Shown piece after piece: positions 1-64,000 of a stretch of DNA of 64,000 bases. The number at the start of each line of letters is the position of its first letter. Position 1 is the stretch's first letter. The notes below the pieces were generated by a model, which was not told where the DNA came from, searched no databases, and saw nothing but the letters and a program-made list of their open reading frames with translations. The DNA lies in contig JADLBW010000059.1 in assembly GCA_020847515.1 (NCBI GenBank), positions 1 through 64,000 on the forward strand. The letters run 5' to 3'. The DNA comes from Pirellulales bacterium. GTDB lineage: Bacteria; Planctomycetota; Planctomycetia; Pirellulales; Lacipirellulaceae. The translations under genes and the position numbers were made by a program.

Positions 1-1275
1 CCCCTCCATGAATGGGTCGTCGCCCAGTTGCCGGGGCGGCTGCGGCTGGCGGCGCTGGCGACGACGGCCCTTATTCTGCTCATTGTGCTGTTGCCGTTTA
101 CGTGGCTGGGATGGAACGCCTTTCTGGAAGGTCGGGGGGTGTTCGTCTACCTCAACGATCAGCAGAATCGGCAGGACTTGATTCACAAGGCGGAGACGCT
201 TATTGAGAAGTTGCCGTTTTCTGATCAGTTCCTTGGACCGCCCGCCGAGAAGGCTGCTGGTCAGCCCCAGCCTGTCGCGCCCAAGAGCGACGCGCCGCGC
301 GTCGCAACGGGGGTTGACCAACCGCCGCTGGAACCAGACGCCGAGCCGCCGGCCATCGAGCCCGGCTCGCCGGTCAACTTGACCGCTATTTTTCGCAGCG
401 CGGCTGGCTGGTTCGGCGGACTGTTGCTTAATACCGCCCAGGGGCTGGCGCGGATGCTGCTGGGCCTGGTCATCATGGTGCTGGCGGTGTACTACTTTCT
501 GGCCGACGGGCCGGCCATGATTCGCACCGTGATGCTGCTGTCCCCGCTGGAGAGCGAGTACGAGCGCGAGTTGCTCGATAAATTCTCGAACGTCAGCCGC
601 GCTGTGGTAGTCGCGGTGTTGGCTTCCGCAGTAGTCCAGGGCCTGCTGGCGGGATTGGGCTTTTATCTTGCCCTTGACGCCGGGGCGCCAATTTTCCTGC
701 TTACGATGGCGACGATGCTGCTGGCGGTAGTTCCGTTCGTTGGCGCCGCTGGCGTCTGGATTCCGACGTGCTTGTGGATCTTCTTTTACCAGGGCCAGCG
801 GATTGTCGACGGGCACGCTGCCACAGGCGAGCCGGTCAAGGCGCTCATTCTAGCGCTCTATTGCGCGGGCGTCGTGTCGACCATTGACAACGTCATCAAG
901 CCGTTGATCCTGCACGGTCAATCGAACCTGCACCCGCTGCTGGCGCTGATGAGCGTGCTGGGCGGCGTAACGGCGCTGGGCCCGGTCGGCATTCTGGTGG
1001 GGCCGATGCTGGTCGCCTTTATCCACGCGCTGCTGGTAATGGTGAATAAGGAGCTCAGGCTGCTGAGCGGCGAAGTCATCGATCCGGCATATCACCTGCC
1101 CGCGTCGCCGGGGACTGCCGGCGTAGTCGAGGCAGAGGCGGGCCGCGAGCAGCCGGCGGGCGTCTTGGAGCAATTGCGGGCCGCCATCCAGGTTCCAGGC
1201 TCGGCCAAGGGGGCGGCACGCGGGCCGTTGGCCCGGGTGCGTGAATCAGCCAAGCGCCGGCGAAGGCGGAAATAG
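1..1275 (+). CDS. AI-2E family transporter (permease), 5' truncated by window edge
   Basis: Frame open from base 1 (PLHEWVVAQLPGRLRLAALATTALILL...); multiple TM segments and C-terminal 'PLLALMSVLGGVTALGPVGILVGPMLVAF' typical of AI-2E/PerM family. Confidence 0.85.
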   Translation, partial: PLHEWVVAQLPGRLRLAALATTALILLIVLLPFTWLGWNAFLEGRGVFVYLNDQQNRQDLIHKAETLIEKLPFSDQFLGPPAEKAAGQPQPVAPKSDAPRVATGVDQPPLEPDAEPPAIEPGSPVNLTAIFRSAAGWFGGLLLNTAQGLARMLLGLVIMVLAVYYFLADGPAMIRTVMLLSPLESEYERELLDKFSNVSRAVVVAVLASAVVQGLLAGLGFYLALDAGAPIFLLTMATMLLAVVPFVGAAGVWIPTCLWIFFYQGQRIVDGHAATGEPVKALILALYCAGVVSTIDNVIKPLILHGQSNLHPLLALMSVLGGVTALGPVGILVGPMLVAFIHALLVMVNKELRLLSGEVIDPAYHLPASPGTAGVVEAEAGREQPAGVLEQLRAAIQVPGSAKGAARGPLARVRESAKRRRRRK

Positions 1276-1400
1276 CCGACGGCAATGTCCCGGAACCGGC
1301 CGGGTGGTCGGCTGGCAGTTCCGCAGAGATTCGGAGCAAATCTGGGCGGCGCCCGCTTGCCCTCGCGGGCACCAGGTCGTAGCCTAGACATATCTGCAAC

Positions 1401-1415
1401 TGAGATTCATTCTCA
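1401..1415. promoter_or_regulatory. Candidate Fur box TGAGATTCATTCTCA upstream of feoAB
   Basis: Near-palindromic 7-1-7 sequence TGAGATTCATTCTCA, 19 nt before the feoA ATG; resembles Fur box TGAGAATnATTCTCA. Confidence 0.55.
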
Positions 1416-1434
1416 ACAGGGCGATGAACCAGCG

Positions 1435-1746
1435 ATGCGTAGTGGTATAGAGGCCGAGCCGCGCCTGTTGCCCTTGGGGGTAGCCGCGCCGCTAAACTTG
1501 CACGCTATTGGGGCGAATTTGCGTATCGTTCGCGTCGAAGCCCCTGCCGCAGATGCCGCGCGGCTGAACGCGCTGGGCGTGTGCGTCGGTCGCCGGCTTT
1601 CCGTGGTGAAGCCCGGCGACCCGATGATTGTGCGCGTTGTCGGTGCGCGGGTTGGTTTATCTGCACGATTGGCGGCAGCGGTGTGGGTGGAAAGCACGGC
1701 CGCGGTTTCGCAGGACGAAGTCGCGCCCATCAGGGCCGCCGTTTAA
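1435..1746 (+). CDS. feoA: FeoA domain protein (ferrous iron transport)
   Basis: Small SH3-like FeoA-type sequence 'RLNALGVCVGRRLSVVKPGDPMIVRVVGARVGLSARLAAAVWV' immediately upstream of feoB. Confidence 0.8.
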   Translation: MRSGIEAEPRLLPLGVAAPLNLHAIGANLRIVRVEAPAADAARLNALGVCVGRRLSVVKPGDPMIVRVVGARVGLSARLAAAVWVESTAAVSQDEVAPIRAAV

Positions 1747-1748
1747 CC

Positions 1749-3776
1749 GTGAGTGTAGCGCTAGATCAACGCGAACTGCCGCTCCTCGATCGTGAAGCGC
1801 CCAGCTTAGCTGCTCGTGGCGCCGGTGAAGTCACCATCGCGCTGGTGGGCAATCCCAACGCCGGTAAGACATCGGTCTTTAACCGGCTCACGGGCCTGCG
1901 GGCCAAGACGGCGAACTTCCCCGGGACGACGGTTGAACATCGCCGCGCCACCCTCGCCATCGACGAGCGGTGGACGACGCTCATCGATCTACCTGGCGTC
2001 TACAGCCTCCAGCCGAGTACGCCCGACGAACAGGTCGCCTGCGACGCCCTCGCAGGTCGGCTTCCCGGCGTTGCGCCGCCGGATCTGATTCTGCTGGTCG
2101 TAGATTCCACGAACCTGGAACGAAACCTGTTCCTGGCCAGCCAGGTCGTTGAATTGCACCGTCCGACGGTTGTAGCGCTGAATTTCTGCGACGTCGCCGA
2201 AAAGCAAGGCATCGAGGTCGACGTCGCCGAGCTGAGCGGGTGGCTGGGCTGTCCGGTCGTCAAAGTCTCGGCAAGGACCGGTCGCGGCATCGACGTCCTG
2301 CTAGCTACGATCGATCGCACCGTTCACGAGCAACTACGTCCGCGGATCCATCCGGAACTTGCGGCATGCGGCGCGTGCCATGGTTGCCCCCATTCAGCTC
2401 GCTTCGCCTGGGCGGAGCGGGTACGAACCGCGAGCGTCCGCGGCGAGGACCGCCGGCACGGACGCCTTACCGAGGCCGTCGACCGCGTGCTTACGCACCG
2501 CGTAGCGGGGCTGGCGTGCTTCGCGGCGGTGATGGCGCTGACGTTCCTGTTGATCTTCTGGGCCGCCACGTTCCCCATGGAACTGATCGATGGGCTGTTC
2601 GGCCTGGCGGGCGAAGTAGTCGGCCGATGGTTGCCGGCCGGTGATCTCAATAGTTTGCTTACGCACGGAGTCATCGGCGGCGTCGGCGGGATGCTCGTCT
2701 TTCTGCCGCAAATTTGCCTATTGTTTTTCATGTTGGCGCTGCTGGAGGACTCCGGCTACATGGCCCGGGCGGCATTCGTGATGGATCGCCTGATGCACCG
2801 CGTCGGGCTGCCCGGAAAGGCCTTCGTGCCGCTGCTGTCGGCCCATGCCTGCGCCATTCCAGCGATCATGTCGACCCGGGTGATCGAAGACCGCCGCGAC
2901 CGGTTGGCGACGATCATGGTCATCCCACTGTTGACCTGTTCGGCCCGAATACCGGTCTATGCAATGGTGACCGCCCTGCTCTTCCCCGCTGCGCCGCTGA
3001 AGGCGGCGGCCCTGTTCTGTGGGGCTTACGGGCTGGGGATTGCCGCGGCGCTAGCGATGGCCTGGCTCTTCAAACGTACGCTGCTGAAAGGGCCCGTTCG
3101 TCCGCTGGTGATCGAGCTGCCGAATTACCGGATGCCTTCGCTGCGCAATGCGCTGCTGTTGACATTCGATCGCGCCATGGCGTTCGTGAAGACGGCCGGC
3201 ACGACGATCCTGGCCATTTCGCTGGTACTGTGGGCGCTGGCGAACTACCCCAACACGCCGCCGCACCGCTTGCCCGCCGACGTCCAGACGCGGGTAACCG
3301 AACTGACCGCAGCGGGGGATGAAGCAGGGGCTCGGCATCTGCTGGAGCAGGCGTCGCTGGAGCGCTCGTTTGCCGGACGGCTCGGACGACGAATTCAGCC
3401 GCTGTTTGACCCGCTGGGGTTCGACTGGAAGATGAGCGTCGGCGTGCTCACCTCGTTTGCCGCCCGAGAAGTGATCGTCTCATCCACGGCCGTACTATAC
3501 GGGCTAGGCTCTGAGGGAGCGGACCAGGGGGTCGATTCGCTGCTCGACTCGCTCCGCACGGCGCGCAGGCCAGACGGCACGCCGGTCTTCACCACGGCGA
3601 CCGGGCTCAGCTTGCTTGTGTTCTACGTGCTGGCGATGCAATGTTTGCCGACGCAGGCCATCACGCGTCGCGAGACGGGCGCCTGGAAATGGCCGCTAGT
3701 ACAACTGGCTTACATGACGGCGCTGGCCTACCTCGCGGCGATGGCGACCTATCAGGCGGCCAGCGCCCTGACCTGA
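1749..3776 (+). CDS. feoB: Ferrous iron transport protein B
   Basis: GTP-binding motifs GNPNAGKT, DLPGVYSL, NFCD plus Gate and FeoB C-terminal membrane domains; GTG start at 1749. Confidence 0.95.
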   Translation: MSVALDQRELPLLDREAPSLAARGAGEVTIALVGNPNAGKTSVFNRLTGLRAKTANFPGTTVEHRRATLAIDERWTTLIDLPGVYSLQPSTPDEQVACDALAGRLPGVAPPDLILLVVDSTNLERNLFLASQVVELHRPTVVALNFCDVAEKQGIEVDVAELSGWLGCPVVKVSARTGRGIDVLLATIDRTVHEQLRPRIHPELAACGACHGCPHSARFAWAERVRTASVRGEDRRHGRLTEAVDRVLTHRVAGLACFAAVMALTFLLIFWAATFPMELIDGLFGLAGEVVGRWLPAGDLNSLLTHGVIGGVGGMLVFLPQICLLFFMLALLEDSGYMARAAFVMDRLMHRVGLPGKAFVPLLSAHACAIPAIMSTRVIEDRRDRLATIMVIPLLTCSARIPVYAMVTALLFPAAPLKAAALFCGAYGLGIAAALAMAWLFKRTLLKGPVRPLVIELPNYRMPSLRNALLLTFDRAMAFVKTAGTTILAISLVLWALANYPNTPPHRLPADVQTRVTELTAAGDEAGARHLLEQASLERSFAGRLGRRIQPLFDPLGFDWKMSVGVLTSFAAREVIVSSTAVLYGLGSEGADQGVDSLLDSLRTARRPDGTPVFTTATGLSLLVFYVLAMQCLPTQAITRRETGAWKWPLVQLAYMTALAYLAAMATYQAASALT

Positions 3777-4042
3777 CTAGTTGATTCTGTCGCCGCTAGA
3801 GCCATTCGCCGGCGCTTCTGTAGCCCTTTCGTCGCCGCCTAAGCGGAGGCTACTTCTATGGTCGCCGCCAGCGGATAGTCGCCAGCCGTTCGTCAGGCTT
3901 GATTCATCAGCGATGCCGTCATCGGCGCTTGAACCGAGTGGGAGGCGGCGCCGATCGATGGATTGCCGTGCGAGGATGTCGCGCCGATGCCGTGCGGCTT
4001 GCCCTTCTCGCCATATCGAGCAGCCCCTCCTACAATGGCGTT

Positions 4043-5197
4043 ATGCGCATTTATCTTGATAACGCCGCCACGAGTTGGCCGAAGCCGGAAGTTGTATATA
4101 ACGCCTTAGACAAGTATCAGCGCGAGGTCGGCGCCGCCGCGGGGCGCGGCGGATATCGCGATGCGATCGAAGCCCAGCGGGTCGTCGCCGCGGCCCGGCG
4201 CGAGGTCGCCGGGCTGATCGGCGCCGCTGATCCCAATCGCATCGTCTTTGGCGGGAACTGCTCCGACGCGCTTAACCTGTCGATCCACGGCGTGTTGCGG
4301 CCCGGGGATCATGTCGTCGCGACGGTGTGCGACCACAACTCAGTCCTGCGCCCGCTGGCAGAACAAACCCGCACTCGCGACGTGGCGGTCACCTACGTTG
4401 GCTGCGACGGCGGTGGCTATGTCGATCCCGATGACGTACGGCGGGCTATCCGCCCCCAGACGCTCCTGGTCATCGTGACCCACGGTTCCAACGTCACCGG
4501 GGCGATTCAGCCGCTGGCAGAGATCGCCGCCGTGGCCAAAACGGCAGGCGTGCTGGTGATGGTCGACGCCGCCCAGTCGGTCGGCCATGTTGCGGTGGCC
4601 GTCGAGAAGCTGGGCGTCGACCTGTTGGCGGCGGCTGGCCACAAGGGGCCGCTCGGTCCGTCGGGCACCGGCTTTTTGTACGTGGCGCCGGGCGTGGAGA
4701 ACCAATTGCGGCCGATCCGGCAGGGTGGCACTGGGATTGAAAGCCAGCTCGACCGCATGCCCGACGAGCTGCCCACCCGGTACGAGGCTGGCAGTTTGAA
4801 CGCACCTGCTCTGGCTGGGCTTGCAGCCGGCGTAAAGTACTTGCGCGAGCGCACTGTCGGCGAAGTGGCCGCGCACGAGGCGATGATCATCAATCGGCTG
4901 TGCGACGGCCTCCGCACCATCGCCGGCGTGCGGGTATACGGTCCGGCGCCAGGCCAGCCGCGCGGGCCGGTTGTCAGCTTCAGCGTCGCGGAATATGATC
5001 CGCAGGAGTTCGCGGCGGCGCTCGACTCGTCGTGCGGCATTCAATGCCGTGCGGGTTTGCACTGTGCGCCGCGCATGCACGAGGCCCTGGGAACAACCGC
5101 ACTCGGCGGCGCCGTGCGGATGAGCCCCGGCTGGTCGACGAGCCCTGCGGACATCGATCGGACGCTCGAGGCGGTAGCCGCAATTGCAGGGGCCTGA
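4043..5197 (+). CDS. Class V aminotransferase / cysteine desulfurase family protein
   Basis: 'IYLDNAATSWPKPEVVYNAL', 'AAGHKGPLGPSGTGFLYV' PLP-lysine region, 'YEAGSLNAPALAGL'. Confidence 0.88.
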   Translation: MRIYLDNAATSWPKPEVVYNALDKYQREVGAAAGRGGYRDAIEAQRVVAAARREVAGLIGAADPNRIVFGGNCSDALNLSIHGVLRPGDHVVATVCDHNSVLRPLAEQTRTRDVAVTYVGCDGGGYVDPDDVRRAIRPQTLLVIVTHGSNVTGAIQPLAEIAAVAKTAGVLVMVDAAQSVGHVAVAVEKLGVDLLAAAGHKGPLGPSGTGFLYVAPGVENQLRPIRQGGTGIESQLDRMPDELPTRYEAGSLNAPALAGLAAGVKYLRERTVGEVAAHEAMIINRLCDGLRTIAGVRVYGPAPGQPRGPVVSFSVAEYDPQEFAAALDSSCGIQCRAGLHCAPRMHEALGTTALGGAVRMSPGWSTSPADIDRTLEAVAAIAGA

Positions 5198-5335
5198 ATT
5201 GCAGTCGAAGGGCCAGTTCCCTGGATGGGCCCGCAAGATCGAAGTCCGTCGGCGGCAAGCGCATCCCGTCCGAATTTGTACAGCGCGCGGGTTGGTTAGG
5301 TGTACGGGTTTCGCCTGAACGTGTAGGAGGCCATC

Positions 5336-5779
5336 ATGCCAAACAGTCAGCCGCCTGCTTCCCGCCCGGCGCAATCGCCCTGGTATGCTGACGGCCTGCA
5401 ATTCACCTGCACCGGCTGCGGTGATTGCTGCACCGGCGCTCCGGGGTACGTATGGGTGAACGCACAGGAAATCGAGGCGCTAGCAGCGCGTCTAGCGTTG
5501 CCGGTAGAGGTCTTCGAGAAGAAATACGTACGACAGATTGGCGTCCGGCGCTCGCTCGCTGAGCGGAAAAACTACGACTGCGTATTCCTCGACGACCAAC
5601 GTCGTTGCACGGTCTATGAGGACCGCCCCCGTCAGTGCCGGACGTGGCCCTTTTGGGACTCCAATCTGAAGACCCCTGCCGCCTGGGAAGCTGCCTGTGC
5701 CGCCTGTCCGGGCAGCGGCCAGGGCCAGCTTTACACCCTGGAGGCGATCAGCGAGCAGGCTGCCGCCATTCGCATCTAG
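5336..5779 (+). CDS. YkgJ family cysteine cluster protein
   Basis: 'FTCTGCGDCCTGAPGYVWV' and 'RRCTVYEDRPRQCRTWPFW' metal-binding cysteine motifs. Confidence 0.88.
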   Translation: MPNSQPPASRPAQSPWYADGLQFTCTGCGDCCTGAPGYVWVNAQEIEALAARLALPVEVFEKKYVRQIGVRRSLAERKNYDCVFLDDQRRCTVYEDRPRQCRTWPFWDSNLKTPAAWEAACAACPGSGQGQLYTLEAISEQAAAIRI

Positions 5780-6195
5780 GCCCGGCGGCCGCGGCTCGCG
5801 CGCCGCCATGCCAGCACCGACGGTGCGTTTTCTAACGATTTTTCCGATGGGCTAAAGAATCGGGTCCCGGGCCTCCGATACCTCATCCAGTTACTTATCC
5901 CCGGCTATAGTCGGCGCGGCCATGGCCACGCTGGCGAGGCGGGTCCGCGGCGTTTATAGGTCGCGGAATCGATCTTTGACAACTCATGTCGCTATCGCTG
6001 TTCGCCGCTGTCGGCGCCCTGTTGCCCGGCGACGAGCATCGAGGACTTACGAAAAATCTAGAGGCCCACGACTGGACTAGCTTCCTTGACTGTAGTGCTT
6101 ATGCCAATTACACTTGGAGCGAGTGACCACCCTTCGTTTGCTCGGTCGCTGCACGCCGAAAGGCAGCCGAAGACCTTGTCATAGGGGACCTCGTC

Positions 6196-6615
6196 GTGAC
6201 CAAGAAAGAAATCGTGAAGACGATCTCCGATGAGATTGGCCTCACGCAATTGAAGACCAAAGAGATCGTCCAAAAGACCTTCGACGCGATTGTGGAAACG
6301 CTGGTCGAAGACCACCGGATTGAGCTGCGGAACTTCGGCGTGTTTGAAGTGAAGCGCCGGGCTGCTCGCAAGGCCCGCAATCCCCGCACCGGCGAGAAAG
6401 TCTTTGTCCCGGAAAAGTTTGTGGTGACCTTTAAGCCGGGCAAGGAAATGGAAGAGCGGGTGCGGGAGCTGGAACGGCGGGCCAATGAGGCCGCCCGCCA
6501 GCAGGTCATGCAGGAAAACGCCCAGTTGCAGACCAATCACCAACCGACGGCCGCCCCGCCTCCGGCGCCGAGCGCTTTTACCGCTTCGGCCGATTTCGAG
6601 GCGACCTCCGACTAA
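6196..6615 (+). CDS. HU/IHF family DNA-binding protein with Pro/Ala/Gln-rich C-terminal tail
   Basis: '[84 protein letters not shown]'; GTG start. Confidence 0.93.
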
Positions 6616-6925
6616 CATCTGCCGCGACGGGCTGGAGCGCCATGCAAGCGTGCTCGCCCTCGACGCAAGTAGCTGTGCTCGCTAGGATTAGCAGCCCTTA
6701 TCGAATCACCGGCGCGCTACGACGGCCGCCAGCAAGTCAGCAGTATGCCCACGACGCACTCATCTGGTGTAGCAATCGGGAGTCATTCTTGCGCGGCCCC
6801 TCGCGGGCAGCGCCGGAACGCCATCCTGCCGTAAGCGTAAATACATGGATCGTGAAGCGTTACGCTCATGCCCGCGCAGGCGAGCGCGGCGCGCGACGTT
6901 GGCAGCTCAAGGAGGAGCTACGCAC

Positions 6926-7144
6926 ATGCGCAACTGGCTCATTACTACCGCGCTACTCTGCATGCTGGCGCCCAGCGCCGGCTGCCTGATACCCATCTAC
7001 TCGGGCGATCCGGCACGGCGGGCGCAAGAGCTGTTCTATACGTCCGAGAACCTGCGGCTGTTGCTGGACGAATGGGAGCGGATCTGGTTCCTCGATCAGC
7101 CCAGCCACATGACGCCGCATAGCGTCCACGGCGGCATTATTTGA
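6926..7144 (+). CDS. Small putative lipoprotein
   Basis: Strong SD (aaggaggag), signal peptide with lipobox-like PSAGC: MRNWLITTALLCMLAPSAGCLIPIYSGDP. Confidence 0.6.
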   Translation: MRNWLITTALLCMLAPSAGCLIPIYSGDPARRAQELFYTSENLRLLLDEWERIWFLDQPSHMTPHSVHGGII

Positions 7145-7426
7145 TCGACGTACGACGCCAGGGCGGCCGTCCGCCGCCGCGGCGGGGCCGTGCGATATCA
7201 CTTCCGGCGTGCGCAGGGCAGTTCGTGGCCTTGCGTACGCCGCTTGCTTGCGCGGGTTGCGAGGCAGAAAGAATCCTGTCATGTTCAGCATGGCTATAGG
7301 ACGCTTGCTGACCGGTCGGACTGGACTTTGCGAAGTCCGCCGGCACTCGTAGGCGTGCAAACTCGCGAGCCTCGAACAACGTACTGTGGCGCGGCTATGT
7401 GACGCCTACGACGCGCCGTCTAGCGC

Positions 7427-8395
7427 ATGCCTGTAAACCCGCAATTGCCACGCCCTTCCGATTCGCGCGCTGCTGGGGCGATCGACTTGCGCGTGCAGCT
7501 CGGCCGGCTTACGCTGCCCAATCCGATTCTCGTGGCCTCGGGCACGTTCGGCTACGCTCGAGAAATGCAGCAACTGGTCGACCTCTCCCGCCTGGGCGGC
7601 ATACTGCCCAAAACCGTCACCCGCGAGCCGCGGGCTGGAAATCCGCCCTGGCGAACGGTCGAAACGCCCTCCGGCATGCTCAATTCCATCGGTCTCGATA
7701 ACGACGGGATCGACGCCTTCGTCGCCGGCCATCTGCCGTATCTTGCCTCGGTGGGGGCGCCGATCATCGTCAGCATCGCCGGGCGCACGGCCGAAGAATT
7801 CGTCGAAATGTCGGCGTTGCTGGGCGGCACGAGCGGCCCGGCGGCGATCGAGCTGAACATTTCCTGCCCGAACGTTAGCGGCGGCGTCGATTTCGGCGCC
7901 AACCCGGCAATGTGCGAGCGGTTGGTCGGCCAGTGTCGGGCAGCTTGCCAGTTGCCGATTGTCGCCAAGTTAACGCCCAACGTCACCAGCATCGCCGAGG
8001 TCGCCAAGGCGGCCGAAGCGGGCGGCGCCGACGCCATTTCGCTGATCAACACCTGCCAGGCCATGGCGGTTGACTGGCGCCGGCGCCGGCCGATCTTGGG
8101 CAACGTCATCGGCGGCCTGAGCGGCCCGGCGATTAAGCCCATCGCGCTACGGTGCGTATTCCAGGCGGCGCGGGCCGTAAAGACGCCGTTGGTGGGGATC
8201 GGCGGCATCGCGACGATCGACGACGTGATGGAGTTCCTCGTGGCCGGGGCGTCGGCGGTTCAACTGGGGACGGTGAACTTCTACAATCCAACGGTGTCGA
8301 TGACGGTGCTCGACGCCCTGCCCGACGCCCTGGCGACGCTGGGGGCCACGAGTGTCGGCGAAGTTGTCGGCACGCTGCAGGCGCCCGCGGCTTGA
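7427..8395 (+). CDS. pyrD: Dihydroorotate dehydrogenase (class 1B-like)
   Basis: '[20 protein letters not shown]', '[12 protein letters not shown]', '[27 protein letters not shown]'. Confidence 0.92.
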
Positions 8396-8405
8396 ACCCC
8401 AGAGC

Positions 8406-8476
8406 GTCGGGCCGCTGGTGCGACTGCCGGGCGTCTTGGCGACAAAGAATCGTCAGTCGCAAAACGCTTCCGACCC
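8406..8476. repeat. Dispersed palindromic repeat, copy A (degenerate)
   Basis: Left arm GTCGGGCCGCTGGTGCGACTG; right arm CAGTCGCAAAACGCTTCCGACCC; same family as copies at 28853, 63737, 63873. Confidence 0.65.
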
Positions 8477-8526
8477 TGTGCGCGCCCCGACTAAACTTAA
8501 TCCCGAACACTGCCCCAATAGCCTAC

Positions 8527-9498
8527 ATGCGCGTCCTCAGCGGCATTCAACCGACCGGGCCCTTTCACTGGGGCAATTACTTCGGCGCCATCCGGCAGTA
8601 TATCGAGCTGCAGGATCAAGCGGCCGAGGCGTATTACTTCATCGCGAACCTGCATGCGCTGACGTCGGTGCGCGACCCTGAGGCGCTGCGTCAGTACACG
8701 CTTAACGGGGCCATCGATCTGCTCGCCCTCGGCCTCGATCCCAACAAGGCCGTGTTGTTCGTCCAGTCGGACGTGCCCGAAGTGAGCGAGCTATGCTGGC
8801 TGCTGCTCACCGGCACGCCGATGGGGCTGCTCGAGCGGTGCGTGAGCTATAAGGACAAGCTCGCCAAGGGGCTGAAGGCCGACGCCGGGCTGTTCACCTA
8901 TCCTGTGCTGCAAGCGGCCGACATCCTGGCCTACGACGCCAACCTGGTGCCGGTGGGCGAGGATCAGGTTCAGCACATTGAAGTCTGCCGGGACATTGCC
9001 GGCAGCTTCAACCACCATTACGGCGAGACGTTCGTCCTGCCGAAGGCGAAGATTCTGGACGCCTCGGCCCGCGTCCCCGGCACCGACGGGGAAAAGATGT
9101 CGAAGAGCTACGGCAATACGCTGGCCGTGTTCGACGACGTGAAGGCGCAGCGGAAACAGATTATGCGGATCACGACCGACAGCCGGCCGATGGACCAGCC
9201 GAAAGAGCCCGATGGAGACGTCCTGTTCGATCTTTACAGGCTTGTAGCGAGCGAGTCCCAGGCAGCCGAGATGGCTGCGCTATACCGCCGCGGCGGATTT
9301 GGCTACGGCGACGTAAAGAAAGCGCTAGCCGATGCGGCGGAAGCGTTTTTCGCCCTGTCGCGCGAACGTCGCTCCGATTGGGTGAAGCGGCCGGACGACG
9401 TACGCGACGTCCTCAAGGCCGGCGCTGACAAGGCGCGCGCCAAGGCCGCGGCGACGCTCGCCCGGGCCCAGGCCGCGTGCGGCGTAAAGGGCTACTGA
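8527..9498 (+). CDS. trpS: Tryptophan--tRNA ligase
   Basis: 'RVLSGIQPTGPFHWGNYFGAI', 'GEDQVQHIEVCRDIA', 'GEKMSKSYGN'. Confidence 0.96.
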   Translation: MRVLSGIQPTGPFHWGNYFGAIRQYIELQDQAAEAYYFIANLHALTSVRDPEALRQYTLNGAIDLLALGLDPNKAVLFVQSDVPEVSELCWLLLTGTPMGLLERCVSYKDKLAKGLKADAGLFTYPVLQAADILAYDANLVPVGEDQVQHIEVCRDIAGSFNHHYGETFVLPKAKILDASARVPGTDGEKMSKSYGNTLAVFDDVKAQRKQIMRITTDSRPMDQPKEPDGDVLFDLYRLVASESQAAEMAALYRRGGFGYGDVKKALADAAEAFFALSRERRSDWVKRPDDVRDVLKAGADKARAKAAATLARAQAACGVKGY

Positions 9499-9499
9499 C

Positions 9500-9895
9500 A
9501 TGGGGGCGCGGATTCTCGGCATTGGGGCCGACGTCATCGAGTGCCTGCGGATCGCGCAAATGATCGAACGGCATGGCGAGCTGTTCATTCAGCGGGTCTA
9601 CACCGACCACGAGATCGCCTACTGTTCCACAAAGAAGGCGGCCACCCAGCATTACGCTGGCCGCTGGGCAGCGAAGGAAGCAGTGCTCAAAGCGCTCGGC
9701 ACCGGCTGGGTCCGCGGCATAAGTTGGCGGGACGTCGAGATTCGCCACAAGCCCGGGGGGGCGCCGACGGTGACGTTGCGCGGCGGGGCGCGCGAGGTGT
9801 TCGAACGTTCCGGCATTTCCGAGATGCACATCAGCATCTCGCACTGCCGGACCCATGCAATCGCGTACGCGATTGCCGAGGGGCCGGCGGATTAG
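9500..9895 (+). CDS. acpS: Holo-[acyl-carrier-protein] synthase
   Basis: 'ILGIGADVIECLRI', 'HYAGRWAAKEAVLKALGTG', 'HISISHCRTHAIAYAIAE'. Confidence 0.95.
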   Translation: MGARILGIGADVIECLRIAQMIERHGELFIQRVYTDHEIAYCSTKKAATQHYAGRWAAKEAVLKALGTGWVRGISWRDVEIRHKPGGAPTVTLRGGAREVFERSGISEMHISISHCRTHAIAYAIAEGPAD

Positions 9896-9959
9896 ACGCG
9901 ACGATCCAGTTCCGACTCTGACTGGCAGCGATCTACAATATGTCCAATCTACGCGTCCC

Positions 9960-10195
9960 ATGCCAACCATAGATGACATTGGGCCGTACAGGTTCTTTTT
10001 CTATTCCGCGGATGGAACGGATCCGCCGCATGTTCATACCCGGCGAGAACGTGCAACGGCGAAGTTCTGGCTGGATCCCGTTCGACTGTCGCGGTCGCGG
10101 GATTCGCCGATCACGAGTTGCGAAGCATTCAAAAGCTAATTGAAGACCATCGAGCCAGAATGCTGGAGTCCTGGAATGAGCACTTCGATAACTGA
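9960..10195 (+). pseudogene. DUF4160 family protein with -1 frame disruption near 10098-10103
   Basis: Frame 1 gives MPTIDDIGPYRFFFYSADGTDPPHVHTRRERATAKFWLDPVRLSRSR; continuing in the -1 frame gives GFADHELRSIQKLIEDHRARMLESWNEHFDN*. Confidence 0.75.
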
Positions 10196-10475
10196 ACGAG
10201 ACGTGTTTGCCGAGTCCGTCCAGTTTTCCAACGACTCGATGACGATTCGCTTGGATGACGGACGGGCGCTATCCGTGCCACTGGCTTGGTATCCCAGGCT
10301 GCTGCATGGCGGAGATGCAGAGCGAAGCAACTATGAGCTAATTGGCGATGGAGAGGGAATTCACTGGCCGGATCTCGACGAAGACGTCAGCATTGAGGGT
10401 CTCCTGGCCGGAAGAAGATCTGCCGAGAGCGATGCGTCGCTCGCGCCCTGGCTCGCCAAGCGCGGACGAAGTTGA
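10176..10475 (+). CDS. DUF2442 family protein
   Basis: 'FSNDSMTIRLDDGRALSVPLAWYPRLLHG...YELIGDGEGIHWPDLDEDVSIEGLLAG' ; start overlaps end of the DUF4160 gene. Confidence 0.88.
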   Translation: MSTSITERDVFAESVQFSNDSMTIRLDDGRALSVPLAWYPRLLHGGDAERSNYELIGDGEGIHWPDLDEDVSIEGLLAGRRSAESDASLAPWLAKRGRS

Positions 10476-10510
10476 GCTCATGTAGCCCAAACCCTCCTCG
10501 GCGCCTTGTA

Positions 10511-13198
10511 CTATTGCTTTCGCGCCTTCTTCGTGGCGCCCTTCTTCGGCGTTGCCTTCCTCTTTGTCGCCGCCTTTTTCGCGGCGACCTTCCTGCTTGC
10601 CTTCTTCTTCGGCGGTCCCTGCGCCGCCTTTTCGGCGAGCATCGCGACAGCTTCGTCGAAGGAGAGCTCCTCGACGCTCATTCCCTTGCGCAGCGAGACG
10701 TTGGTCTCGCCGTCGGTTACGTACGCGCCGTACCGGCCGTCAAGGATCTGAATCGGCTTCTCAGTCGCCGGCGACGGTTTGTCGAACACTCGCAGCGGCT
10801 CTCGTTTCGCCGCAGCGCCGCGCCCGCGGGTCTTCGGCTGGGCCAGCAGCTCTATCGCTTGCTGCTGGGTCACGTCCAGCGGCGAGACGCCGGCGGGGAG
10901 CGAACGGGTGTCATCGCCGCACTTCACATAGGGACCGAAACGTCCGTTGTGGGCCACGATCGATTTGCCGTTCTCTGGATGAGCGCCCAGCGTACGCGGC
11001 AGCGAAAGCAGCTTCAGCGCTGTCGCCAGGTCAATCTCCGACGGATTCATCCCTTTGAGCAGCGACGCATTCTGCGGCTTCTCTTCGTCCTCCGGCGTAC
11101 CGCGCTGCACGTACGGCCCGAAGCGGCCGACCTTCAGGTAGACCGGTTTGCCGGTATCGGGGCAAACGCCCAGCGGATCCTCGCCCTGCTTCGCCTGGTC
11201 AAGAAGCTTCAGGGCCGTTTCCAGCGTCACTTCGTCCGGGGGCATCTCCTCGGGCAACGACGCCGTACGGTCGCCTTGCTCGACAAAAGGAGAATACCGA
11301 CCCACCCGGACGTAAACTGCTTCGCCGCCAGGGGGCTTGCCGATCAGAATCCGACCGATGCGGGCCGGATCGATCTCGTCGATCTTATGTTCAAGCTGCT
11401 TCTTTAGTCCCGGGCGACCGTCGCCGAAGTAGAACCGCTCGAGGTAATTGACCGACTCCTGCTCGCCGCGGCTGATCGCGTCGAGGTCGTCCTCCATCTG
11501 GGCGGTGAATTGGTAATCGACCAGCGCGCCGAGATGTTCCTCCATCAATTGGACTACGGAAAAGGCCACCCAGGTCGGCACCAGGGCGTTTTGCTTCTTG
11601 AACACGTAATTGCGCGCGAGGATCGTATCGATGATCGACGCATAGGTGCTGGGCCGGCCGATGCCGCGCTCTTCGAGGGCCTTGGTGAGCGCCGCTTCGC
11701 TGAATCGGGCCGGCGGCTGCGTCGAGTGCTCCTTGGCCTCCAGCGACGTGCAATTCAACGGCTCGCCGATTTCGACGCTGGGCAGAATCCGCTCCTGGTC
11801 GGCAAGCTCCGCGCTGGGGTCATCCGAGCCTTCGACGTAGGCCCGCAGGTAGCCGGAGAAGTCGATGGTCTTGCCGCTCACCTGGAAGACGCAGCCCTCG
11901 CCTTCGATCGTGATCGAGATCCGCCTCCCGCGGGCGTCAGCCATCTGGCTGGCGATGGTGCGCTTCCAGATCATGTCGAACAGACGGAATTCGTCGCTGG
12001 AGAACTGCGAGCGCATCGCCTCGGGCAGTTCGAACGGATGGCCGGCGGGGCGAATCGCTTCGTGCGCCTCCTGGGCGTTCTTGACCTTGGATCGATACAG
12101 GCGGGCCTCGGCCGGCAGGACTTCTTTGCCATAATTCTCCGCGACCAGCCGCCGAGCGTCGTCAACCGCCACGGACGCCAGATTGGTCGAGTCGGTGCGC
12201 ATATAGGTAATATGGCCATTCTCGTACAGGCTTTGGGCCACCTGCATGGTGCGTCGCGCCGTAAAGCCGAGTTTCCGGTTGGCTTCCTGCTGCAGCGTGC
12301 TGGTGGTAAACGGCGGATAGGGCCGCGTCGTATACGGCTTGTCTTCGACGCCCGCCACGCGGAACTGCCCGGAGCGGATGCGGGCGGCAAGCGCGTCGGC
12401 CGCGGGGCCGTCCAGCAGCATTAAGTCGGCGTTCTTCAACCTGCCGATGGAGGAGTCGAAATCCTTACCGGCGGGAATCCGCCGACCGTCGACCGAGACC
12501 AGCGTGGCCTCGAGCGTCTGGCGGTCGGTCTTGGCGAACAGCCCCAGCAAATCCCACCACGTCGCCGAGACGAAAGCCATTCGCTCCCGTTCGCGCTCGA
12601 CGATCAGGCGGACCGCGACGCTCTGCACGCGCCCCGCCGAGAGCTTCGGCCGCACCTTGCGCCATAGCAGCGGCGAAACCTCGTAGCCGTACAAGCGGTC
12701 GACGATTCGCCGCGTCTCCTGGGCGCGGACGAGCCCCTCGTCCACCTGCCGCGGTCCCCGCAGCGCCTCTTCAATCGCATCCTTGGTGATCTCGTGAAAC
12801 ACCAGCCGATGGACGGGCACTTTGGGCTTGAGCAACTCCAACAGGTGCCAGCTAATCGCCTCCCCTTCGCGGTCCTCGTCGGTCGCGAGGTACAACGCGT
12901 TCGCGCCTTTGAGCTGATCCTTGAGGAGCTTGATCTGCTTCGTCTTGCCGGGAGGGACGACATAGATCGGCGTGAACCTGTCGTTGACGTTCACGCCCAG
13001 GTTCGCCCAGGGCTCGCCCTTGTATTCGGCGGGCACTTGCTTAGCGCCTTGGGGCAAGTCGCGGACGTGGCCGATGCTGGCCTCGACGCGGAAGTTCTTG
13101 CCCAGGTATTTGCCGATCGTTTTCGCCTTAGCAGGCGATTCGACGATCACCAGGGCCTGGCCGCCGTCAGCCGCAGAGGTAGGTTTCTTCTTTGCCAT
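10511..13198 (-). CDS. topA: DNA topoisomerase I (type IA) with repeated C-terminal domains and Lys-rich tail
   Basis: 'ALVIVESPAKAKTIGKYLG', 'ALYLATDEDREGEAISWHL', 'ITYMRTDSTNLA', C-terminal repeats 'YVKCGDDTRSLP'/'YVTDGETNVSL'. Confidence 0.96.
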   Translation of the reverse strand: MAKKKPTSAADGGQALVIVESPAKAKTIGKYLGKNFRVEASIGHVRDLPQGAKQVPAEYKGEPWANLGVNVNDRFTPIYVVPPGKTKQIKLLKDQLKGANALYLATDEDREGEAISWHLLELLKPKVPVHRLVFHEITKDAIEEALRGPRQVDEGLVRAQETRRIVDRLYGYEVSPLLWRKVRPKLSAGRVQSVAVRLIVERERERMAFVSATWWDLLGLFAKTDRQTLEATLVSVDGRRIPAGKDFDSSIGRLKNADLMLLDGPAADALAARIRSGQFRVAGVEDKPYTTRPYPPFTTSTLQQEANRKLGFTARRTMQVAQSLYENGHITYMRTDSTNLASVAVDDARRLVAENYGKEVLPAEARLYRSKVKNAQEAHEAIRPAGHPFELPEAMRSQFSSDEFRLFDMIWKRTIASQMADARGRRISITIEGEGCVFQVSGKTIDFSGYLRAYVEGSDDPSAELADQERILPSVEIGEPLNCTSLEAKEHSTQPPARFSEAALTKALEERGIGRPSTYASIIDTILARNYVFKKQNALVPTWVAFSVVQLMEEHLGALVDYQFTAQMEDDLDAISRGEQESVNYLERFYFGDGRPGLKKQLEHKIDEIDPARIGRILIGKPPGGEAVYVRVGRYSPFVEQGDRTASLPEEMPPDEVTLETALKLLDQAKQGEDPLGVCPDTGKPVYLKVGRFGPYVQRGTPEDEEKPQNASLLKGMNPSEIDLATALKLLSLPRTLGAHPENGKSIVAHNGRFGPYVKCGDDTRSLPAGVSPLDVTQQQAIELLAQPKTRGRGAAAKREPLRVFDKPSPATEKPIQILDGRYGAYVTDGETNVSLRKGMSVEELSFDEAVAMLAEKAAQGPPKKKASRKVAAKKAATKRKATPKKGATKKARKQ

Positions 13199-13935
13199 CG
13201 ACAGTTACTTCGTGATGCAACGCCTTTTGGTTCCGCCGGGATCCTCGTCGCTGGCGGAGTGGAGTTACAGGGCCATACTCGCCGTCACAGGATGCGTCGT
13301 GCGTCTCTTCCTCAGCCTTGCCGCCGCGCGGCGGACTTGTTCTGTCTCGCAAAGGGCCCTCGCTGGCGCTGCGGAGCCTTCGCAAATCTATTCACTCGGC
13401 CCATGGGGCCGATGCGTTGACTCAACCGGCAACGCCCCGGCCATTATTCGTCGAACCACTGGCAGCGAGTCAACAAACTTTCACCACCCGGCACTAACGG
13501 CCCATCCGGTACATGCGACAACTGCGCCGCGTTCGGCACGACCGCAGCGGCGCCCTGGGACGGGGCGCTTGGCGTTCCGCGTCCGGCCCGGCCAGGGAGG
13601 GCGCGAAAAGCCGCAAACTGCGTTCGAGACCGTTCTCTCCAGCCGGCGGGAAACGCGGCGCTCTGCAAAGCCGCCGCGCCCCGGTCACACCCCCTTTGCC
13701 GCGACCCGATGATTGGCGATACTTCCTTATTGGGATTGCGTTTACGTCGATTCCCAATAAAATTTCACGTTCTTCATCGCGCCGCTTAGCTGGTCAATCA
13801 TTACTTCTCAGCACCGCGGCGTGTCAAGTCACCGGCGGAACGCTGTTGGCCTCGGCGGCAGCTTTCAGCCCGACCGACGCTGCCCGCCCTGGCCGAAGCC
13901 GATGGCTGGCAGCCACACGTATTCAGGACGGTTAC

Positions 13936-16575
13936 ATGGCAAGTCCCTTCCGGTACTTTCGCAAGCACACCAAGGCGTTTATGGCGGTAGCGGCTGTGCT
14001 GGCCATTTTTATTTTCGTCGTCGGCGACTCTCTGATGGGCGGCCGCAATAGCGGCTATAACGGCCGGCCCAGCGGTGCAACCGTCGCGACATGGAACGGC
14101 GGTTCGCTAACCGAGTACGACCTGGCCACGCTTACGCAGCACCGTCGAATTGTCGACGAATTCCTCCGCCGGCTGTTCGTCCAGGGGGGCGGGACGTCGC
14201 TGCAATACGATTTTCCGCAAAATATTCCACAGCTTTTCCTCCGCGGCGACCAGGAAATTGAGAGCCAGGTGGTGGAGACGGAAGTTTTAGCCGACTTGGC
14301 GGATAAGGCGGGCATCACCGTCAGCGATCAAATGATCAATCGCTACCTTGAGGAGGTGGGACTGAACAAAGTCGGCGGCGATCAGATTCTGTCCATCTTC
14401 AACAACTTGGGGAATTCGCGCCAAACCGAGGCCATTGTCTTCGCCACGCTTCGCAAGCTGCTGGCCGCCGATTTTTACCGCCGGACCTATGCCGATGCCG
14501 CATTCGTCGTGCTTCCCCAGCAAAAGTGGGAGGACTGGCGAAAAGTCAATGAGCGCATCGCCCTGCAGGTGGCGTCCATTCCAGCCGAGAAGTTTCTGGA
14601 CAAAGTGCCTGCCCCGACCGAGGCGCAACTGCAGGCCTTTTACAACGACTACAAGGACTTTGATCCGGATCTGATGGAAAACGTCGGCGGCCGCGAGCTT
14701 CCCTCGCCCCGCCCCGGGTTTGCCGTGCCCCACCGGGTCAAGTTGCAGTATCTGCTGGGCGCCGTAGACGCCAAGGCCCAGCAGCTTCTCGACTCGGTGA
14801 CCGACGCCGAAATTGCCGCGTACTACCAGGAGCACAAAGAAGACTTCTTGAAGATGGACTTCCCGGCCGAAGCGCCCGCGGCAAGCGACAGCGGCGGCGC
14901 AAAGCCAGCGGAGGACGCTTCGGGCAGCAATGCCCCCGCCGGGGCGGCGGCCCCCACTACGGAAGCCGCCCCGTCGGATGGGGCCACGCCGCCCGCCGAT
15001 TCGCCGGCGGGGTCCCCGCCGCCCGAAGCCGCCTTAGAGGGTCCTGAGGTCTCAAGCGCCCCGGATTCGGCGTCAACGCCAGCGTCTGCCGCAGGTGACG
15101 CGCAGCCGCCTGAAGCGAGCGCTGAGACGGGGACGCCGGACGAGTCGCCGGCTCCCGCTCCTTCTGCGGCGACTGATTCGCCGTCGCCAGCCACGGAAGA
15201 GCCGGCCGCCGACCCGCCCGCGGCGGATGCAGGGACCGACGAAGGCGCCGACGAAAGTTCGAACCTAAGCCCGCCCAGCCCGTTCCGTCTGGCAGCGTTT
15301 CAAGAAGAAGCGACCGAGCCGGCTACCGAAACTGCCGCCGATGAATCGGCGGCCGCTGCTGACGCCGACCCGGCGCAAGCACCGGCCAGCGCGGCGAGCA
15401 GCGACGTCCCCGCCGCTGAAGGACGGCCCCAAGCCACAGAGCCAGCCGCCGAAAGCGCTTCGGCGCCAGCCCCGGACGATGCGGCAGCGACAGGCAGTGA
15501 GCCGGCGGCGGCGGACGAATCGGCGCCGCCAAGCTCCGGCCAGCCGGCAGCGGCCGATTCCGCCGAAAGGGCGGCGACCCAGTACGAGCCGCTGGAAAAG
15601 GTTCGCGATGAAATCCGCCAAGTTCTGGCTCGCAAAAAGGCGGAAGAACAACTCGGCCGGATTTTAGCCGAGGCTACCACGCTGCTGGAGGGAGAGTACA
15701 ACCAGTACGGCATACGCGTCGCCGAGACAAAGGCCGCCGACCAGCCGCCGCCGACGCCCCCGGAACGCCTCACAAACCTCGATTGGCTGGCGAAGCAGAA
15801 CAATTTGACGTTCGAAAAGACGACCGCGCTGACGGCCCGCGAACTATTTGACACTGCGATTGGCAAGGCGGGCGACGCTGACAGTTTGCGGCGTAGCGTA
15901 ACGCAGGAGGCCTTTACGTCGCTGGCTCTGTACCAGCCCTTTTTGGCGAAGGACATGGACGGCAATTACTACCTGGTGCAAAAGATCGAGGACGCCCCCC
16001 ATCGCATTCCGGAACGCAAGGAGGTCCGCGATCAGGTCGCTGAAGCTTGGAAGCGCGAGCAGGCGGCGAAGCTGGCCGAAGCCGAAGCAAAGAAGCTGGC
16101 GGAGGAGATCTCCAAATCTAGCGCGCCGTTCGATCAGTTTTTCTTTGCCGATCGCGGCTATCCGGTCGTGAATCAGACGCAGTTCTTCAGTTGGCGCAGC
16201 TATCCGCCTACGGGCGCCGGCATGGGGCGTCCCCCTGGGCTCAGCGACGTTCCGGAGCTGAAGAACGTCGGCCCGCAATTCATGGAAACGGCCTTCTCGC
16301 TCGAAGGCAACGAGACAAAGGCCGTAATGAACTACGACAACTCGGTAGCCTATGTCATCCGCCTGGCGCGGCGGCAGTGGAGCCCCGAAGAGCTGCGCCA
16401 GCTATTCTTGGAAGAGCAAGCCGGTTGGCCGGGACAGCTCGACATGCTGCTCGAGCATTACTCGCGATTCAGCAGTGCCGTCGAGCAAGAGATGCTGCAA
16501 GAGCGGGCAGACTTCAAGTGGGACGCAGATTTTCTCGCCCGGCGGCAAAAGGAGCGGGCCGAGCGCGGCGCGTAA
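13936..16575 (+). CDS. PpiD/SurA-like membrane-anchored periplasmic chaperone with about 240-aa low-complexity insert
   Basis: N-terminal TM 'FRYFRKHTKAFMAVAAVLAIFIFVVGDSLM', SurA_N-like helices, 'YEPLEKVRDEIRQVLARKKAEEQ' and 'ERKEVRDQVAEAWKREQAAKLAEAEAKKLAEE'. Confidence 0.75.
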   Translation: MASPFRYFRKHTKAFMAVAAVLAIFIFVVGDSLMGGRNSGYNGRPSGATVATWNGGSLTEYDLATLTQHRRIVDEFLRRLFVQGGGTSLQYDFPQNIPQLFLRGDQEIESQVVETEVLADLADKAGITVSDQMINRYLEEVGLNKVGGDQILSIFNNLGNSRQTEAIVFATLRKLLAADFYRRTYADAAFVVLPQQKWEDWRKVNERIALQVASIPAEKFLDKVPAPTEAQLQAFYNDYKDFDPDLMENVGGRELPSPRPGFAVPHRVKLQYLLGAVDAKAQQLLDSVTDAEIAAYYQEHKEDFLKMDFPAEAPAASDSGGAKPAEDASGSNAPAGAAAPTTEAAPSDGATPPADSPAGSPPPEAALEGPEVSSAPDSASTPASAAGDAQPPEASAETGTPDESPAPAPSAATDSPSPATEEPAADPPAADAGTDEGADESSNLSPPSPFRLAAFQEEATEPATETAADESAAAADADPAQAPASAASSDVPAAEGRPQATEPAAESASAPAPDDAAATGSEPAAADESAPPSSGQPAAADSAERAATQYEPLEKVRDEIRQVLARKKAEEQLGRILAEATTLLEGEYNQYGIRVAETKAADQPPPTPPERLTNLDWLAKQNNLTFEKTTALTARELFDTAIGKAGDADSLRRSVTQEAFTSLALYQPFLAKDMDGNYYLVQKIEDAPHRIPERKEVRDQVAEAWKREQAAKLAEAEAKKLAEEISKSSAPFDQFFFADRGYPVVNQTQFFSWRSYPPTGAGMGRPPGLSDVPELKNVGPQFMETAFSLEGNETKAVMNYDNSVAYVIRLARRQWSPEELRQLFLEEQAGWPGQLDMLLEHYSRFSSAVEQEMLQERADFKWDADFLARRQKERAERGA

Positions 16576-16714
16576 ACGAGCGGCTCGTAAATGAGGAGTC
16601 AGCCCGGCCGGGCGAACACTTCACCTTAGGAGACCTTCCTCGCCGCGTAGGGCATGTCGGCGGCATTCGCGCCAGAGTGGCTCGAATCTACAGGCCATTC
16701 CGCTCACCTCGCGC

Positions 16715-18934
16715 CTACGTCCGCTGAGGTTTCAGCACCACCACGCCCAGCGGCGGCAGCGTCATCTGCACCGAGAAGGGCCGGCCGTGGCTTTCGCTGG
16801 CCTCGGCCATAACGCCGGGGAAGTTACCGACGTTGCTGCCGCCGTAGAACTGGGAATCGGAGTTGAACACCTCCTGATACCAGCCGCCCGCGGGCATGCC
16901 AAGTCGGTAATTCTGACGCACGACAGGCGTGAAGTTGACGGCCACAGCCAGAAAGTCCGCAGGGTCTTCGGCGCGGCGGATATACGCCAGGATGCTGTCG
17001 GAGTAATTGTGGCAGTCGATCCACTCGAAGCCGGTGTACTCGAAGTCGACCTGATGCAGCGACGCTTCGCGGCGATAGAGGGCGTTGAGGTCGGCGACCA
17101 TCTTCTGCACGCCTTGGTGGGCGTCCCACTGCAGCAGATCCCACTGCAGCTCGTGGTCGTGGTTCCATTCGCTCCACTGGGCGATCTCGCCCCCCATGAA
17201 GAGCAGTTTCTTGCCGGGATGCGTCCACATGTAGCTGTAGAGCAGGCGCAGATTGGCGAACCGCTGCCAGAGGTCGCCGGGCATCTGGTCGAGCATCGAA
17301 CCTTTGCCGTGGACGACTTCGTCGTGCGAGAAGGGTAGAACGAAGTTCTCCGTGAAGGCGTAGATCAGGGAGAACGTCAGCTCGTCGTGATGATACTGGC
17401 GATGAATCGGTTCGTGCCGCATGTAGCGGAGCGTGTCGTTCATCCAGCCCATATTCCATTTGAGACTGAAGCCCAGGCCGCCGAGATAGGTGGGCCGAGA
17501 GACGCCGCCCCAGGCGGTTGATTCTTCGGCGACGGTCAACGTGCCAGGAAACTGGAGGTGAACCTGCTCATTGAACTCTTTGAGGAACGAGATGGCCTCG
17601 AGGTTCTCGCGGCCGCCGTACATGTTGGGGATCCACTCGCCGTCGTTGCGGCTGTAGTCGAGATACAGCATCGAGGCGACGGCGTCGACGCGCAAGCCGT
17701 CGATGTGATACTTGTCCAGCCAGAACAGCGCATTGGACGTCAGGAAATTCCGCACCTCGTTGCGGCCGTAATTGAAGACCTTGGTGCCCCAGTCGGGGTG
17801 TTCGCCCTGTCGCGGGTCGGCGTGCTCGTACAAGGCCGTGCCGTCGAAATGGGCCAGCCCGTGGCCGTCTTTGGGGAAGTGGGCGGGCACCCAGTCGATG
17901 AGGACGCCGATATGGTGCTGATGGCAATAATCGACGAAGTACATGAAGTCTTCCGGGGCGCCGTAACGGCTGGTCGCCGCGTAATAGCCGACCGTCTGAT
18001 AGCCCCAACTGCCGGTGAACGGGTGCTCGCTGACTGGCATCAGCTCGATATGGGTGAATCCCATGTTCTGGCAGTAGTCGACGAGTTGATGCGCGATCTC
18101 GCGGTAGTTCATCCATGAGTAGCCGCGGTTATGGTCCTTCTTCCAACTGCCGAGGTGCACCTCGTAGATGGACATGGGGGCGCTGAGGGCGTTGGCCTTT
18201 TCGCGATTGGCCATCCAGTCGCCGTCGTTCCACTGATACTCGAGCGTTGTAACGATGTTCGCCGTCTTGGGAGGCAACTCGGCGGCGAACCCGTACGGAT
18301 CGCACTTCTCGAGCACCTGTCCGCCGCGAGCCTTCACCGAGAACTTGTACAACTCGCCTGGCTTCAAATCGGGGATGAACAGCTCCCAGACGCCGTTGGG
18401 AATGTGTTTCCGCATCGCATGCTTGCGGCGGTCCCAGTCGTTGAACGAGCCAATGACGCTGACGCTTTCGGCATTGGGCGCCCACACAGCGAAGTTCACG
18501 CCGCGCACGCCCCCAATCTCGCGGACATGGGCGCCCAGCTTCTGATAGCTTTGCCAATGCCGCCCCTCGCCCAGCAAATGCAGGTCGTAACCCGACAGCA
18601 ACGGGGGAAAGGCGTACGGATCATGCAGCGTAACCTGACGCCCCGAGGCGTCGATCGCGCGAAACTGGTAGGTCCGCCCTTCGTTCACGTTGTGAATCTC
18701 CGGCCCGCAGATCGCCTCGAAGAGCCCCGCGGGGTGAATACGCCGCATGGGCTTGGCTTGGCCTTCGCGGGGGTCCACCAGCCACACCTGTTGCGACTGC
18801 GGCAGGTAAGCCCGCACGGCAAGCGCGCGGCGGCCATTTTGTTCAATCTCGTGCGGTCCCAGCACCTCGAAAGGGTTTTCGTGATAGCCGTAAATGACCG
18901 GATTGATAGCACTGACGTCAACGAGAGATCGCAC
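16715..18934 (-). CDS. glgB: 1,4-alpha-glucan branching enzyme
   Basis: '[11 protein letters not shown]', '[40 protein letters not shown]', '[18 protein letters not shown]'. Confidence 0.97.
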
Positions 18935-19132
18935 GGCGGTCTATCCTCTGTACTGTTGTACTAAAATGCGGGCCCGCTAGCGGGCGGAAATCTGCAAATC
19001 AGGCTGCTCGTTTGGTAGGCGCCGAAGGCGGGCAAAGCCATCACCGCGGTTCGGCACGACCGGAAGGTTGCGGGCGAGGCGGCGGGCGTCAACATCGCCG
19101 CCGCGGGAGGGACGATCTAGGCATTCTCGCGA

Positions 19133-19687
19133 CTAACCAGCCGCCAAACCGGCCGGTCGGAAGGCGTCTCGCAACGTGGCCGCAGCCAAGCCGGCCTGGC
19201 GAATCCGCCGTTTCGCGGCCGCTGCCAGCCCCCGGCCCGCGTGCTGTTGCGGCGGGTGATAATTCACCGCGGCATCGAGGGCAGTTTCCGGGCCAAATTG
19301 CCAGAGCCGGCAGTCAACCTGGTGGAATTGCAGCGCCCGGTCGACGCGCCGCCAAAGATCGTGGTCGCGAACCGGCACAATCCGACCGAACCGCTCCCAG
19401 TGCCAGCCGTTGCTACGCCAGTCGGTCAGCCCCCGCTTCAGCCCTCGGCCGACGTATCGGCTCTTGGTTACGAGGGTAACTTTAGCGGGTTGATCGAGCG
19501 CCTCAAGCCCCCGGACCAGGGCGAGCAGTTCGAGTCGCTCCGGGCATTCGACGTCTTCGACGTCGCTGGCGGAAAAGCTCTCGCCGGTCGCGACGTTCTC
19601 CAAGACGAAACGCCAGGCGCCGCCCCGGAGATCGTCGATTGTGCCTTCGGAGAATAACAAATAGTGGACTGCTGCCGCGGTCTTCAT
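19133..19687 (-). CDS. RNase HI-like protein with degenerate active site
   Basis: 'GAWRFVLENV...CPERLELLALVRGLEAL..PAKVTLVTKSRYVGRGLKRGLTDWRSNGWHWERFG...DHDLWRRVDRAL' follows the RNase HI pattern. Confidence 0.75.
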   Translation of the reverse strand: MKTAAAVHYLLFSEGTIDDLRGGAWRFVLENVATGESFSASDVEDVECPERLELLALVRGLEALDQPAKVTLVTKSRYVGRGLKRGLTDWRSNGWHWERFGRIVPVRDHDLWRRVDRALQFHQVDCRLWQFGPETALDAAVNYHPPQQHAGRGLAAAAKRRIRQAGLAAATLRDAFRPAGLAAG

Positions 19688-19973
19688 GAAGTCGCGCCGA
19701 TGCGAGGCGCCCCGGGGAAAAGGCGTCTCAACAGAGGGGTTAGCCACGGCAAGGGAGCGTCCATGGGCCGCGACCGACTGTCCGTCGCACCGACTCGCAT
19801 CCATAGCGAATCAGACCGTAGCCACGGGCACGATCCAGAGACCGATATCGGCCAACTCTACGCAACCACTCCAGCTTAACAGGCGAAAAACAAGAATGCC
19901 GGCCCCCGCAGGGCGAGATCAACGGCGCGCCAAGCGCCGAGGGAACTAAGGCGTCGCTTGTTCGCTGCGCAGT

Positions 19974-20213
19974 CTAGCGATCCGTTCGCCGCCGCAGCGC
20001 ATGTTGCTGATTAACCAGCTCCGCCAGCCGCTGGCGATCATTCAGCGAGGCCTGTCCGTCGAGCACCGCCCACGTCAACCGGTTGATTTCCTGTTCGGTC
20101 GACTCGTCGTAAAGCGGACGGCGCGCCATCATTACGCCCCGCTCAGGCCCGTGGGCCGCGAAATGCGGTTCGGGGACGTTTCCCCGGCTTAACGACTCGG
20201 CTTCTTGGATCAT
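19974..20213 (-). CDS. Small hypothetical protein
   Basis: ORF 'MMARRPLYDESTEQEINRLTWAVLDGQASLNDRQRLAELVNQQHALRRRTDR'; compositionally plausible, function unknown. Confidence 0.45.
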   Translation of the reverse strand: MIQEAESLSRGNVPEPHFAAHGPERGVMMARRPLYDESTEQEINRLTWAVLDGQASLNDRQRLAELVNQQHALRRRTDR

Positions 20214-20676
20214 GGTCTGAAACCCCTACTGGGCTGTCCGGGCAGCGTACAACCCCAAAAGCTCGACACAGAATTGGTCGAAGCGGTTCACATCCATGCT
20301 GTCGCCACAGGAAAAGCGCCGAAGCATTTGGCAATTTACGTGCCAAGCATGAAAAAGGTTCGCCCCTTTTCGCCCGGAAGTCCCGGCTGACGACCTAAAA
20401 CGTGGAGGCGTTTCCGCTTGGAACCGCCAAAATGCTTCGCCCGGAGGCGGCGCGCGACCGCCTGCGGCCTGGAGGCTCGCCTGCCGAACCGGCGAACATG
20501 CACGTGGCGAGAGCAGAAGTGGTTCCGGGCAAGCCTATGCAGGCTTTACAAACACGACGGCGTTTTCGCCAAAGAACGTCTTTCGAGATTCGCGAAATTC
20601 GGCCGCCGAGCGTCGCGGAAGCCCGATTATTATTTCACCCGGCCATTTCACCGCTAAGGCCCGCCGTTGGTTGCGA

Positions 20677-22008
20677 TCAGGTCGCCAGGTCGACTGCTTC
20701 AGCCAACAGATCCAGCAGACCCGGTAAAGTTCGCAAATCGCCCGCGATGCGCGGGTGTGCAAATAGTCGCACCCGCTTTACATAGTCGTCGAACTGTTCA
20801 CGGGCCAGCGTCTTGACCACGGGAGAGACCTCGCCCAGCCGCCGGTAGCAACCGTCGTTGGCATAGAAGACGTCGAGCTGGAACTCGACTTCGAGTTTGG
20901 TTGGCGGGGCGTCGAACAAAACCTCGTGCGGCGCCACGATGCGCGACAAGGCGCTGCTGGCAATATTCGCAAAGTGCTCCGCACAACGAATGAGCCAGGG
21001 ATAGGGCTTGCGCGCCAATCGCTGATAGAGCACCGGATGCTCGAACAGGCTGCACTGGCAGACCCGCTTGTACAATCGCCGCGCCGGACCAAATAGCCCA
21101 TCCAGCAGTTCCGCGGCCGGTCCGTCGCCGGCGGCTCGGCGCATGGCGTCGATCATCGGCTGTTCGGCGAGTCGGAACAAGGAGTCTACGTCCAAGTGGC
21201 CGTGCAACAAGTAGAACGCCCGCTGGAGCATGGCCGTGGCGCTGCGCACCGCATGATGCCAATAGACTTCGCTGAACATCACATAGCGGGCGAACACCAT
21301 CATCTCGGCGGCGGTTTTGCCCTTGGCGGTAATGGCCAGCCGGTCGCCGGCCTCGTTGAGGCACAGGCTCTGTATCAGCCGCGGTTGATCGAAGTTGCGT
21401 CCATAGGGCACGCCGGCGTGCAGGCTGTCGCGCATGAGGTAATCCATCTTGTCGACGTCGATCGGCCCGGAGAGCATGCTGCGTAGCAGCCGCCCGCAGC
21501 GGTCTGCCGGCTTGCCGCTGAGCATTTCGATCACGTCGCGCGGCCGCAGGCGCCACTCGTCGCGCAACAAGTCGGCCAACTCGCCTTCCAGCAAGAAGCT
21601 GTTGGCGAACAGCTCATGGCTTGGGACTTGCCGAAGATTGACGTCTTCAATCGGATGGCAAAACGGCCAGTGCCCCAGGTCGTGCAACAACGCCGCCGCT
21701 ACAAAGCGCTCGGCCGCCTCAGGAGGCACGGCGGCGGCGAATCGCGGATCGTCTGCCAGGCGGTCGAGGTACAGCAGCGCCATCCGATAGACGCCCAGGG
21801 AGTGTTCGTGCCGCGTATGGTTGGCCGCCGGGTAGACGAGGCTTACCAATCCCAATTGGCTGATGTGCGCCAGTCGGCGAAATTCCGGGGCGTCGATGAG
21901 GGCCCGCACCCGCGGCGTGAGCGGCACGTCGATCTCCGGCGGAATGCGGACCAGATGCCGGCTGGAGCGCATCGCCGCAAGTTCGGGAATGTCACGCAGC
22001 GCAGACAA
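20677..22008 (-). CDS. HD domain phosphohydrolase (dGTPase-like)
   Basis: 'RRLAHISQLGLVSLVYPAANHTRHEHSLGVYRMA', 'ALLHDLGHWPFCHPIE', 'VDKMDYLMRDSLHAGVPYG'. Confidence 0.9.
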   Translation of the reverse strand: MSALRDIPELAAMRSSRHLVRIPPEIDVPLTPRVRALIDAPEFRRLAHISQLGLVSLVYPAANHTRHEHSLGVYRMALLYLDRLADDPRFAAAVPPEAAERFVAAALLHDLGHWPFCHPIEDVNLRQVPSHELFANSFLLEGELADLLRDEWRLRPRDVIEMLSGKPADRCGRLLRSMLSGPIDVDKMDYLMRDSLHAGVPYGRNFDQPRLIQSLCLNEAGDRLAITAKGKTAAEMMVFARYVMFSEVYWHHAVRSATAMLQRAFYLLHGHLDVDSLFRLAEQPMIDAMRRAAGDGPAAELLDGLFGPARRLYKRVCQCSLFEHPVLYQRLARKPYPWLIRCAEHFANIASSALSRIVAPHEVLFDAPPTKLEVEFQLDVFYANDGCYRRLGEVSPVVKTLAREQFDDYVKRVRLFAHPRIAGDLRTLPGLLDLLAEAVDLAT

Positions 22009-22014
22009 TAACGA

Positions 22015-22770
22015 TTACCTGCCAGGAATGCGGACGGGCCCGGGCGGCCTGGCCGCGACCATGCCGGGCAGCACGTACAGCCCCATAATCATGCGCAGCA
22101 GCACCGTCGCGGCGAGATATAGGGCAAAATGAAAGAAGGCGGTCAGCGGATCCAGGTCAAAGCAGACGACGGCGGCGCCGGTGCCGATGCCGATCATCAC
22201 GGCCAGAAGAATCCCCATTTGGTAAAGCTCAAGACCGTCGATTGAATAGGCCTCGCTGCCAAAGATCTGGTAGCCCAGATACCAGTAGAGTCCCCACAGC
22301 GCTGCGTAGACCAGGCCGCACGCCAGGCAGCGAACCAGCAGTTCGACGCCGCGATAGGGTTCCAGCTCATCATCCCGCAGAAAGAAATACCCGGCATACG
22401 CCAACGGCGGGCCCAAGAGAACGGCCCCGATCGCGATCAGCGGAGTCCACCATCCGGCCGACTCGATCTGCTCGCGACTATTGCCCAGCAAGAAGGCGAT
22501 AGCAGCCGTCAATACGACTGCTCCGCCCACGACCAGCGCCGCATTGAGCCGAAACTTCGTCTCCTTGCGCTTAAGCGGCTTCAGGACGTTCCGCCCCGCC
22601 GCGTTCTTGGCCCCTGGCTCGGGCTCGGGAGCGTGGATGACGACTTCGTCTTCCAGCTTGGGAATCGTGATTGGCCCCTTGCACTTGGGGCAGGCCCCGG
22701 TTTTGCCGGCATGTTGATCGCCGACCGTGAATCGAGTGCGGCAGCCGGGGCAGGTCACGTTGATGGGCAT
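22015..22770 (-). CDS. Zinc-ribbon plus multi-TM membrane protein
   Basis: N-terminal MPINVTCPGCRTRFTVGDQHAGKTGACPKCKGPITIP (two CxxC) followed by several TM helices. Confidence 0.75.
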   Translation of the reverse strand: MPINVTCPGCRTRFTVGDQHAGKTGACPKCKGPITIPKLEDEVVIHAPEPEPGAKNAAGRNVLKPLKRKETKFRLNAALVVGGAVVLTAAIAFLLGNSREQIESAGWWTPLIAIGAVLLGPPLAYAGYFFLRDDELEPYRGVELLVRCLACGLVYAALWGLYWYLGYQIFGSEAYSIDGLELYQMGILLAVMIGIGTGAAVVCFDLDPLTAFFHFALYLAATVLLRMIMGLYVLPGMVAARPPGPVRIPGR

Positions 22771-22918
22771 ACAAGAGCTAACTCGACCGAGCGCGGGCTA
22801 TGTCCGCGGGGGATGTTGACGGCTAAACCCTCAGTTTCAACTGCCCGCCGCGAGCCGTCAACAACCTTGAGAACGGGCCGCATAAGCGGCCCGTCTGAGC
22901 GGACCCGTCGCCGGTCGA

Positions 22919-23416
22919 CTAGATCGATTCCTTGAGATCGTCCTCATTGACCATGGAGAACCCCTTGGCGTTGAGGGTGTCCATGGCGATCTCAATATTG
23001 TCGACCATCAGCGCCACGGCCGCCCGGCCGCGGGGACGGGCCAATAGCGGGTAGACCTGCGTGATGTTCACTTCAGCCTGCAGCAGGGCCGTACAGACCT
23101 GAAGCATCGGCTGGGGGCTGTCGGGTAGCTCGACGCCGATGAGGTCCGATTCGACGATCGCCAGCCCGGCCCGTTCGAGCACTTCGCGACCCGCCTCCGG
23201 GTCGCTCAGCAGAAATCGCACGACGGCGCACTCGGTCGAGTCGGAGATCGTCAGGGCGACGATCCGGACATTGCTCCCTTCGAACCGGCGGACTACCTCC
23301 AGGAGCTGACCGACGCGGTTCTCCAGAAACACCGTAAACTGCCGAATCGAAGGGTAATCCCGACCGCGCATGGTCGCGTAATCGGTCCCGGCGTGTTCGC
23401 CGCCGCCGCTACTCAT
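22919..23416 (-). CDS. ACT domain-containing protein
   Basis: 'QFTVFLENRVGQLLEVVRRFEGSNVRIVALTISDSTECAVVRFLLSDPE', second half ACT-like. Confidence 0.85.
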   Translation of the reverse strand: MSSGGGEHAGTDYATMRGRDYPSIRQFTVFLENRVGQLLEVVRRFEGSNVRIVALTISDSTECAVVRFLLSDPEAGREVLERAGLAIVESDLIGVELPDSPQPMLQVCTALLQAEVNITQVYPLLARPRGRAAVALMVDNIEIAMDTLNAKGFSMVNEDDLKESI

Positions 23417-23589
23417 GTCGTGCTCCTTCAGCTATCACTTCGGCAATAGCGTCCACTATAGGGAGGTAGCCCAGCCGATGCAACGCAAATCGGGCTGCCG
23501 CCGCTACTTAGCCCCGCTACTTAGCCCGCCGCTCCAGTGACCCGGGTCGAATTGCGCGTTACATTGCCAATCCCTTCCCCCGTATCTCA

Positions 23590-24000
23590 ATGTCTCGCCC
23601 CACTCCCGCCGTTATGGAACACGAGATCCAGTTCGACGTCCGCTACTACGAGACCGATGGCCAGGGCATCGTTCACCACGCCAATTATTTTCAGTACTTT
23701 GAGCTGGCCCGCGTTGAGATGCTCAAGGCCATGGGACACGACTACGCGGAACTAGAACGGATGGGGATCTATCTGGTGGTCCATAGCATCGCCTGCAAGT
23801 ACCATCGCCCGGCCCGTTTTGGCGACCGGCTCCGCATTCAGATCCGGGTGGTAAAGGCGACGCTCGCGCGAATCGAGCACGCCTATCGCGTGTTCGCAGG
23901 CGAACGGCTCTTGGCGGAAGCCTCCAGCACCATCGCCTGCGTCGATCGCGAGGGAAACATTCGGCGGATGCCGGACCACATTTTGGGAACGACCCCGTAA
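23590..24000 (+). CDS. Acyl-CoA thioesterase, YbgC/4HBT family
   Basis: '[35 protein letters not shown]' hot-dog signature. Confidence 0.92.
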
Positions 24001-24041
24001 GTGAGCGAGCAAGGCAACGGAGCCAACCGATCGCCGATCAC

Positions 24042-24124
24042 CTCTCACCCCTTATCTCCGACCTCCGACCTCCGACCTCTGACCTCCGACCCTCACCTCT
24101 CACCAGTCACCCCCCACCAGCCAC
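24042..24124. repeat. Intergenic heptamer array (CTCCGAC-type)
   Basis: CTCTCAC CCCTTAT CTCCGAC CTCCGAC CTCCGAC CTCTGAC CTCCGAC CCTCAC CTCTCAC CAGTCAC CCCCCAC CAGCCAC. Confidence 0.8.
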
Positions 24125-24131
24125 ACCGTCC

Positions 24132-24707
24132 ATGCCCCAACGCATTCTCATGCTCGTCGGCGACTTCGTCGAAGATTACGAAGCCATGGTCCCGCTGCAA
24201 ATCCTGCTCATGGAGAGCCATCGGGTCGACATCGCGTGCCCGGATAAAAAGGCCGGCGAATACGTCGTCACGGCGATCCATGACTTCGAGGGCCATCAGA
24301 CTTATAGCGAGAAGCGAGGCCACAATTTCGCGATTAACCTTGATTGGAACGCCGTCGAACCGCGGAACTACGACGGCCTGGTCATCCCTGGCGGTCGGGC
24401 GCCGGAATATCTGCAGCTCAACGAACGGGTGCTCGACGTCGTGCGCTACTTCTTCCAGTCAAACAAGCCGGTGGCCGTCACGTGTCACGGCGCGATGATC
24501 CTCGCCGCAGCCGACGTCGTCCGGGGTCGCTGCTGCCAGGCTTACCCAAGCCTCAAACCAGAACTGCTCCGCGCCGGCGCCAGGTGGCAAGAGCCCAGCG
24601 CAGGGCTCGACAGCGCGTGCGTCGACGGAAATCTCGTCACCGCTCCGGCGTGGCCGGCCAACCCCGCCTGGATGCGCGAGTTCCTGCGTCTGCTGCGATG
24701 CGATTAG
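24132..24707 (+). CDS. DJ-1/PfpI family protein
   Basis: '[24 protein letters not shown]', '[15 protein letters not shown]', '[18 protein letters not shown]'. Confidence 0.9.
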
Positions 24708-24855
24708 GCGAGCGCCGCACAAGCGGCGTGAAGGGCGCTCGTACGCGCCTCGTGCAAGCCTGTGCAGCGTTGTGCGTTATCCGAGCTTGCGATTCCTACC
24801 GGCGACGCCAATAGGGGAATGCGAGTTTCGGAGAAACCCGCCGCCCAACGAAAAG

Positions 24856-24895
24856 GAGGCCCGGCGTGGACCTTCCTTGCCTCGCGCCGGGCCTC
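24856..24895. terminator. Possible bidirectional terminator hairpin
   Basis: GAGGCCCGGCG ... CGCCGGGCCTC perfect 11-bp stem between convergent genes, short U/A tracts flanking. Confidence 0.45.
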
Positions 24896-25108
24896 GTCTT
24901 CATATCGCGGAAGCGGCTGACGACTCCTTCGTTCCGCTTCCGCTATCGATAGCACAACAGGACATTCCCCCTACTTAGGGCGAGGGACACAAAGACGGAT
25001 GAAAGACCGTTCGACTCGCCTCCCTTGTCGAGCCCGTTTCTTCCGCTGCGTTATCCGTCCTCGCGAGCGCTTCCGCCAATTCCTTCGGGAAGCCGCGCGG
25101 CCCCTTCG

Positions 25109-25858
25109 CTACGCCGCCACGCGAATGGCGACGCGGCTTTGCTCGACGCCGATGATGAACTCCTCAAAAATCCGGGCGTCCAAGGCTGAGGCGGTCGACG
25201 CCTCAGGATGGAACTGGGTGCCGAAGGCGAACCAGTCCAACATCTCGCTTTCAATCGCCTCTACCACGCCGTCGGGACAACGCGCCGTCACGCGGAAGCC
25301 CGGCGCCACTTCGTCAACGGCCATGTGGTGCATGCTGTTGACTCGCAACTCGCCGTCGCCGTACACGCGGTCCATGATCGAGCCGGGCGTGAGCTCGAGC
25401 GTATGGCGATGATCCGGATCGAGCGGATCCAGATGAGGCAAGGCGTGCGGCATGTCTTCGGGAATATGGAGCATCAAGTTCCCCCCCTGCGAGACGTTGA
25501 TCAGTTGCATGCCGGCGCCAATGCCCAGCACCGGCATCCGGCGCTCGGCGATGAGCCGCATCAGCTTGCGGTCTGAAGACTCGCGCCGCGGATCTTGCAG
25601 GCGAACGGCCGGATGAAGCATCCAGCCGTCGCGGCGGGGATCGAGGTCGGCGCCGCCGATCAGCAGGACGCCGTCCAAGCGATCCAGGAGCAGTTCCAGA
25701 TCTTGCTCATCTTCGTAGGGCGGGATCAACACCGGCAAAGCGTCGGCCTCGAGAACGGCTTTGAAGTATCCCGCGGCGACATAGGCGAACGCAGTTGACT
25801 CGCCCTTGGCGGACCGATAGTCGGTATTCACTCCGATGAGCGGCTTGGACATGAACAA
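25109..25858 (-). CDS. Class I glutamine amidotransferase-like (peptidase C26 family), nucleophile Cys absent
   Basis: 'KPLIGVNTDYR', 'DGVLLIGGADLDPRRDG', 'PVLGIGAGMQLINVSQGGNL', 'WFAFGTQFHPEA'. Confidence 0.85.
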   Translation of the reverse strand: MFMSKPLIGVNTDYRSAKGESTAFAYVAAGYFKAVLEADALPVLIPPYEDEQDLELLLDRLDGVLLIGGADLDPRRDGWMLHPAVRLQDPRRESSDRKLMRLIAERRMPVLGIGAGMQLINVSQGGNLMLHIPEDMPHALPHLDPLDPDHRHTLELTPGSIMDRVYGDGELRVNSMHHMAVDEVAPGFRVTARCPDGVVEAIESEMLDWFAFGTQFHPEASTASALDARIFEEFIIGVEQSRVAIRVAA

Positions 25859-26483
25859 AACTCCTTTCTGCGCGCCGTTCTTGGCGCGTCCGATGGTTTC
25901 CCTACGACTGGAACAAGCCGATCCAGGCTTGCCCTCGGCTCAGCGCCGGTCCGGCGAAATATCGCCGCCAGGCGGCTGAAGCAGCGGTCAGACAATCGCT
26001 CAATTCATCTGTGCCGAAGCGTGCGGCAGGAGACAGGCGGCAGTCCAGTCACCGAAGTGAGTAGTTGCTCGCGATGCGACCCCTCCGTGGGCGTGTGCGA
26101 CGCGTCGAATGAAGTGAGGCGTTATCCAACTCCGCTTTGCGCCCGACCGGCGAGCTTCGTCGGATCGACTTCCTATCCTGCGGCCTCAAAAACTCCTTGT
26201 GCTAGCTTGACCGTTCACCTTCGCAACAGGCGACTTAAACTGGTGCGTGCGAAATTACTGATCTGTCACGGAGGATGCAAACGAATAGCCGATCTTGATT
26301 AAAACCCGCTATGCTTGCACAACAACCTGTGCTAGCAGCTCCGTCGGATGTGGATTGCCGCACTGCGCGCGGTTCGCTTGGGGCCCATCTGCCGAGGCCT
26401 CCGGCGAAACGCCTCGACTAACAGCGACGAGAACGTCGGCCAAGGGCCGTCGCTTACGCCGACCCCTCGCGATTCCACCCATC

Positions 26484-27311
26484 TTACATGGGGATGAACG
26501 TCGGCTTGAGCAGTTGATAGCCGACCACGAAGATCGCCGCGTCGACGATCAGGTGACTGACCCACGGACCCAGTAGCGACCCGGTGCGATCGTATAGCCA
26601 GGCCCACATCGCCCCCCCGACGGCCACGCAACTGGCGAACAGCCAGGTCGCTGGACTGGCGAAGCCGAAGTATTTTCCTAGCACTAACACGTGATGAGCC
26701 ATGAAACCCACCGCGGAGATGGCGATAGCCGCTTTCGGCGCCCGTTTTTCCGCGCCGGCCGCGGAGCCCATCGGCGGCTGGGGCTGTCGGCGACTGAACC
26801 CGCCTGAGGCGCCCGGCAGTGCCGCACGCAACTGCCCGAAGACGAACCACCGCCAATAGTACTCTTCCAGCAGCGAGTGGATCAGCGAATAGAACGCGCC
26901 CAGCGCGGCGAACTTCCAGAGGCGATCGATGCCCCAGGCCTGCACCTTTGCCGCGATCTCGGTGGTTGCGGCGGCCAGCAGCGGCGAGCCCTTCAGCGCT
27001 CCGAAGTACAACCCGAACATCGCCGCGCCTACCGCGATCCCGAAGGCCAGTCCCCCGACCACGCCCCGCCCATGCAGCGGCCGAAGCGATATTCGCTTTC
27101 GCTGCACGGCCACCGCCCAGACGAGTGGAAACGCAAACTGCAGGGCCTTCGCCACATTGAACACAGTCAACTGGACCGCGGCCGGCGCGCCTTCAGCGCG
27201 AAAGAAGTACAGCCAGGTGATGAACGACGGGAAGACGAGCGCCAAAGCCGTAGCAGCCAAGTCGCGGCGCCCGAATTTCGATCGAGTTGCGTCCACACAA
27301 GCCCTCCGCAT
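26484..27311 (-). CDS. CPBP family intramembrane metalloprotease
   Basis: 'LLEEYYWRWFVFGQL' (EExxxR), 'FMAHHVLVLGKYF', 'WVSHLIVDAAI'. Confidence 0.85.
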   Translation of the reverse strand: MRRACVDATRSKFGRRDLAATALALVFPSFITWLYFFRAEGAPAAVQLTVFNVAKALQFAFPLVWAVAVQRKRISLRPLHGRGVVGGLAFGIAVGAAMFGLYFGALKGSPLLAAATTEIAAKVQAWGIDRLWKFAALGAFYSLIHSLLEEYYWRWFVFGQLRAALPGASGGFSRRQPQPPMGSAAGAEKRAPKAAIAISAVGFMAHHVLVLGKYFGFASPATWLFASCVAVGGAMWAWLYDRTGSLLGPWVSHLIVDAAIFVVGYQLLKPTFIPM

Positions 27312-27665
27312 TGGCGAGATCTAATCAAACTGCATCCATAGTACCGGCTCGTGCTGGGGCTTGCCCGTCTGAACTGGCCGTTGGTTGCAAATGTTTAGGC
27401 AGTCTCTGGTGTAGTTTGGCAACCGGCAGGGCAAATCAGTGTTGACGGCCAATAATCCGCATACAGGTACTGGAACGAATCGTACGCAGTCCGTGCGTGG
27501 AATCGTCACCAGAAACGCCGACAAAGACATCGAACCTAATCGGCCCGGCGGCCGCATACACCCTGCTTTACCGTCCAAGTGCGCTTCGGTACGCTGAAAC
27601 GTTTGCACTAAATCAATATCAATATTGGATAGAACGGCCACCGCAACGAGGCCCTGCCACTTACG

Positions 27666-28715
27666 ATGCGTTATACCCGAGTCGTGCTCGAGGCCTTCGG
27701 CTACACCCTGCCTGAGGAAGTGCTCACTAGCGAGGAGCTAGAGCAGCGCCTCGCGCCGGCGTACCAGCGGCTGCGCCTCCCCTATGGACGGCTGGAACTC
27801 ATGACCGGCATCCGCCAGCGCCGCTTCTACGCCCCGGGGACTACGCCCGGGCAGATTAGCGTCGAGAGCGGCCGCCGCGCGCTCGCGGCGGCCGGCGTCG
27901 CTGGTCGCGAGATTGGTGCCCTCGTTCACGGTTCGGTCTGTCGCGACTACCTGGAACCTGCCACCGCCTGCGGCGTGCATGCTGCGCTTGGGCTGTCGGA
28001 AAGCTGCCTCGTCTTCGACTCTTCGAACGCCTGCCTTGGCATCCTCACCGGCATGCTGCAGGTGGCCAATATGATCGAGCTGGGCCAGATCCGCGCCGGG
28101 CTCGTCGTCGGGACGGAAGACGGCCGTTCACTGGTCGAGAACACTATCGAGCGGCTTAACTCCGATCGGTCGATCGATCGCCGGCAGGTGAAGCAGTTCG
28201 TCGCTTCGCTAACCATCGGCTCCGGCAGCGTGGCGGTCGTGTTATGCGACCGCGAGCTGAGCCGTACGGAGAACCGTTTACTCGGCGGCACGGTGCTGGC
28301 CAATACGGCCCAACACGACCTGTGTCAGAGCGAGGGTCTGCAAACCTTCATGCGAACCGATAGCGAGCAACTGATGCTCGCCGGCGTCGAGACGGCGAAG
28401 CGTACCTTTGACCGATTCCTTAAAGAGCTCGACTGGTCGCGCGACGACGTCGACGCCACGATCTGCCATCAGGTCGGCGTCGCTCATCGGAAGCTGTTGT
28501 TCGAAAAGCTGAACCTGCGCGAATCGCTTGATTACAGCACGTTCGAGGTCTTGGGCAACACCGGCGCCGCCGCACTGCCGCTCACTATGGCCCTCGCGGC
28601 CGAGAACGGTCGCTTCAAGCCCGGCAGCCGCATAGCGATGCTCGGCATCGGCTCAGGAATCAACTGCCACATGCTCGGCGTCCAGTGGGGGCCGGCCAGC
28701 GACGCCGCGCGATAG
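27666..28715 (+). CDS. 3-oxoacyl-ACP synthase III / OleA-like thiolase-fold protein
   Basis: 'SVCRDYLEPATACGVHAALGLSESCLVFDSSNACLGILTGM', 'CHQVGVAHRKLL', 'GSRIAMLGIGSGINCHMLGVQW'. Confidence 0.85.
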   Translation: MRYTRVVLEAFGYTLPEEVLTSEELEQRLAPAYQRLRLPYGRLELMTGIRQRRFYAPGTTPGQISVESGRRALAAAGVAGREIGALVHGSVCRDYLEPATACGVHAALGLSESCLVFDSSNACLGILTGMLQVANMIELGQIRAGLVVGTEDGRSLVENTIERLNSDRSIDRRQVKQFVASLTIGSGSVAVVLCDRELSRTENRLLGGTVLANTAQHDLCQSEGLQTFMRTDSEQLMLAGVETAKRTFDRFLKELDWSRDDVDATICHQVGVAHRKLLFEKLNLRESLDYSTFEVLGNTGAAALPLTMALAAENGRFKPGSRIAMLGIGSGINCHMLGVQWGPASDAAR

Positions 28716-28765
28716 CGGGGGATTGGTGGCCGCAACTGGCTGCGCGGCAAGAGGGGCGCCTGGCG

Positions 28766-28793
28766 GCGGCTAGCGGCTGGCGGCTCGCGGCCT
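28766..28793. repeat. Short heptamer array
   Basis: GCGGCTA GCGGCTG GCGGCTC GCGGCCT. Confidence 0.6.
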
Positions 28794-28852
28794 GATCGTA
28801 TCCAAGAGTCAAACAATTGCGCCAACCCTCGCTTCTGCGGTAGAACTCACCG

Positions 28853-28922
28853 GGTCGGGATTCTTTTGCGACTGGCGGCCTTCGTAGCGCAAAGATTCTC
28901 CAGTCGCAAAAGCATCCCGACC
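28853..28922. repeat. Dispersed palindromic repeat, copy B
   Basis: GGTCGGGATTCTTTTGCGACTGG / CCAGTCGCAAAAGCATCCCGACC, 23-bp arms with one mismatch, 24-nt loop; between convergent genes. Confidence 0.85.
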
Positions 28923-28940
28923 TCCGTTCGACCCAGACGG

Positions 28941-29936
28941 TTACGCCTCGGACGCCCCCGTGATGGGCTCATGCCGTCCATCCTGCCTCAGCACGACCCC
29001 GTGATCGATCTCGGTGAACCCCAGCTTCGCGTAGAACGCCCCGGCGGCCTGGTTGGTGCCCATGGTTTGGGCTTCGATCGTCGCCACCCCGCGCCGCCGC
29101 AGGACGCGGATCGCCTCGCCGATGAGATAGCTCGCGTAGCCCCTGCGGCGGAGGGACGGCTCGACGTACAGCTCGAACAGACCGGCGCTCGACATGCCCC
29201 AACCCGCCGACAGCGGCTGCATGTCCCAGAACGACGCCGTCGCCACCACGGTTTGCGACTTGTCGACCAGCGAGAACACGTCTCGCTGCAGCGAGCCCCA
29301 GACGCACGCCTCCCACCAGGAGCGAGGAGGCGGATCGATCCGCTCCACCAGTTGCGTCGTACGTTTGATCGCCCGCAACTCCCGCGACACTAGCGGCCGC
29401 ACGCGGGCCAGATCGCACTGCAGGATCCGCACATAGTCCAGTTCCCGATAACCGCCGCGCAGGCAGGCGTCCAGGAACACGCCGTCTGACTGCAATACGC
29501 CCGGAATTTCACTGCCGCCGTACAAGCCCAGGTAAAAGGAGTTCAGCGGGTTGACGCCGCCGGCGTAGATCACCCCCGCGCCCCGCCCGCGCAAATAAGC
29601 TTCGCTGGCCTTGAGCAAGTCATCTGCCAGCGAACCGTCTCGTCCGCCTCCTTCGAGCATCAGCACCAGCGTCGTGCCGAGGGCCGTGTCGACCGCACGC
29701 TCGTCGTCGCTGGGGCCGAACCCGGCATGGGCGAAACCACAGGGCCGGTCGTCGCGGGTCGCCACGATAAGTCCCGCCGGATCGAAGTGCATTTTAGAAA
29801 AGACGCCGTATTCCAACAGCGGCGCCGACATCGCCTGCAATACCCCCCGCTGGGCCGGCTGGCTGCGCCAAATAGCTGCCAGATCGGGCGGATCCGAATT
29901 GCGAAAGGGGCGGAAACGGTACACGTCGGCAGTCAC
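28941..29936 (-). CDS. GNAT family N-acetyltransferase
   Basis: 'LFELYVEPSLRRRGYASYLIGEAIRVLRRRGVATIEAQTMGTNQAAGAFYAKLGF'. Confidence 0.88.
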   Translation of the reverse strand: MTADVYRFRPFRNSDPPDLAAIWRSQPAQRGVLQAMSAPLLEYGVFSKMHFDPAGLIVATRDDRPCGFAHAGFGPSDDERAVDTALGTTLVLMLEGGGRDGSLADDLLKASEAYLRGRGAGVIYAGGVNPLNSFYLGLYGGSEIPGVLQSDGVFLDACLRGGYRELDYVRILQCDLARVRPLVSRELRAIKRTTQLVERIDPPPRSWWEACVWGSLQRDVFSLVDKSQTVVATASFWDMQPLSAGWGMSSAGLFELYVEPSLRRRGYASYLIGEAIRVLRRRGVATIEAQTMGTNQAAGAFYAKLGFTEIDHGVVLRQDGRHEPITGASEA

Positions 29937-30166
29937 TCAACGGGCAGGGGTTAAAATCGGCCCGGTAAACGTCTAATCGAGCAGCAACAGCGGCGTCATG
30001 TTGCTACCCATTTTCCCGCCAGATGAGTTTTGTGCTAGCGCTGAATTCGACCTATTAATAAGCCGTCCTTTCCGTAGGGTCGGGGAAGCTCGCCGTCGTC
30101 GCCGGGCACAGGAGTGCGCGTGAACAAGTCGATGCTATAGAGGCCTAAGGCCCCTCGGCCGCCTCG

Positions 30167-31102
30167 TCAAGCCGCCGACCGCTGATGGCGCCTCGTTCGC
30201 CCCGGCTTCTGCTCCTCCCGCCAGCGGCGATGCAGCCACCAGTACTGCTGGGGCGCCTCCCGAATGAGCGATTCCAGCCGCTTGGTGTACCACTGCGCCA
30301 TCAGCGGTACCGAACCGAGTTCGAACCCCGGATCGGCCGGGTCTACGATTTCCGACACCCGCATTTCGAACTGCATCGGGCGGCCCCGGCGGTAGACGCA
30401 GGCGGTGGTCGTCGGCGCGGACGCCGAGAGCGTGAACAATGCGACCGCCTTGTGCGTGGAGGCCCGCTGGCCGAAGAAATCGACCCAGCACGCGCTTTCG
30501 CCCGCATGCTGATCGCCCAGCAGCACCAGCGTGCCCCCGCGACCGAGCAGGTCCATAATCGGTTGGCTGCTGCCAAACTTCGGCAGGATGTATTGGCCGG
30601 TCGCCTCGCGAAACTGATTCACCCAGCGGTCCAGAAAAGGATTGTCCAGCCGGCGGGCGATGGTGTGCGTTGCGAACCCGTGCAATCCGAGCAGATACCC
30701 TCCCATTTCAAAGTTACCCAGATGCCCGGAAATGATAATGACCGGTCGGCGATCGAGCAGTCGCCCCGCCATGAGCCTCATCTGCGGCATGTGAAGGTGC
30801 CATCGGTAGTTTGTCCGATGCACCTTCCGCGGCGCGTGGGCGATTTCGGCGAGCATCAACAGCAGATGCTCCCACATTCCTAGTGCGATTCGCTGCCGCT
30901 CGTCGGCCGTGAGCTGCGGAAAGGCGATTTGCAGGTTCGCCTCGACGATCTTCCGCCGCAGCCTGGCGACATGCCATAGCAGCCACGCCGCTCGGCGGGC
31001 CCAGCCGCGGCACGACTCTAGCGATAGGGCCTGAACCAGGCACACTGCGGCGCGCACCGCCAGATAGGCGCCGTAATCGAGTATAGTCTGGGAGCGATTC
31101 AC
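30167..31102 (-). CDS. Lysophospholipid/lipid A acyltransferase family (LpxL/HtrB-like)
   Basis: 'PVIIISGHLGNFEMGGYLLGLHG' (HX4E), 'GTLVLLGDQHAGESACWVDFFGQRASTHKAVALFTLSA'; GTG start at 31102. Confidence 0.85.
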   Translation of the reverse strand: MNRSQTILDYGAYLAVRAAVCLVQALSLESCRGWARRAAWLLWHVARLRRKIVEANLQIAFPQLTADERQRIALGMWEHLLLMLAEIAHAPRKVHRTNYRWHLHMPQMRLMAGRLLDRRPVIIISGHLGNFEMGGYLLGLHGFATHTIARRLDNPFLDRWVNQFREATGQYILPKFGSSQPIMDLLGRGGTLVLLGDQHAGESACWVDFFGQRASTHKAVALFTLSASAPTTTACVYRRGRPMQFEMRVSEIVDPADPGFELGSVPLMAQWYTKRLESLIREAPQQYWWLHRRWREEQKPGRTRRHQRSAA

Positions 31103-31233
31103 AAGCGGCGGCCCGATGCTACTGCCTGACAGCGGCGGGCATTGTCGCGAAAACCGCAGGCGCGCGAAATAGAGAAAACGTCGACGATTATCGACGTCGC
31201 CGGCGGAGGAGTCCGGAGGTACGCGTCGGAGCG

Positions 31234-33942
31234 CTATCTGGCCACCGACCGCATCATCGACCGCGTGATGGATTGTTTGATCTTGAAGAACTCCTTCCAG
31301 GGGTCCTTGAAGCCTCGCTTCAGCCGCTCGTGGATGTTCGCCACGGTGAACTGGTCGGCCCGCAGCTTGACGGACAGCTCGTCCCAAGCGATCGGAGTCG
31401 CAATGGCGGCCCCGGGTCGCGCGCGGGTCGAGTACGACGCCACCGCTGTGGCCCCGCGCTGATTCCTCAGGTAATCGACGAAGATCTTACCCTTGCGCTT
31501 CGCCTTGCTCATGTTGACGACGTAGCGGTCGGGGGCGGCCCGCTCCATCGTCTCGGCGACGCCGCGAGCGAACTCCTTCAGTTCGTCCCACGTGTTCCGG
31601 CGGGACAGGGGCGCCGCCACGTGCAGCCCCTTGCCCCCCGAGGTCCGCAAAAAGCATTTCAGACCGAGCGCCTCCAGGCACGCCCGTACGTCATGGGCCC
31701 CCTGCACTACCGACTTCCAATCGAGCCCTTCGCCCGGGTCGAGATCGAAGATGAGCAGATCGGGCCGTTCGATCTTGTCCTCGCGCGCCGGCCACGGATG
31801 CAGCTCCAGCACGCCCATTTGCACCAGCGAGACAACGCCGGCGATGTCGCGGACGGCAACGTACACGTCGGTCGAGTCCTTCTCCTTGATTCGCACCCCG
31901 TGAAGCGAGCGAGGCATCGAGCCCGTCAAATGCTTCTGATAAAAACACTCGCGGGCTTGACCCTCCGGGCACCGAACCAGCGTCAGCGGCCGCCGCGCGA
32001 CGAAGGGCATGATCCACTCGGCAACGCTCTCGTAGTATCGAGCCAGGTCGATCTTCCGCACGCCGTAACCGGGATACATCACCTTATCCGGACTCGAGAT
32101 TTGCACGCCCGCAACCACCGCATCTTCCTGGGCAGTCGCGGCCGCCGACTTGGCGGACGTGGCCCGCCGGGCTGCTTTGCCATTGGATGCATGACTCTTC
32201 GAAGGCATAACGGCGATCTCCTCGCGCACGATCTGTGTCGGCGGCTTGTCGTCGCGCAATCCTTGAAATGACGGATGACGCAGTTGGCCGTCCTCGGTCC
32301 ACTCGGTGAATTCGACCTCCGCCACCAGTTCCGGCCGGACCCAGGCGACCCCCCGGGCGTCGGCGCCCCGGGGCGGCGCTGCGAACGGCGGCCGTGCGAC
32401 CTCCCGGGCCTTTAACTCGCGATGCACGTCACGGAGCGACTGCGACGTGAAGCCCGTGCCGACCTTTCCGGCGTAACGCAGGGCGCCGTCGTCGTAGTAC
32501 CCTAGCAGCAGCGCTCCGAACCCCACGCGCGAACCACTGGGCTGGGTGTATCCGCCGACAACGAATTCCTGACGCCGGGTGCACTTGACCTTCAGCCATG
32601 CTGGCGAGCGGGCCTGTTGATACGTACTGTCGGCCCGCTTGCAGACGATCCCTTCCAAGTTCCGCTTGCAGGCCTGCTGACGCACCTGGTCGCCGCTGCC
32701 GGTAACATGGTCGCTGTAGCGGACACTGGTGCGGTCGCTGGCGCCCGCTGCAGCCAGCAGCCGCTCCAGCAGGCCTTTGCGCTCGACCAGCGGCACGCCG
32801 GTCAGGTCGAAACCTTCAAAATACGGGATGTCGAACAGGTAATACGCAAGCGAGCCAGTATCTCCGCGCTTGAGCTGATTCTGCAATTGCTGGAAATTCG
32901 ACGCGCCGCGCTCGTCGAGCGAAACCACTTCGCCGTCGAGAATCGCACTGCGGCAGGGAATCGCTGTTACGGCCGTGGCTACTCCCCGAAATCGAGCCGT
33001 CCAGTCATTGCCCTTGCGGGTGAAGAGCCGCACTTTGCCGTCCCGAATATGGGCCAGCATGCGGTAGCCGTCGAATTTAAGTTCGTGGATCCACCGGTCG
33101 CCTGACGGCGCCGCGGCGGCGAGGGTGGCCAGTTGGGGCTTGAAGCTCTGCGGCTGGCGCCGTGCCCGCGCCCCGGGCAGCTCTGCAGCGTCAAGAGCCG
33201 TCGGCGCGGCGGCGCCGTTTGCTTTTTTTTTAGCGCTGCTGACGGCCGGCTTCTTGCGCACCGCTTTTTTGACGGACTTCTTTGGCGTGGCGCGCTGGCG
33301 GCTCGTCGAGCCGCTGCTCCGAGCGATAGCCCCGGCCGACCCGTTGCGATTGCTCGACCAGACGCGATCGGCAGCCTTGGCGATCTGTTCGATGGTCCGC
33401 CGCGATACAACGCTCTTGGGCTTTTTCTCGGTGACTACGTACTCCTCCGACGGCCGCGCGTACCTGTCCCGATGCTTGATGAGGAGCCAGTTCTTGCCGT
33501 CGTCCCCCGCGCGGCCGCCCATGCGAACCAACGCCCAGCTTCCTTTGAGCTTCTTGCCGTGCAGCGTGAATTTGAGGCCCCCCTTACGGTAGGCGGCCGG
33601 CGGGTCTTTCTCCTCGGGCGTCCACGTGCCTTGGTCCCACACCATGACCGTTCCGCCGCCATATTCCCCCGCGGGGATGATCCCCTCGAAGCCCGCATAA
33701 TCGAGCGGATGGTCTTCAACATGAACGGCCAGGGCCTTGACGCTCGGATCAAGGCTGGGCCCTTTGGGGACGGCCCAGCTCTTAAGCGTTCCCTCGAGGT
33801 CCAGCCGGAAGTCGTAATGCAATCGGCTGGCTGCGTGCTTCTGGATGACGAACTGCAGCGGGCCGAGCGAGCTTTTCACCTTGCCGACAGGCTCCGGCGT
33901 CTTCTTAAAGTCGCGCTTGCGTTTGTATTCTTTGAGGCTCAT
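31234..33942 (-). CDS. ligD: DNA ligase D (phosphoesterase-ligase-polymerase order)
   Basis: PE domain 'FVIQKHAASRLHYDFRLDLEGTLKSWAVPKGPS', ligase 'WIHELKFDGYRMLAHI', polymerase 'PDKVMYPGYGVRKIDLARYYESVA...LIFDLDPGEGLDW'. Confidence 0.96.
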   Translation of the reverse strand: MSLKEYKRKRDFKKTPEPVGKVKSSLGPLQFVIQKHAASRLHYDFRLDLEGTLKSWAVPKGPSLDPSVKALAVHVEDHPLDYAGFEGIIPAGEYGGGTVMVWDQGTWTPEEKDPPAAYRKGGLKFTLHGKKLKGSWALVRMGGRAGDDGKNWLLIKHRDRYARPSEEYVVTEKKPKSVVSRRTIEQIAKAADRVWSSNRNGSAGAIARSSGSTSRQRATPKKSVKKAVRKKPAVSSAKKKANGAAAPTALDAAELPGARARRQPQSFKPQLATLAAAAPSGDRWIHELKFDGYRMLAHIRDGKVRLFTRKGNDWTARFRGVATAVTAIPCRSAILDGEVVSLDERGASNFQQLQNQLKRGDTGSLAYYLFDIPYFEGFDLTGVPLVERKGLLERLLAAAGASDRTSVRYSDHVTGSGDQVRQQACKRNLEGIVCKRADSTYQQARSPAWLKVKCTRRQEFVVGGYTQPSGSRVGFGALLLGYYDDGALRYAGKVGTGFTSQSLRDVHRELKAREVARPPFAAPPRGADARGVAWVRPELVAEVEFTEWTEDGQLRHPSFQGLRDDKPPTQIVREEIAVMPSKSHASNGKAARRATSAKSAAATAQEDAVVAGVQISSPDKVMYPGYGVRKIDLARYYESVAEWIMPFVARRPLTLVRCPEGQARECFYQKHLTGSMPRSLHGVRIKEKDSTDVYVAVRDIAGVVSLVQMGVLELHPWPAREDKIERPDLLIFDLDPGEGLDWKSVVQGAHDVRACLEALGLKCFLRTSGGKGLHVAAPLSRRNTWDELKEFARGVAETMERAAPDRYVVNMSKAKRKGKIFVDYLRNQRGATAVASYSTRARPGAAIATPIAWDELSVKLRADQFTVANIHERLKRGFKDPWKEFFKIKQSITRSMMRSVAR

Positions 33943-34121
33943 CGTTATAGAGTTGCGTCGAAGCTGGCGGTTATTTGCCCGCAAATCAAACCGATAGACG
34001 CCGAAGGCGAAAATCACAGGGGGCTTGAATCCGACGATCAAACCCGACTTGGGCCCATCCTGCCAGGAAGGGCCGATTCGAATAATTACGCGCGCGGTCT
34101 GTGGCGCCTTATCTGCGTCGC

Positions 34122-35003
34122 TTAGCCGGCTCTACGCTTCTTGAGCCCCTTCCTCTTCGCCGGGGTTTTCTTTTTGGCCGTCTTGCGCTTGGCTACGGGA
34201 TGCTTGCCCGACGCATGCGCCACGCTCTGCTTGAGCACCTCCATGAAGTTGATCGCCGGCGGCGCCTCTTCCTCCGGCCCCTCCTCGTAATCCTCCACGG
34301 CTTGCGTCTGGCCCGATTTGATCTTTCGCTCGATGAGGCCCATCAGAGCCTCGCGGTATTCGTCGTGGAACTGATCGGGCGCCCAATCGCCGCTCATACC
34401 CTCGATAAGCTTAGTAGCCAGGTCGATCTCCTGTTTGCTCACCTTGTATTTGCGAAGGTCATGCCCCGGCAGATCGAACTCCTCAAGCGGCCGCAGTTCT
34501 TGAGCGTACCGCAACAGCTCCAGCACCAGCGCATCGCCTTCGACCACCAGCGCCGCCAAATATTGACGGGCGCGGATCACTACGCGGCAGATGCCCGCCT
34601 TGCCGGCGCCGGCGATCGCCTGCCGCAGCAGGACATACCCCTTTTCGCCCTTCGCGCCCGGGGCCAGGACGTACGGCCGGTCGAAGTAGCGCAGGTCAAT
34701 CAAGCTCAGCTCGACGAACTGCTCGATCTCGATGGTGCGGGTCAATTCCGCCGAGGCGTTCTCCAGTTCGCCTTCGCTAAGTAATACGTAATTGCCGTTT
34801 TCGTATTCGAAGCCCTTAACGATTTTGTCCCACGGCACCTCCGCGCCGGTTTCCTCGTTCACCCGCTCATAGCGAATGCGAGCTGCATTGCGGCTGTCGA
34901 GCAGTTTGAAGCTGAGGTCCGCCCGGGTTTCGGCGGCGTAGAGCACGATCGGGACGTTCACCAGCCCGAATGAAATGTGACCTTTCCAGACAGGACGTGC
35001 CAT
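34122..35003 (-). CDS. ku: Ku protein (NHEJ)
   Basis: 'ARPVWKGHISFGLVNVPIVLYAAE...LSFKLLDSRNAARIRYERVNEETGAEVPWDKIVKGFEYE'; Lys-rich C-terminus. Confidence 0.97.
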   Translation of the reverse strand: MARPVWKGHISFGLVNVPIVLYAAETRADLSFKLLDSRNAARIRYERVNEETGAEVPWDKIVKGFEYENGNYVLLSEGELENASAELTRTIEIEQFVELSLIDLRYFDRPYVLAPGAKGEKGYVLLRQAIAGAGKAGICRVVIRARQYLAALVVEGDALVLELLRYAQELRPLEEFDLPGHDLRKYKVSKQEIDLATKLIEGMSGDWAPDQFHDEYREALMGLIERKIKSGQTQAVEDYEEGPEEEAPPAINFMEVLKQSVAHASGKHPVAKRKTAKKKTPAKRKGLKKRRAG

Positions 35004-35172
35004 AACGGAAGTGCTCCTCGAAAGGCCGCCTCGATAGGCAACGAGCCTGGTAACTCCAGCCCTGTTTTGCGAACTGCCCAGGCGGGCGACAAACGGGCAG
35101 TTGCATACCTACAACAGTGCTAGCAATTGCCGGGCCAAGAACGAGGCCCGGCCGTCGTCGCCTCGGTCGCGA

Positions 35173-36249
35173 TCAAGGGGCGACATTCGCGGGCTTCCAC
35201 TGGCAGAGAAACTTCGCCAAAACTTGCTCGTCGGGTGAAAAGAGCTTCTGGCGACGTAACGTAAAGCCGGAAAAATAGTCGTGGAAGCTCCCTTCTTCGT
35301 AGCTCGCCAGGAGACCTGGATGGATGTAGTAGTTCCGGCACACGGTGGGCGTATTGCTGAGCAGATTAGCCGCTTCGCATACCGTCTGCCGAACGTGTCG
35401 CTTGCGGGCCGACTGGCTCGGCTTCGACGGTGACGCAAACAGCTTTCCGGCTGCCTGCGACGACGCCTTCCAGGTGCGGAAGTCCTTGGCGGTAACGGGC
35501 TCGCCGGTCCATCGCTGCAAATATTCGTTGACGTCGGCCGAACTGATCGGCTGCGGCCGGCCGTCGCAATCCAGGCATTGAAACAGCCGCTGTCCTTTAA
35601 CGGCGGCGCAGGCGCGGATGAACTCCGACAACTGCCGGTCCTCAATCGGAACCTCCCGGTGAAACCCGCCCTTCGCCCGGAAGTGGAGCTCGACGCCGCC
35701 CGGCCGCGGAACCACATGGCGATCGCGCAGCGTCGACAACCCGTAGGAGCCGTTCGTTCTGGCGTACTCATCATTGCCAATGCGTATAGCCGTCAGGTCC
35801 AACAGGGCCACCATGCCTGCAATGACTCTTTCCGGCGACATGTCGTCGCTGGCTAGCTGCCTGGCGATTTTACGACGGAGCTTGGGCAGCAGGCGGCCGA
35901 ATTGCTCCAGCCGAGCGAACTTGGCCAGGTTGGCGATGTACTGCCATCGGGGGTGGTAGACGTACTGCTTCCGTTGGCGATCGTCGCGCCCCGTAGCCTG
36001 GAGATGCCCCCTACTGGTAGGGCATATCCAAACGTCTTTCCATGCCGGCGGGATTACCAGCGACTCGATGCGTTTGATCTTGCGCGGATCTCGCAGCGCC
36101 TCGCCGCGGGTATTGAGGTAAACAAAGCCGTGCCCGTTGCGGCGACGCGAAAATCCGGCGGCCTGGTCGCTGATGTATTGCAGCCGCGCGAACTGGGCGA
36201 GTTCTGCGGGCGACGTGGCGGCAGTAACTGGGAAGTTTTTTCGATGCAT
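35173..36249 (-). CDS. DNA topoisomerase IB (poxvirus-like)
   Basis: 'GFVYLNTRGEALRDPRKIKRIESLVIPPAWKDVWICPTSRGHLQATGRDDRQRKQYVYHPRW', 'AIRIGNDEYARTNGSYGLSTLRDRHV', 'DFRTWKASS'. Confidence 0.93.
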   Translation of the reverse strand: MHRKNFPVTAATSPAELAQFARLQYISDQAAGFSRRRNGHGFVYLNTRGEALRDPRKIKRIESLVIPPAWKDVWICPTSRGHLQATGRDDRQRKQYVYHPRWQYIANLAKFARLEQFGRLLPKLRRKIARQLASDDMSPERVIAGMVALLDLTAIRIGNDEYARTNGSYGLSTLRDRHVVPRPGGVELHFRAKGGFHREVPIEDRQLSEFIRACAAVKGQRLFQCLDCDGRPQPISSADVNEYLQRWTGEPVTAKDFRTWKASSQAAGKLFASPSKPSQSARKRHVRQTVCEAANLLSNTPTVCRNYYIHPGLLASYEEGSFHDYFSGFTLRRQKLFSPDEQVLAKFLCQWKPANVAP

Positions 36250-36265
36250 GGATGCAGTTAGGGTG

Positions 36266-36979
36266 TCAGCCCGAGCCACCGCCCGCCCGATGGCGCGCCG
36301 ATCGTCGCTCGCGAGCGGAACCATGTTCTCCGGCGGGTCGCCCGGTGACGCGGAACAGTTGCTGAGCGGCCAAGTGGAGGTCATCGACCAGCTCGCCCCG
36401 CAACCGCTCCCGCTCCTGGTGCTCGGGCGCACGAAGGACCGCCGACGGGTGATGCGTGGCGATCGTCCAGTCGGCCCACGAGCTAACGAGAAGTTCGCCG
36501 CGCTGTTGCGTAATTCGGAAGTCCTTGCCCATGAGCGCTTTGGCGGCCGTGGCGCCGAGGCACACCACAATGGGCGGCTTGACGACAAGCATTTCAGCCT
36601 GTAGCCACGGCTTACAGGCCTCGACCTGCCGCGCGCTGGGCGTCTTGTGGAGTCGCCGCTTGCCCCTCGGTTCCCACCGGAAGTGCTTAACGGCATTGGT
36701 CAGGTAGACGTCGTCGCGGTCGAGGCCGGCCGCCGTAATGGCTTCGTCAAGCAATCGCCCGGCAGGCCCGACAAAGGGCTTGCCCTGAAGGTCCTCCTGA
36801 TCGCCTGGCATTTCACCGACCATCAGCAAGCCAGCGCGCCGCGGCCCGGCGCCAAATACAGTTTGCGTGGCGTGGCGATAGAGCTCGCAACCGCGGCACT
36901 GCGCGGCCGCCTCGCGCAAGGACTTCAAATTGATGCGATCCGGTAGGAAATCGGCGGCTGAAGTCTTCTGCGTTGCCAT
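36266..36979 (-). CDS. udgX: UdgX-type uracil-DNA glycosylase/crosslinking protein
   Basis: 'VGEMPGDQEDLQGKPFVGPAGRLLDEAI', 'TNAVKHFRWEPRGKRRLHKTPSARQ' (KRRxH loop diagnostic of UdgX), 'THHPSAVLRA'. Confidence 0.9.
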   Translation of the reverse strand: MATQKTSAADFLPDRINLKSLREAAAQCRGCELYRHATQTVFGAGPRRAGLLMVGEMPGDQEDLQGKPFVGPAGRLLDEAITAAGLDRDDVYLTNAVKHFRWEPRGKRRLHKTPSARQVEACKPWLQAEMLVVKPPIVVCLGATAAKALMGKDFRITQQRGELLVSSWADWTIATHHPSAVLRAPEHQERERLRGELVDDLHLAAQQLFRVTGRPAGEHGSARERRSARHRAGGGSG

Positions 36980-37207
36980 GGGCCGTGCGCCTGTGCCGTT
37001 GGGCTGCGTCGCCAGTTGGCGCAGAACGGCGTGCTGCAATATACGTGCCGGGCCAGGCATTTCGGCATACAAGGTGCGTAGCCCAAGACCGGTTCTGCCC
37101 GCCGGTCATGCTCATGGCGTCGTTCGCACCAACGGCCTACCAGGCTCGCAAGGCTGCGCCGGCGACGAGCGCGGGCTCAGCAATTCAACCAACCGCGGAG
37201 AAACTCG

Positions 37208-38101
37208 GTGGCCAACAAATCGAAAGTCAGCGGCAAGTCTAACCCCCGCAAAATGCGACCTGCCCAAACGCAAAAGAAGCAGCCCGGCGACGAGCACAAG
37301 ATGAGGCCCGAGCCGGTCTCCATCCTGCCGGACATGCGCGGCAGCGGAAAGCTCGAAGGCAGAGTCGCGCTGATCACCGGCGGCGATAGCGGCATCGGCC
37401 GCGCCGTGGCGCTGGCTTATGCCCGCGAGGGCGCCGACGTGGCCATCGTCTACCTGGAAGAAACCACCGACGCCGAAGCGACCCGGCGGGGCGTGGAACA
37501 GGAAGGGCGCCGCTGCCTTCTCATCAAGGGGGACGTCGGCAAAGAAGCGTTCTGCCAAAAGGCGGTGGAAAAGTGCGTAAAGACGCTCGGCAAGCTCGAC
37601 GTCCTGGTGAACAACGCCGCCGAGCAGCACCCTCAAAACGACATCGAAGACATCAGCGAGAAGCAGCTTGAGCGGACCTTCCGCACGAACATCTACTCGA
37701 TGTTCTTCCTGACTAAGGCCGCCCTGCCCCACCTTCGCAAGAGCAACGCGGCGGCGGTCATCAACACCACGAGCGTCACGGCATACCGCGGCAGTTCCCA
37801 TCTACTGGACTACGCGGCCACCAAGGGGGCGATCGTCAGTTTCACCCGGTCGCTCTCGCAGGCGCTGGCCAAGGACGACGTCCGCGTCAACGCCGTGGCG
37901 CCCGGGCCCATCTGGACGCCGCTGATCCCGGCGACATTCCCGGCCGAACACGTGGAAAAGTTCGGCAGCGACGTCCCTATGGGGCGGGCCGGCGAGCCCT
38001 GGGAGGCCGCGACCTGCTACGTCTTTCTAGGTTCGCGCGACGGATCGTACATCACCGGCCAGGTGCTGCATCCCAACGGGGGGGAGGTCGTGAACGGCTA
38101 G
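37208..38101 (+). CDS. SDR family oxidoreductase (general stress protein 39-like)
   Basis: 'LEGRVALITGGDSGIGRAVALAYAREGADVAIVYLEE', 'LLDYAATKGAIVSFTRSLSQAL', 'VAPGPIWTPL'; GTG start. Confidence 0.9.
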   Translation: MANKSKVSGKSNPRKMRPAQTQKKQPGDEHKMRPEPVSILPDMRGSGKLEGRVALITGGDSGIGRAVALAYAREGADVAIVYLEETTDAEATRRGVEQEGRRCLLIKGDVGKEAFCQKAVEKCVKTLGKLDVLVNNAAEQHPQNDIEDISEKQLERTFRTNIYSMFFLTKAALPHLRKSNAAAVINTTSVTAYRGSSHLLDYAATKGAIVSFTRSLSQALAKDDVRVNAVAPGPIWTPLIPATFPAEHVEKFGSDVPMGRAGEPWEAATCYVFLGSRDGSYITGQVLHPNGGEVVNG

Positions 38102-38120
38102 GAGTCCTCCCCGTCGTCCG

Positions 38121-38486
38121 TCAAAAGATCGGCAGGCGTCTGACGCGGATATGGGCCGGATCGATGACCACAATTGCTCCCGCCGAGAGGTCGTTAGCGT
38201 ACCGCGTAAGTAGATCCGTCAGTAACAAGTTGATCTCGTCGGTGGTGAATCCTTCAAGCCTGAACAGCACCACAGAGGGATACGGAAGGCGGTGAATTGC
38301 AAGGATACGCGAAAAATCTAAGCCGAAGGTGATCCCAATCCGAGCTTCATCCGCCGCAAGGCGTAGGATCGCAGCGTCCGCTAGTCGGGCAAGACCGCGC
38401 TCGCGCAGATGCACGGCGTCGTAACCCTGGGAGCATAGGAGACTTGTCGCCCGCGGCGAGACGCCCATATCGAGCAGCAACTTCAT
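38121..38486 (-). CDS. DUF5615 family PIN-like protein (putative toxin)
   Basis: 'MKLLLDMGVSPRATSLLCSQGYDAVHLRERGL...DAAILRLAADEARIGITFGLDF'. Confidence 0.85.
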   Translation of the reverse strand: MKLLLDMGVSPRATSLLCSQGYDAVHLRERGLARLADAAILRLAADEARIGITFGLDFSRILAIHRLPYPSVVLFRLEGFTTDEINLLLTDLLTRYANDLSAGAIVVIDPAHIRVRRLPIF

Positions 38487-38706
38487 ACGCCCAGGCAGTC
38501 AATTGCTCGTCAGCAAGGATGGCTACGTATTGAATGCACTGCTCGACGTCTTCCCGCTCCAAATCAGGATAGTCGGCCAAAATGCCTTCGACCGTCACGC
38601 CGCCGGCAAGCAACTTCAGCACCACGCTAACTGGAATTCGCATACCGCGCACGCAAGCGCGGCCGCCCATGATCTGCTCGTCAAAAGTAATTCGATCGAG
38701 GGACAT
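38347..38706 (-). CDS. DUF433 family protein (putative antitoxin), long overlap with downstream gene
   Basis: 'RITFDEQIMGGRACVRGMRIPVSVVLKLLAGGVTVEGILADYPDLEREDVEQCIQYVA'; ORF runs 140 nt into DUF5615. Confidence 0.8.
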   Translation of the reverse strand: MSLDRITFDEQIMGGRACVRGMRIPVSVVLKLLAGGVTVEGILADYPDLEREDVEQCIQYVAILADEQLTAWAYEVAARYGRLAAGDKSPMLPGLRRRASARARSCPTSGRCDPTPCGG

Positions 38707-38785
38707 TGTGGCTTGGGTTCTTCTACGTCGCGTAAACTGGAGACGCCTTCAGTAGCCAAGTATACTTTATTCGCCCGCGAGACGT

Positions 38786-39859
38786 TTACCTGGCGCCCAG
38801 CTTAGGGTCGCTCTTCAGCGGCAATTGCACTCGCTTCCCGGACAGGGCAGATTTATAAATCGCCAGGATGATCTCGACCGAGCGCCGGCCTTCGCGGCCG
38901 TCGACCGCGGGAGTGCGGTCCTTGCGGATGGCGTCGACGAAGTCCTGGAACTGCAGCATGTGGCCATGGTGGCCGATGGCCGCCGGGTCGGAGGCGCCCC
39001 CGCCGGTGCTCTTGCTAGTGGCCATCTGCCGCTGGATGGCCGCATCTCCGCGGGTTCTCTGGGCGAAGTCCCACGCCTTGAGGTCTTCCTCTTCGAGCAC
39101 GGCGGTGCCCTCGGAACCGTGCAGTTCAATTCGCTTGAGGTATCCCGGATAGGCTGCCGTCGTGGCTTCAATCACGCCCAGCGCGCCGTTTTCGAACCGC
39201 AGCGTAGCCGTCGCCACGTCTTCGACCTCGATCCGCTGGTGGGCCAGCGTCGCGGTATAGGCCTGTAATTCGCTTACCGGGCCCATCAGCCACGTGAGCA
39301 AGTCGACCGTGTGGATGGCCTGATTCATGAGGGCCCCGCCGCCGTCGAGCGCCCACGTGCCGCGCCACGCCCCGCTATCGTAGTATTGCTGCGTGCGGTA
39401 CCACTTCACATACGCGTCGCCGAGGGTGATGCGGCCGAACCGCCGCTCGTCCACGGCTTGCTTCATGAGCCTCGAAGAGTCGTGAAACCGCGACGGGAAA
39501 ATGGCCGAGAGCTTAACGCCCGCTCGGTCGCAGGCGGCGATGATCTTGTCGCACCGCCGGAGCGTAATCTCCAACGGCTTCTCAACGATGACATGTTTAC
39601 CCGCGTTGGCAGCGGCGACGGCCGGCTCCATGTGGGCGCCGCTGGGCGTGGCAATCGTCACGGCATCCACTCCCTGGTGGGCAAGCATCGCTTCGACCGA
39701 GCTGTAGGAAGCGCATTTGAACTCCTGGGCAAGCACCTCGGCCCGGTCCGGCGAGCTATCGCAGCAGGCGACCAGCCGGGCCCCTCGGACCTCGGCGAGC
39801 GCGCGGGCGTGAAAACGGCTGATCATGCCCGCCCCGACGATTCCAAACCCGATCGGCAT
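38786..39859 (-). CDS. Gfo/Idh/MocA family oxidoreductase
   Basis: 'FGIVGAGMISRFHARALAEVRGARLVACCDSS', 'KHVIVEKPLEITLRRCDKIIAA'. Confidence 0.95.
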   Translation of the reverse strand: MPIGFGIVGAGMISRFHARALAEVRGARLVACCDSSPDRAEVLAQEFKCASYSSVEAMLAHQGVDAVTIATPSGAHMEPAVAAANAGKHVIVEKPLEITLRRCDKIIAACDRAGVKLSAIFPSRFHDSSRLMKQAVDERRFGRITLGDAYVKWYRTQQYYDSGAWRGTWALDGGGALMNQAIHTVDLLTWLMGPVSELQAYTATLAHQRIEVEDVATATLRFENGALGVIEATTAAYPGYLKRIELHGSEGTAVLEEEDLKAWDFAQRTRGDAAIQRQMATSKSTGGGASDPAAIGHHGHMLQFQDFVDAIRKDRTPAVDGREGRRSVEIILAIYKSALSGKRVQLPLKSDPKLGAR

Positions 39860-40155
39860 GTTCGCAGACCTCTCGACGTGATGGATTTACTTTGATGGTG
39901 CGTAAACTGCAGCAAATCTGCTGACCCGGCAGCGAGCCTCGCCGCCGGCGATGGCAGCGTTACGCGGATGCAGCGGGCGGCTCGGCGTAATCCGGCCCGG
40001 CGGCTGCCTCCCTCGGATTGCGCTCGATAACGCTAGTCGTACACTGTTGCTCAGCCGTTGCAGCGACTGCCTGACGCCGCCACTGAGTTGCGGCTGGCCG
40101 AAGCAGGCTCGTATTATGCGGTGGAGAACTTCACGGCTGTAGAGGAAAAACCTCG

Positions 40156-40677
40156 ATGAGTGCTGAGCAGCGCGCACCGGCCAATCCCGCCGCAACGAAA
40201 GTGCCGCCGAAGTACGCGCCCCGCTGGCATGTTGTCCTGTATCAGCCGGAAATCCCCTACAACACCGGCAGCGTGGGGCGAACCTGCGTCGCGGTGGGCG
40301 CCAAGCTGTGGCTGGTCCGGCCGTTAGGCTTCCGCGTCGACGACTATTACCTCCGCCGGGCGGGGCTGGACTACTGGGAACATCTCGAGTGGCAAGTCGT
40401 CGACGACTGGGCGGAATTGGTCTGCCGCTTGCCTAGCGAGCGGCATTGGTACTTCACCAAGCGGGCCCAGCGCGCGTATACCGATCCCTCCTTCGCCGCG
40501 GGCGACGTACTGGTTTTCGGCCGCGAATCGCAAGGGCTGCCGCCGGAACTGCTGCATGGCCGGTCCGACCGCTGCCTGCGGATCCCTACCCGGCCCCAGG
40601 TGCGCAGCCTCAATCTCTCCAACAGCGTGGCAGTCGCTCTGTACGAGGCGGCAAGGCAGTGGGACATGGCCACGTGA
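40156..40677 (+). CDS. trmL: tRNA (cytidine(34)-2'-O)-methyltransferase
   Basis: SPOUT motifs 'VVLYQPEIPYNTGSVGRTCVAVGAKLWLVRPLGF', 'VLVFGRESQGLPPELL', 'RSLNLSNSVAVALYEAARQ'. Confidence 0.95.
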   Translation: MSAEQRAPANPAATKVPPKYAPRWHVVLYQPEIPYNTGSVGRTCVAVGAKLWLVRPLGFRVDDYYLRRAGLDYWEHLEWQVVDDWAELVCRLPSERHWYFTKRAQRAYTDPSFAAGDVLVFGRESQGLPPELLHGRSDRCLRIPTRPQVRSLNLSNSVAVALYEAARQWDMAT

Positions 40678-41080
40678 CCAGTCCGGCCTAGCTGCAAGGA
40701 TGATCGATGCTTAGGCTGCGTCCGACTCATCTACCCGTGATTGAAAGACTTACAGGGCGACGCAACGCCTGTTAGCGAACACGCGCGGGCCGCACCGGTC
40801 CATCGGCCCCGCAGGACGCGAAATCAAGCACCCAACGTTTTGCATCCCGCCTGCAGCCCCGCCTCTCAGAACCCAGCATCCATTTACCTGTACGGAGCTT
40901 GAACATTTCTCTGCTGAGCGGTTCGATGCTTAGTTCCTGCACGCTACTCATGTCCGTACGGCGAGAGGGCCGATCGACAGCCATTGGCTGGAAAACCCGC
41001 CCGGGCAGTCCTGTGGGTAACATGACGCCGCCGCCATCCGCTGTATTGATTCCTGCGCCGCTAATGAACCCGCTGTAAAT

Positions 41081-41148
41081 TCGGCTATCGGCTAGCGGCC
41101 AGAATTAGGCCTTTCCCCTCTGGCCGTCGGCCGCTAGCCGCTAGCCGA
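41081..41148. repeat. Inverted heptamer arrays (CGGCTA(G/T)-type)
   Basis: TCGGCTA TCGGCTA GCGGCCA GA ... TC TGGCCGT CGGCCGC TAGCCGC TAGCCGA. Confidence 0.75.
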
Positions 41149-41292
41149 CAGCCCGGCAGGGTGCATTAGTCCCGCAGTTCTCAATAGACGTATAAATCCC
41201 GAGGAAACCGGCAAAGCAAGGAGGTCGTAATTGACGTTTTGTGGCTAAAAGGTCACCATAAGTGCCTGACTCGTCGAAGGAATTACCCCGCC

Positions 41293-42171
41293 ATGACCCT
41301 GGTAAGCGGCTTTGAAAAGATCGTTCGCCTCAGTGAGCCGCTAGCTCACCGGACGTGGCTGCGCCTCGGCGGACCGGCGGAATTCTTTGCCGAGCCCCAT
41401 TCGGTCGACGAACTGGCAGCCCTGGTGCGGCGCTGCCGGAATGAAGACGTCCCGATTCGCGTGCTCGGCGGGGGCTCGAACCTGCTGGTCCGCGACGAGG
41501 GGGTGACCGGCATGGTCATTAGCCTGACCAGCCCGGTATTTACGCAGATTCGCATTGCCGCCAACCGGGTAACCGCCGGCGGCGGCGTAAAACTGGCCCA
41601 CGCCATTAGTGAAACCGTCCGGGCCGGATTGGCGGGGCTGGAGCCGCTGGTTGGCATCCCGGGCACCATCGGGGCGGCCCTGCACGGCAACAGCGGCAGC
41701 CGCGCCGGCGACATCGGCCAGTGGGCCTGCCGGGCGACCGTCATGACGCGGGCCGGCGAGATCCTCAACCGTAATCGCGAGGATCTGGTCTTCGCCTACC
41801 GTCAGAGCAGCCTGGACGAGTTGGTGATCCTCAGCGGCGAGTTCCAACTAGAGCCCGACGACCCCGCCCAGCTTACCAAGCGGATGCAAAAGCAGTGGAT
41901 CGTCAAGAAGGCCGGCCAGCCGCTATCGCACCAGAACGTCGCCTGCGTCTTTAAGAATCCTCGCGGCATGAGCGCCGGCATGCTCATCGAGCAGGCGGGG
42001 CTCAAGGGGACGCGCGTCGGCGGCGTGGAAGTGAGCAAGCGGCATGCGAACTTCATCGTGGCCGGCGAAGGCGCCTCCAGCCAGGACGTACTGCGGCTAA
42101 TCGATCTGATTCGCAGCCGCGTGGCCGAACGACTCGGCGTTGAGTTGGAGACGGAACTGGAAATCTGGTAA
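41293..42171 (+). CDS. murB: UDP-N-acetylmuramate dehydrogenase
   Basis: 'TWLRLGGPAEFFAEP', 'VRVLGGGSNLLVRDEGV'-type motif, 'PGTIGAALHGNSGSRAGDIG', 'MLIEQAGLKGTRVGGVEVSKRHANFIV'. Confidence 0.95.
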   Translation: MTLVSGFEKIVRLSEPLAHRTWLRLGGPAEFFAEPHSVDELAALVRRCRNEDVPIRVLGGGSNLLVRDEGVTGMVISLTSPVFTQIRIAANRVTAGGGVKLAHAISETVRAGLAGLEPLVGIPGTIGAALHGNSGSRAGDIGQWACRATVMTRAGEILNRNREDLVFAYRQSSLDELVILSGEFQLEPDDPAQLTKRMQKQWIVKKAGQPLSHQNVACVFKNPRGMSAGMLIEQAGLKGTRVGGVEVSKRHANFIVAGEGASSQDVLRLIDLIRSRVAERLGVELETELEIW

Positions 42172-42276
42172 GCGCGACGGTTGGTCGAGGCGCTCTTAGC
42201 AGCCGCTTTGCACTGCCGATCGTCCAACGGCCGCAGCCATGGTAGGCATGTCGGCGCAACGCAGGGAGGTGTTGCC

Positions 42277-43266
42277 TTGGCCCGCAACAGTGCCGACAAA
42301 CCATCTGCCACCCCCGCCGCCAGAGTAAAGCCGACCGCTGACGCTCCCTCTGCCGGACGGCCCGTCGCAAAGAAGCTTCACGAACTGGCCCGCCGCCGGG
42401 CCCGCGCGCTGGCGATCCTCGCCGTGGTCGCCATCCTAGCCCTCGGGCTGCGCCTATTATGGCGCCGCGTGGCCCCGCTGGTGGCCGGCCGCGATCGCTA
42501 TCTGGTCCCGGCCAGCGCCATCGGCATCTCACCGCCGCCGCCCTGGCTCGTGGCCGACGTCCTTGAACAGGTGATTCATAAGTCGAGTCTCGACCGGCGG
42601 TTGTCCATCCTCGACCCCGGGTTTGTGGATGAGATCGAACAGGCCTTCTCCCTGCATCCGTGGGTCGCCCGGGTAAAGCGGATCGAAAAGAAGGTTCCGC
42701 CGGGCGTGTTCGTCGAGTTGGAATATCGGCGACCCGTTGCGGTCATCGACGCCCCTCGGGCCGATACCCGGGAGCTCTTGCCGGTGGACGTTACCGGCGT
42801 CCATCTGCCCGCCGAAGACGTGCCGCTGATCCGGCGGCAGTATTTGCCGCGGATTATGAATATTGCCGGCAGGCCTCCGGTAGGACGGCGTTGGGAGGAC
42901 GGCCGGGTGGCGGGGGGGGTCGAACTGGCCGCCGCGCTAGGCGAATCGTGGGAATCGCTCCACCTGGTAGAAATCATCCCCTCGGCTCGGCCCGAAGTCC
43001 GCGGCGACCGGCAGTATTTCGTCTACGAAATTGTGACTCGCGGCGGCACGCGCATCATTTGGGGGGCCGCACCGCGGGACCAGGCCCCGGGAGAAGCAGC
43101 ATTTGCAGTCAAGCTCCAGCGCCTGCAAAAGTGCGTCCGGCAGTACGGGCCGTTAGACACGGTCAAGGCGCCGCAGTCCGTGAATGTTCGCGGCGAACTG
43201 CAGGTGCTGCCGCGGATGGTCAAACGGGGCGCCAAGCCCGGGCCGTCATCCACTCAGGTAAAATAG
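42277..43266 (+). CDS. FtsQ-like protein with POTRA-type region (putative)
   Basis: N-terminal basic segment, single TM 'ALAILAVVAILALGLRLLW', POTRA-like 'HPWVARVKRIEKKVPPGVFVELEYRRPVAVID'; directly after murB; TTG start after GGAGG. Confidence 0.6.
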   Translation: MARNSADKPSATPAARVKPTADAPSAGRPVAKKLHELARRRARALAILAVVAILALGLRLLWRRVAPLVAGRDRYLVPASAIGISPPPPWLVADVLEQVIHKSSLDRRLSILDPGFVDEIEQAFSLHPWVARVKRIEKKVPPGVFVELEYRRPVAVIDAPRADTRELLPVDVTGVHLPAEDVPLIRRQYLPRIMNIAGRPPVGRRWEDGRVAGGVELAAALGESWESLHLVEIIPSARPEVRGDRQYFVYEIVTRGGTRIIWGAAPRDQAPGEAAFAVKLQRLQKCVRQYGPLDTVKAPQSVNVRGELQVLPRMVKRGAKPGPSSTQVK

Positions 43267-43431
43267 CGATGGCCCGGCGCTCTGCCACGCGAAAGCTGGC
43301 CGCGTGAAAGCGCGATTAACCAAGTGCTTGAGGTCGCCGCCGGCGAGCGGCAGCATCTAAAGTCCTCACCCGCGTGGGCGCCCTGTGCGCTAAGCCGCAG
43401 AACTGTCCTGGGAGCAAACGCAGCAGCTCCG

Positions 43432-44784
43432 TCAGCGCCGTGGTTGCAGTAGCTCCAGCGAGGCGGCCGTCAGGGCCGTAACGCCGGTGGTCAGCGTGGG
43501 CTCGATATCTGGATAGAACAGCGGCGAATGGAGCGAGGGCGCGCCGCCAGACTCCCGCTGATACCGGTCCAGTCGCTCCTGATTGACGGCGCCAACGCTC
43601 ATCATCAGGATCGGCACGCCCGCTCGGCCGAAAGCGCCGAAATCCTCGCCCCCCATCGATGGCTCAGACTCTACCAGGTTCTTCTCGCCAAGGACGCGGC
43701 GGATCGCCGGATCGACGCGGCGGGCCAGCTTCTCGTCGTTCGCCAGCGCCGGCGTGCCGTCCGATACGCTGACCTCCGGCTCGGGAGCGCCTGCACTGTC
43801 TGCGGCAGCCAACGCTTTACGGCGGATGGCGGCGAGGATTTGCTCGCGAACCTCGGGCGTATAGCTGCGCACCGTGATTTGCAGCTTGCACTCGTCGCTG
43901 ATGACATTGTGCTTGGCGCCGCCATGAATCGCCCCGACGGTGACGACTGCCGGGTCGATCGGCCGCACCTCTCGGCTGACGATCGTTTGCAGATCAAGCA
44001 CCAGTCGAGCGGCGATGACGACTGGATCGATCGTCATATGCGGATAGGCGCCATGGCCCCCTTTGCCTTTGATGGTAACGTCGACGCTGTCGACATTGGC
44101 CATGGCGTAGCCGGTGCGCCACGCGATTTGGCCGGTCGGCCGATCGGCGGCGACATGCAGGGCCAGCGCGAAATCCGGCCGCGGAAATCGAGCGAACAAG
44201 CCGTCGTCGAGCATCGCCCTGGCGCCGGCGCCCCGTTCCTCCGCAGGTTGAAAAACCGCGACGACCGTCCCATGCCACCCCTCTTTGTGCTCGGCAAGAA
44301 ACTCGAGCGTCCCCAACAGCATGGTCATGTGCATGTCGTGGCCGCAGGCATGCATGACGCCGACGGTGGCGCCGCGGGCGTCCCGGACGGTAGTCTGCGA
44401 GGCGTAGTCGAGGCCCGTCTGCTCGACAACCGGGAGGGCGTCCATGTCGGCGCGGAGCATGAGCGTGGGCCCAGGGCCGCTGCTCAATACGCCCACCACG
44501 CCGTGGCCCCCGACCCGTTCAGTGACTTCGAGGCCGATCTCGCGAAGCTCGGAGGCCATCCCCGCGGCGGTTTGCTCCTCTTCGAAGGAAAGCTCGGGCG
44601 ATTGGTGGAGCGACTTGTAAAGTTGGACAAGCGGCGGGAGGTTTGCCTTGAGCCACTCGGCCGGGGTCGGCTCGGACGCAAGGGTCACGGAACTTGCTGT
44701 CAGGAGCAAGACGGCGGCGCCCGTCTTGGCGGCAGTGCGTCCGCCTGCTATGATTCGCGCATTCATACTTCTGCTCTTGTTCAT
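43432..44784 (-). CDS. M20 family amidohydrolase (hippurate hydrolase-like), exported
   Basis: 'MLRADMDALPVVEQTGLDYAS', 'GVMHACGHDMHMTMLLGT', 'EPSMGGEDFGAFG'; signal peptide. Confidence 0.93.
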   Translation of the reverse strand: MNKSRSMNARIIAGGRTAAKTGAAVLLLTASSVTLASEPTPAEWLKANLPPLVQLYKSLHQSPELSFEEEQTAAGMASELREIGLEVTERVGGHGVVGVLSSGPGPTLMLRADMDALPVVEQTGLDYASQTTVRDARGATVGVMHACGHDMHMTMLLGTLEFLAEHKEGWHGTVVAVFQPAEERGAGARAMLDDGLFARFPRPDFALALHVAADRPTGQIAWRTGYAMANVDSVDVTIKGKGGHGAYPHMTIDPVVIAARLVLDLQTIVSREVRPIDPAVVTVGAIHGGAKHNVISDECKLQITVRSYTPEVREQILAAIRRKALAAADSAGAPEPEVSVSDGTPALANDEKLARRVDPAIRRVLGEKNLVESEPSMGGEDFGAFGRAGVPILMMSVGAVNQERLDRYQRESGGAPSLHSPLFYPDIEPTLTTGVTALTAASLELLQPRR

Positions 44785-44785
44785 T

Positions 44786-44820
44786 GGAGCCGCTTGGGGT
44801 TCATTGCCCGAAGCGGCTCC
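44786..44820. promoter_or_regulatory. Strong hairpin in the leader of the M20 gene (terminator-like on + strand)
   Basis: GGAGCCGCTT-N15-AAGCGGCTCC followed on + strand by TTTTGTTGTT. Confidence 0.55.
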
Positions 44821-45129
44821 TTTTGTTGTTGGCGTGGAAAATTGCCGCTCGGGCAGCCCCATGATTGTAACCGCGCTGTGCAGCGGTTTCCCCGGCTCCC
44901 TCGATAGCGGCACGTCCGATCGGCATTTCACGATAGGTCCCGGCGCCGAAGGCCGCGGTGTTTAGCCAACGCGGCCAGTTGTGCGGAGAACCAGCGCGCC
45001 CGGGCGGACATGGACAGGGCGCCCCGCTGCTCCAGCCTGGAGAACCTCTCGGCCGTGGTCAAAACCGGCAGGTGGCGATAGGCGCCGGCACAGCCGGCGC
45101 TGGCCGACCTTCAACAGCGTCCAAGCCTG

Positions 45130-45756
45130 CTATTGAACAGTCCACGCGCCGCCCTGCGACAAACGCAGCAGCTTCGGCACGATCGCCCGCATGGCCCGTG
45201 CGCGATGACTCAGCGCCGCCTTGACCCGCGGGCCAAGCTCGCCGAACGTCTGATGATATTCAACGACCTCAAAGAGCGGATCGTAGCCAAATCCATTGGC
45301 GCCGGCCGCTTGGAACGCGATTCGGCCGCGGCACTCGTCGTGCGATTCAGCACGGATTACGCCCCCGGGATCGGCGACCGCCACGTGGCAAACGTAGCGG
45401 GCCGCGCGGCGCTCCGGCGGCACGTCGCGCAGCTCTTGCAAAAGCTTGCGATTGTTATCTTCGTCCGACGCCGCTTCGCCGGCGTAGCGGGCCGAGTAGA
45501 CGCCGGGGCGGCCTCCAAGGGCTTCGACCTCCAGCCCGCTGTCGTCAGCCAGGACCCACTCGTCCAGATGCCGGGCCTGCTCGATCGCCTTCTTGCGAGC
45601 ATTGGCGGCGAAAGTTTCGCCGTCCTCCACGACGTCGATGGGATGGGCGACCTGCGTCAACGTGAGCACGTCGTAGTCGTATGGCGCCAGCAGTTCCGCC
45701 AGTTCACGGCCCTTGGCGGCGTTAGTCGTGCCGATGACGAGGCGATGCTTTTTCAT
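45130..45756 (-). CDS. rdgB: XTP/dITP diphosphatase (RdgB/Ham1)
   Basis: 'VIGTTNAAKGRELAELLAPY', 'WVLADDSGLEVEALGGRPGVYSARYAG', 'GANGFGYDPLFEV', 'KAALSHRARAM'. Confidence 0.96.
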   Translation of the reverse strand: MKKHRLVIGTTNAAKGRELAELLAPYDYDVLTLTQVAHPIDVVEDGETFAANARKKAIEQARHLDEWVLADDSGLEVEALGGRPGVYSARYAGEAASDEDNNRKLLQELRDVPPERRAARYVCHVAVADPGGVIRAESHDECRGRIAFQAAGANGFGYDPLFEVVEYHQTFGELGPRVKAALSHRARAMRAIVPKLLRLSQGGAWTVQ

Positions 45757-45800
45757 GGCGCCATCTTAACGTGCCGCCCGACCGGCGCCACGGCCCCGCC

Positions 45801-47075
45801 CTAGCGGCGCACATAGGCTGAACTGATCGATTGCTTCGGCGCCTCAATCGGTCGCGGTTGGATATCGAAGGGAACGCCTACCAGCCGCTTCGGATTGAAC
45901 CCGTCGGCGATGTCGCCCATTCCCTTGGAGAAGCGGCTGTCGAACTGCTGCTTGATCTCCATTTCCTCCGCTTGTAGCTTGCGGATCTGATCTTCCTTGA
46001 CTCCCATTTCGCGATAGACCGCGGCGTCAAAGGCTTGCGTGGGCGTGGCCGCGCTGAACGTGTTGATAATGATCTGCGCATCGGGCGTCGCCGGAAGCAA
46101 TCGGCCGTCGTCAAACCGCTGCATTTCATTGAACGATCCTACTGTCACGATGCTCTCGTGACGATCATGGAATTCGTAGGCCTCCCAGCCCTTCTCGCGC
46201 AGCGCAATCGTCAGCTTGTTGGCGTTTTCCGCGGCGACTACCAGCGGGTCCTTGGCCGTCATGGCCCGCGGCGAGAGGTTGTCGGGCACGCCGTCATTAG
46301 CCGCCTTTAACATCGTACGACCGGTGAACGTAGCCACCTGAATGGTGTACTTGCCCGGACAATCCAGCAGCGAATACTTGACCCCCTTATTCCACTTAGC
46401 GACCTCGGCGTCGACGCCGGGCGGGGTGAAGTACTCTTTGGGCAACAGCGGATTGCGGGTCAGGAACGCATGGCCCATCGGGCCGCGGGCGGCGGGCTTT
46501 CCCAGCCGCTGGTTGAGCGATTTCTGAAACTGGCGGACGTCGATCAGGCTTTGTGACGTCGCCTCGCCGGCTTCCACCTTCAAGCACTCCGGTTGCAGCG
46601 TTTTGACTCGCTCCAGAAGGTTTTGCGCCTCAGGGTCGTCAATGTGGGGAAACTCGCCGATCAGCACGGCATGTTCGACGACCTGGCTGCCCCGTTTGTA
46701 ACGCCGGCGAATGGGGGCCCCGTAGTCGTCGATTCCGCGACCCAGATCACGCTCGTCCAGGGTGAACGTCATGCCGTAGTAAAACGCCGGCAGATTGAAC
46801 TTGCTGCGCAGCTCGGCGACCAGATTGCGGGCCTCGGACTCGCCTCCCTCGCCCGTGAACGAGGCGGCCATGATCAGCCAAGGCCCGTTGGTTTCAGCCA
46901 GCGTGTAATCGGTATTGGAGTCGAATTCCACGCGTTTTCGAGGTACGACCTGCCGCCAAAACGGTTCGGCGGCCCGGACCGTAGCTTCAATAGGAACAGC
47001 GCAGGCTGTTAACAGGCAAAGGACGCCGAATTGCCAAGTAACCTTGCTCTCGACGCGTAGCATGGCCGGTTCCAT
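45801..47075 (-). CDS. Exported hypothetical protein with two SPOR-like segments
   Basis: Signal peptide; 'GPWLIMAASFTGEGGESEARNLVAELR' and 'GKYTIQVATFTG...AAENANKLTIALREKGWEAYEFHDRHESIVTVGSF'. Confidence 0.65.
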   Translation of the reverse strand: MEPAMLRVESKVTWQFGVLCLLTACAVPIEATVRAAEPFWRQVVPRKRVEFDSNTDYTLAETNGPWLIMAASFTGEGGESEARNLVAELRSKFNLPAFYYGMTFTLDERDLGRGIDDYGAPIRRRYKRGSQVVEHAVLIGEFPHIDDPEAQNLLERVKTLQPECLKVEAGEATSQSLIDVRQFQKSLNQRLGKPAARGPMGHAFLTRNPLLPKEYFTPPGVDAEVAKWNKGVKYSLLDCPGKYTIQVATFTGRTMLKAANDGVPDNLSPRAMTAKDPLVVAAENANKLTIALREKGWEAYEFHDRHESIVTVGSFNEMQRFDDGRLLPATPDAQIIINTFSAATPTQAFDAAVYREMGVKEDQIRKLQAEEMEIKQQFDSRFSKGMGDIADGFNPKRLVGVPFDIQPRPIEAPKQSISSAYVRR

Positions 47076-47416
47076 GATAGGGAGGGACGGGAATGCGGTG
47101 CGGAACGTAGCAAAGCTGCCATTGCCGCGCCCAGATCAAACTGCCCCGTGTATCAGCGCGCATCGGCGCGAGGCGCCGTCCTTCCGTGCGTTCTTGCCGC
47201 CGCCCAGTCGCCGCAGGCAACGCTGACAAGCGTCGCGCCATGCGCGCGACGCCTAACTTACGCTGCCAGTGAACTGGCAGTCGAAGCGTCCGGCCGGCGT
47301 CGCCGCCGGCGTCGACACAACTTCACCGGCTGGCGCCGAACATCCACTTCCGCCCGCCGCTAGCCCGTGCTAAAATCCTGGATTCCCGCATCGCGAAACG
47401 GCCTGCGGCGTTTACC

Positions 47417-47490
47417 GGGCGATTAGCTCAGTTGGCTAGAGCACCAGCTCGACAAGCTGGGGGTCGAAGGTTCGAGCCCTTCATCGCCCA
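47417..47490 (+). tRNA. tRNA-Val (anticodon GAC)
   Basis: GGGCGAT/ATCGCCC acceptor stem, TAGCTCAGTTGGCTAGA D-loop, CCAGC-TCGACAA-GCTGG anticodon arm, GGTTCGAGCC T-loop; no encoded CCA. Confidence 0.95.
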
Positions 47491-47560
47491 CTGGAGTTTG
47501 CCGTGCGGCAGCGGCCATTATCCTTCATCAGGCGGCTTTCCATAGAACCGGAGTTTATCG

Positions 47561-47650
47561 TTGGGTACTAAGAAGTCAGGCAAGGGTCGGCGAAAATTGG
47601 GTCGCAAAAAGCGGCGCATGCGCGCTAAGATCCGTCATCGCAAGAAGTAA
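47561..47650 (+). CDS. 29-aa basic protein, bS22/AURKAIP1-COX24-like (not in ORF track)
   Basis: TTG start after CCGGAG: (M)GTKKSGKGRRKLGRKKRRMRAKIRHRKK*; Arg/Lys-rich COX24-like pattern. Confidence 0.65.
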   Translation: MGTKKSGKGRRKLGRKKRRMRAKIRHRKK

Positions 47651-47743
47651 CGAGTCCGGATAAACTCTCTTTTCTGAGCGCATGGGCCCCTTCAGCCCCG
47701 CCCAACGGCCCTGCGCTGTCGCCAGGACAGGCCGCTCTGCTCG

Positions 47744-48616
47744 CTAGAGCGAACGCAGGAATTGCACAGCGTTCGACGCGTCCTCGACCGGCTCGCGCGA
47801 GGCCCGGCGCTCGATCGTAATCCAGCCGCGGTATTCGCGTTCTTCCAGCACGCTCAATAGTTCCGGAAGGTTCGCCGAGCCGCGGCCTAGTACCACGTCG
47901 CCTCCCCCGGGACCGCCCAGACCTCGCACCGCGTCGTTGGCGAAAACATGGAGCACCCGTGGCCCCACGTCGGCGGCGTACGCCGCGGGCGACTGGCTGT
48001 GGAGAATCAGATCGGCAGGACTGAGATCGACCCCGATAAGTCCCTCGGGCAACTCATTCAGCAGGGCGTTGACGTCGGCCGGACGTACCGCCGGGGCCTG
48101 CAAGGCCAATTGGACCCCCAGGCGGTTGCCCTGAGAGGCCAATGCCAGAAGGGCTTCGACCAGGGTAGCGCGGTGCGGATCGTCGGGCAGCGGCAGCGAC
48201 CCCAGCGCGATCAGCAGCACGCGGGACTGCAATCGCGACGCCGCGTGCATGCTGTTGATCGTGGCCTCTAAGCGCCGCTCCAAATCATCGGCCTCGGCAT
48301 ACCCGCGCCGCGTGGGAAAGGCGGTCGATCCAACCCGCAAGTTCAAATCTTCCAGCAATTTCCGGATATGTCGCAGTGCGGTGCTCGATAGATCGGCGGC
48401 GGGCAGTTCTTGCCGAAGGTCTATTTGCACTCCTTGGCATCCCAGCCGGCTTGCCGTGTGCAATGCTTGTCTCAGCGGTTGTGCCAGGCATTTGGTCTGT
48501 AGGGCGATCGGCAGGCCAATCACAGCTTGCTCCGAGACGGTGAAGTTTGAGGCGGGGCCGGGAGGCGTCCCATCGGCTGCCCGGCTATCGCCGCGCAGCG
48601 GGTGAGCGCCCTCCAT
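47744..48616 (-). CDS. Sugar phosphate isomerase/epimerase (AP endonuclease 2-like TIM barrel)
   Basis: 'RQALHTASRLGCQGVQIDLRQ', 'GLIGVDLSPADLILHSQSP', 'VVLGRGSANLPELLSVLEEREYRGWITIERR'. Confidence 0.85.
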   Translation of the reverse strand: MEGAHPLRGDSRAADGTPPGPASNFTVSEQAVIGLPIALQTKCLAQPLRQALHTASRLGCQGVQIDLRQELPAADLSSTALRHIRKLLEDLNLRVGSTAFPTRRGYAEADDLERRLEATINSMHAASRLQSRVLLIALGSLPLPDDPHRATLVEALLALASQGNRLGVQLALQAPAVRPADVNALLNELPEGLIGVDLSPADLILHSQSPAAYAADVGPRVLHVFANDAVRGLGGPGGGDVVLGRGSANLPELLSVLEEREYRGWITIERRASREPVEDASNAVQFLRSL

Positions 48617-48636
48617 GATACGGGTCTAGTTGCGCC

Positions 48637-51264
48637 GTGAATCTCGCGCTTTCCAACCTGCTGATTCTAGCCGTCGCCGCCGCGCCGCAAAGCCAATTGC
48701 GGCATCACCCCGACGCGGTCGAAGTCTTCAATTGCCAATTCGATCGCCAGTGGGACGTCAATTACGACAATTGGCCGGACAAATGGCAGCGCGGGTTTGG
48801 TCCAAGCCTTCCGCCGTATGTCAAAGCGGGCATCGAACCGGTCGAAGGGTCCATTTCGGGCCAATGCCTGGTGGTCCATGCCAACGGCGGCGGCGCACGG
48901 CTGGAAAGCCCGTGCGCCAGCGTGACCCGCAATTTTAGCTACAAGGTCGAAGCCCGATTGCGGGTGACAGGGCTGAAGTATGCGCGCGTTCAAGTCCGGC
49001 TGGAGTTCTGCGACGAGCAAAAGCAGGTCCTCGAGACCGTCTGCGGCGATTGGCTGACCTCGAACGACGATTGGGCGGATTCGCATCTGGGCCCAGTCTA
49101 TCCTTCGCACCCGGGCATTCGCCTCGCCCGGGCCGTGCTGTACGTCGAACCCGGGGCGCGCGTCGATCTGACGGGCGAAGTGGCCCTGGCATCCCTGTGG
49201 ATGGGCCGCCTGCCGAAGATGGAGGTCCGCACCAACAGCGCCTTCAACGTGTACGCCAATAAGGACGAGATCGAGGTCACGTGCGATTTGTCGGGCGTTC
49301 TCGATAGCGACCCCGACATCCTCTTCGAGCTGCTGGACGCAAGCAGCCAGCGCATAGAAGGCAATCGCGTCCGGGTCGAAGGCCGGCTGATTACCGTCAA
49401 ACGGAGCAAGGCGTCGGAAATCGTCGAATCCGACGCTGATAGTCGCGCGGCGTATGCCGGCGCTACTTCGTGGCATCCGCCGATCGTCGAGCCCGGTTTT
49501 TACAAAGTCTGCGTGACGATGCAAACGGCCGAGGGCCGGCTGAAGCGCGACGTCATCAATATCGCGCTCGCCCCGCCCCTGGAGCGTACCGCCCGTAGCG
49601 AGTTCGGCTGGTCGCTGGCCGGCGACGACCTCCCGATCAGCTTCGACGACCTGGCCAGGCTGCTCCCGCGAGTCGCCGTCAATTGGGTAAAGCTGCCGGT
49701 ATGGTACAGCCAGCAACACGCCCAGCGCGGCGACGAGCTCGCCCTGCTGGCCGAGCGGCTGGCCGCCGCCGACGTCGAAGTGGTAGGCGTCTTGGATCGC
49801 CCGCCCGCCGACTCCGAGTTCGCCGCCCGGTTGAATCCCGCATCAGCCTTCGCCGACATCCTCAGCGCCGATCCTGCCACATGGATGCCGCTGCTCGACC
49901 CCGTGCTGACCCGGTTGTCGCTTCGCGTCCGGTGGTGGCAATTGGGAGGGGACTTCGACGAAAGCCTGGCCGCAGCGCCGAATCTCGAAGCCGCCATTGG
50001 AGAGCTTCGGGGCAAGCTGTTTCGATTCGGCCAGGAAGTTTGCCTGGGCATCGGGTGGTCGTGGAACAAGGCGACCGCCAGCGACCTGCCCGCCACCTGG
50101 GAGTTCCAGCAGTACAGCGCATCGCCAGGCCTGAGGGGCGAGGAGGTCGGCGACTATCTGGATCTGCCGGCCCGCCCGGGCGTGAAACGGTGGACGTTAG
50201 TCGAACCCTTGCCGCGCAGCGATTACGATTTGGCAACTCGCGTGCGAGATCTGGTGGAGCAAATGGTGGAGGCCAAGATCCACGGCGCCGACGCCATCTT
50301 CGCCTCTCGGCCGTTCGATGACGAGCGCGGCCTGATGACCGACAGCGGCGCGCCCAGCGAATTGCTCCTGCCGTGGCGGACGACGGCCTGGGTGCTGGGA
50401 GGCGCCACATACCTCGGTACGCTGCCGCTGGCCGGCGGCAGCGCCAATCGCCTGTTCGAGTCCGCTCAAGGCGACATGGTGATGGTGATCTGGAACGACA
50501 AGCCGACTCGCGAAGCGCTTTACGTCGGCGACCAGGCCCGCGTGCTTGACGTTTGGGGCCGCCAGCGCTCGCTGCAAACGAACGATGCCGCACAACTGAT
50601 CGACGTCGATTCGTTGCCGCGATTCGTGGTCGGCCTCAACCCGTCAATCGCGCGGTGGCGCCAGTCGGCCGCCTTCGCCGAAACGCACATTCCCAGCGTG
50701 TTCGGCCATGCCCACCCCAACCACCTGCGAATTCTCAACCCGTTTTCCCAGGGCGTCAGCGGATCGGTCGAAGTGCATGCTCCCAGCGGCTGGCAGATCT
50801 CCCCGGCGAAGATCGATTTCAAGCTCGCTGCCGGCGAATCGGCGTCGCTACCGCTGAGCGTGTCGTTGCCGTTCGACGCTTCGGGGGGGCCGACGCCGGT
50901 GCGGGCGGATTTTACTATCGACGCCGATCGCCAATACCGTCTCAGCGTATTCCGCAATCTGGTCGTTGGCGACGGCGACATCCAGATCGAAACCAATAGC
51001 CGGCTGGAAGAGGACGGCTCCTTGGTGGTCGAACAGCGAATGGTGAATTACGGGGCCGCGCCCGCCGACTTCAAATGTCTGCTCTACGCACCCGGGGGAC
51101 GCCGCCGCCAACGTACGCAAGTCGTGCAGTTAGGCGCGAGCCCCGACCTGAAAATCTACCGCTATGCCAATGGCGCCGAGTTGCTGGGCGCCGAGCTCTG
51201 GCTGCGTGCGCAGGAAGTCGACGGGCCGCGGGTGCTCAACCACCGGTTCATTGTCGAGCAATAG
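48637..51264 (+). CDS. Large exported hypothetical protein with carbohydrate-active/TIM-barrel-like middle and beta-sandwich C-terminus
   Basis: Signal-like N-terminus; 'ISFDDLARLLPRVAVNWVKLPVWYSQ', NEW3-like 'NPFSQGVSGSVEVHAPSGWQISPAKIDFKLAAGESASLPLSVSLP'. Confidence 0.6.
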   Translation: MNLALSNLLILAVAAAPQSQLRHHPDAVEVFNCQFDRQWDVNYDNWPDKWQRGFGPSLPPYVKAGIEPVEGSISGQCLVVHANGGGARLESPCASVTRNFSYKVEARLRVTGLKYARVQVRLEFCDEQKQVLETVCGDWLTSNDDWADSHLGPVYPSHPGIRLARAVLYVEPGARVDLTGEVALASLWMGRLPKMEVRTNSAFNVYANKDEIEVTCDLSGVLDSDPDILFELLDASSQRIEGNRVRVEGRLITVKRSKASEIVESDADSRAAYAGATSWHPPIVEPGFYKVCVTMQTAEGRLKRDVINIALAPPLERTARSEFGWSLAGDDLPISFDDLARLLPRVAVNWVKLPVWYSQQHAQRGDELALLAERLAAADVEVVGVLDRPPADSEFAARLNPASAFADILSADPATWMPLLDPVLTRLSLRVRWWQLGGDFDESLAAAPNLEAAIGELRGKLFRFGQEVCLGIGWSWNKATASDLPATWEFQQYSASPGLRGEEVGDYLDLPARPGVKRWTLVEPLPRSDYDLATRVRDLVEQMVEAKIHGADAIFASRPFDDERGLMTDSGAPSELLLPWRTTAWVLGGATYLGTLPLAGGSANRLFESAQGDMVMVIWNDKPTREALYVGDQARVLDVWGRQRSLQTNDAAQLIDVDSLPRFVVGLNPSIARWRQSAAFAETHIPSVFGHAHPNHLRILNPFSQGVSGSVEVHAPSGWQISPAKIDFKLAAGESASLPLSVSLPFDASGGPTPVRADFTIDADRQYRLSVFRNLVVGDGDIQIETNSRLEEDGSLVVEQRMVNYGAAPADFKCLLYAPGGRRRQRTQVVQLGASPDLKIYRYANGAELLGAELWLRAQEVDGPRVLNHRFIVEQ

Positions 51265-51412
51265 ACCGGTCCGGCAGTCTTGTGCGGTGCGCGTCGGCCG
51301 GTCTACCATGCGTGCGCCCGGGGTCGCCGGCGCACTGGCGCCGGCGCCCGGCCCGTGCGGGCACCGCCCAGCCGGTTCGCCGGCCGACCTGTAGATAGGG
51401 ATTAAGCAGCCG

Positions 51413-52201
51413 ATGCCAACCGTTGGTGACGTGGCCCAGGTGCTCGAACAACTCGCTCCGCTCGCCTTGGCGGAGGACTGGGACAATGTCGGACTGCTCG
51501 TCGGGGACGCCGCGTGGCCCGCCGAGCGGGTGATGACCTGCCTGACGGTCACGGCTGACACCGTAGCGGAGGCCCTCGCCGAGGGCGCTAATCTGATCGT
51601 GTCGCATCACCCGCTACCGTTCCGCCCCGTCAAAACCATCACCGCCGAAACCACCGTCGGACGCCTGCTGCTGCAGCTCGTAAAGCATTCGATCGCAGTG
51701 TATAGCCCACATACTGCGTTTGATTCGGCCTCAGCCGGGATCAACCAGCACCTGGCAATCGGCCTGGGCCTGCAAGAGATCCTCGCCCTGACGCCGTTGG
51801 CCTCCGACCCGGAAGAAGGCGCCGGGCGGCATGGCCTGGTGGGCGAGCCATTGACCCGCCGCGAACTGGCCGAACGCACCAAGCAGTTCCTCAACATCGG
51901 CGCCGTCCGCATCGTCGGCGCCGACGATCAAAGCGTCTCCCGGGTCGCCATCGCCTGCGGCAGCGGCGGGTCTTTTCTGGACGCCGCGGCCAAGGCCGGC
52001 TGCGACGTGCTGGTTACCGGCGAAGCAAGCTTCCATACATGCCTGGAGGCCGAATCGCTCGGCATGGGGCTGATCTTAGCGGGCCACTTCGCCAGCGAAC
52101 GCTTTGCCCTGCTCTCCCTGGCCGACTATCTGACCGATCAGCTTCCTGGCGCTACGGTATGGGCCAGCCGCCGAGAGCGCGATCCCCTGCGCGTCGTGTA
52201 G
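51413..52201 (+). CDS. Nif3-like dinuclear metal center protein
   Basis: 'APLALAEDWDNVGLLVGD', 'ANLIVSHHPLPFRPVKTI', 'VYSPHTAFDSASAGINQHLA', 'VLVTGEASFHTCLEAESLGMGLILAGHFASE'. Confidence 0.92.
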   Translation: MPTVGDVAQVLEQLAPLALAEDWDNVGLLVGDAAWPAERVMTCLTVTADTVAEALAEGANLIVSHHPLPFRPVKTITAETTVGRLLLQLVKHSIAVYSPHTAFDSASAGINQHLAIGLGLQEILALTPLASDPEEGAGRHGLVGEPLTRRELAERTKQFLNIGAVRIVGADDQSVSRVAIACGSGGSFLDAAAKAGCDVLVTGEASFHTCLEAESLGMGLILAGHFASERFALLSLADYLTDQLPGATVWASRRERDPLRVV

Positions 52202-52475
52202 GGCCGCCCTGCACGCCCCCTCGCCTACCGTGCCAGTCCAGCGTCCGTTCGCAAACTGGCGGCCCGCCAGGGCGAGGAGGGCCCCGTCACCGCAGCGCCG
52301 GGCCGTTGACCGACATGAGGGGGGCCCTAGAATAGCCCGCAGCCGGGCGGGCCTTCGCGGAAGTACGCCCTATGAACCGAATTCCGGTGTGAAACGTACC
52401 ATTAAAGTCGGCGGCGTTGTGCTGCCGAAAGCGTTTCGGTGCTTCTGGTTTCAGCAGGACTCTTACGGCAGACCT

Positions 52476-53267
52476 ATGACCAACGTCCCGCAATCGCGCC
52501 CGGCCGAGTGCCCACGATTTCTTACGGCGCTGCCGGTCTATAACGAAGCCAAACACGTTACGGCCGTGCTGGATGAAGTCGTCCGCAGTGCGGGGGATGT
52601 GCTGGTCGTCGATGACGGCTCTACGGACGGCACGCGCGAGCTGCTGGCCCAGCGCCGCGATGTCGCCGTCGTTTCTCATCCGCGAAATCGCGGATACGGC
52701 GCGGCGCTGCGGACGGCCTTCGACTATGCCGTGGCGCACGAATACGACGTGCTGGTGACCATCGATTGCGATGGCCAGCACGAGCCGCAACGAATTGCGC
52801 AGTTGGCTGCCGCGTGCCGCCATGCCGATATCGTGTCGGGCAGCCGGTACCTGGAACTGGACGAGGCGGCCCGCCAGGCGCCGCCCGATCGCCGGCGGAT
52901 CAACGTCCAGATTACCGACGAGCTGAACTGCCGCTTCGGGCTGAAGCTGACCGACGCCTTTTGCGGCTTTAAGGCATATCGGGTCAAGGCCTTGAAGCGG
53001 TTGAAGCTGGTCGAAGCCGGCTATGCAATGCCCTTGGAGTTGTGGGTTCAGGCGGCGTATCACGGCCTTACCATCGTCGAGGTTCCCGTGCCGCTAATAT
53101 ATCTGGACGAAGAGCGCAGCTTCGGCGGCGCGCTGGACGACGCGGCCCGGCGGCTTGCCTATTATCATGAGGTAATCGATCGCGCAGTCAGCGCCTGTAC
53201 CGCGCGCGGTCGCGAGTGTTCATCGGCGGCGTTTCCTTGCGCTGAAGTGTTTCAAGGCTGTTGCTGA
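52476..53267 (+). CDS. Family 2 glycosyltransferase (dolichol-phosphate mannosyltransferase-like)
   Basis: 'TALPVYNEAKHVTAVLDEV', 'VLVVDDGSTDGTRELL', 'VLVTIDCDGQHEPQRIAQL', 'DIVSGSRYL'. Confidence 0.92.
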   Translation: MTNVPQSRPAECPRFLTALPVYNEAKHVTAVLDEVVRSAGDVLVVDDGSTDGTRELLAQRRDVAVVSHPRNRGYGAALRTAFDYAVAHEYDVLVTIDCDGQHEPQRIAQLAAACRHADIVSGSRYLELDEAARQAPPDRRRINVQITDELNCRFGLKLTDAFCGFKAYRVKALKRLKLVEAGYAMPLELWVQAAYHGLTIVEVPVPLIYLDEERSFGGALDDAARRLAYYHEVIDRAVSACTARGRECSSAAFPCAEVFQGCC

Positions 53268-53273
53268 ACGCCT

Positions 53274-54914
53274 GTGCCTCGTTACGCACGCTATCGCGCC
53301 CCGGCCGAGAGTGGACAAAAGCTCGTCGCGCCGCCGTGGCGCGACCTGGGCGTGCTGCTGCGCGAGAACGCGGCTAGCCGCGCCCAGGCCGACGGAGCCG
53401 TTCTCGGCCAGTCGATCGCCAGCTTTGCCGCGGCAGCGCGGAAGGAAATCATCGCCGCGGCGGCAACGTACGTGCAGCGCTATGCGGCCTCGGGGGGATT
53501 CGCGGCAGATGGACCGCGCGCGGCCGAGCACGCCCCGATTATCGTAACCGGCCATCAGCCCGATTTGTTTCATCCTGGGGTCTGGCTGAAGAACTTCGCC
53601 GCGGCGAACCTCGCGCGCCGCTATGGCGGGCTGGCGCTGAATCTGATCATCGACGGCGACGCTTGCCATAGCACCGCCATCCGCGTGCCGGCAGGTTCGC
53701 CCGAGCATCCCCAGTTCGGCGTCGTCCACTTCGACCGGCTCGCCGCAAACGTTCCCTGGGAAGAACGTGGCGTCGCCGATCAAGGCGCTTGGGAGTCGTT
53801 CGCCGATCGCGTGCGGGCGACGACTAAGTCGCTCTTGCCCGCGCGCATGCTCGATTCATGGTGGCCTCGCGTCGTCGAGCGAAGCCATGCCGCTGGGCGA
53901 GCAGGCCTGGCCATAGCCCAGGCCCGGCATCAACTCGAATTGAGCTGGGGGCAGCAGAGCCTGGAATTGCCGCAGAGCCTGGTCTGCGCCACCGAATCGT
54001 TTCGCCGCTTCGCGTGCCACGTGCTGCTCGATTTGCGGCGGTTCATCACGTCGTATAACGACTCGCTGGCGGCCTACCGGAAGGCGCATCGCATACGAAA
54101 CCACGCGCAACCGGTGCCGAATCTGGCAGTCGCTGGCGAATGGCTCGAAGCGCCGTTCTGGTTGTGGTCGGCCGACAGTCCCCAGCGGCGACCGGCGTTC
54201 GTCCGTTTCGACCCCGCGGGACTGATTGTTTCCGACCGCGCCGCCCTCGAACGACGCCTGCCGCTGGCATCTTCAAGCGACGCGGAATCGGCCGTACAAG
54301 AGCTGGAGCGCTGGGAGCGCGAGGGTTGCAAGCTCCGTTCGCGTGCCCTGATGACGACAATGTTCAGTCGACTGGCGCTGGCCGACTTGTTCATCCACGG
54401 CATCGGCGGAGCCAAGTACGACGAAGCCACCGACGGCATCTGCGAGCGTTTCTTCGGCGCTGCGCCCCCCGCCTTCGCCACCATCTCCGGTACGCTGCAT
54501 CTGCCCATTGCCCGCCCGGGCGATCGAGTAAGCGCCGCCCGCCGGCTGCGCGAGCGGCTGCGGGAGCTGAAGTTCCATCCCGAGAAGTTTCTGGCCGTCG
54601 CCAGCGGCGCGCCCGGCAGCGCCAGCGTGCGCACCAGCCGAGTCGAAGACCTGGTCGCCGAAAAATGGCGCTGGGTACGCGCTGAAACCGGCGGCGCTCG
54701 CGGAGCCCAGCGGCATCGGGGAATCGCCAGGGCTAATGCGGCGCTCCGCGGCTACGTTCAGTCGGAGTTTGATCAAACGCTGGCCGAGCTTGATCGCGCA
54801 GGTGAACAACTCCGCGCGGCGCATGTACTGAATTCGCGCGAATACGCTTTTTGCCTATTCCCCCTGGATATTCTGGAACATTTTTTGCTGGATTTCTCGT
54901 CGTTGACGCTATAG
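53274..54914 (+). CDS. Divergent BshC-like (putative cysteine ligase superfamily) protein
   Basis: 'APIIVTGHQPDLFHPGVWLKNFAAANLARRYG' parallels BshC 'AAVVGGQQAGLLTGPLYTIHK'; 'LRSRALMTTMFSRLALADLFIHGIGGAKYDEATDGICERFFG' parallels BshC '[32 protein letters not shown]'. Confidence 0.5.
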   Translation: MPRYARYRAPAESGQKLVAPPWRDLGVLLRENAASRAQADGAVLGQSIASFAAAARKEIIAAAATYVQRYAASGGFAADGPRAAEHAPIIVTGHQPDLFHPGVWLKNFAAANLARRYGGLALNLIIDGDACHSTAIRVPAGSPEHPQFGVVHFDRLAANVPWEERGVADQGAWESFADRVRATTKSLLPARMLDSWWPRVVERSHAAGRAGLAIAQARHQLELSWGQQSLELPQSLVCATESFRRFACHVLLDLRRFITSYNDSLAAYRKAHRIRNHAQPVPNLAVAGEWLEAPFWLWSADSPQRRPAFVRFDPAGLIVSDRAALERRLPLASSSDAESAVQELERWEREGCKLRSRALMTTMFSRLALADLFIHGIGGAKYDEATDGICERFFGAAPPAFATISGTLHLPIARPGDRVSAARRLRERLRELKFHPEKFLAVASGAPGSASVRTSRVEDLVAEKWRWVRAETGGARGAQRHRGIARANAALRGYVQSEFDQTLAELDRAGEQLRAAHVLNSREYAFCLFPLDILEHFLLDFSSLTL

Positions 54915-55164
54915 GCTCTTGGCAGGGCAGCACAGGAACAGGGTTGCGGCGTCTGCGCCGCACAGAGTCGTAAAACTCTTTGAGGCGACCTTGCGCATGT
55001 CGGCGCCCTCTCGTCGAAGCAGCGGCGACGCGGAATCGAGTCAGGCCGAGTTCCCGTCGCATGCGCTTGATCCCCGCCTGACGTCGTCGACAGCGCGCCC
55101 AGTTCCGCGGAACTGCGGCGGCCAGGGGGTTTGCGTTCGCGAAGTGTCGCCCAACGCTCGCATT

Positions 55165-56430
55165 ATGACGGGCGGAGTCGGGGATCACCCGCTCGTCTTG
55201 CAGCTTCTCATGCAAACGCAGCAAGCGGCGTTAGCCGACGATTTTCAAAGTCGACTTGATCAGCCCGGTTATCGGCCCAGTAATCGGCTGATCGTCCGCC
55301 ATGACAAAAAGCTCCTGGCCCACGTGCACCTTGCCAATCATATTGCCTGGTTCGAGGGGCAGCGGATTCCGGTGGTAAACCTGGAGGATTTCGCGGTCTT
55401 ACCGGAATACTCCGATTCGGCATATGACGAGCAGTTGCTCGCCGTCGCTAAATCAATCGCGTCGGCCGAGGGCGCCGTGCTGGCGCTGGTCCACACCGAT
55501 CGCACCGACTGGTTCCAGCGCCGCGGCTGGAGCGCCTGGCGAGGACAGGGCCATACGCGGGCTAACGCGAGAACCGTGCTGGCCCATCTCGATCCCCATA
55601 CCCACCCCAAGCCCCGCCGGCGATCGGGAATCGAAGTGCGACTGTGGCGGCACTTCGAGTTAGATCATATTCGACGCGTATACGCCGAGGCCGCCGCCGA
55701 ACTGTGGGGGCCGCTGTATCGTTCCGAGGAGAACTGGCAATGGCTCATGGGAAGAAAAGCCGAGGACCAGATTCTCGTCGCCGTGCAGCGCGGCGGCGCA
55801 GCGGGCAACGGTTCGACCCTCAACCCGCCGCCGGAGCGCGCCGTCGGTTACGCCATCATGCGCGGCTCAGCCGTGGTGGAGCTCATGACGCTGCCGAGTT
55901 TTAACGCCGCCCGCGTCCAGTTGCTCATCGCCGCCTGTCGCGATGCGATTGACCGCAATCACAATTCCATCTCCTTGTTTACGCCCGCGACCGACCCGCT
56001 GCACGAACTATTAGTCACCGCCGGCGGCGCCTGGCTCGGCGACCGTGCGTCGCGATCACCCGCCTGGATGGCGCGGTTGCTCGCGCCCGAACGCTGGGTC
56101 GAGCGCCTCTACGTTCTGTGGCGCGAGCGGGCGCAGGACGCCGGCGTTCCCCGTCCCTTCGAAATTGGACTGGCCGTCGGAAATGCGAAGTATCGGTTCG
56201 CGCTTACGCGGCGAAGCTCGCGGCTGGAACCGTCTGCGTCGCTCCCCTCGCCCTGGGCGGCCTGCGACCAGCCCCTGTTCGAGCAATTGCTGACGGGCAA
56301 TCTGAGCATCAGCCATGCTCGGGCCGACGGGCGTCTCAGGCTTTCCGACGCCAGCTTGGAAGGGCCGCTCAGCGCTGTCTTCGCGCCGCGGCTGTTCTGG
56401 CAGTCCTCGCTGGAATTGATGCGCCTGTAG
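55165..56430 (+). CDS. Two-domain GNAT family acetyltransferase
   Basis: First half 'NLEDFAVLPEYSDSAYDEQLLAVAKSIASAEGAVLALVHTDRTDWFQRRGW', second half 'VELMTLPSFNAARVQLLIAACRDAIDRNHNSISLFT'. Confidence 0.7.
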   Translation: MTGGVGDHPLVLQLLMQTQQAALADDFQSRLDQPGYRPSNRLIVRHDKKLLAHVHLANHIAWFEGQRIPVVNLEDFAVLPEYSDSAYDEQLLAVAKSIASAEGAVLALVHTDRTDWFQRRGWSAWRGQGHTRANARTVLAHLDPHTHPKPRRRSGIEVRLWRHFELDHIRRVYAEAAAELWGPLYRSEENWQWLMGRKAEDQILVAVQRGGAAGNGSTLNPPPERAVGYAIMRGSAVVELMTLPSFNAARVQLLIAACRDAIDRNHNSISLFTPATDPLHELLVTAGGAWLGDRASRSPAWMARLLAPERWVERLYVLWRERAQDAGVPRPFEIGLAVGNAKYRFALTRRSSRLEPSASLPSPWAACDQPLFEQLLTGNLSISHARADGRLRLSDASLEGPLSAVFAPRLFWQSSLELMRL

Positions 56431-56539
56431 AGCGGCGCGCGTGCGCCGCGGACGAGACCGTGCGGCCGGCGATTAGCCGCCGCTGAGGCGAGGTTCACAG
56501 CAGCCAAGTGCAGCCGACTCGACCGCTGCAGTTTACCGC

Positions 56540-56938
56540 TCACTCTGAAAGATAACCGGCGCTGGACTGGAAATAGCGCTTTCGGCGGCGATGAGCGGTA
56601 TCGTCGTCCGCCGCGGCGTGCTGACTGCGGAGGTCGTCGAGACTGGCCTGGCAGTAGCGGCAGGCGGCAACTTCGAGATGGAACTTCACGTAGTCGTCCA
56701 AGCGGGGCTCGAGCACGCCCAGCAGGTGGCTTCCCAATTGCTCGCGGCTGGGACAGCTCAACCGATGCCGCCGCCACACGCCGCCGAGCGAATGGACGCC
56801 GGCGTCGCGGCGCCCCGCGACAGCGATCAGCCGCTTCTGCAGCGCGGCGTCGGTGCGCAGCGCCGTTTCCATCACCGCCATTCGTTCGGCCGGAAGCGAC
56901 TCGTCGAGAAAGCGCTCGAGTTCGACGTCGGTGATCAT
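56540..56938 (-). CDS. Putative anti-sigma-like small protein
   Basis: 'CPSREQLGSHLLGVLEPRLDDYVKFHLEVAACRYCQASLDDLRSQH' with H-x-C-x2-C-like spacing, downstream of ECF sigma gene. Confidence 0.55.
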   Translation of the reverse strand: MITDVELERFLDESLPAERMAVMETALRTDAALQKRLIAVAGRRDAGVHSLGGVWRRHRLSCPSREQLGSHLLGVLEPRLDDYVKFHLEVAACRYCQASLDDLRSQHAAADDDTAHRRRKRYFQSSAGYLSE

Positions 56939-56946
56939 GCGCTGTC

Positions 56947-57041
56947 GTTGTTCGTTGTTCGTTGTCCGTTGTCGGTCGTCCGTCGTCAGTTGTTAGCAGC
57001 CAAATACTTGTCACAACTTACAACGGACGACTGACAACTGA
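56947..57041. repeat. Inverted heptamer arrays between sigma and anti-sigma-like genes
   Basis: GTTGTTC GTTGTTC GTTGTCC GTTGTCG GTCGTCC GTCGTCA GTTGTTA ... CAACTTA CAACGGA CGACTGA CAACTGA. Confidence 0.85.
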
Positions 57042-57047
57042 CTTCCC

Positions 57048-57686
57048 CTACTCATACAACTCCGGAAACACGTCTTCGCTCAAGCGCTGTTGCTTGAGAA
57101 ACTTTCGCAGACGCTCCAGAAAGTCGAATTTGAAGTTCGCCACCTGCTGCTCTGAAAGCCCCAGCCGCTCGGCAACCGATTTGTTCGTCTCGCCAGCGAC
57201 AAACAGCAGTTCCATGCACTTCACCTTATCCCAATCGCCGGCCTCGCGCCATCCTTCGAGTTGCCGCGTGATCGCTTCGGCAAGGGCCTCGTCTTCCAGT
57301 TGCTTGCGTTCGCCGCTGCGGGCGATGCTGCTGGCTGGGCGGGCGCCCCCGGCAGGTTCCCAATTGCCGCCGCTGCCGTCGGCCGACGACAGCGGAATCG
57401 CCGGCCGCCGCCCCTCGCGCCGCAGGTAGTCGGTCAGCTTATGGCTGGCGATCGTGAACAGCCAGCTCTCCAGCGGCCGCCGCGAGTCGTAGTTCGGCAG
57501 GCTGGTCAGAAAGCCGATGAACGTCTCCTGCACTACGTCTTCGCTCGCGGCGCGGCTGTGAAGGCGGCTGTCGACGAAGGACAACAGGCGTCCCTCGTAG
57601 ATCGCAATCAGATCGCTCCAGGCGTCGGGTTTGCCGCGACGAATGGCCTCGACCAGCAGCGCGTCGGAATGGGCGGAAGTCGGCAT
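57048..57686 (-). CDS. ECF-type RNA polymerase sigma factor
   Basis: 'SEDVVQETFIGFLTSLPNYDSRRPLESWLFTIASHKLTDYLRREGRRP' (region 2), 'VKCMELLFVAGETNKSVAERLGLSEQQVANFKFDFLERLRKFL' (region 4). Confidence 0.9.
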   Translation of the reverse strand: MPTSAHSDALLVEAIRRGKPDAWSDLIAIYEGRLLSFVDSRLHSRAASEDVVQETFIGFLTSLPNYDSRRPLESWLFTIASHKLTDYLRREGRRPAIPLSSADGSGGNWEPAGGARPASSIARSGERKQLEDEALAEAITRQLEGWREAGDWDKVKCMELLFVAGETNKSVAERLGLSEQQVANFKFDFLERLRKFLKQQRLSEDVFPELYE

Positions 57687-57737
57687 CTAGCAAGCAGACG
57701 AGTGCGAAATATGGGCGCCTCACGACGAGGACGTCTT

Positions 57738-59939
57738 TCAGCCGATCAAGCCGAGCAAGACGCCCATCGCCAATCCAACGCCGATTATCGCCGCCGGCAC
57801 GCCGATAAACAACCGCTTCGTATAAAAGCCCCGGGTCCAGGTATCGACCTTCAGCAGCCCCAGCGCGCAGGCCAGCCCCCCCAGCAGACACGCCCCGAGG
57901 CCCGCCACGGACGCCACCCGCTTGGTCCGCATCGCGCTCTTCCAGCGATCCAGCAGGAACTCGTCTTGCTGCGGCGTAAACTCGAGCAGCGCATGGGCCC
58001 GCAGCATTTCGCCAAATGAGGCCTTGACCGTTTCTACGTAGTCTGGTTCGGGGCACAGCTCGCGCAGGATATAATCGGAGCCGACTCCCATATCATCCAG
58101 CGACGGGCCGCTGGCGACGGGCCGTCCGGCGACCTGCTGCGCGAGCTGCCGCACGCGATCCGCCACGGCGTAGCGCAGGCGATCCTCTAACTGTACGTAG
58201 CATTCCTCGACCGTGCTGAACGGATCAGTCGAGACGACCATGCGGCGGGCGTTGCCCACGAGCCCCGGCGGTTGGTCGACCCACTCCGGGCGCTGGTCGG
58301 TCGTGTACTTCTTGACGAACGGCTTTGCCGCGGCGACGGCTGCGTACATCGGCCCAGGATGCTCGCCGCGCATGGCGGCCTGCCAACGTTCGACGAACGC
58401 GGCATCCTGTTGTGGCGTAACCTGCAATAGGGCGTGGACCCGCTGGCGCTGGCCGCCGGAGGCTGTGTCAATCTCGACGTAGTCGGCCACGCATAGCACG
58501 CGGCAGATGTACTGGGCGTCGACGCCCATGTCTGCGAGCATGGGACCGCGGAGCACTTTGTGGCCGATCGCCTTGCTTACCGACTGCCGCACCCGGTCGG
58601 CGACGGCATAGCGAAGACGGTTTTCGAGCTGAGCGCGGCACTCTTCGACCGTAGCAAACTGATCGGTCGAAACCACGACGCGGTAGACGCCGGCATGCTC
58701 GCCGGTCGGTTGATCGAGCCAATCGGGGCGCCCGCCGATCGCTTCCGCCTGGGCCTGCGGCTCGGCGGAGGCTCGCGCCGTCGCAACCGGGGCGGCCGTG
58801 GTTTCGGCCTGCGCCGGCGAACCCGGAGGCATTTCGACCATAGGCGCCTCCCCAGGCGTCGCTTTGACCTCGGGCTGTACTGCCGCCATAAGCTCCGGAG
58901 AGACGCCGTCGTTGGCTTCGCCCGCAACGGCCTTGGAGGCTTGAACGATGGCCTTAGCGGCGTTGGTCAACCAGCCTTGCGTGAACGGATCGGCCGCCGG
59001 CAGCGACTGCGCCAGCACCAGCCTTGCCGCCTCGGCCAGTTCGCGCTGCGAATTACCTTCCAACGTTCGCGACCGTTCTGCCAAATTGATGCGCGGGGCG
59101 GTTAAATGCGACCAGATCGAGTCCAGCGACTTGAAATCCTCCCTGTGGTCTTGCACTTCGTCGTGAAATTCCTCGATCGCCTCGGGCAAGGCCTCTGCCA
59201 GTGGATCGCCAATCGCGGGCTGAACCAGGGGCTGCGGCGGCAACTGAGGCAACGCCTCGACCAGCGGCGCTGGCTTATGGACCGCGCGGCTGCCGCCGAC
59301 GAACAGGCCGCCCACCAGCAGCATGCCGGCGCCGACGCCGATCCACGACCACCCGGAGCCCTTGCGCGGGCAACCGTTTCGGCCCTTTCTGAGCAATAAG
59401 AACGCGACCGACAGTACCCCTAGCGGAATCGCCAAGACGGCGAAGCTGAAATGAGCCGTATGGACGGCGCCCTCAGCGAAAGGCGTATAGAACGAGCCGC
59501 CTGGCAAGTCGTCCGCTTCGCGGATGATCTCCCGCTTGCCAGTCGCCCACTGTTGTTTGACTTGCATCCCGTCGGGGTACGTCTCCAGTTCGCTGCCGTC
59601 GAAGGATGCTTGAACGGTCGCATCGCTCATGCGGGCGGCCAGCCGCTGGTTCTTGAGGATTTCAGCCTGTTGCCGCGCCCGGGCAAGCTGCTGCTCCTGC
59701 GGGCGCCACGGCTGACCGACGCGCGGGCCGCCCGGTTCGCTCCACACGGTGCGTCCGACGACGACATGGGAGGACGTCTGCCCCCGCGCCAGCAGAAAGA
59801 TTCCGGCGGCCAGCGCGACGATCACGACGATCGTCAGCGGTCTGGTGCGCAAGCTGAACAGTACGATCAGTCCCAGCGCTGTTAAGACCACAACTATGGC
59901 GCCCATGGTTCCCATTCCAATCGTGCCAGATTCCGTCAT
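57738..59939 (-). CDS. Membrane protein with tandem ~125-aa repeats
   Basis: N- and C-terminal TM helices; '[30 protein letters not shown]' and '[30 protein letters not shown]'. Confidence 0.75.
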
Positions 59940-62068
59940 GCCGATTTTTGCGCCAGCTCGCGCCGGCGGCTAGGTGAAAGCCACGGACTGGAAAGCTGAA
60001 TCGTAAAGGCGATCACCACCGCGAGCATCAGCCCAATCGGTTGCGGAAACCACCAGAAGAACGTCATACCCCAGGCGATAAATCCACACCACGCGATTGT
60101 CCACAAGCTCACGCGCGACATGCGCGTCCACTCAGCCAGCCTCCACCAGCGAAGCACCGCGAACAGAAAGGCGAAGTAAGCCGCGTACATCCCCGGCTGC
60201 GGCTGCACCAGTCCTTGGCGATAGCCCCCGTCGAGCGGGCCGTACCGATCGCGGAAGACTGCCCCGAAAAACGAGTCCGTCGGGCCAGGAGCGACCTCGC
60301 TGGACGCCGGCAAACTAAGGAACAGCGATTGCGCCAGCGCCCAAGCCGCGACGCCTACTAACGCTCCCAGTAAGAGTTGCGCGAACCGCAGCGGAATGTG
60401 ATCTTCGACATGGCCCTCCGCCAACTGCCCCGGGACCATCAGCGCCCATGAGCCCAGCGTAGCTACGGTCGCCGTCCAAAGGGTAAACTCCGAGGAAAAG
60501 CTCTCCGGCGCCGCGAGCATGCAGATCAGCACGGCGGCCACCGGCGCTATGATTCCGGCCGCCAGCATCGAACCTACGAGGGAACTGGCCCGTTCCCGCA
60601 CGGTGCAGCATCGCAGTTGTTCATAGGCCGACTGCCGCCAGCCCGCCTGCCCCCGCTTACGCCAAGGTCGCGACTGCACGGGCGCCGGGACCGCTTGCGC
60701 TGCAACGGGGTGGGCGGGAACGTCGGCCCGCGGCGCCTCTCGCTCGATATTTTGCCGTTCGACCGCGGCGAACGCCGGTGCATTGCCACCCTGATCTCGC
60801 GGCTGAGAGTGCGCCTGCGGATAGGGATTGACGGTCGACGCGCGGACGATGATCCGCAGGATCCGATAGCCGACGTAGGTGCATGCCGCCATGGATAGCA
60901 GCGGGATCAGTACGGCGCTAATCGCGGCAAAAAAGAAGAAACAAAAACCCGCGAACAGAATCTTCCCGGTTACGGTCCATTGCTCGAAATTGAGATCTTT
61001 GCGAGTCGCCGCGGCGCCCGCCTTGACGCTCTCCCAGATCGGTTCAGGATCGCGATGGAAGAAGGCGATGATTCCCTCGTCCTGGCGGTCCTTGGAACGC
61101 GGCCGGGCGCCGCCGCGTCCCGCCGGCGGCGACGCGGCGTGGCCTTGCCCATCACCACTGCCGGCGAGCGGGCGAACGTACTGCGCCGTGTCGAACGCTT
61201 CGCGAGTCGCCCGCGGCACGCCGCGGAGCATCGCCGCCCTGCCGGCGGCGGTGTTGATGCGCCTCTCGGGATCCTTCGCCATCGCCCCGTGAACAACGTC
61301 GCGAAACGGTTCCTCGACCGCCTCCAGGCACGGCTCGGCCGTCAGGTGTTTCATCAGGACTTCCCCGACGCTCTCGCCCTCGAACGGCACATGGCCGGTG
61401 AGCATTTCGAACAGAATAATGCCCAGCGCATAGGCGTCGATCTCGCGCCCATAACGGCCGTTGGCGATTTCAGGCGCCATGTAATGGACGGTGCCGACGC
61501 TTTCGGTCTGGCCGCTGCGGCGGCTGCAGGAGATGAATTTCGACAGCCCGTAGTCGCCAATCTTGATGGTGCCGTCGTCGATGAAGATATTGGCCGGCTT
61601 CAAGTCCCGATGGACGATGCCGTGATCGTGCAAATACGCGACGCCAGCACAGATGCCGTCGAACCAGCGGCAAACATCTTCCCGCGGCATGCCTTGCGGA
61701 TAGCGCTCGATGACGTCCTCCAGCGATTCGCCAGAGACGTATTCCATGATCACCCAGCGATCCTCGTGCTCGTCCGAGCGGATGTCGTAGAGATCGATCA
61801 GGTTGGGGTGCTTAAGGTTCAGGCAGTGCGTGACCCCGCGGAGTTCGACTTCCAGATTGCGGCGAATCAGCTTCAGCGCCACCTCTTTGCCGGCGTCGCT
61901 TACGGCGAAGTACACCTCGCCGAAACCGCCGCGCCCAACGCCGCGTTTGATCGTGAACCCCTCCAGCGGCCGCGAGCCGCTGGCGTAGGTGAATCGCATG
62001 GGCGTCTTCGCCTGGAGGGCCGGCTCATGCTCAGCGGGCGAGGTGTTCATTTCCAAGAGGGCGGCCAT
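59936..62068 (-). CDS. Serine/threonine protein kinase with C-terminal TM region
   Basis: '[22 protein letters not shown]', '[29 protein letters not shown]', '[34 protein letters not shown]'. Confidence 0.96.
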
Positions 62069-62072
62069 GGAA

Positions 62073-62107
62073 GTAGCGGTCAGCAGTCAGCAGTCAGCAA
62101 CCAGCCA
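62073..62107. repeat. Short heptamer array upstream of kinase gene
   Basis: GTAGCGG TCAGCAG TCAGCAG TCAGCAA CCAGCCA. Confidence 0.65.
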
Positions 62108-62275
62108 GAGAAACGCAGGAGCGATTAGCGCTCGGCGTTCCGTTCGGCGATAAAGGCTGACAGCATCCGTTTGACCTCCTGAATGTTGTTGGTTTGTCGC
62201 TCATGAACCGGCGGGACGCGGCCACTGCGGTTAGCCGCGTATTCGCTTCATTGTAGCCGGGATTGCCGGCCGCTT

Positions 62276-63736
62276 TCATATCTCCTCGAGGCTCAGGGCG
62301 AACTCGTCGCATTCAATCCGGCAATTGGGGGCCACCGACGCCTGGCCGACGCAGGTTTGGCCGTCGATTTCCAAGGGCGCCTGCGTCCGGCACATCAGGT
62401 GGTCGCCGCGCCGGAACAGCACCAAATCGCCCGTCCACTCGCGGCAGCGGATGTGGCTGTGCGATTGGGGGCCCAGGATGCAGCTTTCGCTCATCAGGAT
62501 GATGCCGTCGACCGCCGGGTCGGTCCGGTGACGAGACGCTATTTCCAGGACAGCCGTGGAACTAAGAGCGTGCGGCTTACGGAAGCGAAGTTCCACTCCG
62601 TCGCCTAGCCGGATGGTTGACTTGTCGCGGAGGACGGTCGGTTCGGTGATTGGCCGGCCGTCGACGCTTGTTCGGTGGAGCGGCGTGAGCACATAGGCCT
62701 CGCGGTCGCGGCGGATGACGGCATGCCGGCGGGATAGATCGCCGAGGATCGGCACGTCGACGCCCCCCTCGCCAGAGGGCTGTCCGATGACGACCTCGTC
62801 CCCCGTGCAAATGAGAAATCCGCCCACCTCGTCGATCCAGGCGACGATTCGCTGTCCGGCGTTACGCTCGCTCACGGTATCGACCTTGGCGTGTTGCGGG
62901 TGGCTGGTGCTACGGGCCGCCGGCGGAGACTGGCGGCTTGGCTTCCATTGCCGAGCCCGCGCTGCCGGCGACGGATAGTGCGCCAGCGTCACCTCCATGC
63001 CAACAGCCATCCACGCCTTCTGGCGGGCCTGCCGGGCCGCCGAATGCCTAGGAGCCAATTCTAGCAGGGCCTCGGCCACAGCGAGCACTTCCGTCCAGTT
63101 CGACGCCGCCACGGCTGCGTGCAGCCTGGCGTCGAGGGCTTGCTGTTTCTCCGCCGTCGTGCGCAAGGCCACCAGCCGCCGGGCGACGTAGCCCTCGACC
63201 GCCGCCGGCGGACTGGCCGGCATCAGTTGCTGGGCGAGCTCGACCGATTGAATGGCCGAGGGAAGGTCGCCCTTGCGGGCGTACACGTCGGCGGACTGAA
63301 GGTATTGAGCAATCATGTGCCACGTACGACGCTCGGCCCCGCCGAGGCGCCGGTGATCCATCTGTTGCAGGGCGGCCATTGCGGCAGTCGACTCGCCGCG
63401 GCCTAATAGCTCCAGCGCCTCGTCGAGGCGGCGATGGCCCTCCAGGTGGCGGAAGTCGCCGATGGCTGCCTCGTCGGCCCCGAGCCGAGCGGCGCGATCC
63501 AGATCGCGCCAGCCCGCGGTGCTCTGGCCATGCTCCATGCGCTGGCGGGCGCGCTCCATCAGCCGCACGGCCAGTTCCTGGGAGAGTTTCTTCGCCGGCC
63601 AGAACTCGCGGAGCGGCTCCTGCACCAGCAGCTCGGCCGCCTCGTCCCATCGGCCGTCGGCCACGGCCAGCCGTGCTTCGCGAAGTTGAAGTCGCCAGGC
63701 GGGGAACATGGGAGTGAACTTCCTGCGTCGAGTCAC
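62276..63736 (-). CDS. FHA domain-containing protein with helical repeat N-terminus
   Basis: 'VDVPILGDLSRRHAVIRRDREAYVLTPLHRTSVDGRPITEPTVLRDKSTIRLGDGVELRFR'; alternative start at 63709. Confidence 0.88.
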   Translation of the reverse strand: MTRRRKFTPMFPAWRLQLREARLAVADGRWDEAAELLVQEPLREFWPAKKLSQELAVRLMERARQRMEHGQSTAGWRDLDRAARLGADEAAIGDFRHLEGHRRLDEALELLGRGESTAAMAALQQMDHRRLGGAERRTWHMIAQYLQSADVYARKGDLPSAIQSVELAQQLMPASPPAAVEGYVARRLVALRTTAEKQQALDARLHAAVAASNWTEVLAVAEALLELAPRHSAARQARQKAWMAVGMEVTLAHYPSPAARARQWKPSRQSPPAARSTSHPQHAKVDTVSERNAGQRIVAWIDEVGGFLICTGDEVVIGQPSGEGGVDVPILGDLSRRHAVIRRDREAYVLTPLHRTSVDGRPITEPTVLRDKSTIRLGDGVELRFRKPHALSSTAVLEIASRHRTDPAVDGIILMSESCILGPQSHSHIRCREWTGDLVLFRRGDHLMCRTQAPLEIDGQTCVGQASVAPNCRIECDEFALSLEEI

Positions 63737-63810
63737 GGGTTCGGGAGCCTTTTGCGACTGGCGTCATTGCTTCGGATGAAGATCACCCAGTCGCAAAAGG
63801 CTCCCGACCC
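63737..63810. repeat. Dispersed palindromic repeat, copy C
   Basis: GGGTTCGGGAGCCTTTTGCGACTGG / CCAGTCGCAAAAGGCTCCCGACCC. Confidence 0.85.
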
Positions 63811-63872
63811 CATTCGCGTACCATCGGAACAAGCGCCCGCCTATCAAGGAACGAACGCTATAGCATGTCAAA

Positions 63873-63948
63873 GGGGTCGGGACGCTATTGCGACGGGCGA
63901 GCTGCTCTGAGACGGCAAGTCGCAAGTCGCAAAAATCGCCCCGACCCC
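63873..63948. repeat. Dispersed palindromic repeat, copy D
   Basis: GGGGTCGGGACGCTATTGCGACGGG / AAGTCGCAAAAATCGCCCCGACCCC. Confidence 0.8.
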
Positions 63949-64000
63949 GCGTCGATCAGTCTGCGTAGCTGGCAGTGTGGACCGGCGTTTCCGCCTTCGC

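Follow-up and report, generated by a model that had tools for sequence, protein, structure and literature searches.

The window, by which we mean the whole 64,000-nucleotide stretch of DNA that was analyzed, carries on its minus strand a gene for an ECF sigma factor followed by a gene for an anti-sigma-like protein. Table 1 shows the features of this locus. The 109-bp gap between the two genes is filled by an array of heptamers that stops 8 bp before the anti-sigma-like start codon, and the open reading frames confirmed that the array lies between the sigma stop and the anti-sigma-like start, where an earlier preliminary description of this DNA had placed it.

Table 1. Features of the sigma/anti-sigma locus, with positions in the window
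Feature	Position	Strand	Basis and remarks
Anti-sigma-like gene, 132 aa	56540..56938	-	Open reading frame; follows the array in the direction of transcription
First arm, seven degenerate heptamers	56947..56995	-	GTYGTYN on the plus strand, RACRACN on the minus strand; units next to the spacer form the stem
Spacer (loop) between facing arms	56996..57013	.	Sequence and comparison of copies
Second arm, about four RACRACN units	57014..57042	+	Sequence and Tandem Repeats Finder
Dispersed palindromic element proper	56963..57043	.	Alignment A1; model R1 matches both strands (E ~1e-18; this sequence is itself part of R1)
ECF sigma factor gene	57048..57686	-	Sigma70_r2 1.1e-15; TIGR02937 4e-20; precedes the array in the direction of transcription
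Hypothetical gene, 733 aa	57738..59939	-	No Pfam family; upstream of the sigma gene, same strand
Ser/Thr protein kinase gene	59936..62068	-	Pkinase 1.7e-52; its end overlaps the next start

The anti-sigma-like product had no match in Pfam. An ortholog of its gene was found downstream of the sigma gene in all 29 relatives, mostly less than 300 bp away, and H87, C93 and C96 (an Hx5Cx2C motif), together with C62, are invariant across the 30 orthologs. The invariant motif fits, without proving, a zinc-binding anti-sigma identity of the protein. The genes for the Ser/Thr kinase and the 733-aa hypothetical protein (57738-62068) immediately precede the sigma gene and share its strand, and the kinase, the 733-aa protein, sigma and anti-sigma possibly form one signalling operon.

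We then analyzed the array itself. Its letters and coordinates in the preliminary description were correct when compared with the sequence and with an independent run of Tandem Repeats Finder, which returned 56946-56993 (period 7, 6.9 copies) and 57013-57042 (period 7, 4.3 copies). The first arm had been described as seven perfect units; there are seven, but they differ among themselves at positions 3, 6 and 7. The complementary set said to follow it is also present as facing units, but the two arms are separated by a spacer of 18 bp and only about four units per arm pair. In 100 shuffles of the window, three or more consecutive RACRACN units did not occur once, and the array at 56947-57042 is far beyond chance. 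Tandem degenerate 7-bp units of this kind characterize heptameric simple-sequence, or STRR-type, repeats.

The RNA fold of the transcribed strand at the array has a free energy of -48.8 kcal/mol (z = -4.5), and none of the shuffles folded as well, which upholds the proposal that the two halves can pair. The three outer units next to the anti-sigma start are largely unpaired in this fold. When the paired degenerate positions were compared among copies, no covariation was found: 85.9% of the cells pair, versus 86.7% in shuffles. Since the pairing share is no higher than in shuffles, it is the fixed letters of the word that account for the pairing, and compensatory pairing between the arms was rejected. 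Facing arms matched each other at 0.70 and the arms of other copies at 0.59, a difference that we do not count as evidence because the element so compared had also served to set the boundaries. The stem has no U-tract directly after it, and no terminator-like site was found on the minus strand of the gap, so an intrinsic terminator was rejected; similar tandem hairpins in three genomes were followed by at least 5 T in 9 nt in only 9 to 14% of cases. A described Rfam RNA element was also rejected, the sole match being below threshold and inside the sigma gene.

The array is one of many. In the whole 4.18-Mb draft genome, a pattern of three units gave 56 matches, compared with 1 for the reversed-pattern control, which bears out the expectation of further arrays elsewhere in the genome. 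About 22 array loci were located in 362 kb of the source genome, nearly all of them intergenic, and plasmid records contained no match to the repeat. Alignment of copies from three genomes showed that the element consists of two arms of about 30 nt, each with four heptamers, RACRACN facing GTYGTYN across a variable loop. The copies share a stereotyped arm, GTC-AGTTGTC-AGTGGTC-CGTTGTC-AGTTGC, and the four-unit arm with its end motif GTTGC/GCAAC is common to RACRACN palindromes at dozens of unrelated loci. Most loops are 20 to 30 nt long, and for the most part they are unrelated; a minority resemble one another (13 of 276 pairs, versus 1 when shuffled). The copy between the sigma and anti-sigma genes is built on the usual four-unit arms, with three further units added on the side of the anti-sigma start.

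Copy numbers were estimated with R1, a covariance model built from 18 copies. Up to 150 candidates were scored per genome, so the counts are lower bounds, and palindromes match the model on both strands, so the number of copies is about half the number of matches. The source genome gave at least 42 matches on both strands, or about 21 places (roughly 20 copies). Two congeners, G002 and G003, gave at least 90 and at least 114 matches, or at least 45 to 57 copies, while at least 36, 19, 38 and 41 were found in G001, G004, G006 and G028, respectively. In several other genomes there were no matches among the candidates scored.

Like REPs, the element is a dispersed extragenic palindrome. REPs carry an unpaired GTAG or CGTC tag at one end. 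The element has no GTAG, and CGTC stands at the left end of 10 of the 18 copies, where its GTC belongs to a heptamer and lies opposite GAC of the facing arm. Mobilization by a RAYT was rejected, as Y1_Tnp counts across genomes do not follow the copy numbers of the element. The source genome has two weak Y1_Tnp matches, and the one inspected was free of heptamer arrays for about 1.5 kb around it. No sign of mobility in the form of excision, empty sites or target duplication was seen, the orthologous gaps having diverged beyond alignment. The element thus falls outside both REPs and intrinsic terminators in membership, and its distribution resembles that of REPs.

At the sigma/anti-sigma locus, none of the orthologous gaps in the 29 relatives with the same gene pair carries a RACRACN array. 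These gaps range from 9 to 1004 bp; some contain other hairpins or heptamer words (L040, L041, L049, L057, L061 and L062), and many contain nothing notable. Strong RNA folds (z <= -3) were found in 6 of 18 testable sigma/anti-sigma gaps, a count that includes the source gap itself, compared with 27 of 120 control tandem gaps. The difference is not significant, and a special hairpin slot at this gap was rejected. The absence of the array from the relatives and the lack of hairpin enrichment indicate that the gap is not clearly specially structured and that the array in the source genome is recent or fast-evolving.

Period-seven repeats extend well beyond the RACRACN family. In an unbiased 298 kb of the source genome, strong self-identity of intergenic DNA was seen in 31 windows at lag 7, 20 at lag 14 and 8 at lag 21, versus at most 2 windows at every lag not divisible by 7; within genes, 4 windows were seen at lag 7. 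Mainly intergenic period-7 arrays spread over the genome are typical of STRR-type repeats. Many words are used in the source genome (GGCTRTC, GACCTCY, GGATTTC and others). Relatives differ in this respect, with periods 8 and 9 also present in G002 and G023 and almost no repeats in G022. A facing complement scoring at least 12 accompanied 38 of 96 arrays (paired arms being counted twice), compared with 1 of 96 for a direct copy. Unit identity falls with distance within arrays, from 0.85 at lag 7 to 0.75 at lag 35. The word TGACAAC also occurs in Cyanobacteria (many Nostocales), Acidobacteria, Bacteroidota and other genomes, and the flanking DNA there likewise has an excess at lag 7 (in cyanobacteria 79 windows versus 13 for the next best lag that is not a multiple), although these loci were selected for the word itself. 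The analogy to cyanobacterial STRRs drawn in the preliminary description is therefore apt.

Several individual gaps were also inspected. The window contains an ACCTCYG array in a tandem gap, immediately ahead of a gene start (24040-24124), facing GGCTATC and GCCGCTA arrays in a 615-bp gap (41081-41153), and a gap with GCAAGTC heptamers and a near-perfect hairpin formed by GGGTCGGGAGCCTTTTGCGACTGG and its complement (63710-63955), whose orthologs in G002, G003 and G004 have unrelated hairpins. In congeneric gaps orthologous to L087:8092-8170 (L369-L371), long and sometimes nested imperfect hairpins are built from words of the CACAGAG, CGCAAAGG and CACGAAGG types with periods of 7 to 9, outside the RACRACN family.

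Inverted repeats followed the orientation of the flanking genes. They were found in 23, 13 and 0% of convergent, tandem and divergent gaps in G000, 39, 35 and 6% in G002, 69, 41 and 23% in G023, and 78, 9 and 0% in G038, while G022 departed from the trend with 27, 12 and 19%. In tandem gaps, the center of the inverted repeat was almost never found in the quarter of the gap closest to the downstream start.

These results bear on several explanations of the array. It had been proposed that unit number tunes the sigma:anti-sigma ratio, the array being a dedicated cis-regulator that acts through the strength of the stem or through the spacer before the anti-sigma start. The strong predicted stem in the transcript and the closeness of the array to that start agree with this, and so does folding in silico. 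The mean accessibility of 21 nt at the start codon was 0.46 with the native array and 0.55, 0.36 and 0.24 with one, two and three outer units deleted, so that removal of two or three units lowered it. The effect of unit number is a folding prediction, according to which the start codon could be sensitive to the extra outer units. However, the array is absent from 29 relatives that keep the gene pair, the same element is scattered beside unrelated genes, the paired positions do not covary and the gap is not enriched for hairpins. We therefore regard a dedicated regulator as very unlikely, and a rheostat based on unit count at this gap is unsupported. Another possibility is that a heptamer seed was expanded by replication slippage, with inverted halves arising by template switching and with neither dispersal nor function. 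Single arrays that change word while keeping the register of seven (L074:1519-1568, L108:15510-15588 and L073:9374-9433) look as if each unit had been copied from its neighbor with errors, and the decay of identity with unit distance and the many words in one genome point the same way. Slippage does not alone predict the fixed four-unit arm and its end motif at dozens of unrelated loci, and we consider it unlikely as a full account.

It is also conceivable that selection keeps some gaps as long hairpins even as the heptamer word changes from one species to the next. In the L073 gap, five congeners all have inverted heptamers, each with a word of its own, and where a source-genome gap has an inverted repeat, 68% of the orthologous gaps have one, versus 18% otherwise (38 gaps; permutation p ~0.002, and p ~0.03 for gaps without sequence similarity). 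Other genome pairs showed no significant concordance (G003-G002, odds ratio 2.5, p 0.20; without similar gaps, 1.7, p 1.0), the numbers are small, and the neighborhoods were chosen because the source genome has arrays there. Word exchange at conserved slots is thus suggestive in source-genome gaps and was not replicated elsewhere. Such slots are quite improbable as the explanation, and it is similarly doubtful that, within the genus, the sigma/anti-sigma gap is one example of a conserved structure with interchangeable sequence.

We favor the reading, with a probability of roughly 0.65, in which the array is a single copy of a palindromic repeat with heptamer arms that is dispersed through intergenic DNA and restricted to this lineage. 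On this reading it acts at most as a generic REP-like hairpin and is not a conserved regulator. The repeat occupies a non-promoter gap between co-directional genes, and its three extra units may have arisen by slippage. If sigma and anti-sigma are co-transcribed, a long stem-loop lacking a U-tract would stand between the two messages, at most a generic 3'-end stabilizer or partial barrier. E. coli REP hairpins stabilize RNA 3' ends without causing termination (summarized in PMC13289151), and by analogy the stem-loop could stabilize the sigma message, trim it, or insulate the anti-sigma message in part. The orientation distribution is explained equally well if repeats are neutrally tolerated wherever a gap has no promoter; because such tolerance predicts the same distribution, a role of the repeat in RNA is something that we infer.

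In this lineage, heptamer-built palindromes, described in Xanthomonas and with repeats known in Cyanobacteria, make up a major part of the intergenic DNA, and the same heptamer word is reused across phyla. The strictness of period seven and the persistence of slots despite word change can now be tested with complete congeneric genomes. The sigma/anti-sigma locus cautions against taking a scattered repeat for a gene-specific regulator.

The element represents a new family within a known kind of repeat that is intergenic, dispersed, built of heptamers and often inverted. The literature searched, coverage of which was incomplete, gave no account of it in planctomycetes, and a text search for the repeat sequence returned unrelated matches only. 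The STRR heptamers of filamentous cyanobacteria form degenerate arrays with several words per genome and are able to fold into hairpins. The arrays studied here share these properties, and TGACAAC occurs in Nostocales; they differ in host phylum, and the palindromic architecture described here is that of the source genome and its relatives. TAACTGA direct repeats of Beggiatoaceae, Cyanobacteria and Bacteroidetes often lie just before start codons (MacGregor 2015, PMC4679880). They too are intergenic heptamer sets with a patchy distribution across phyla, but their word is fixed, nearly all are direct with one inverted, and related words are rare as direct repeats (PMC4679880). REP/BIME palindromes are enriched in convergent and unidirectional gaps (Di Nocera 2013, PMC3733652). 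Like them, the element is a dispersed palindrome of such gaps that is plausibly transcribed as a stem-loop; unlike them, it lacks the GTAG tag, has arms of tandem heptamers, and no RAYT neighbor was found. The closest known system is the GGGAATC heptameric repeats of Xanthomonas, which form paired inverted sites, about 70 inverted pairs per genome (Rehm 2015, PMC4692102), commonly with four units and mainly between co-directional genes, few being between divergent ones (PMC4692102). Both systems have degenerate heptamers, four units, an intergenic orientation bias and variation between close relatives, whereas the repeats described here have a different word, use many words per genome and contain no G-tracts, and thus have no basis for a G-quadruplex.
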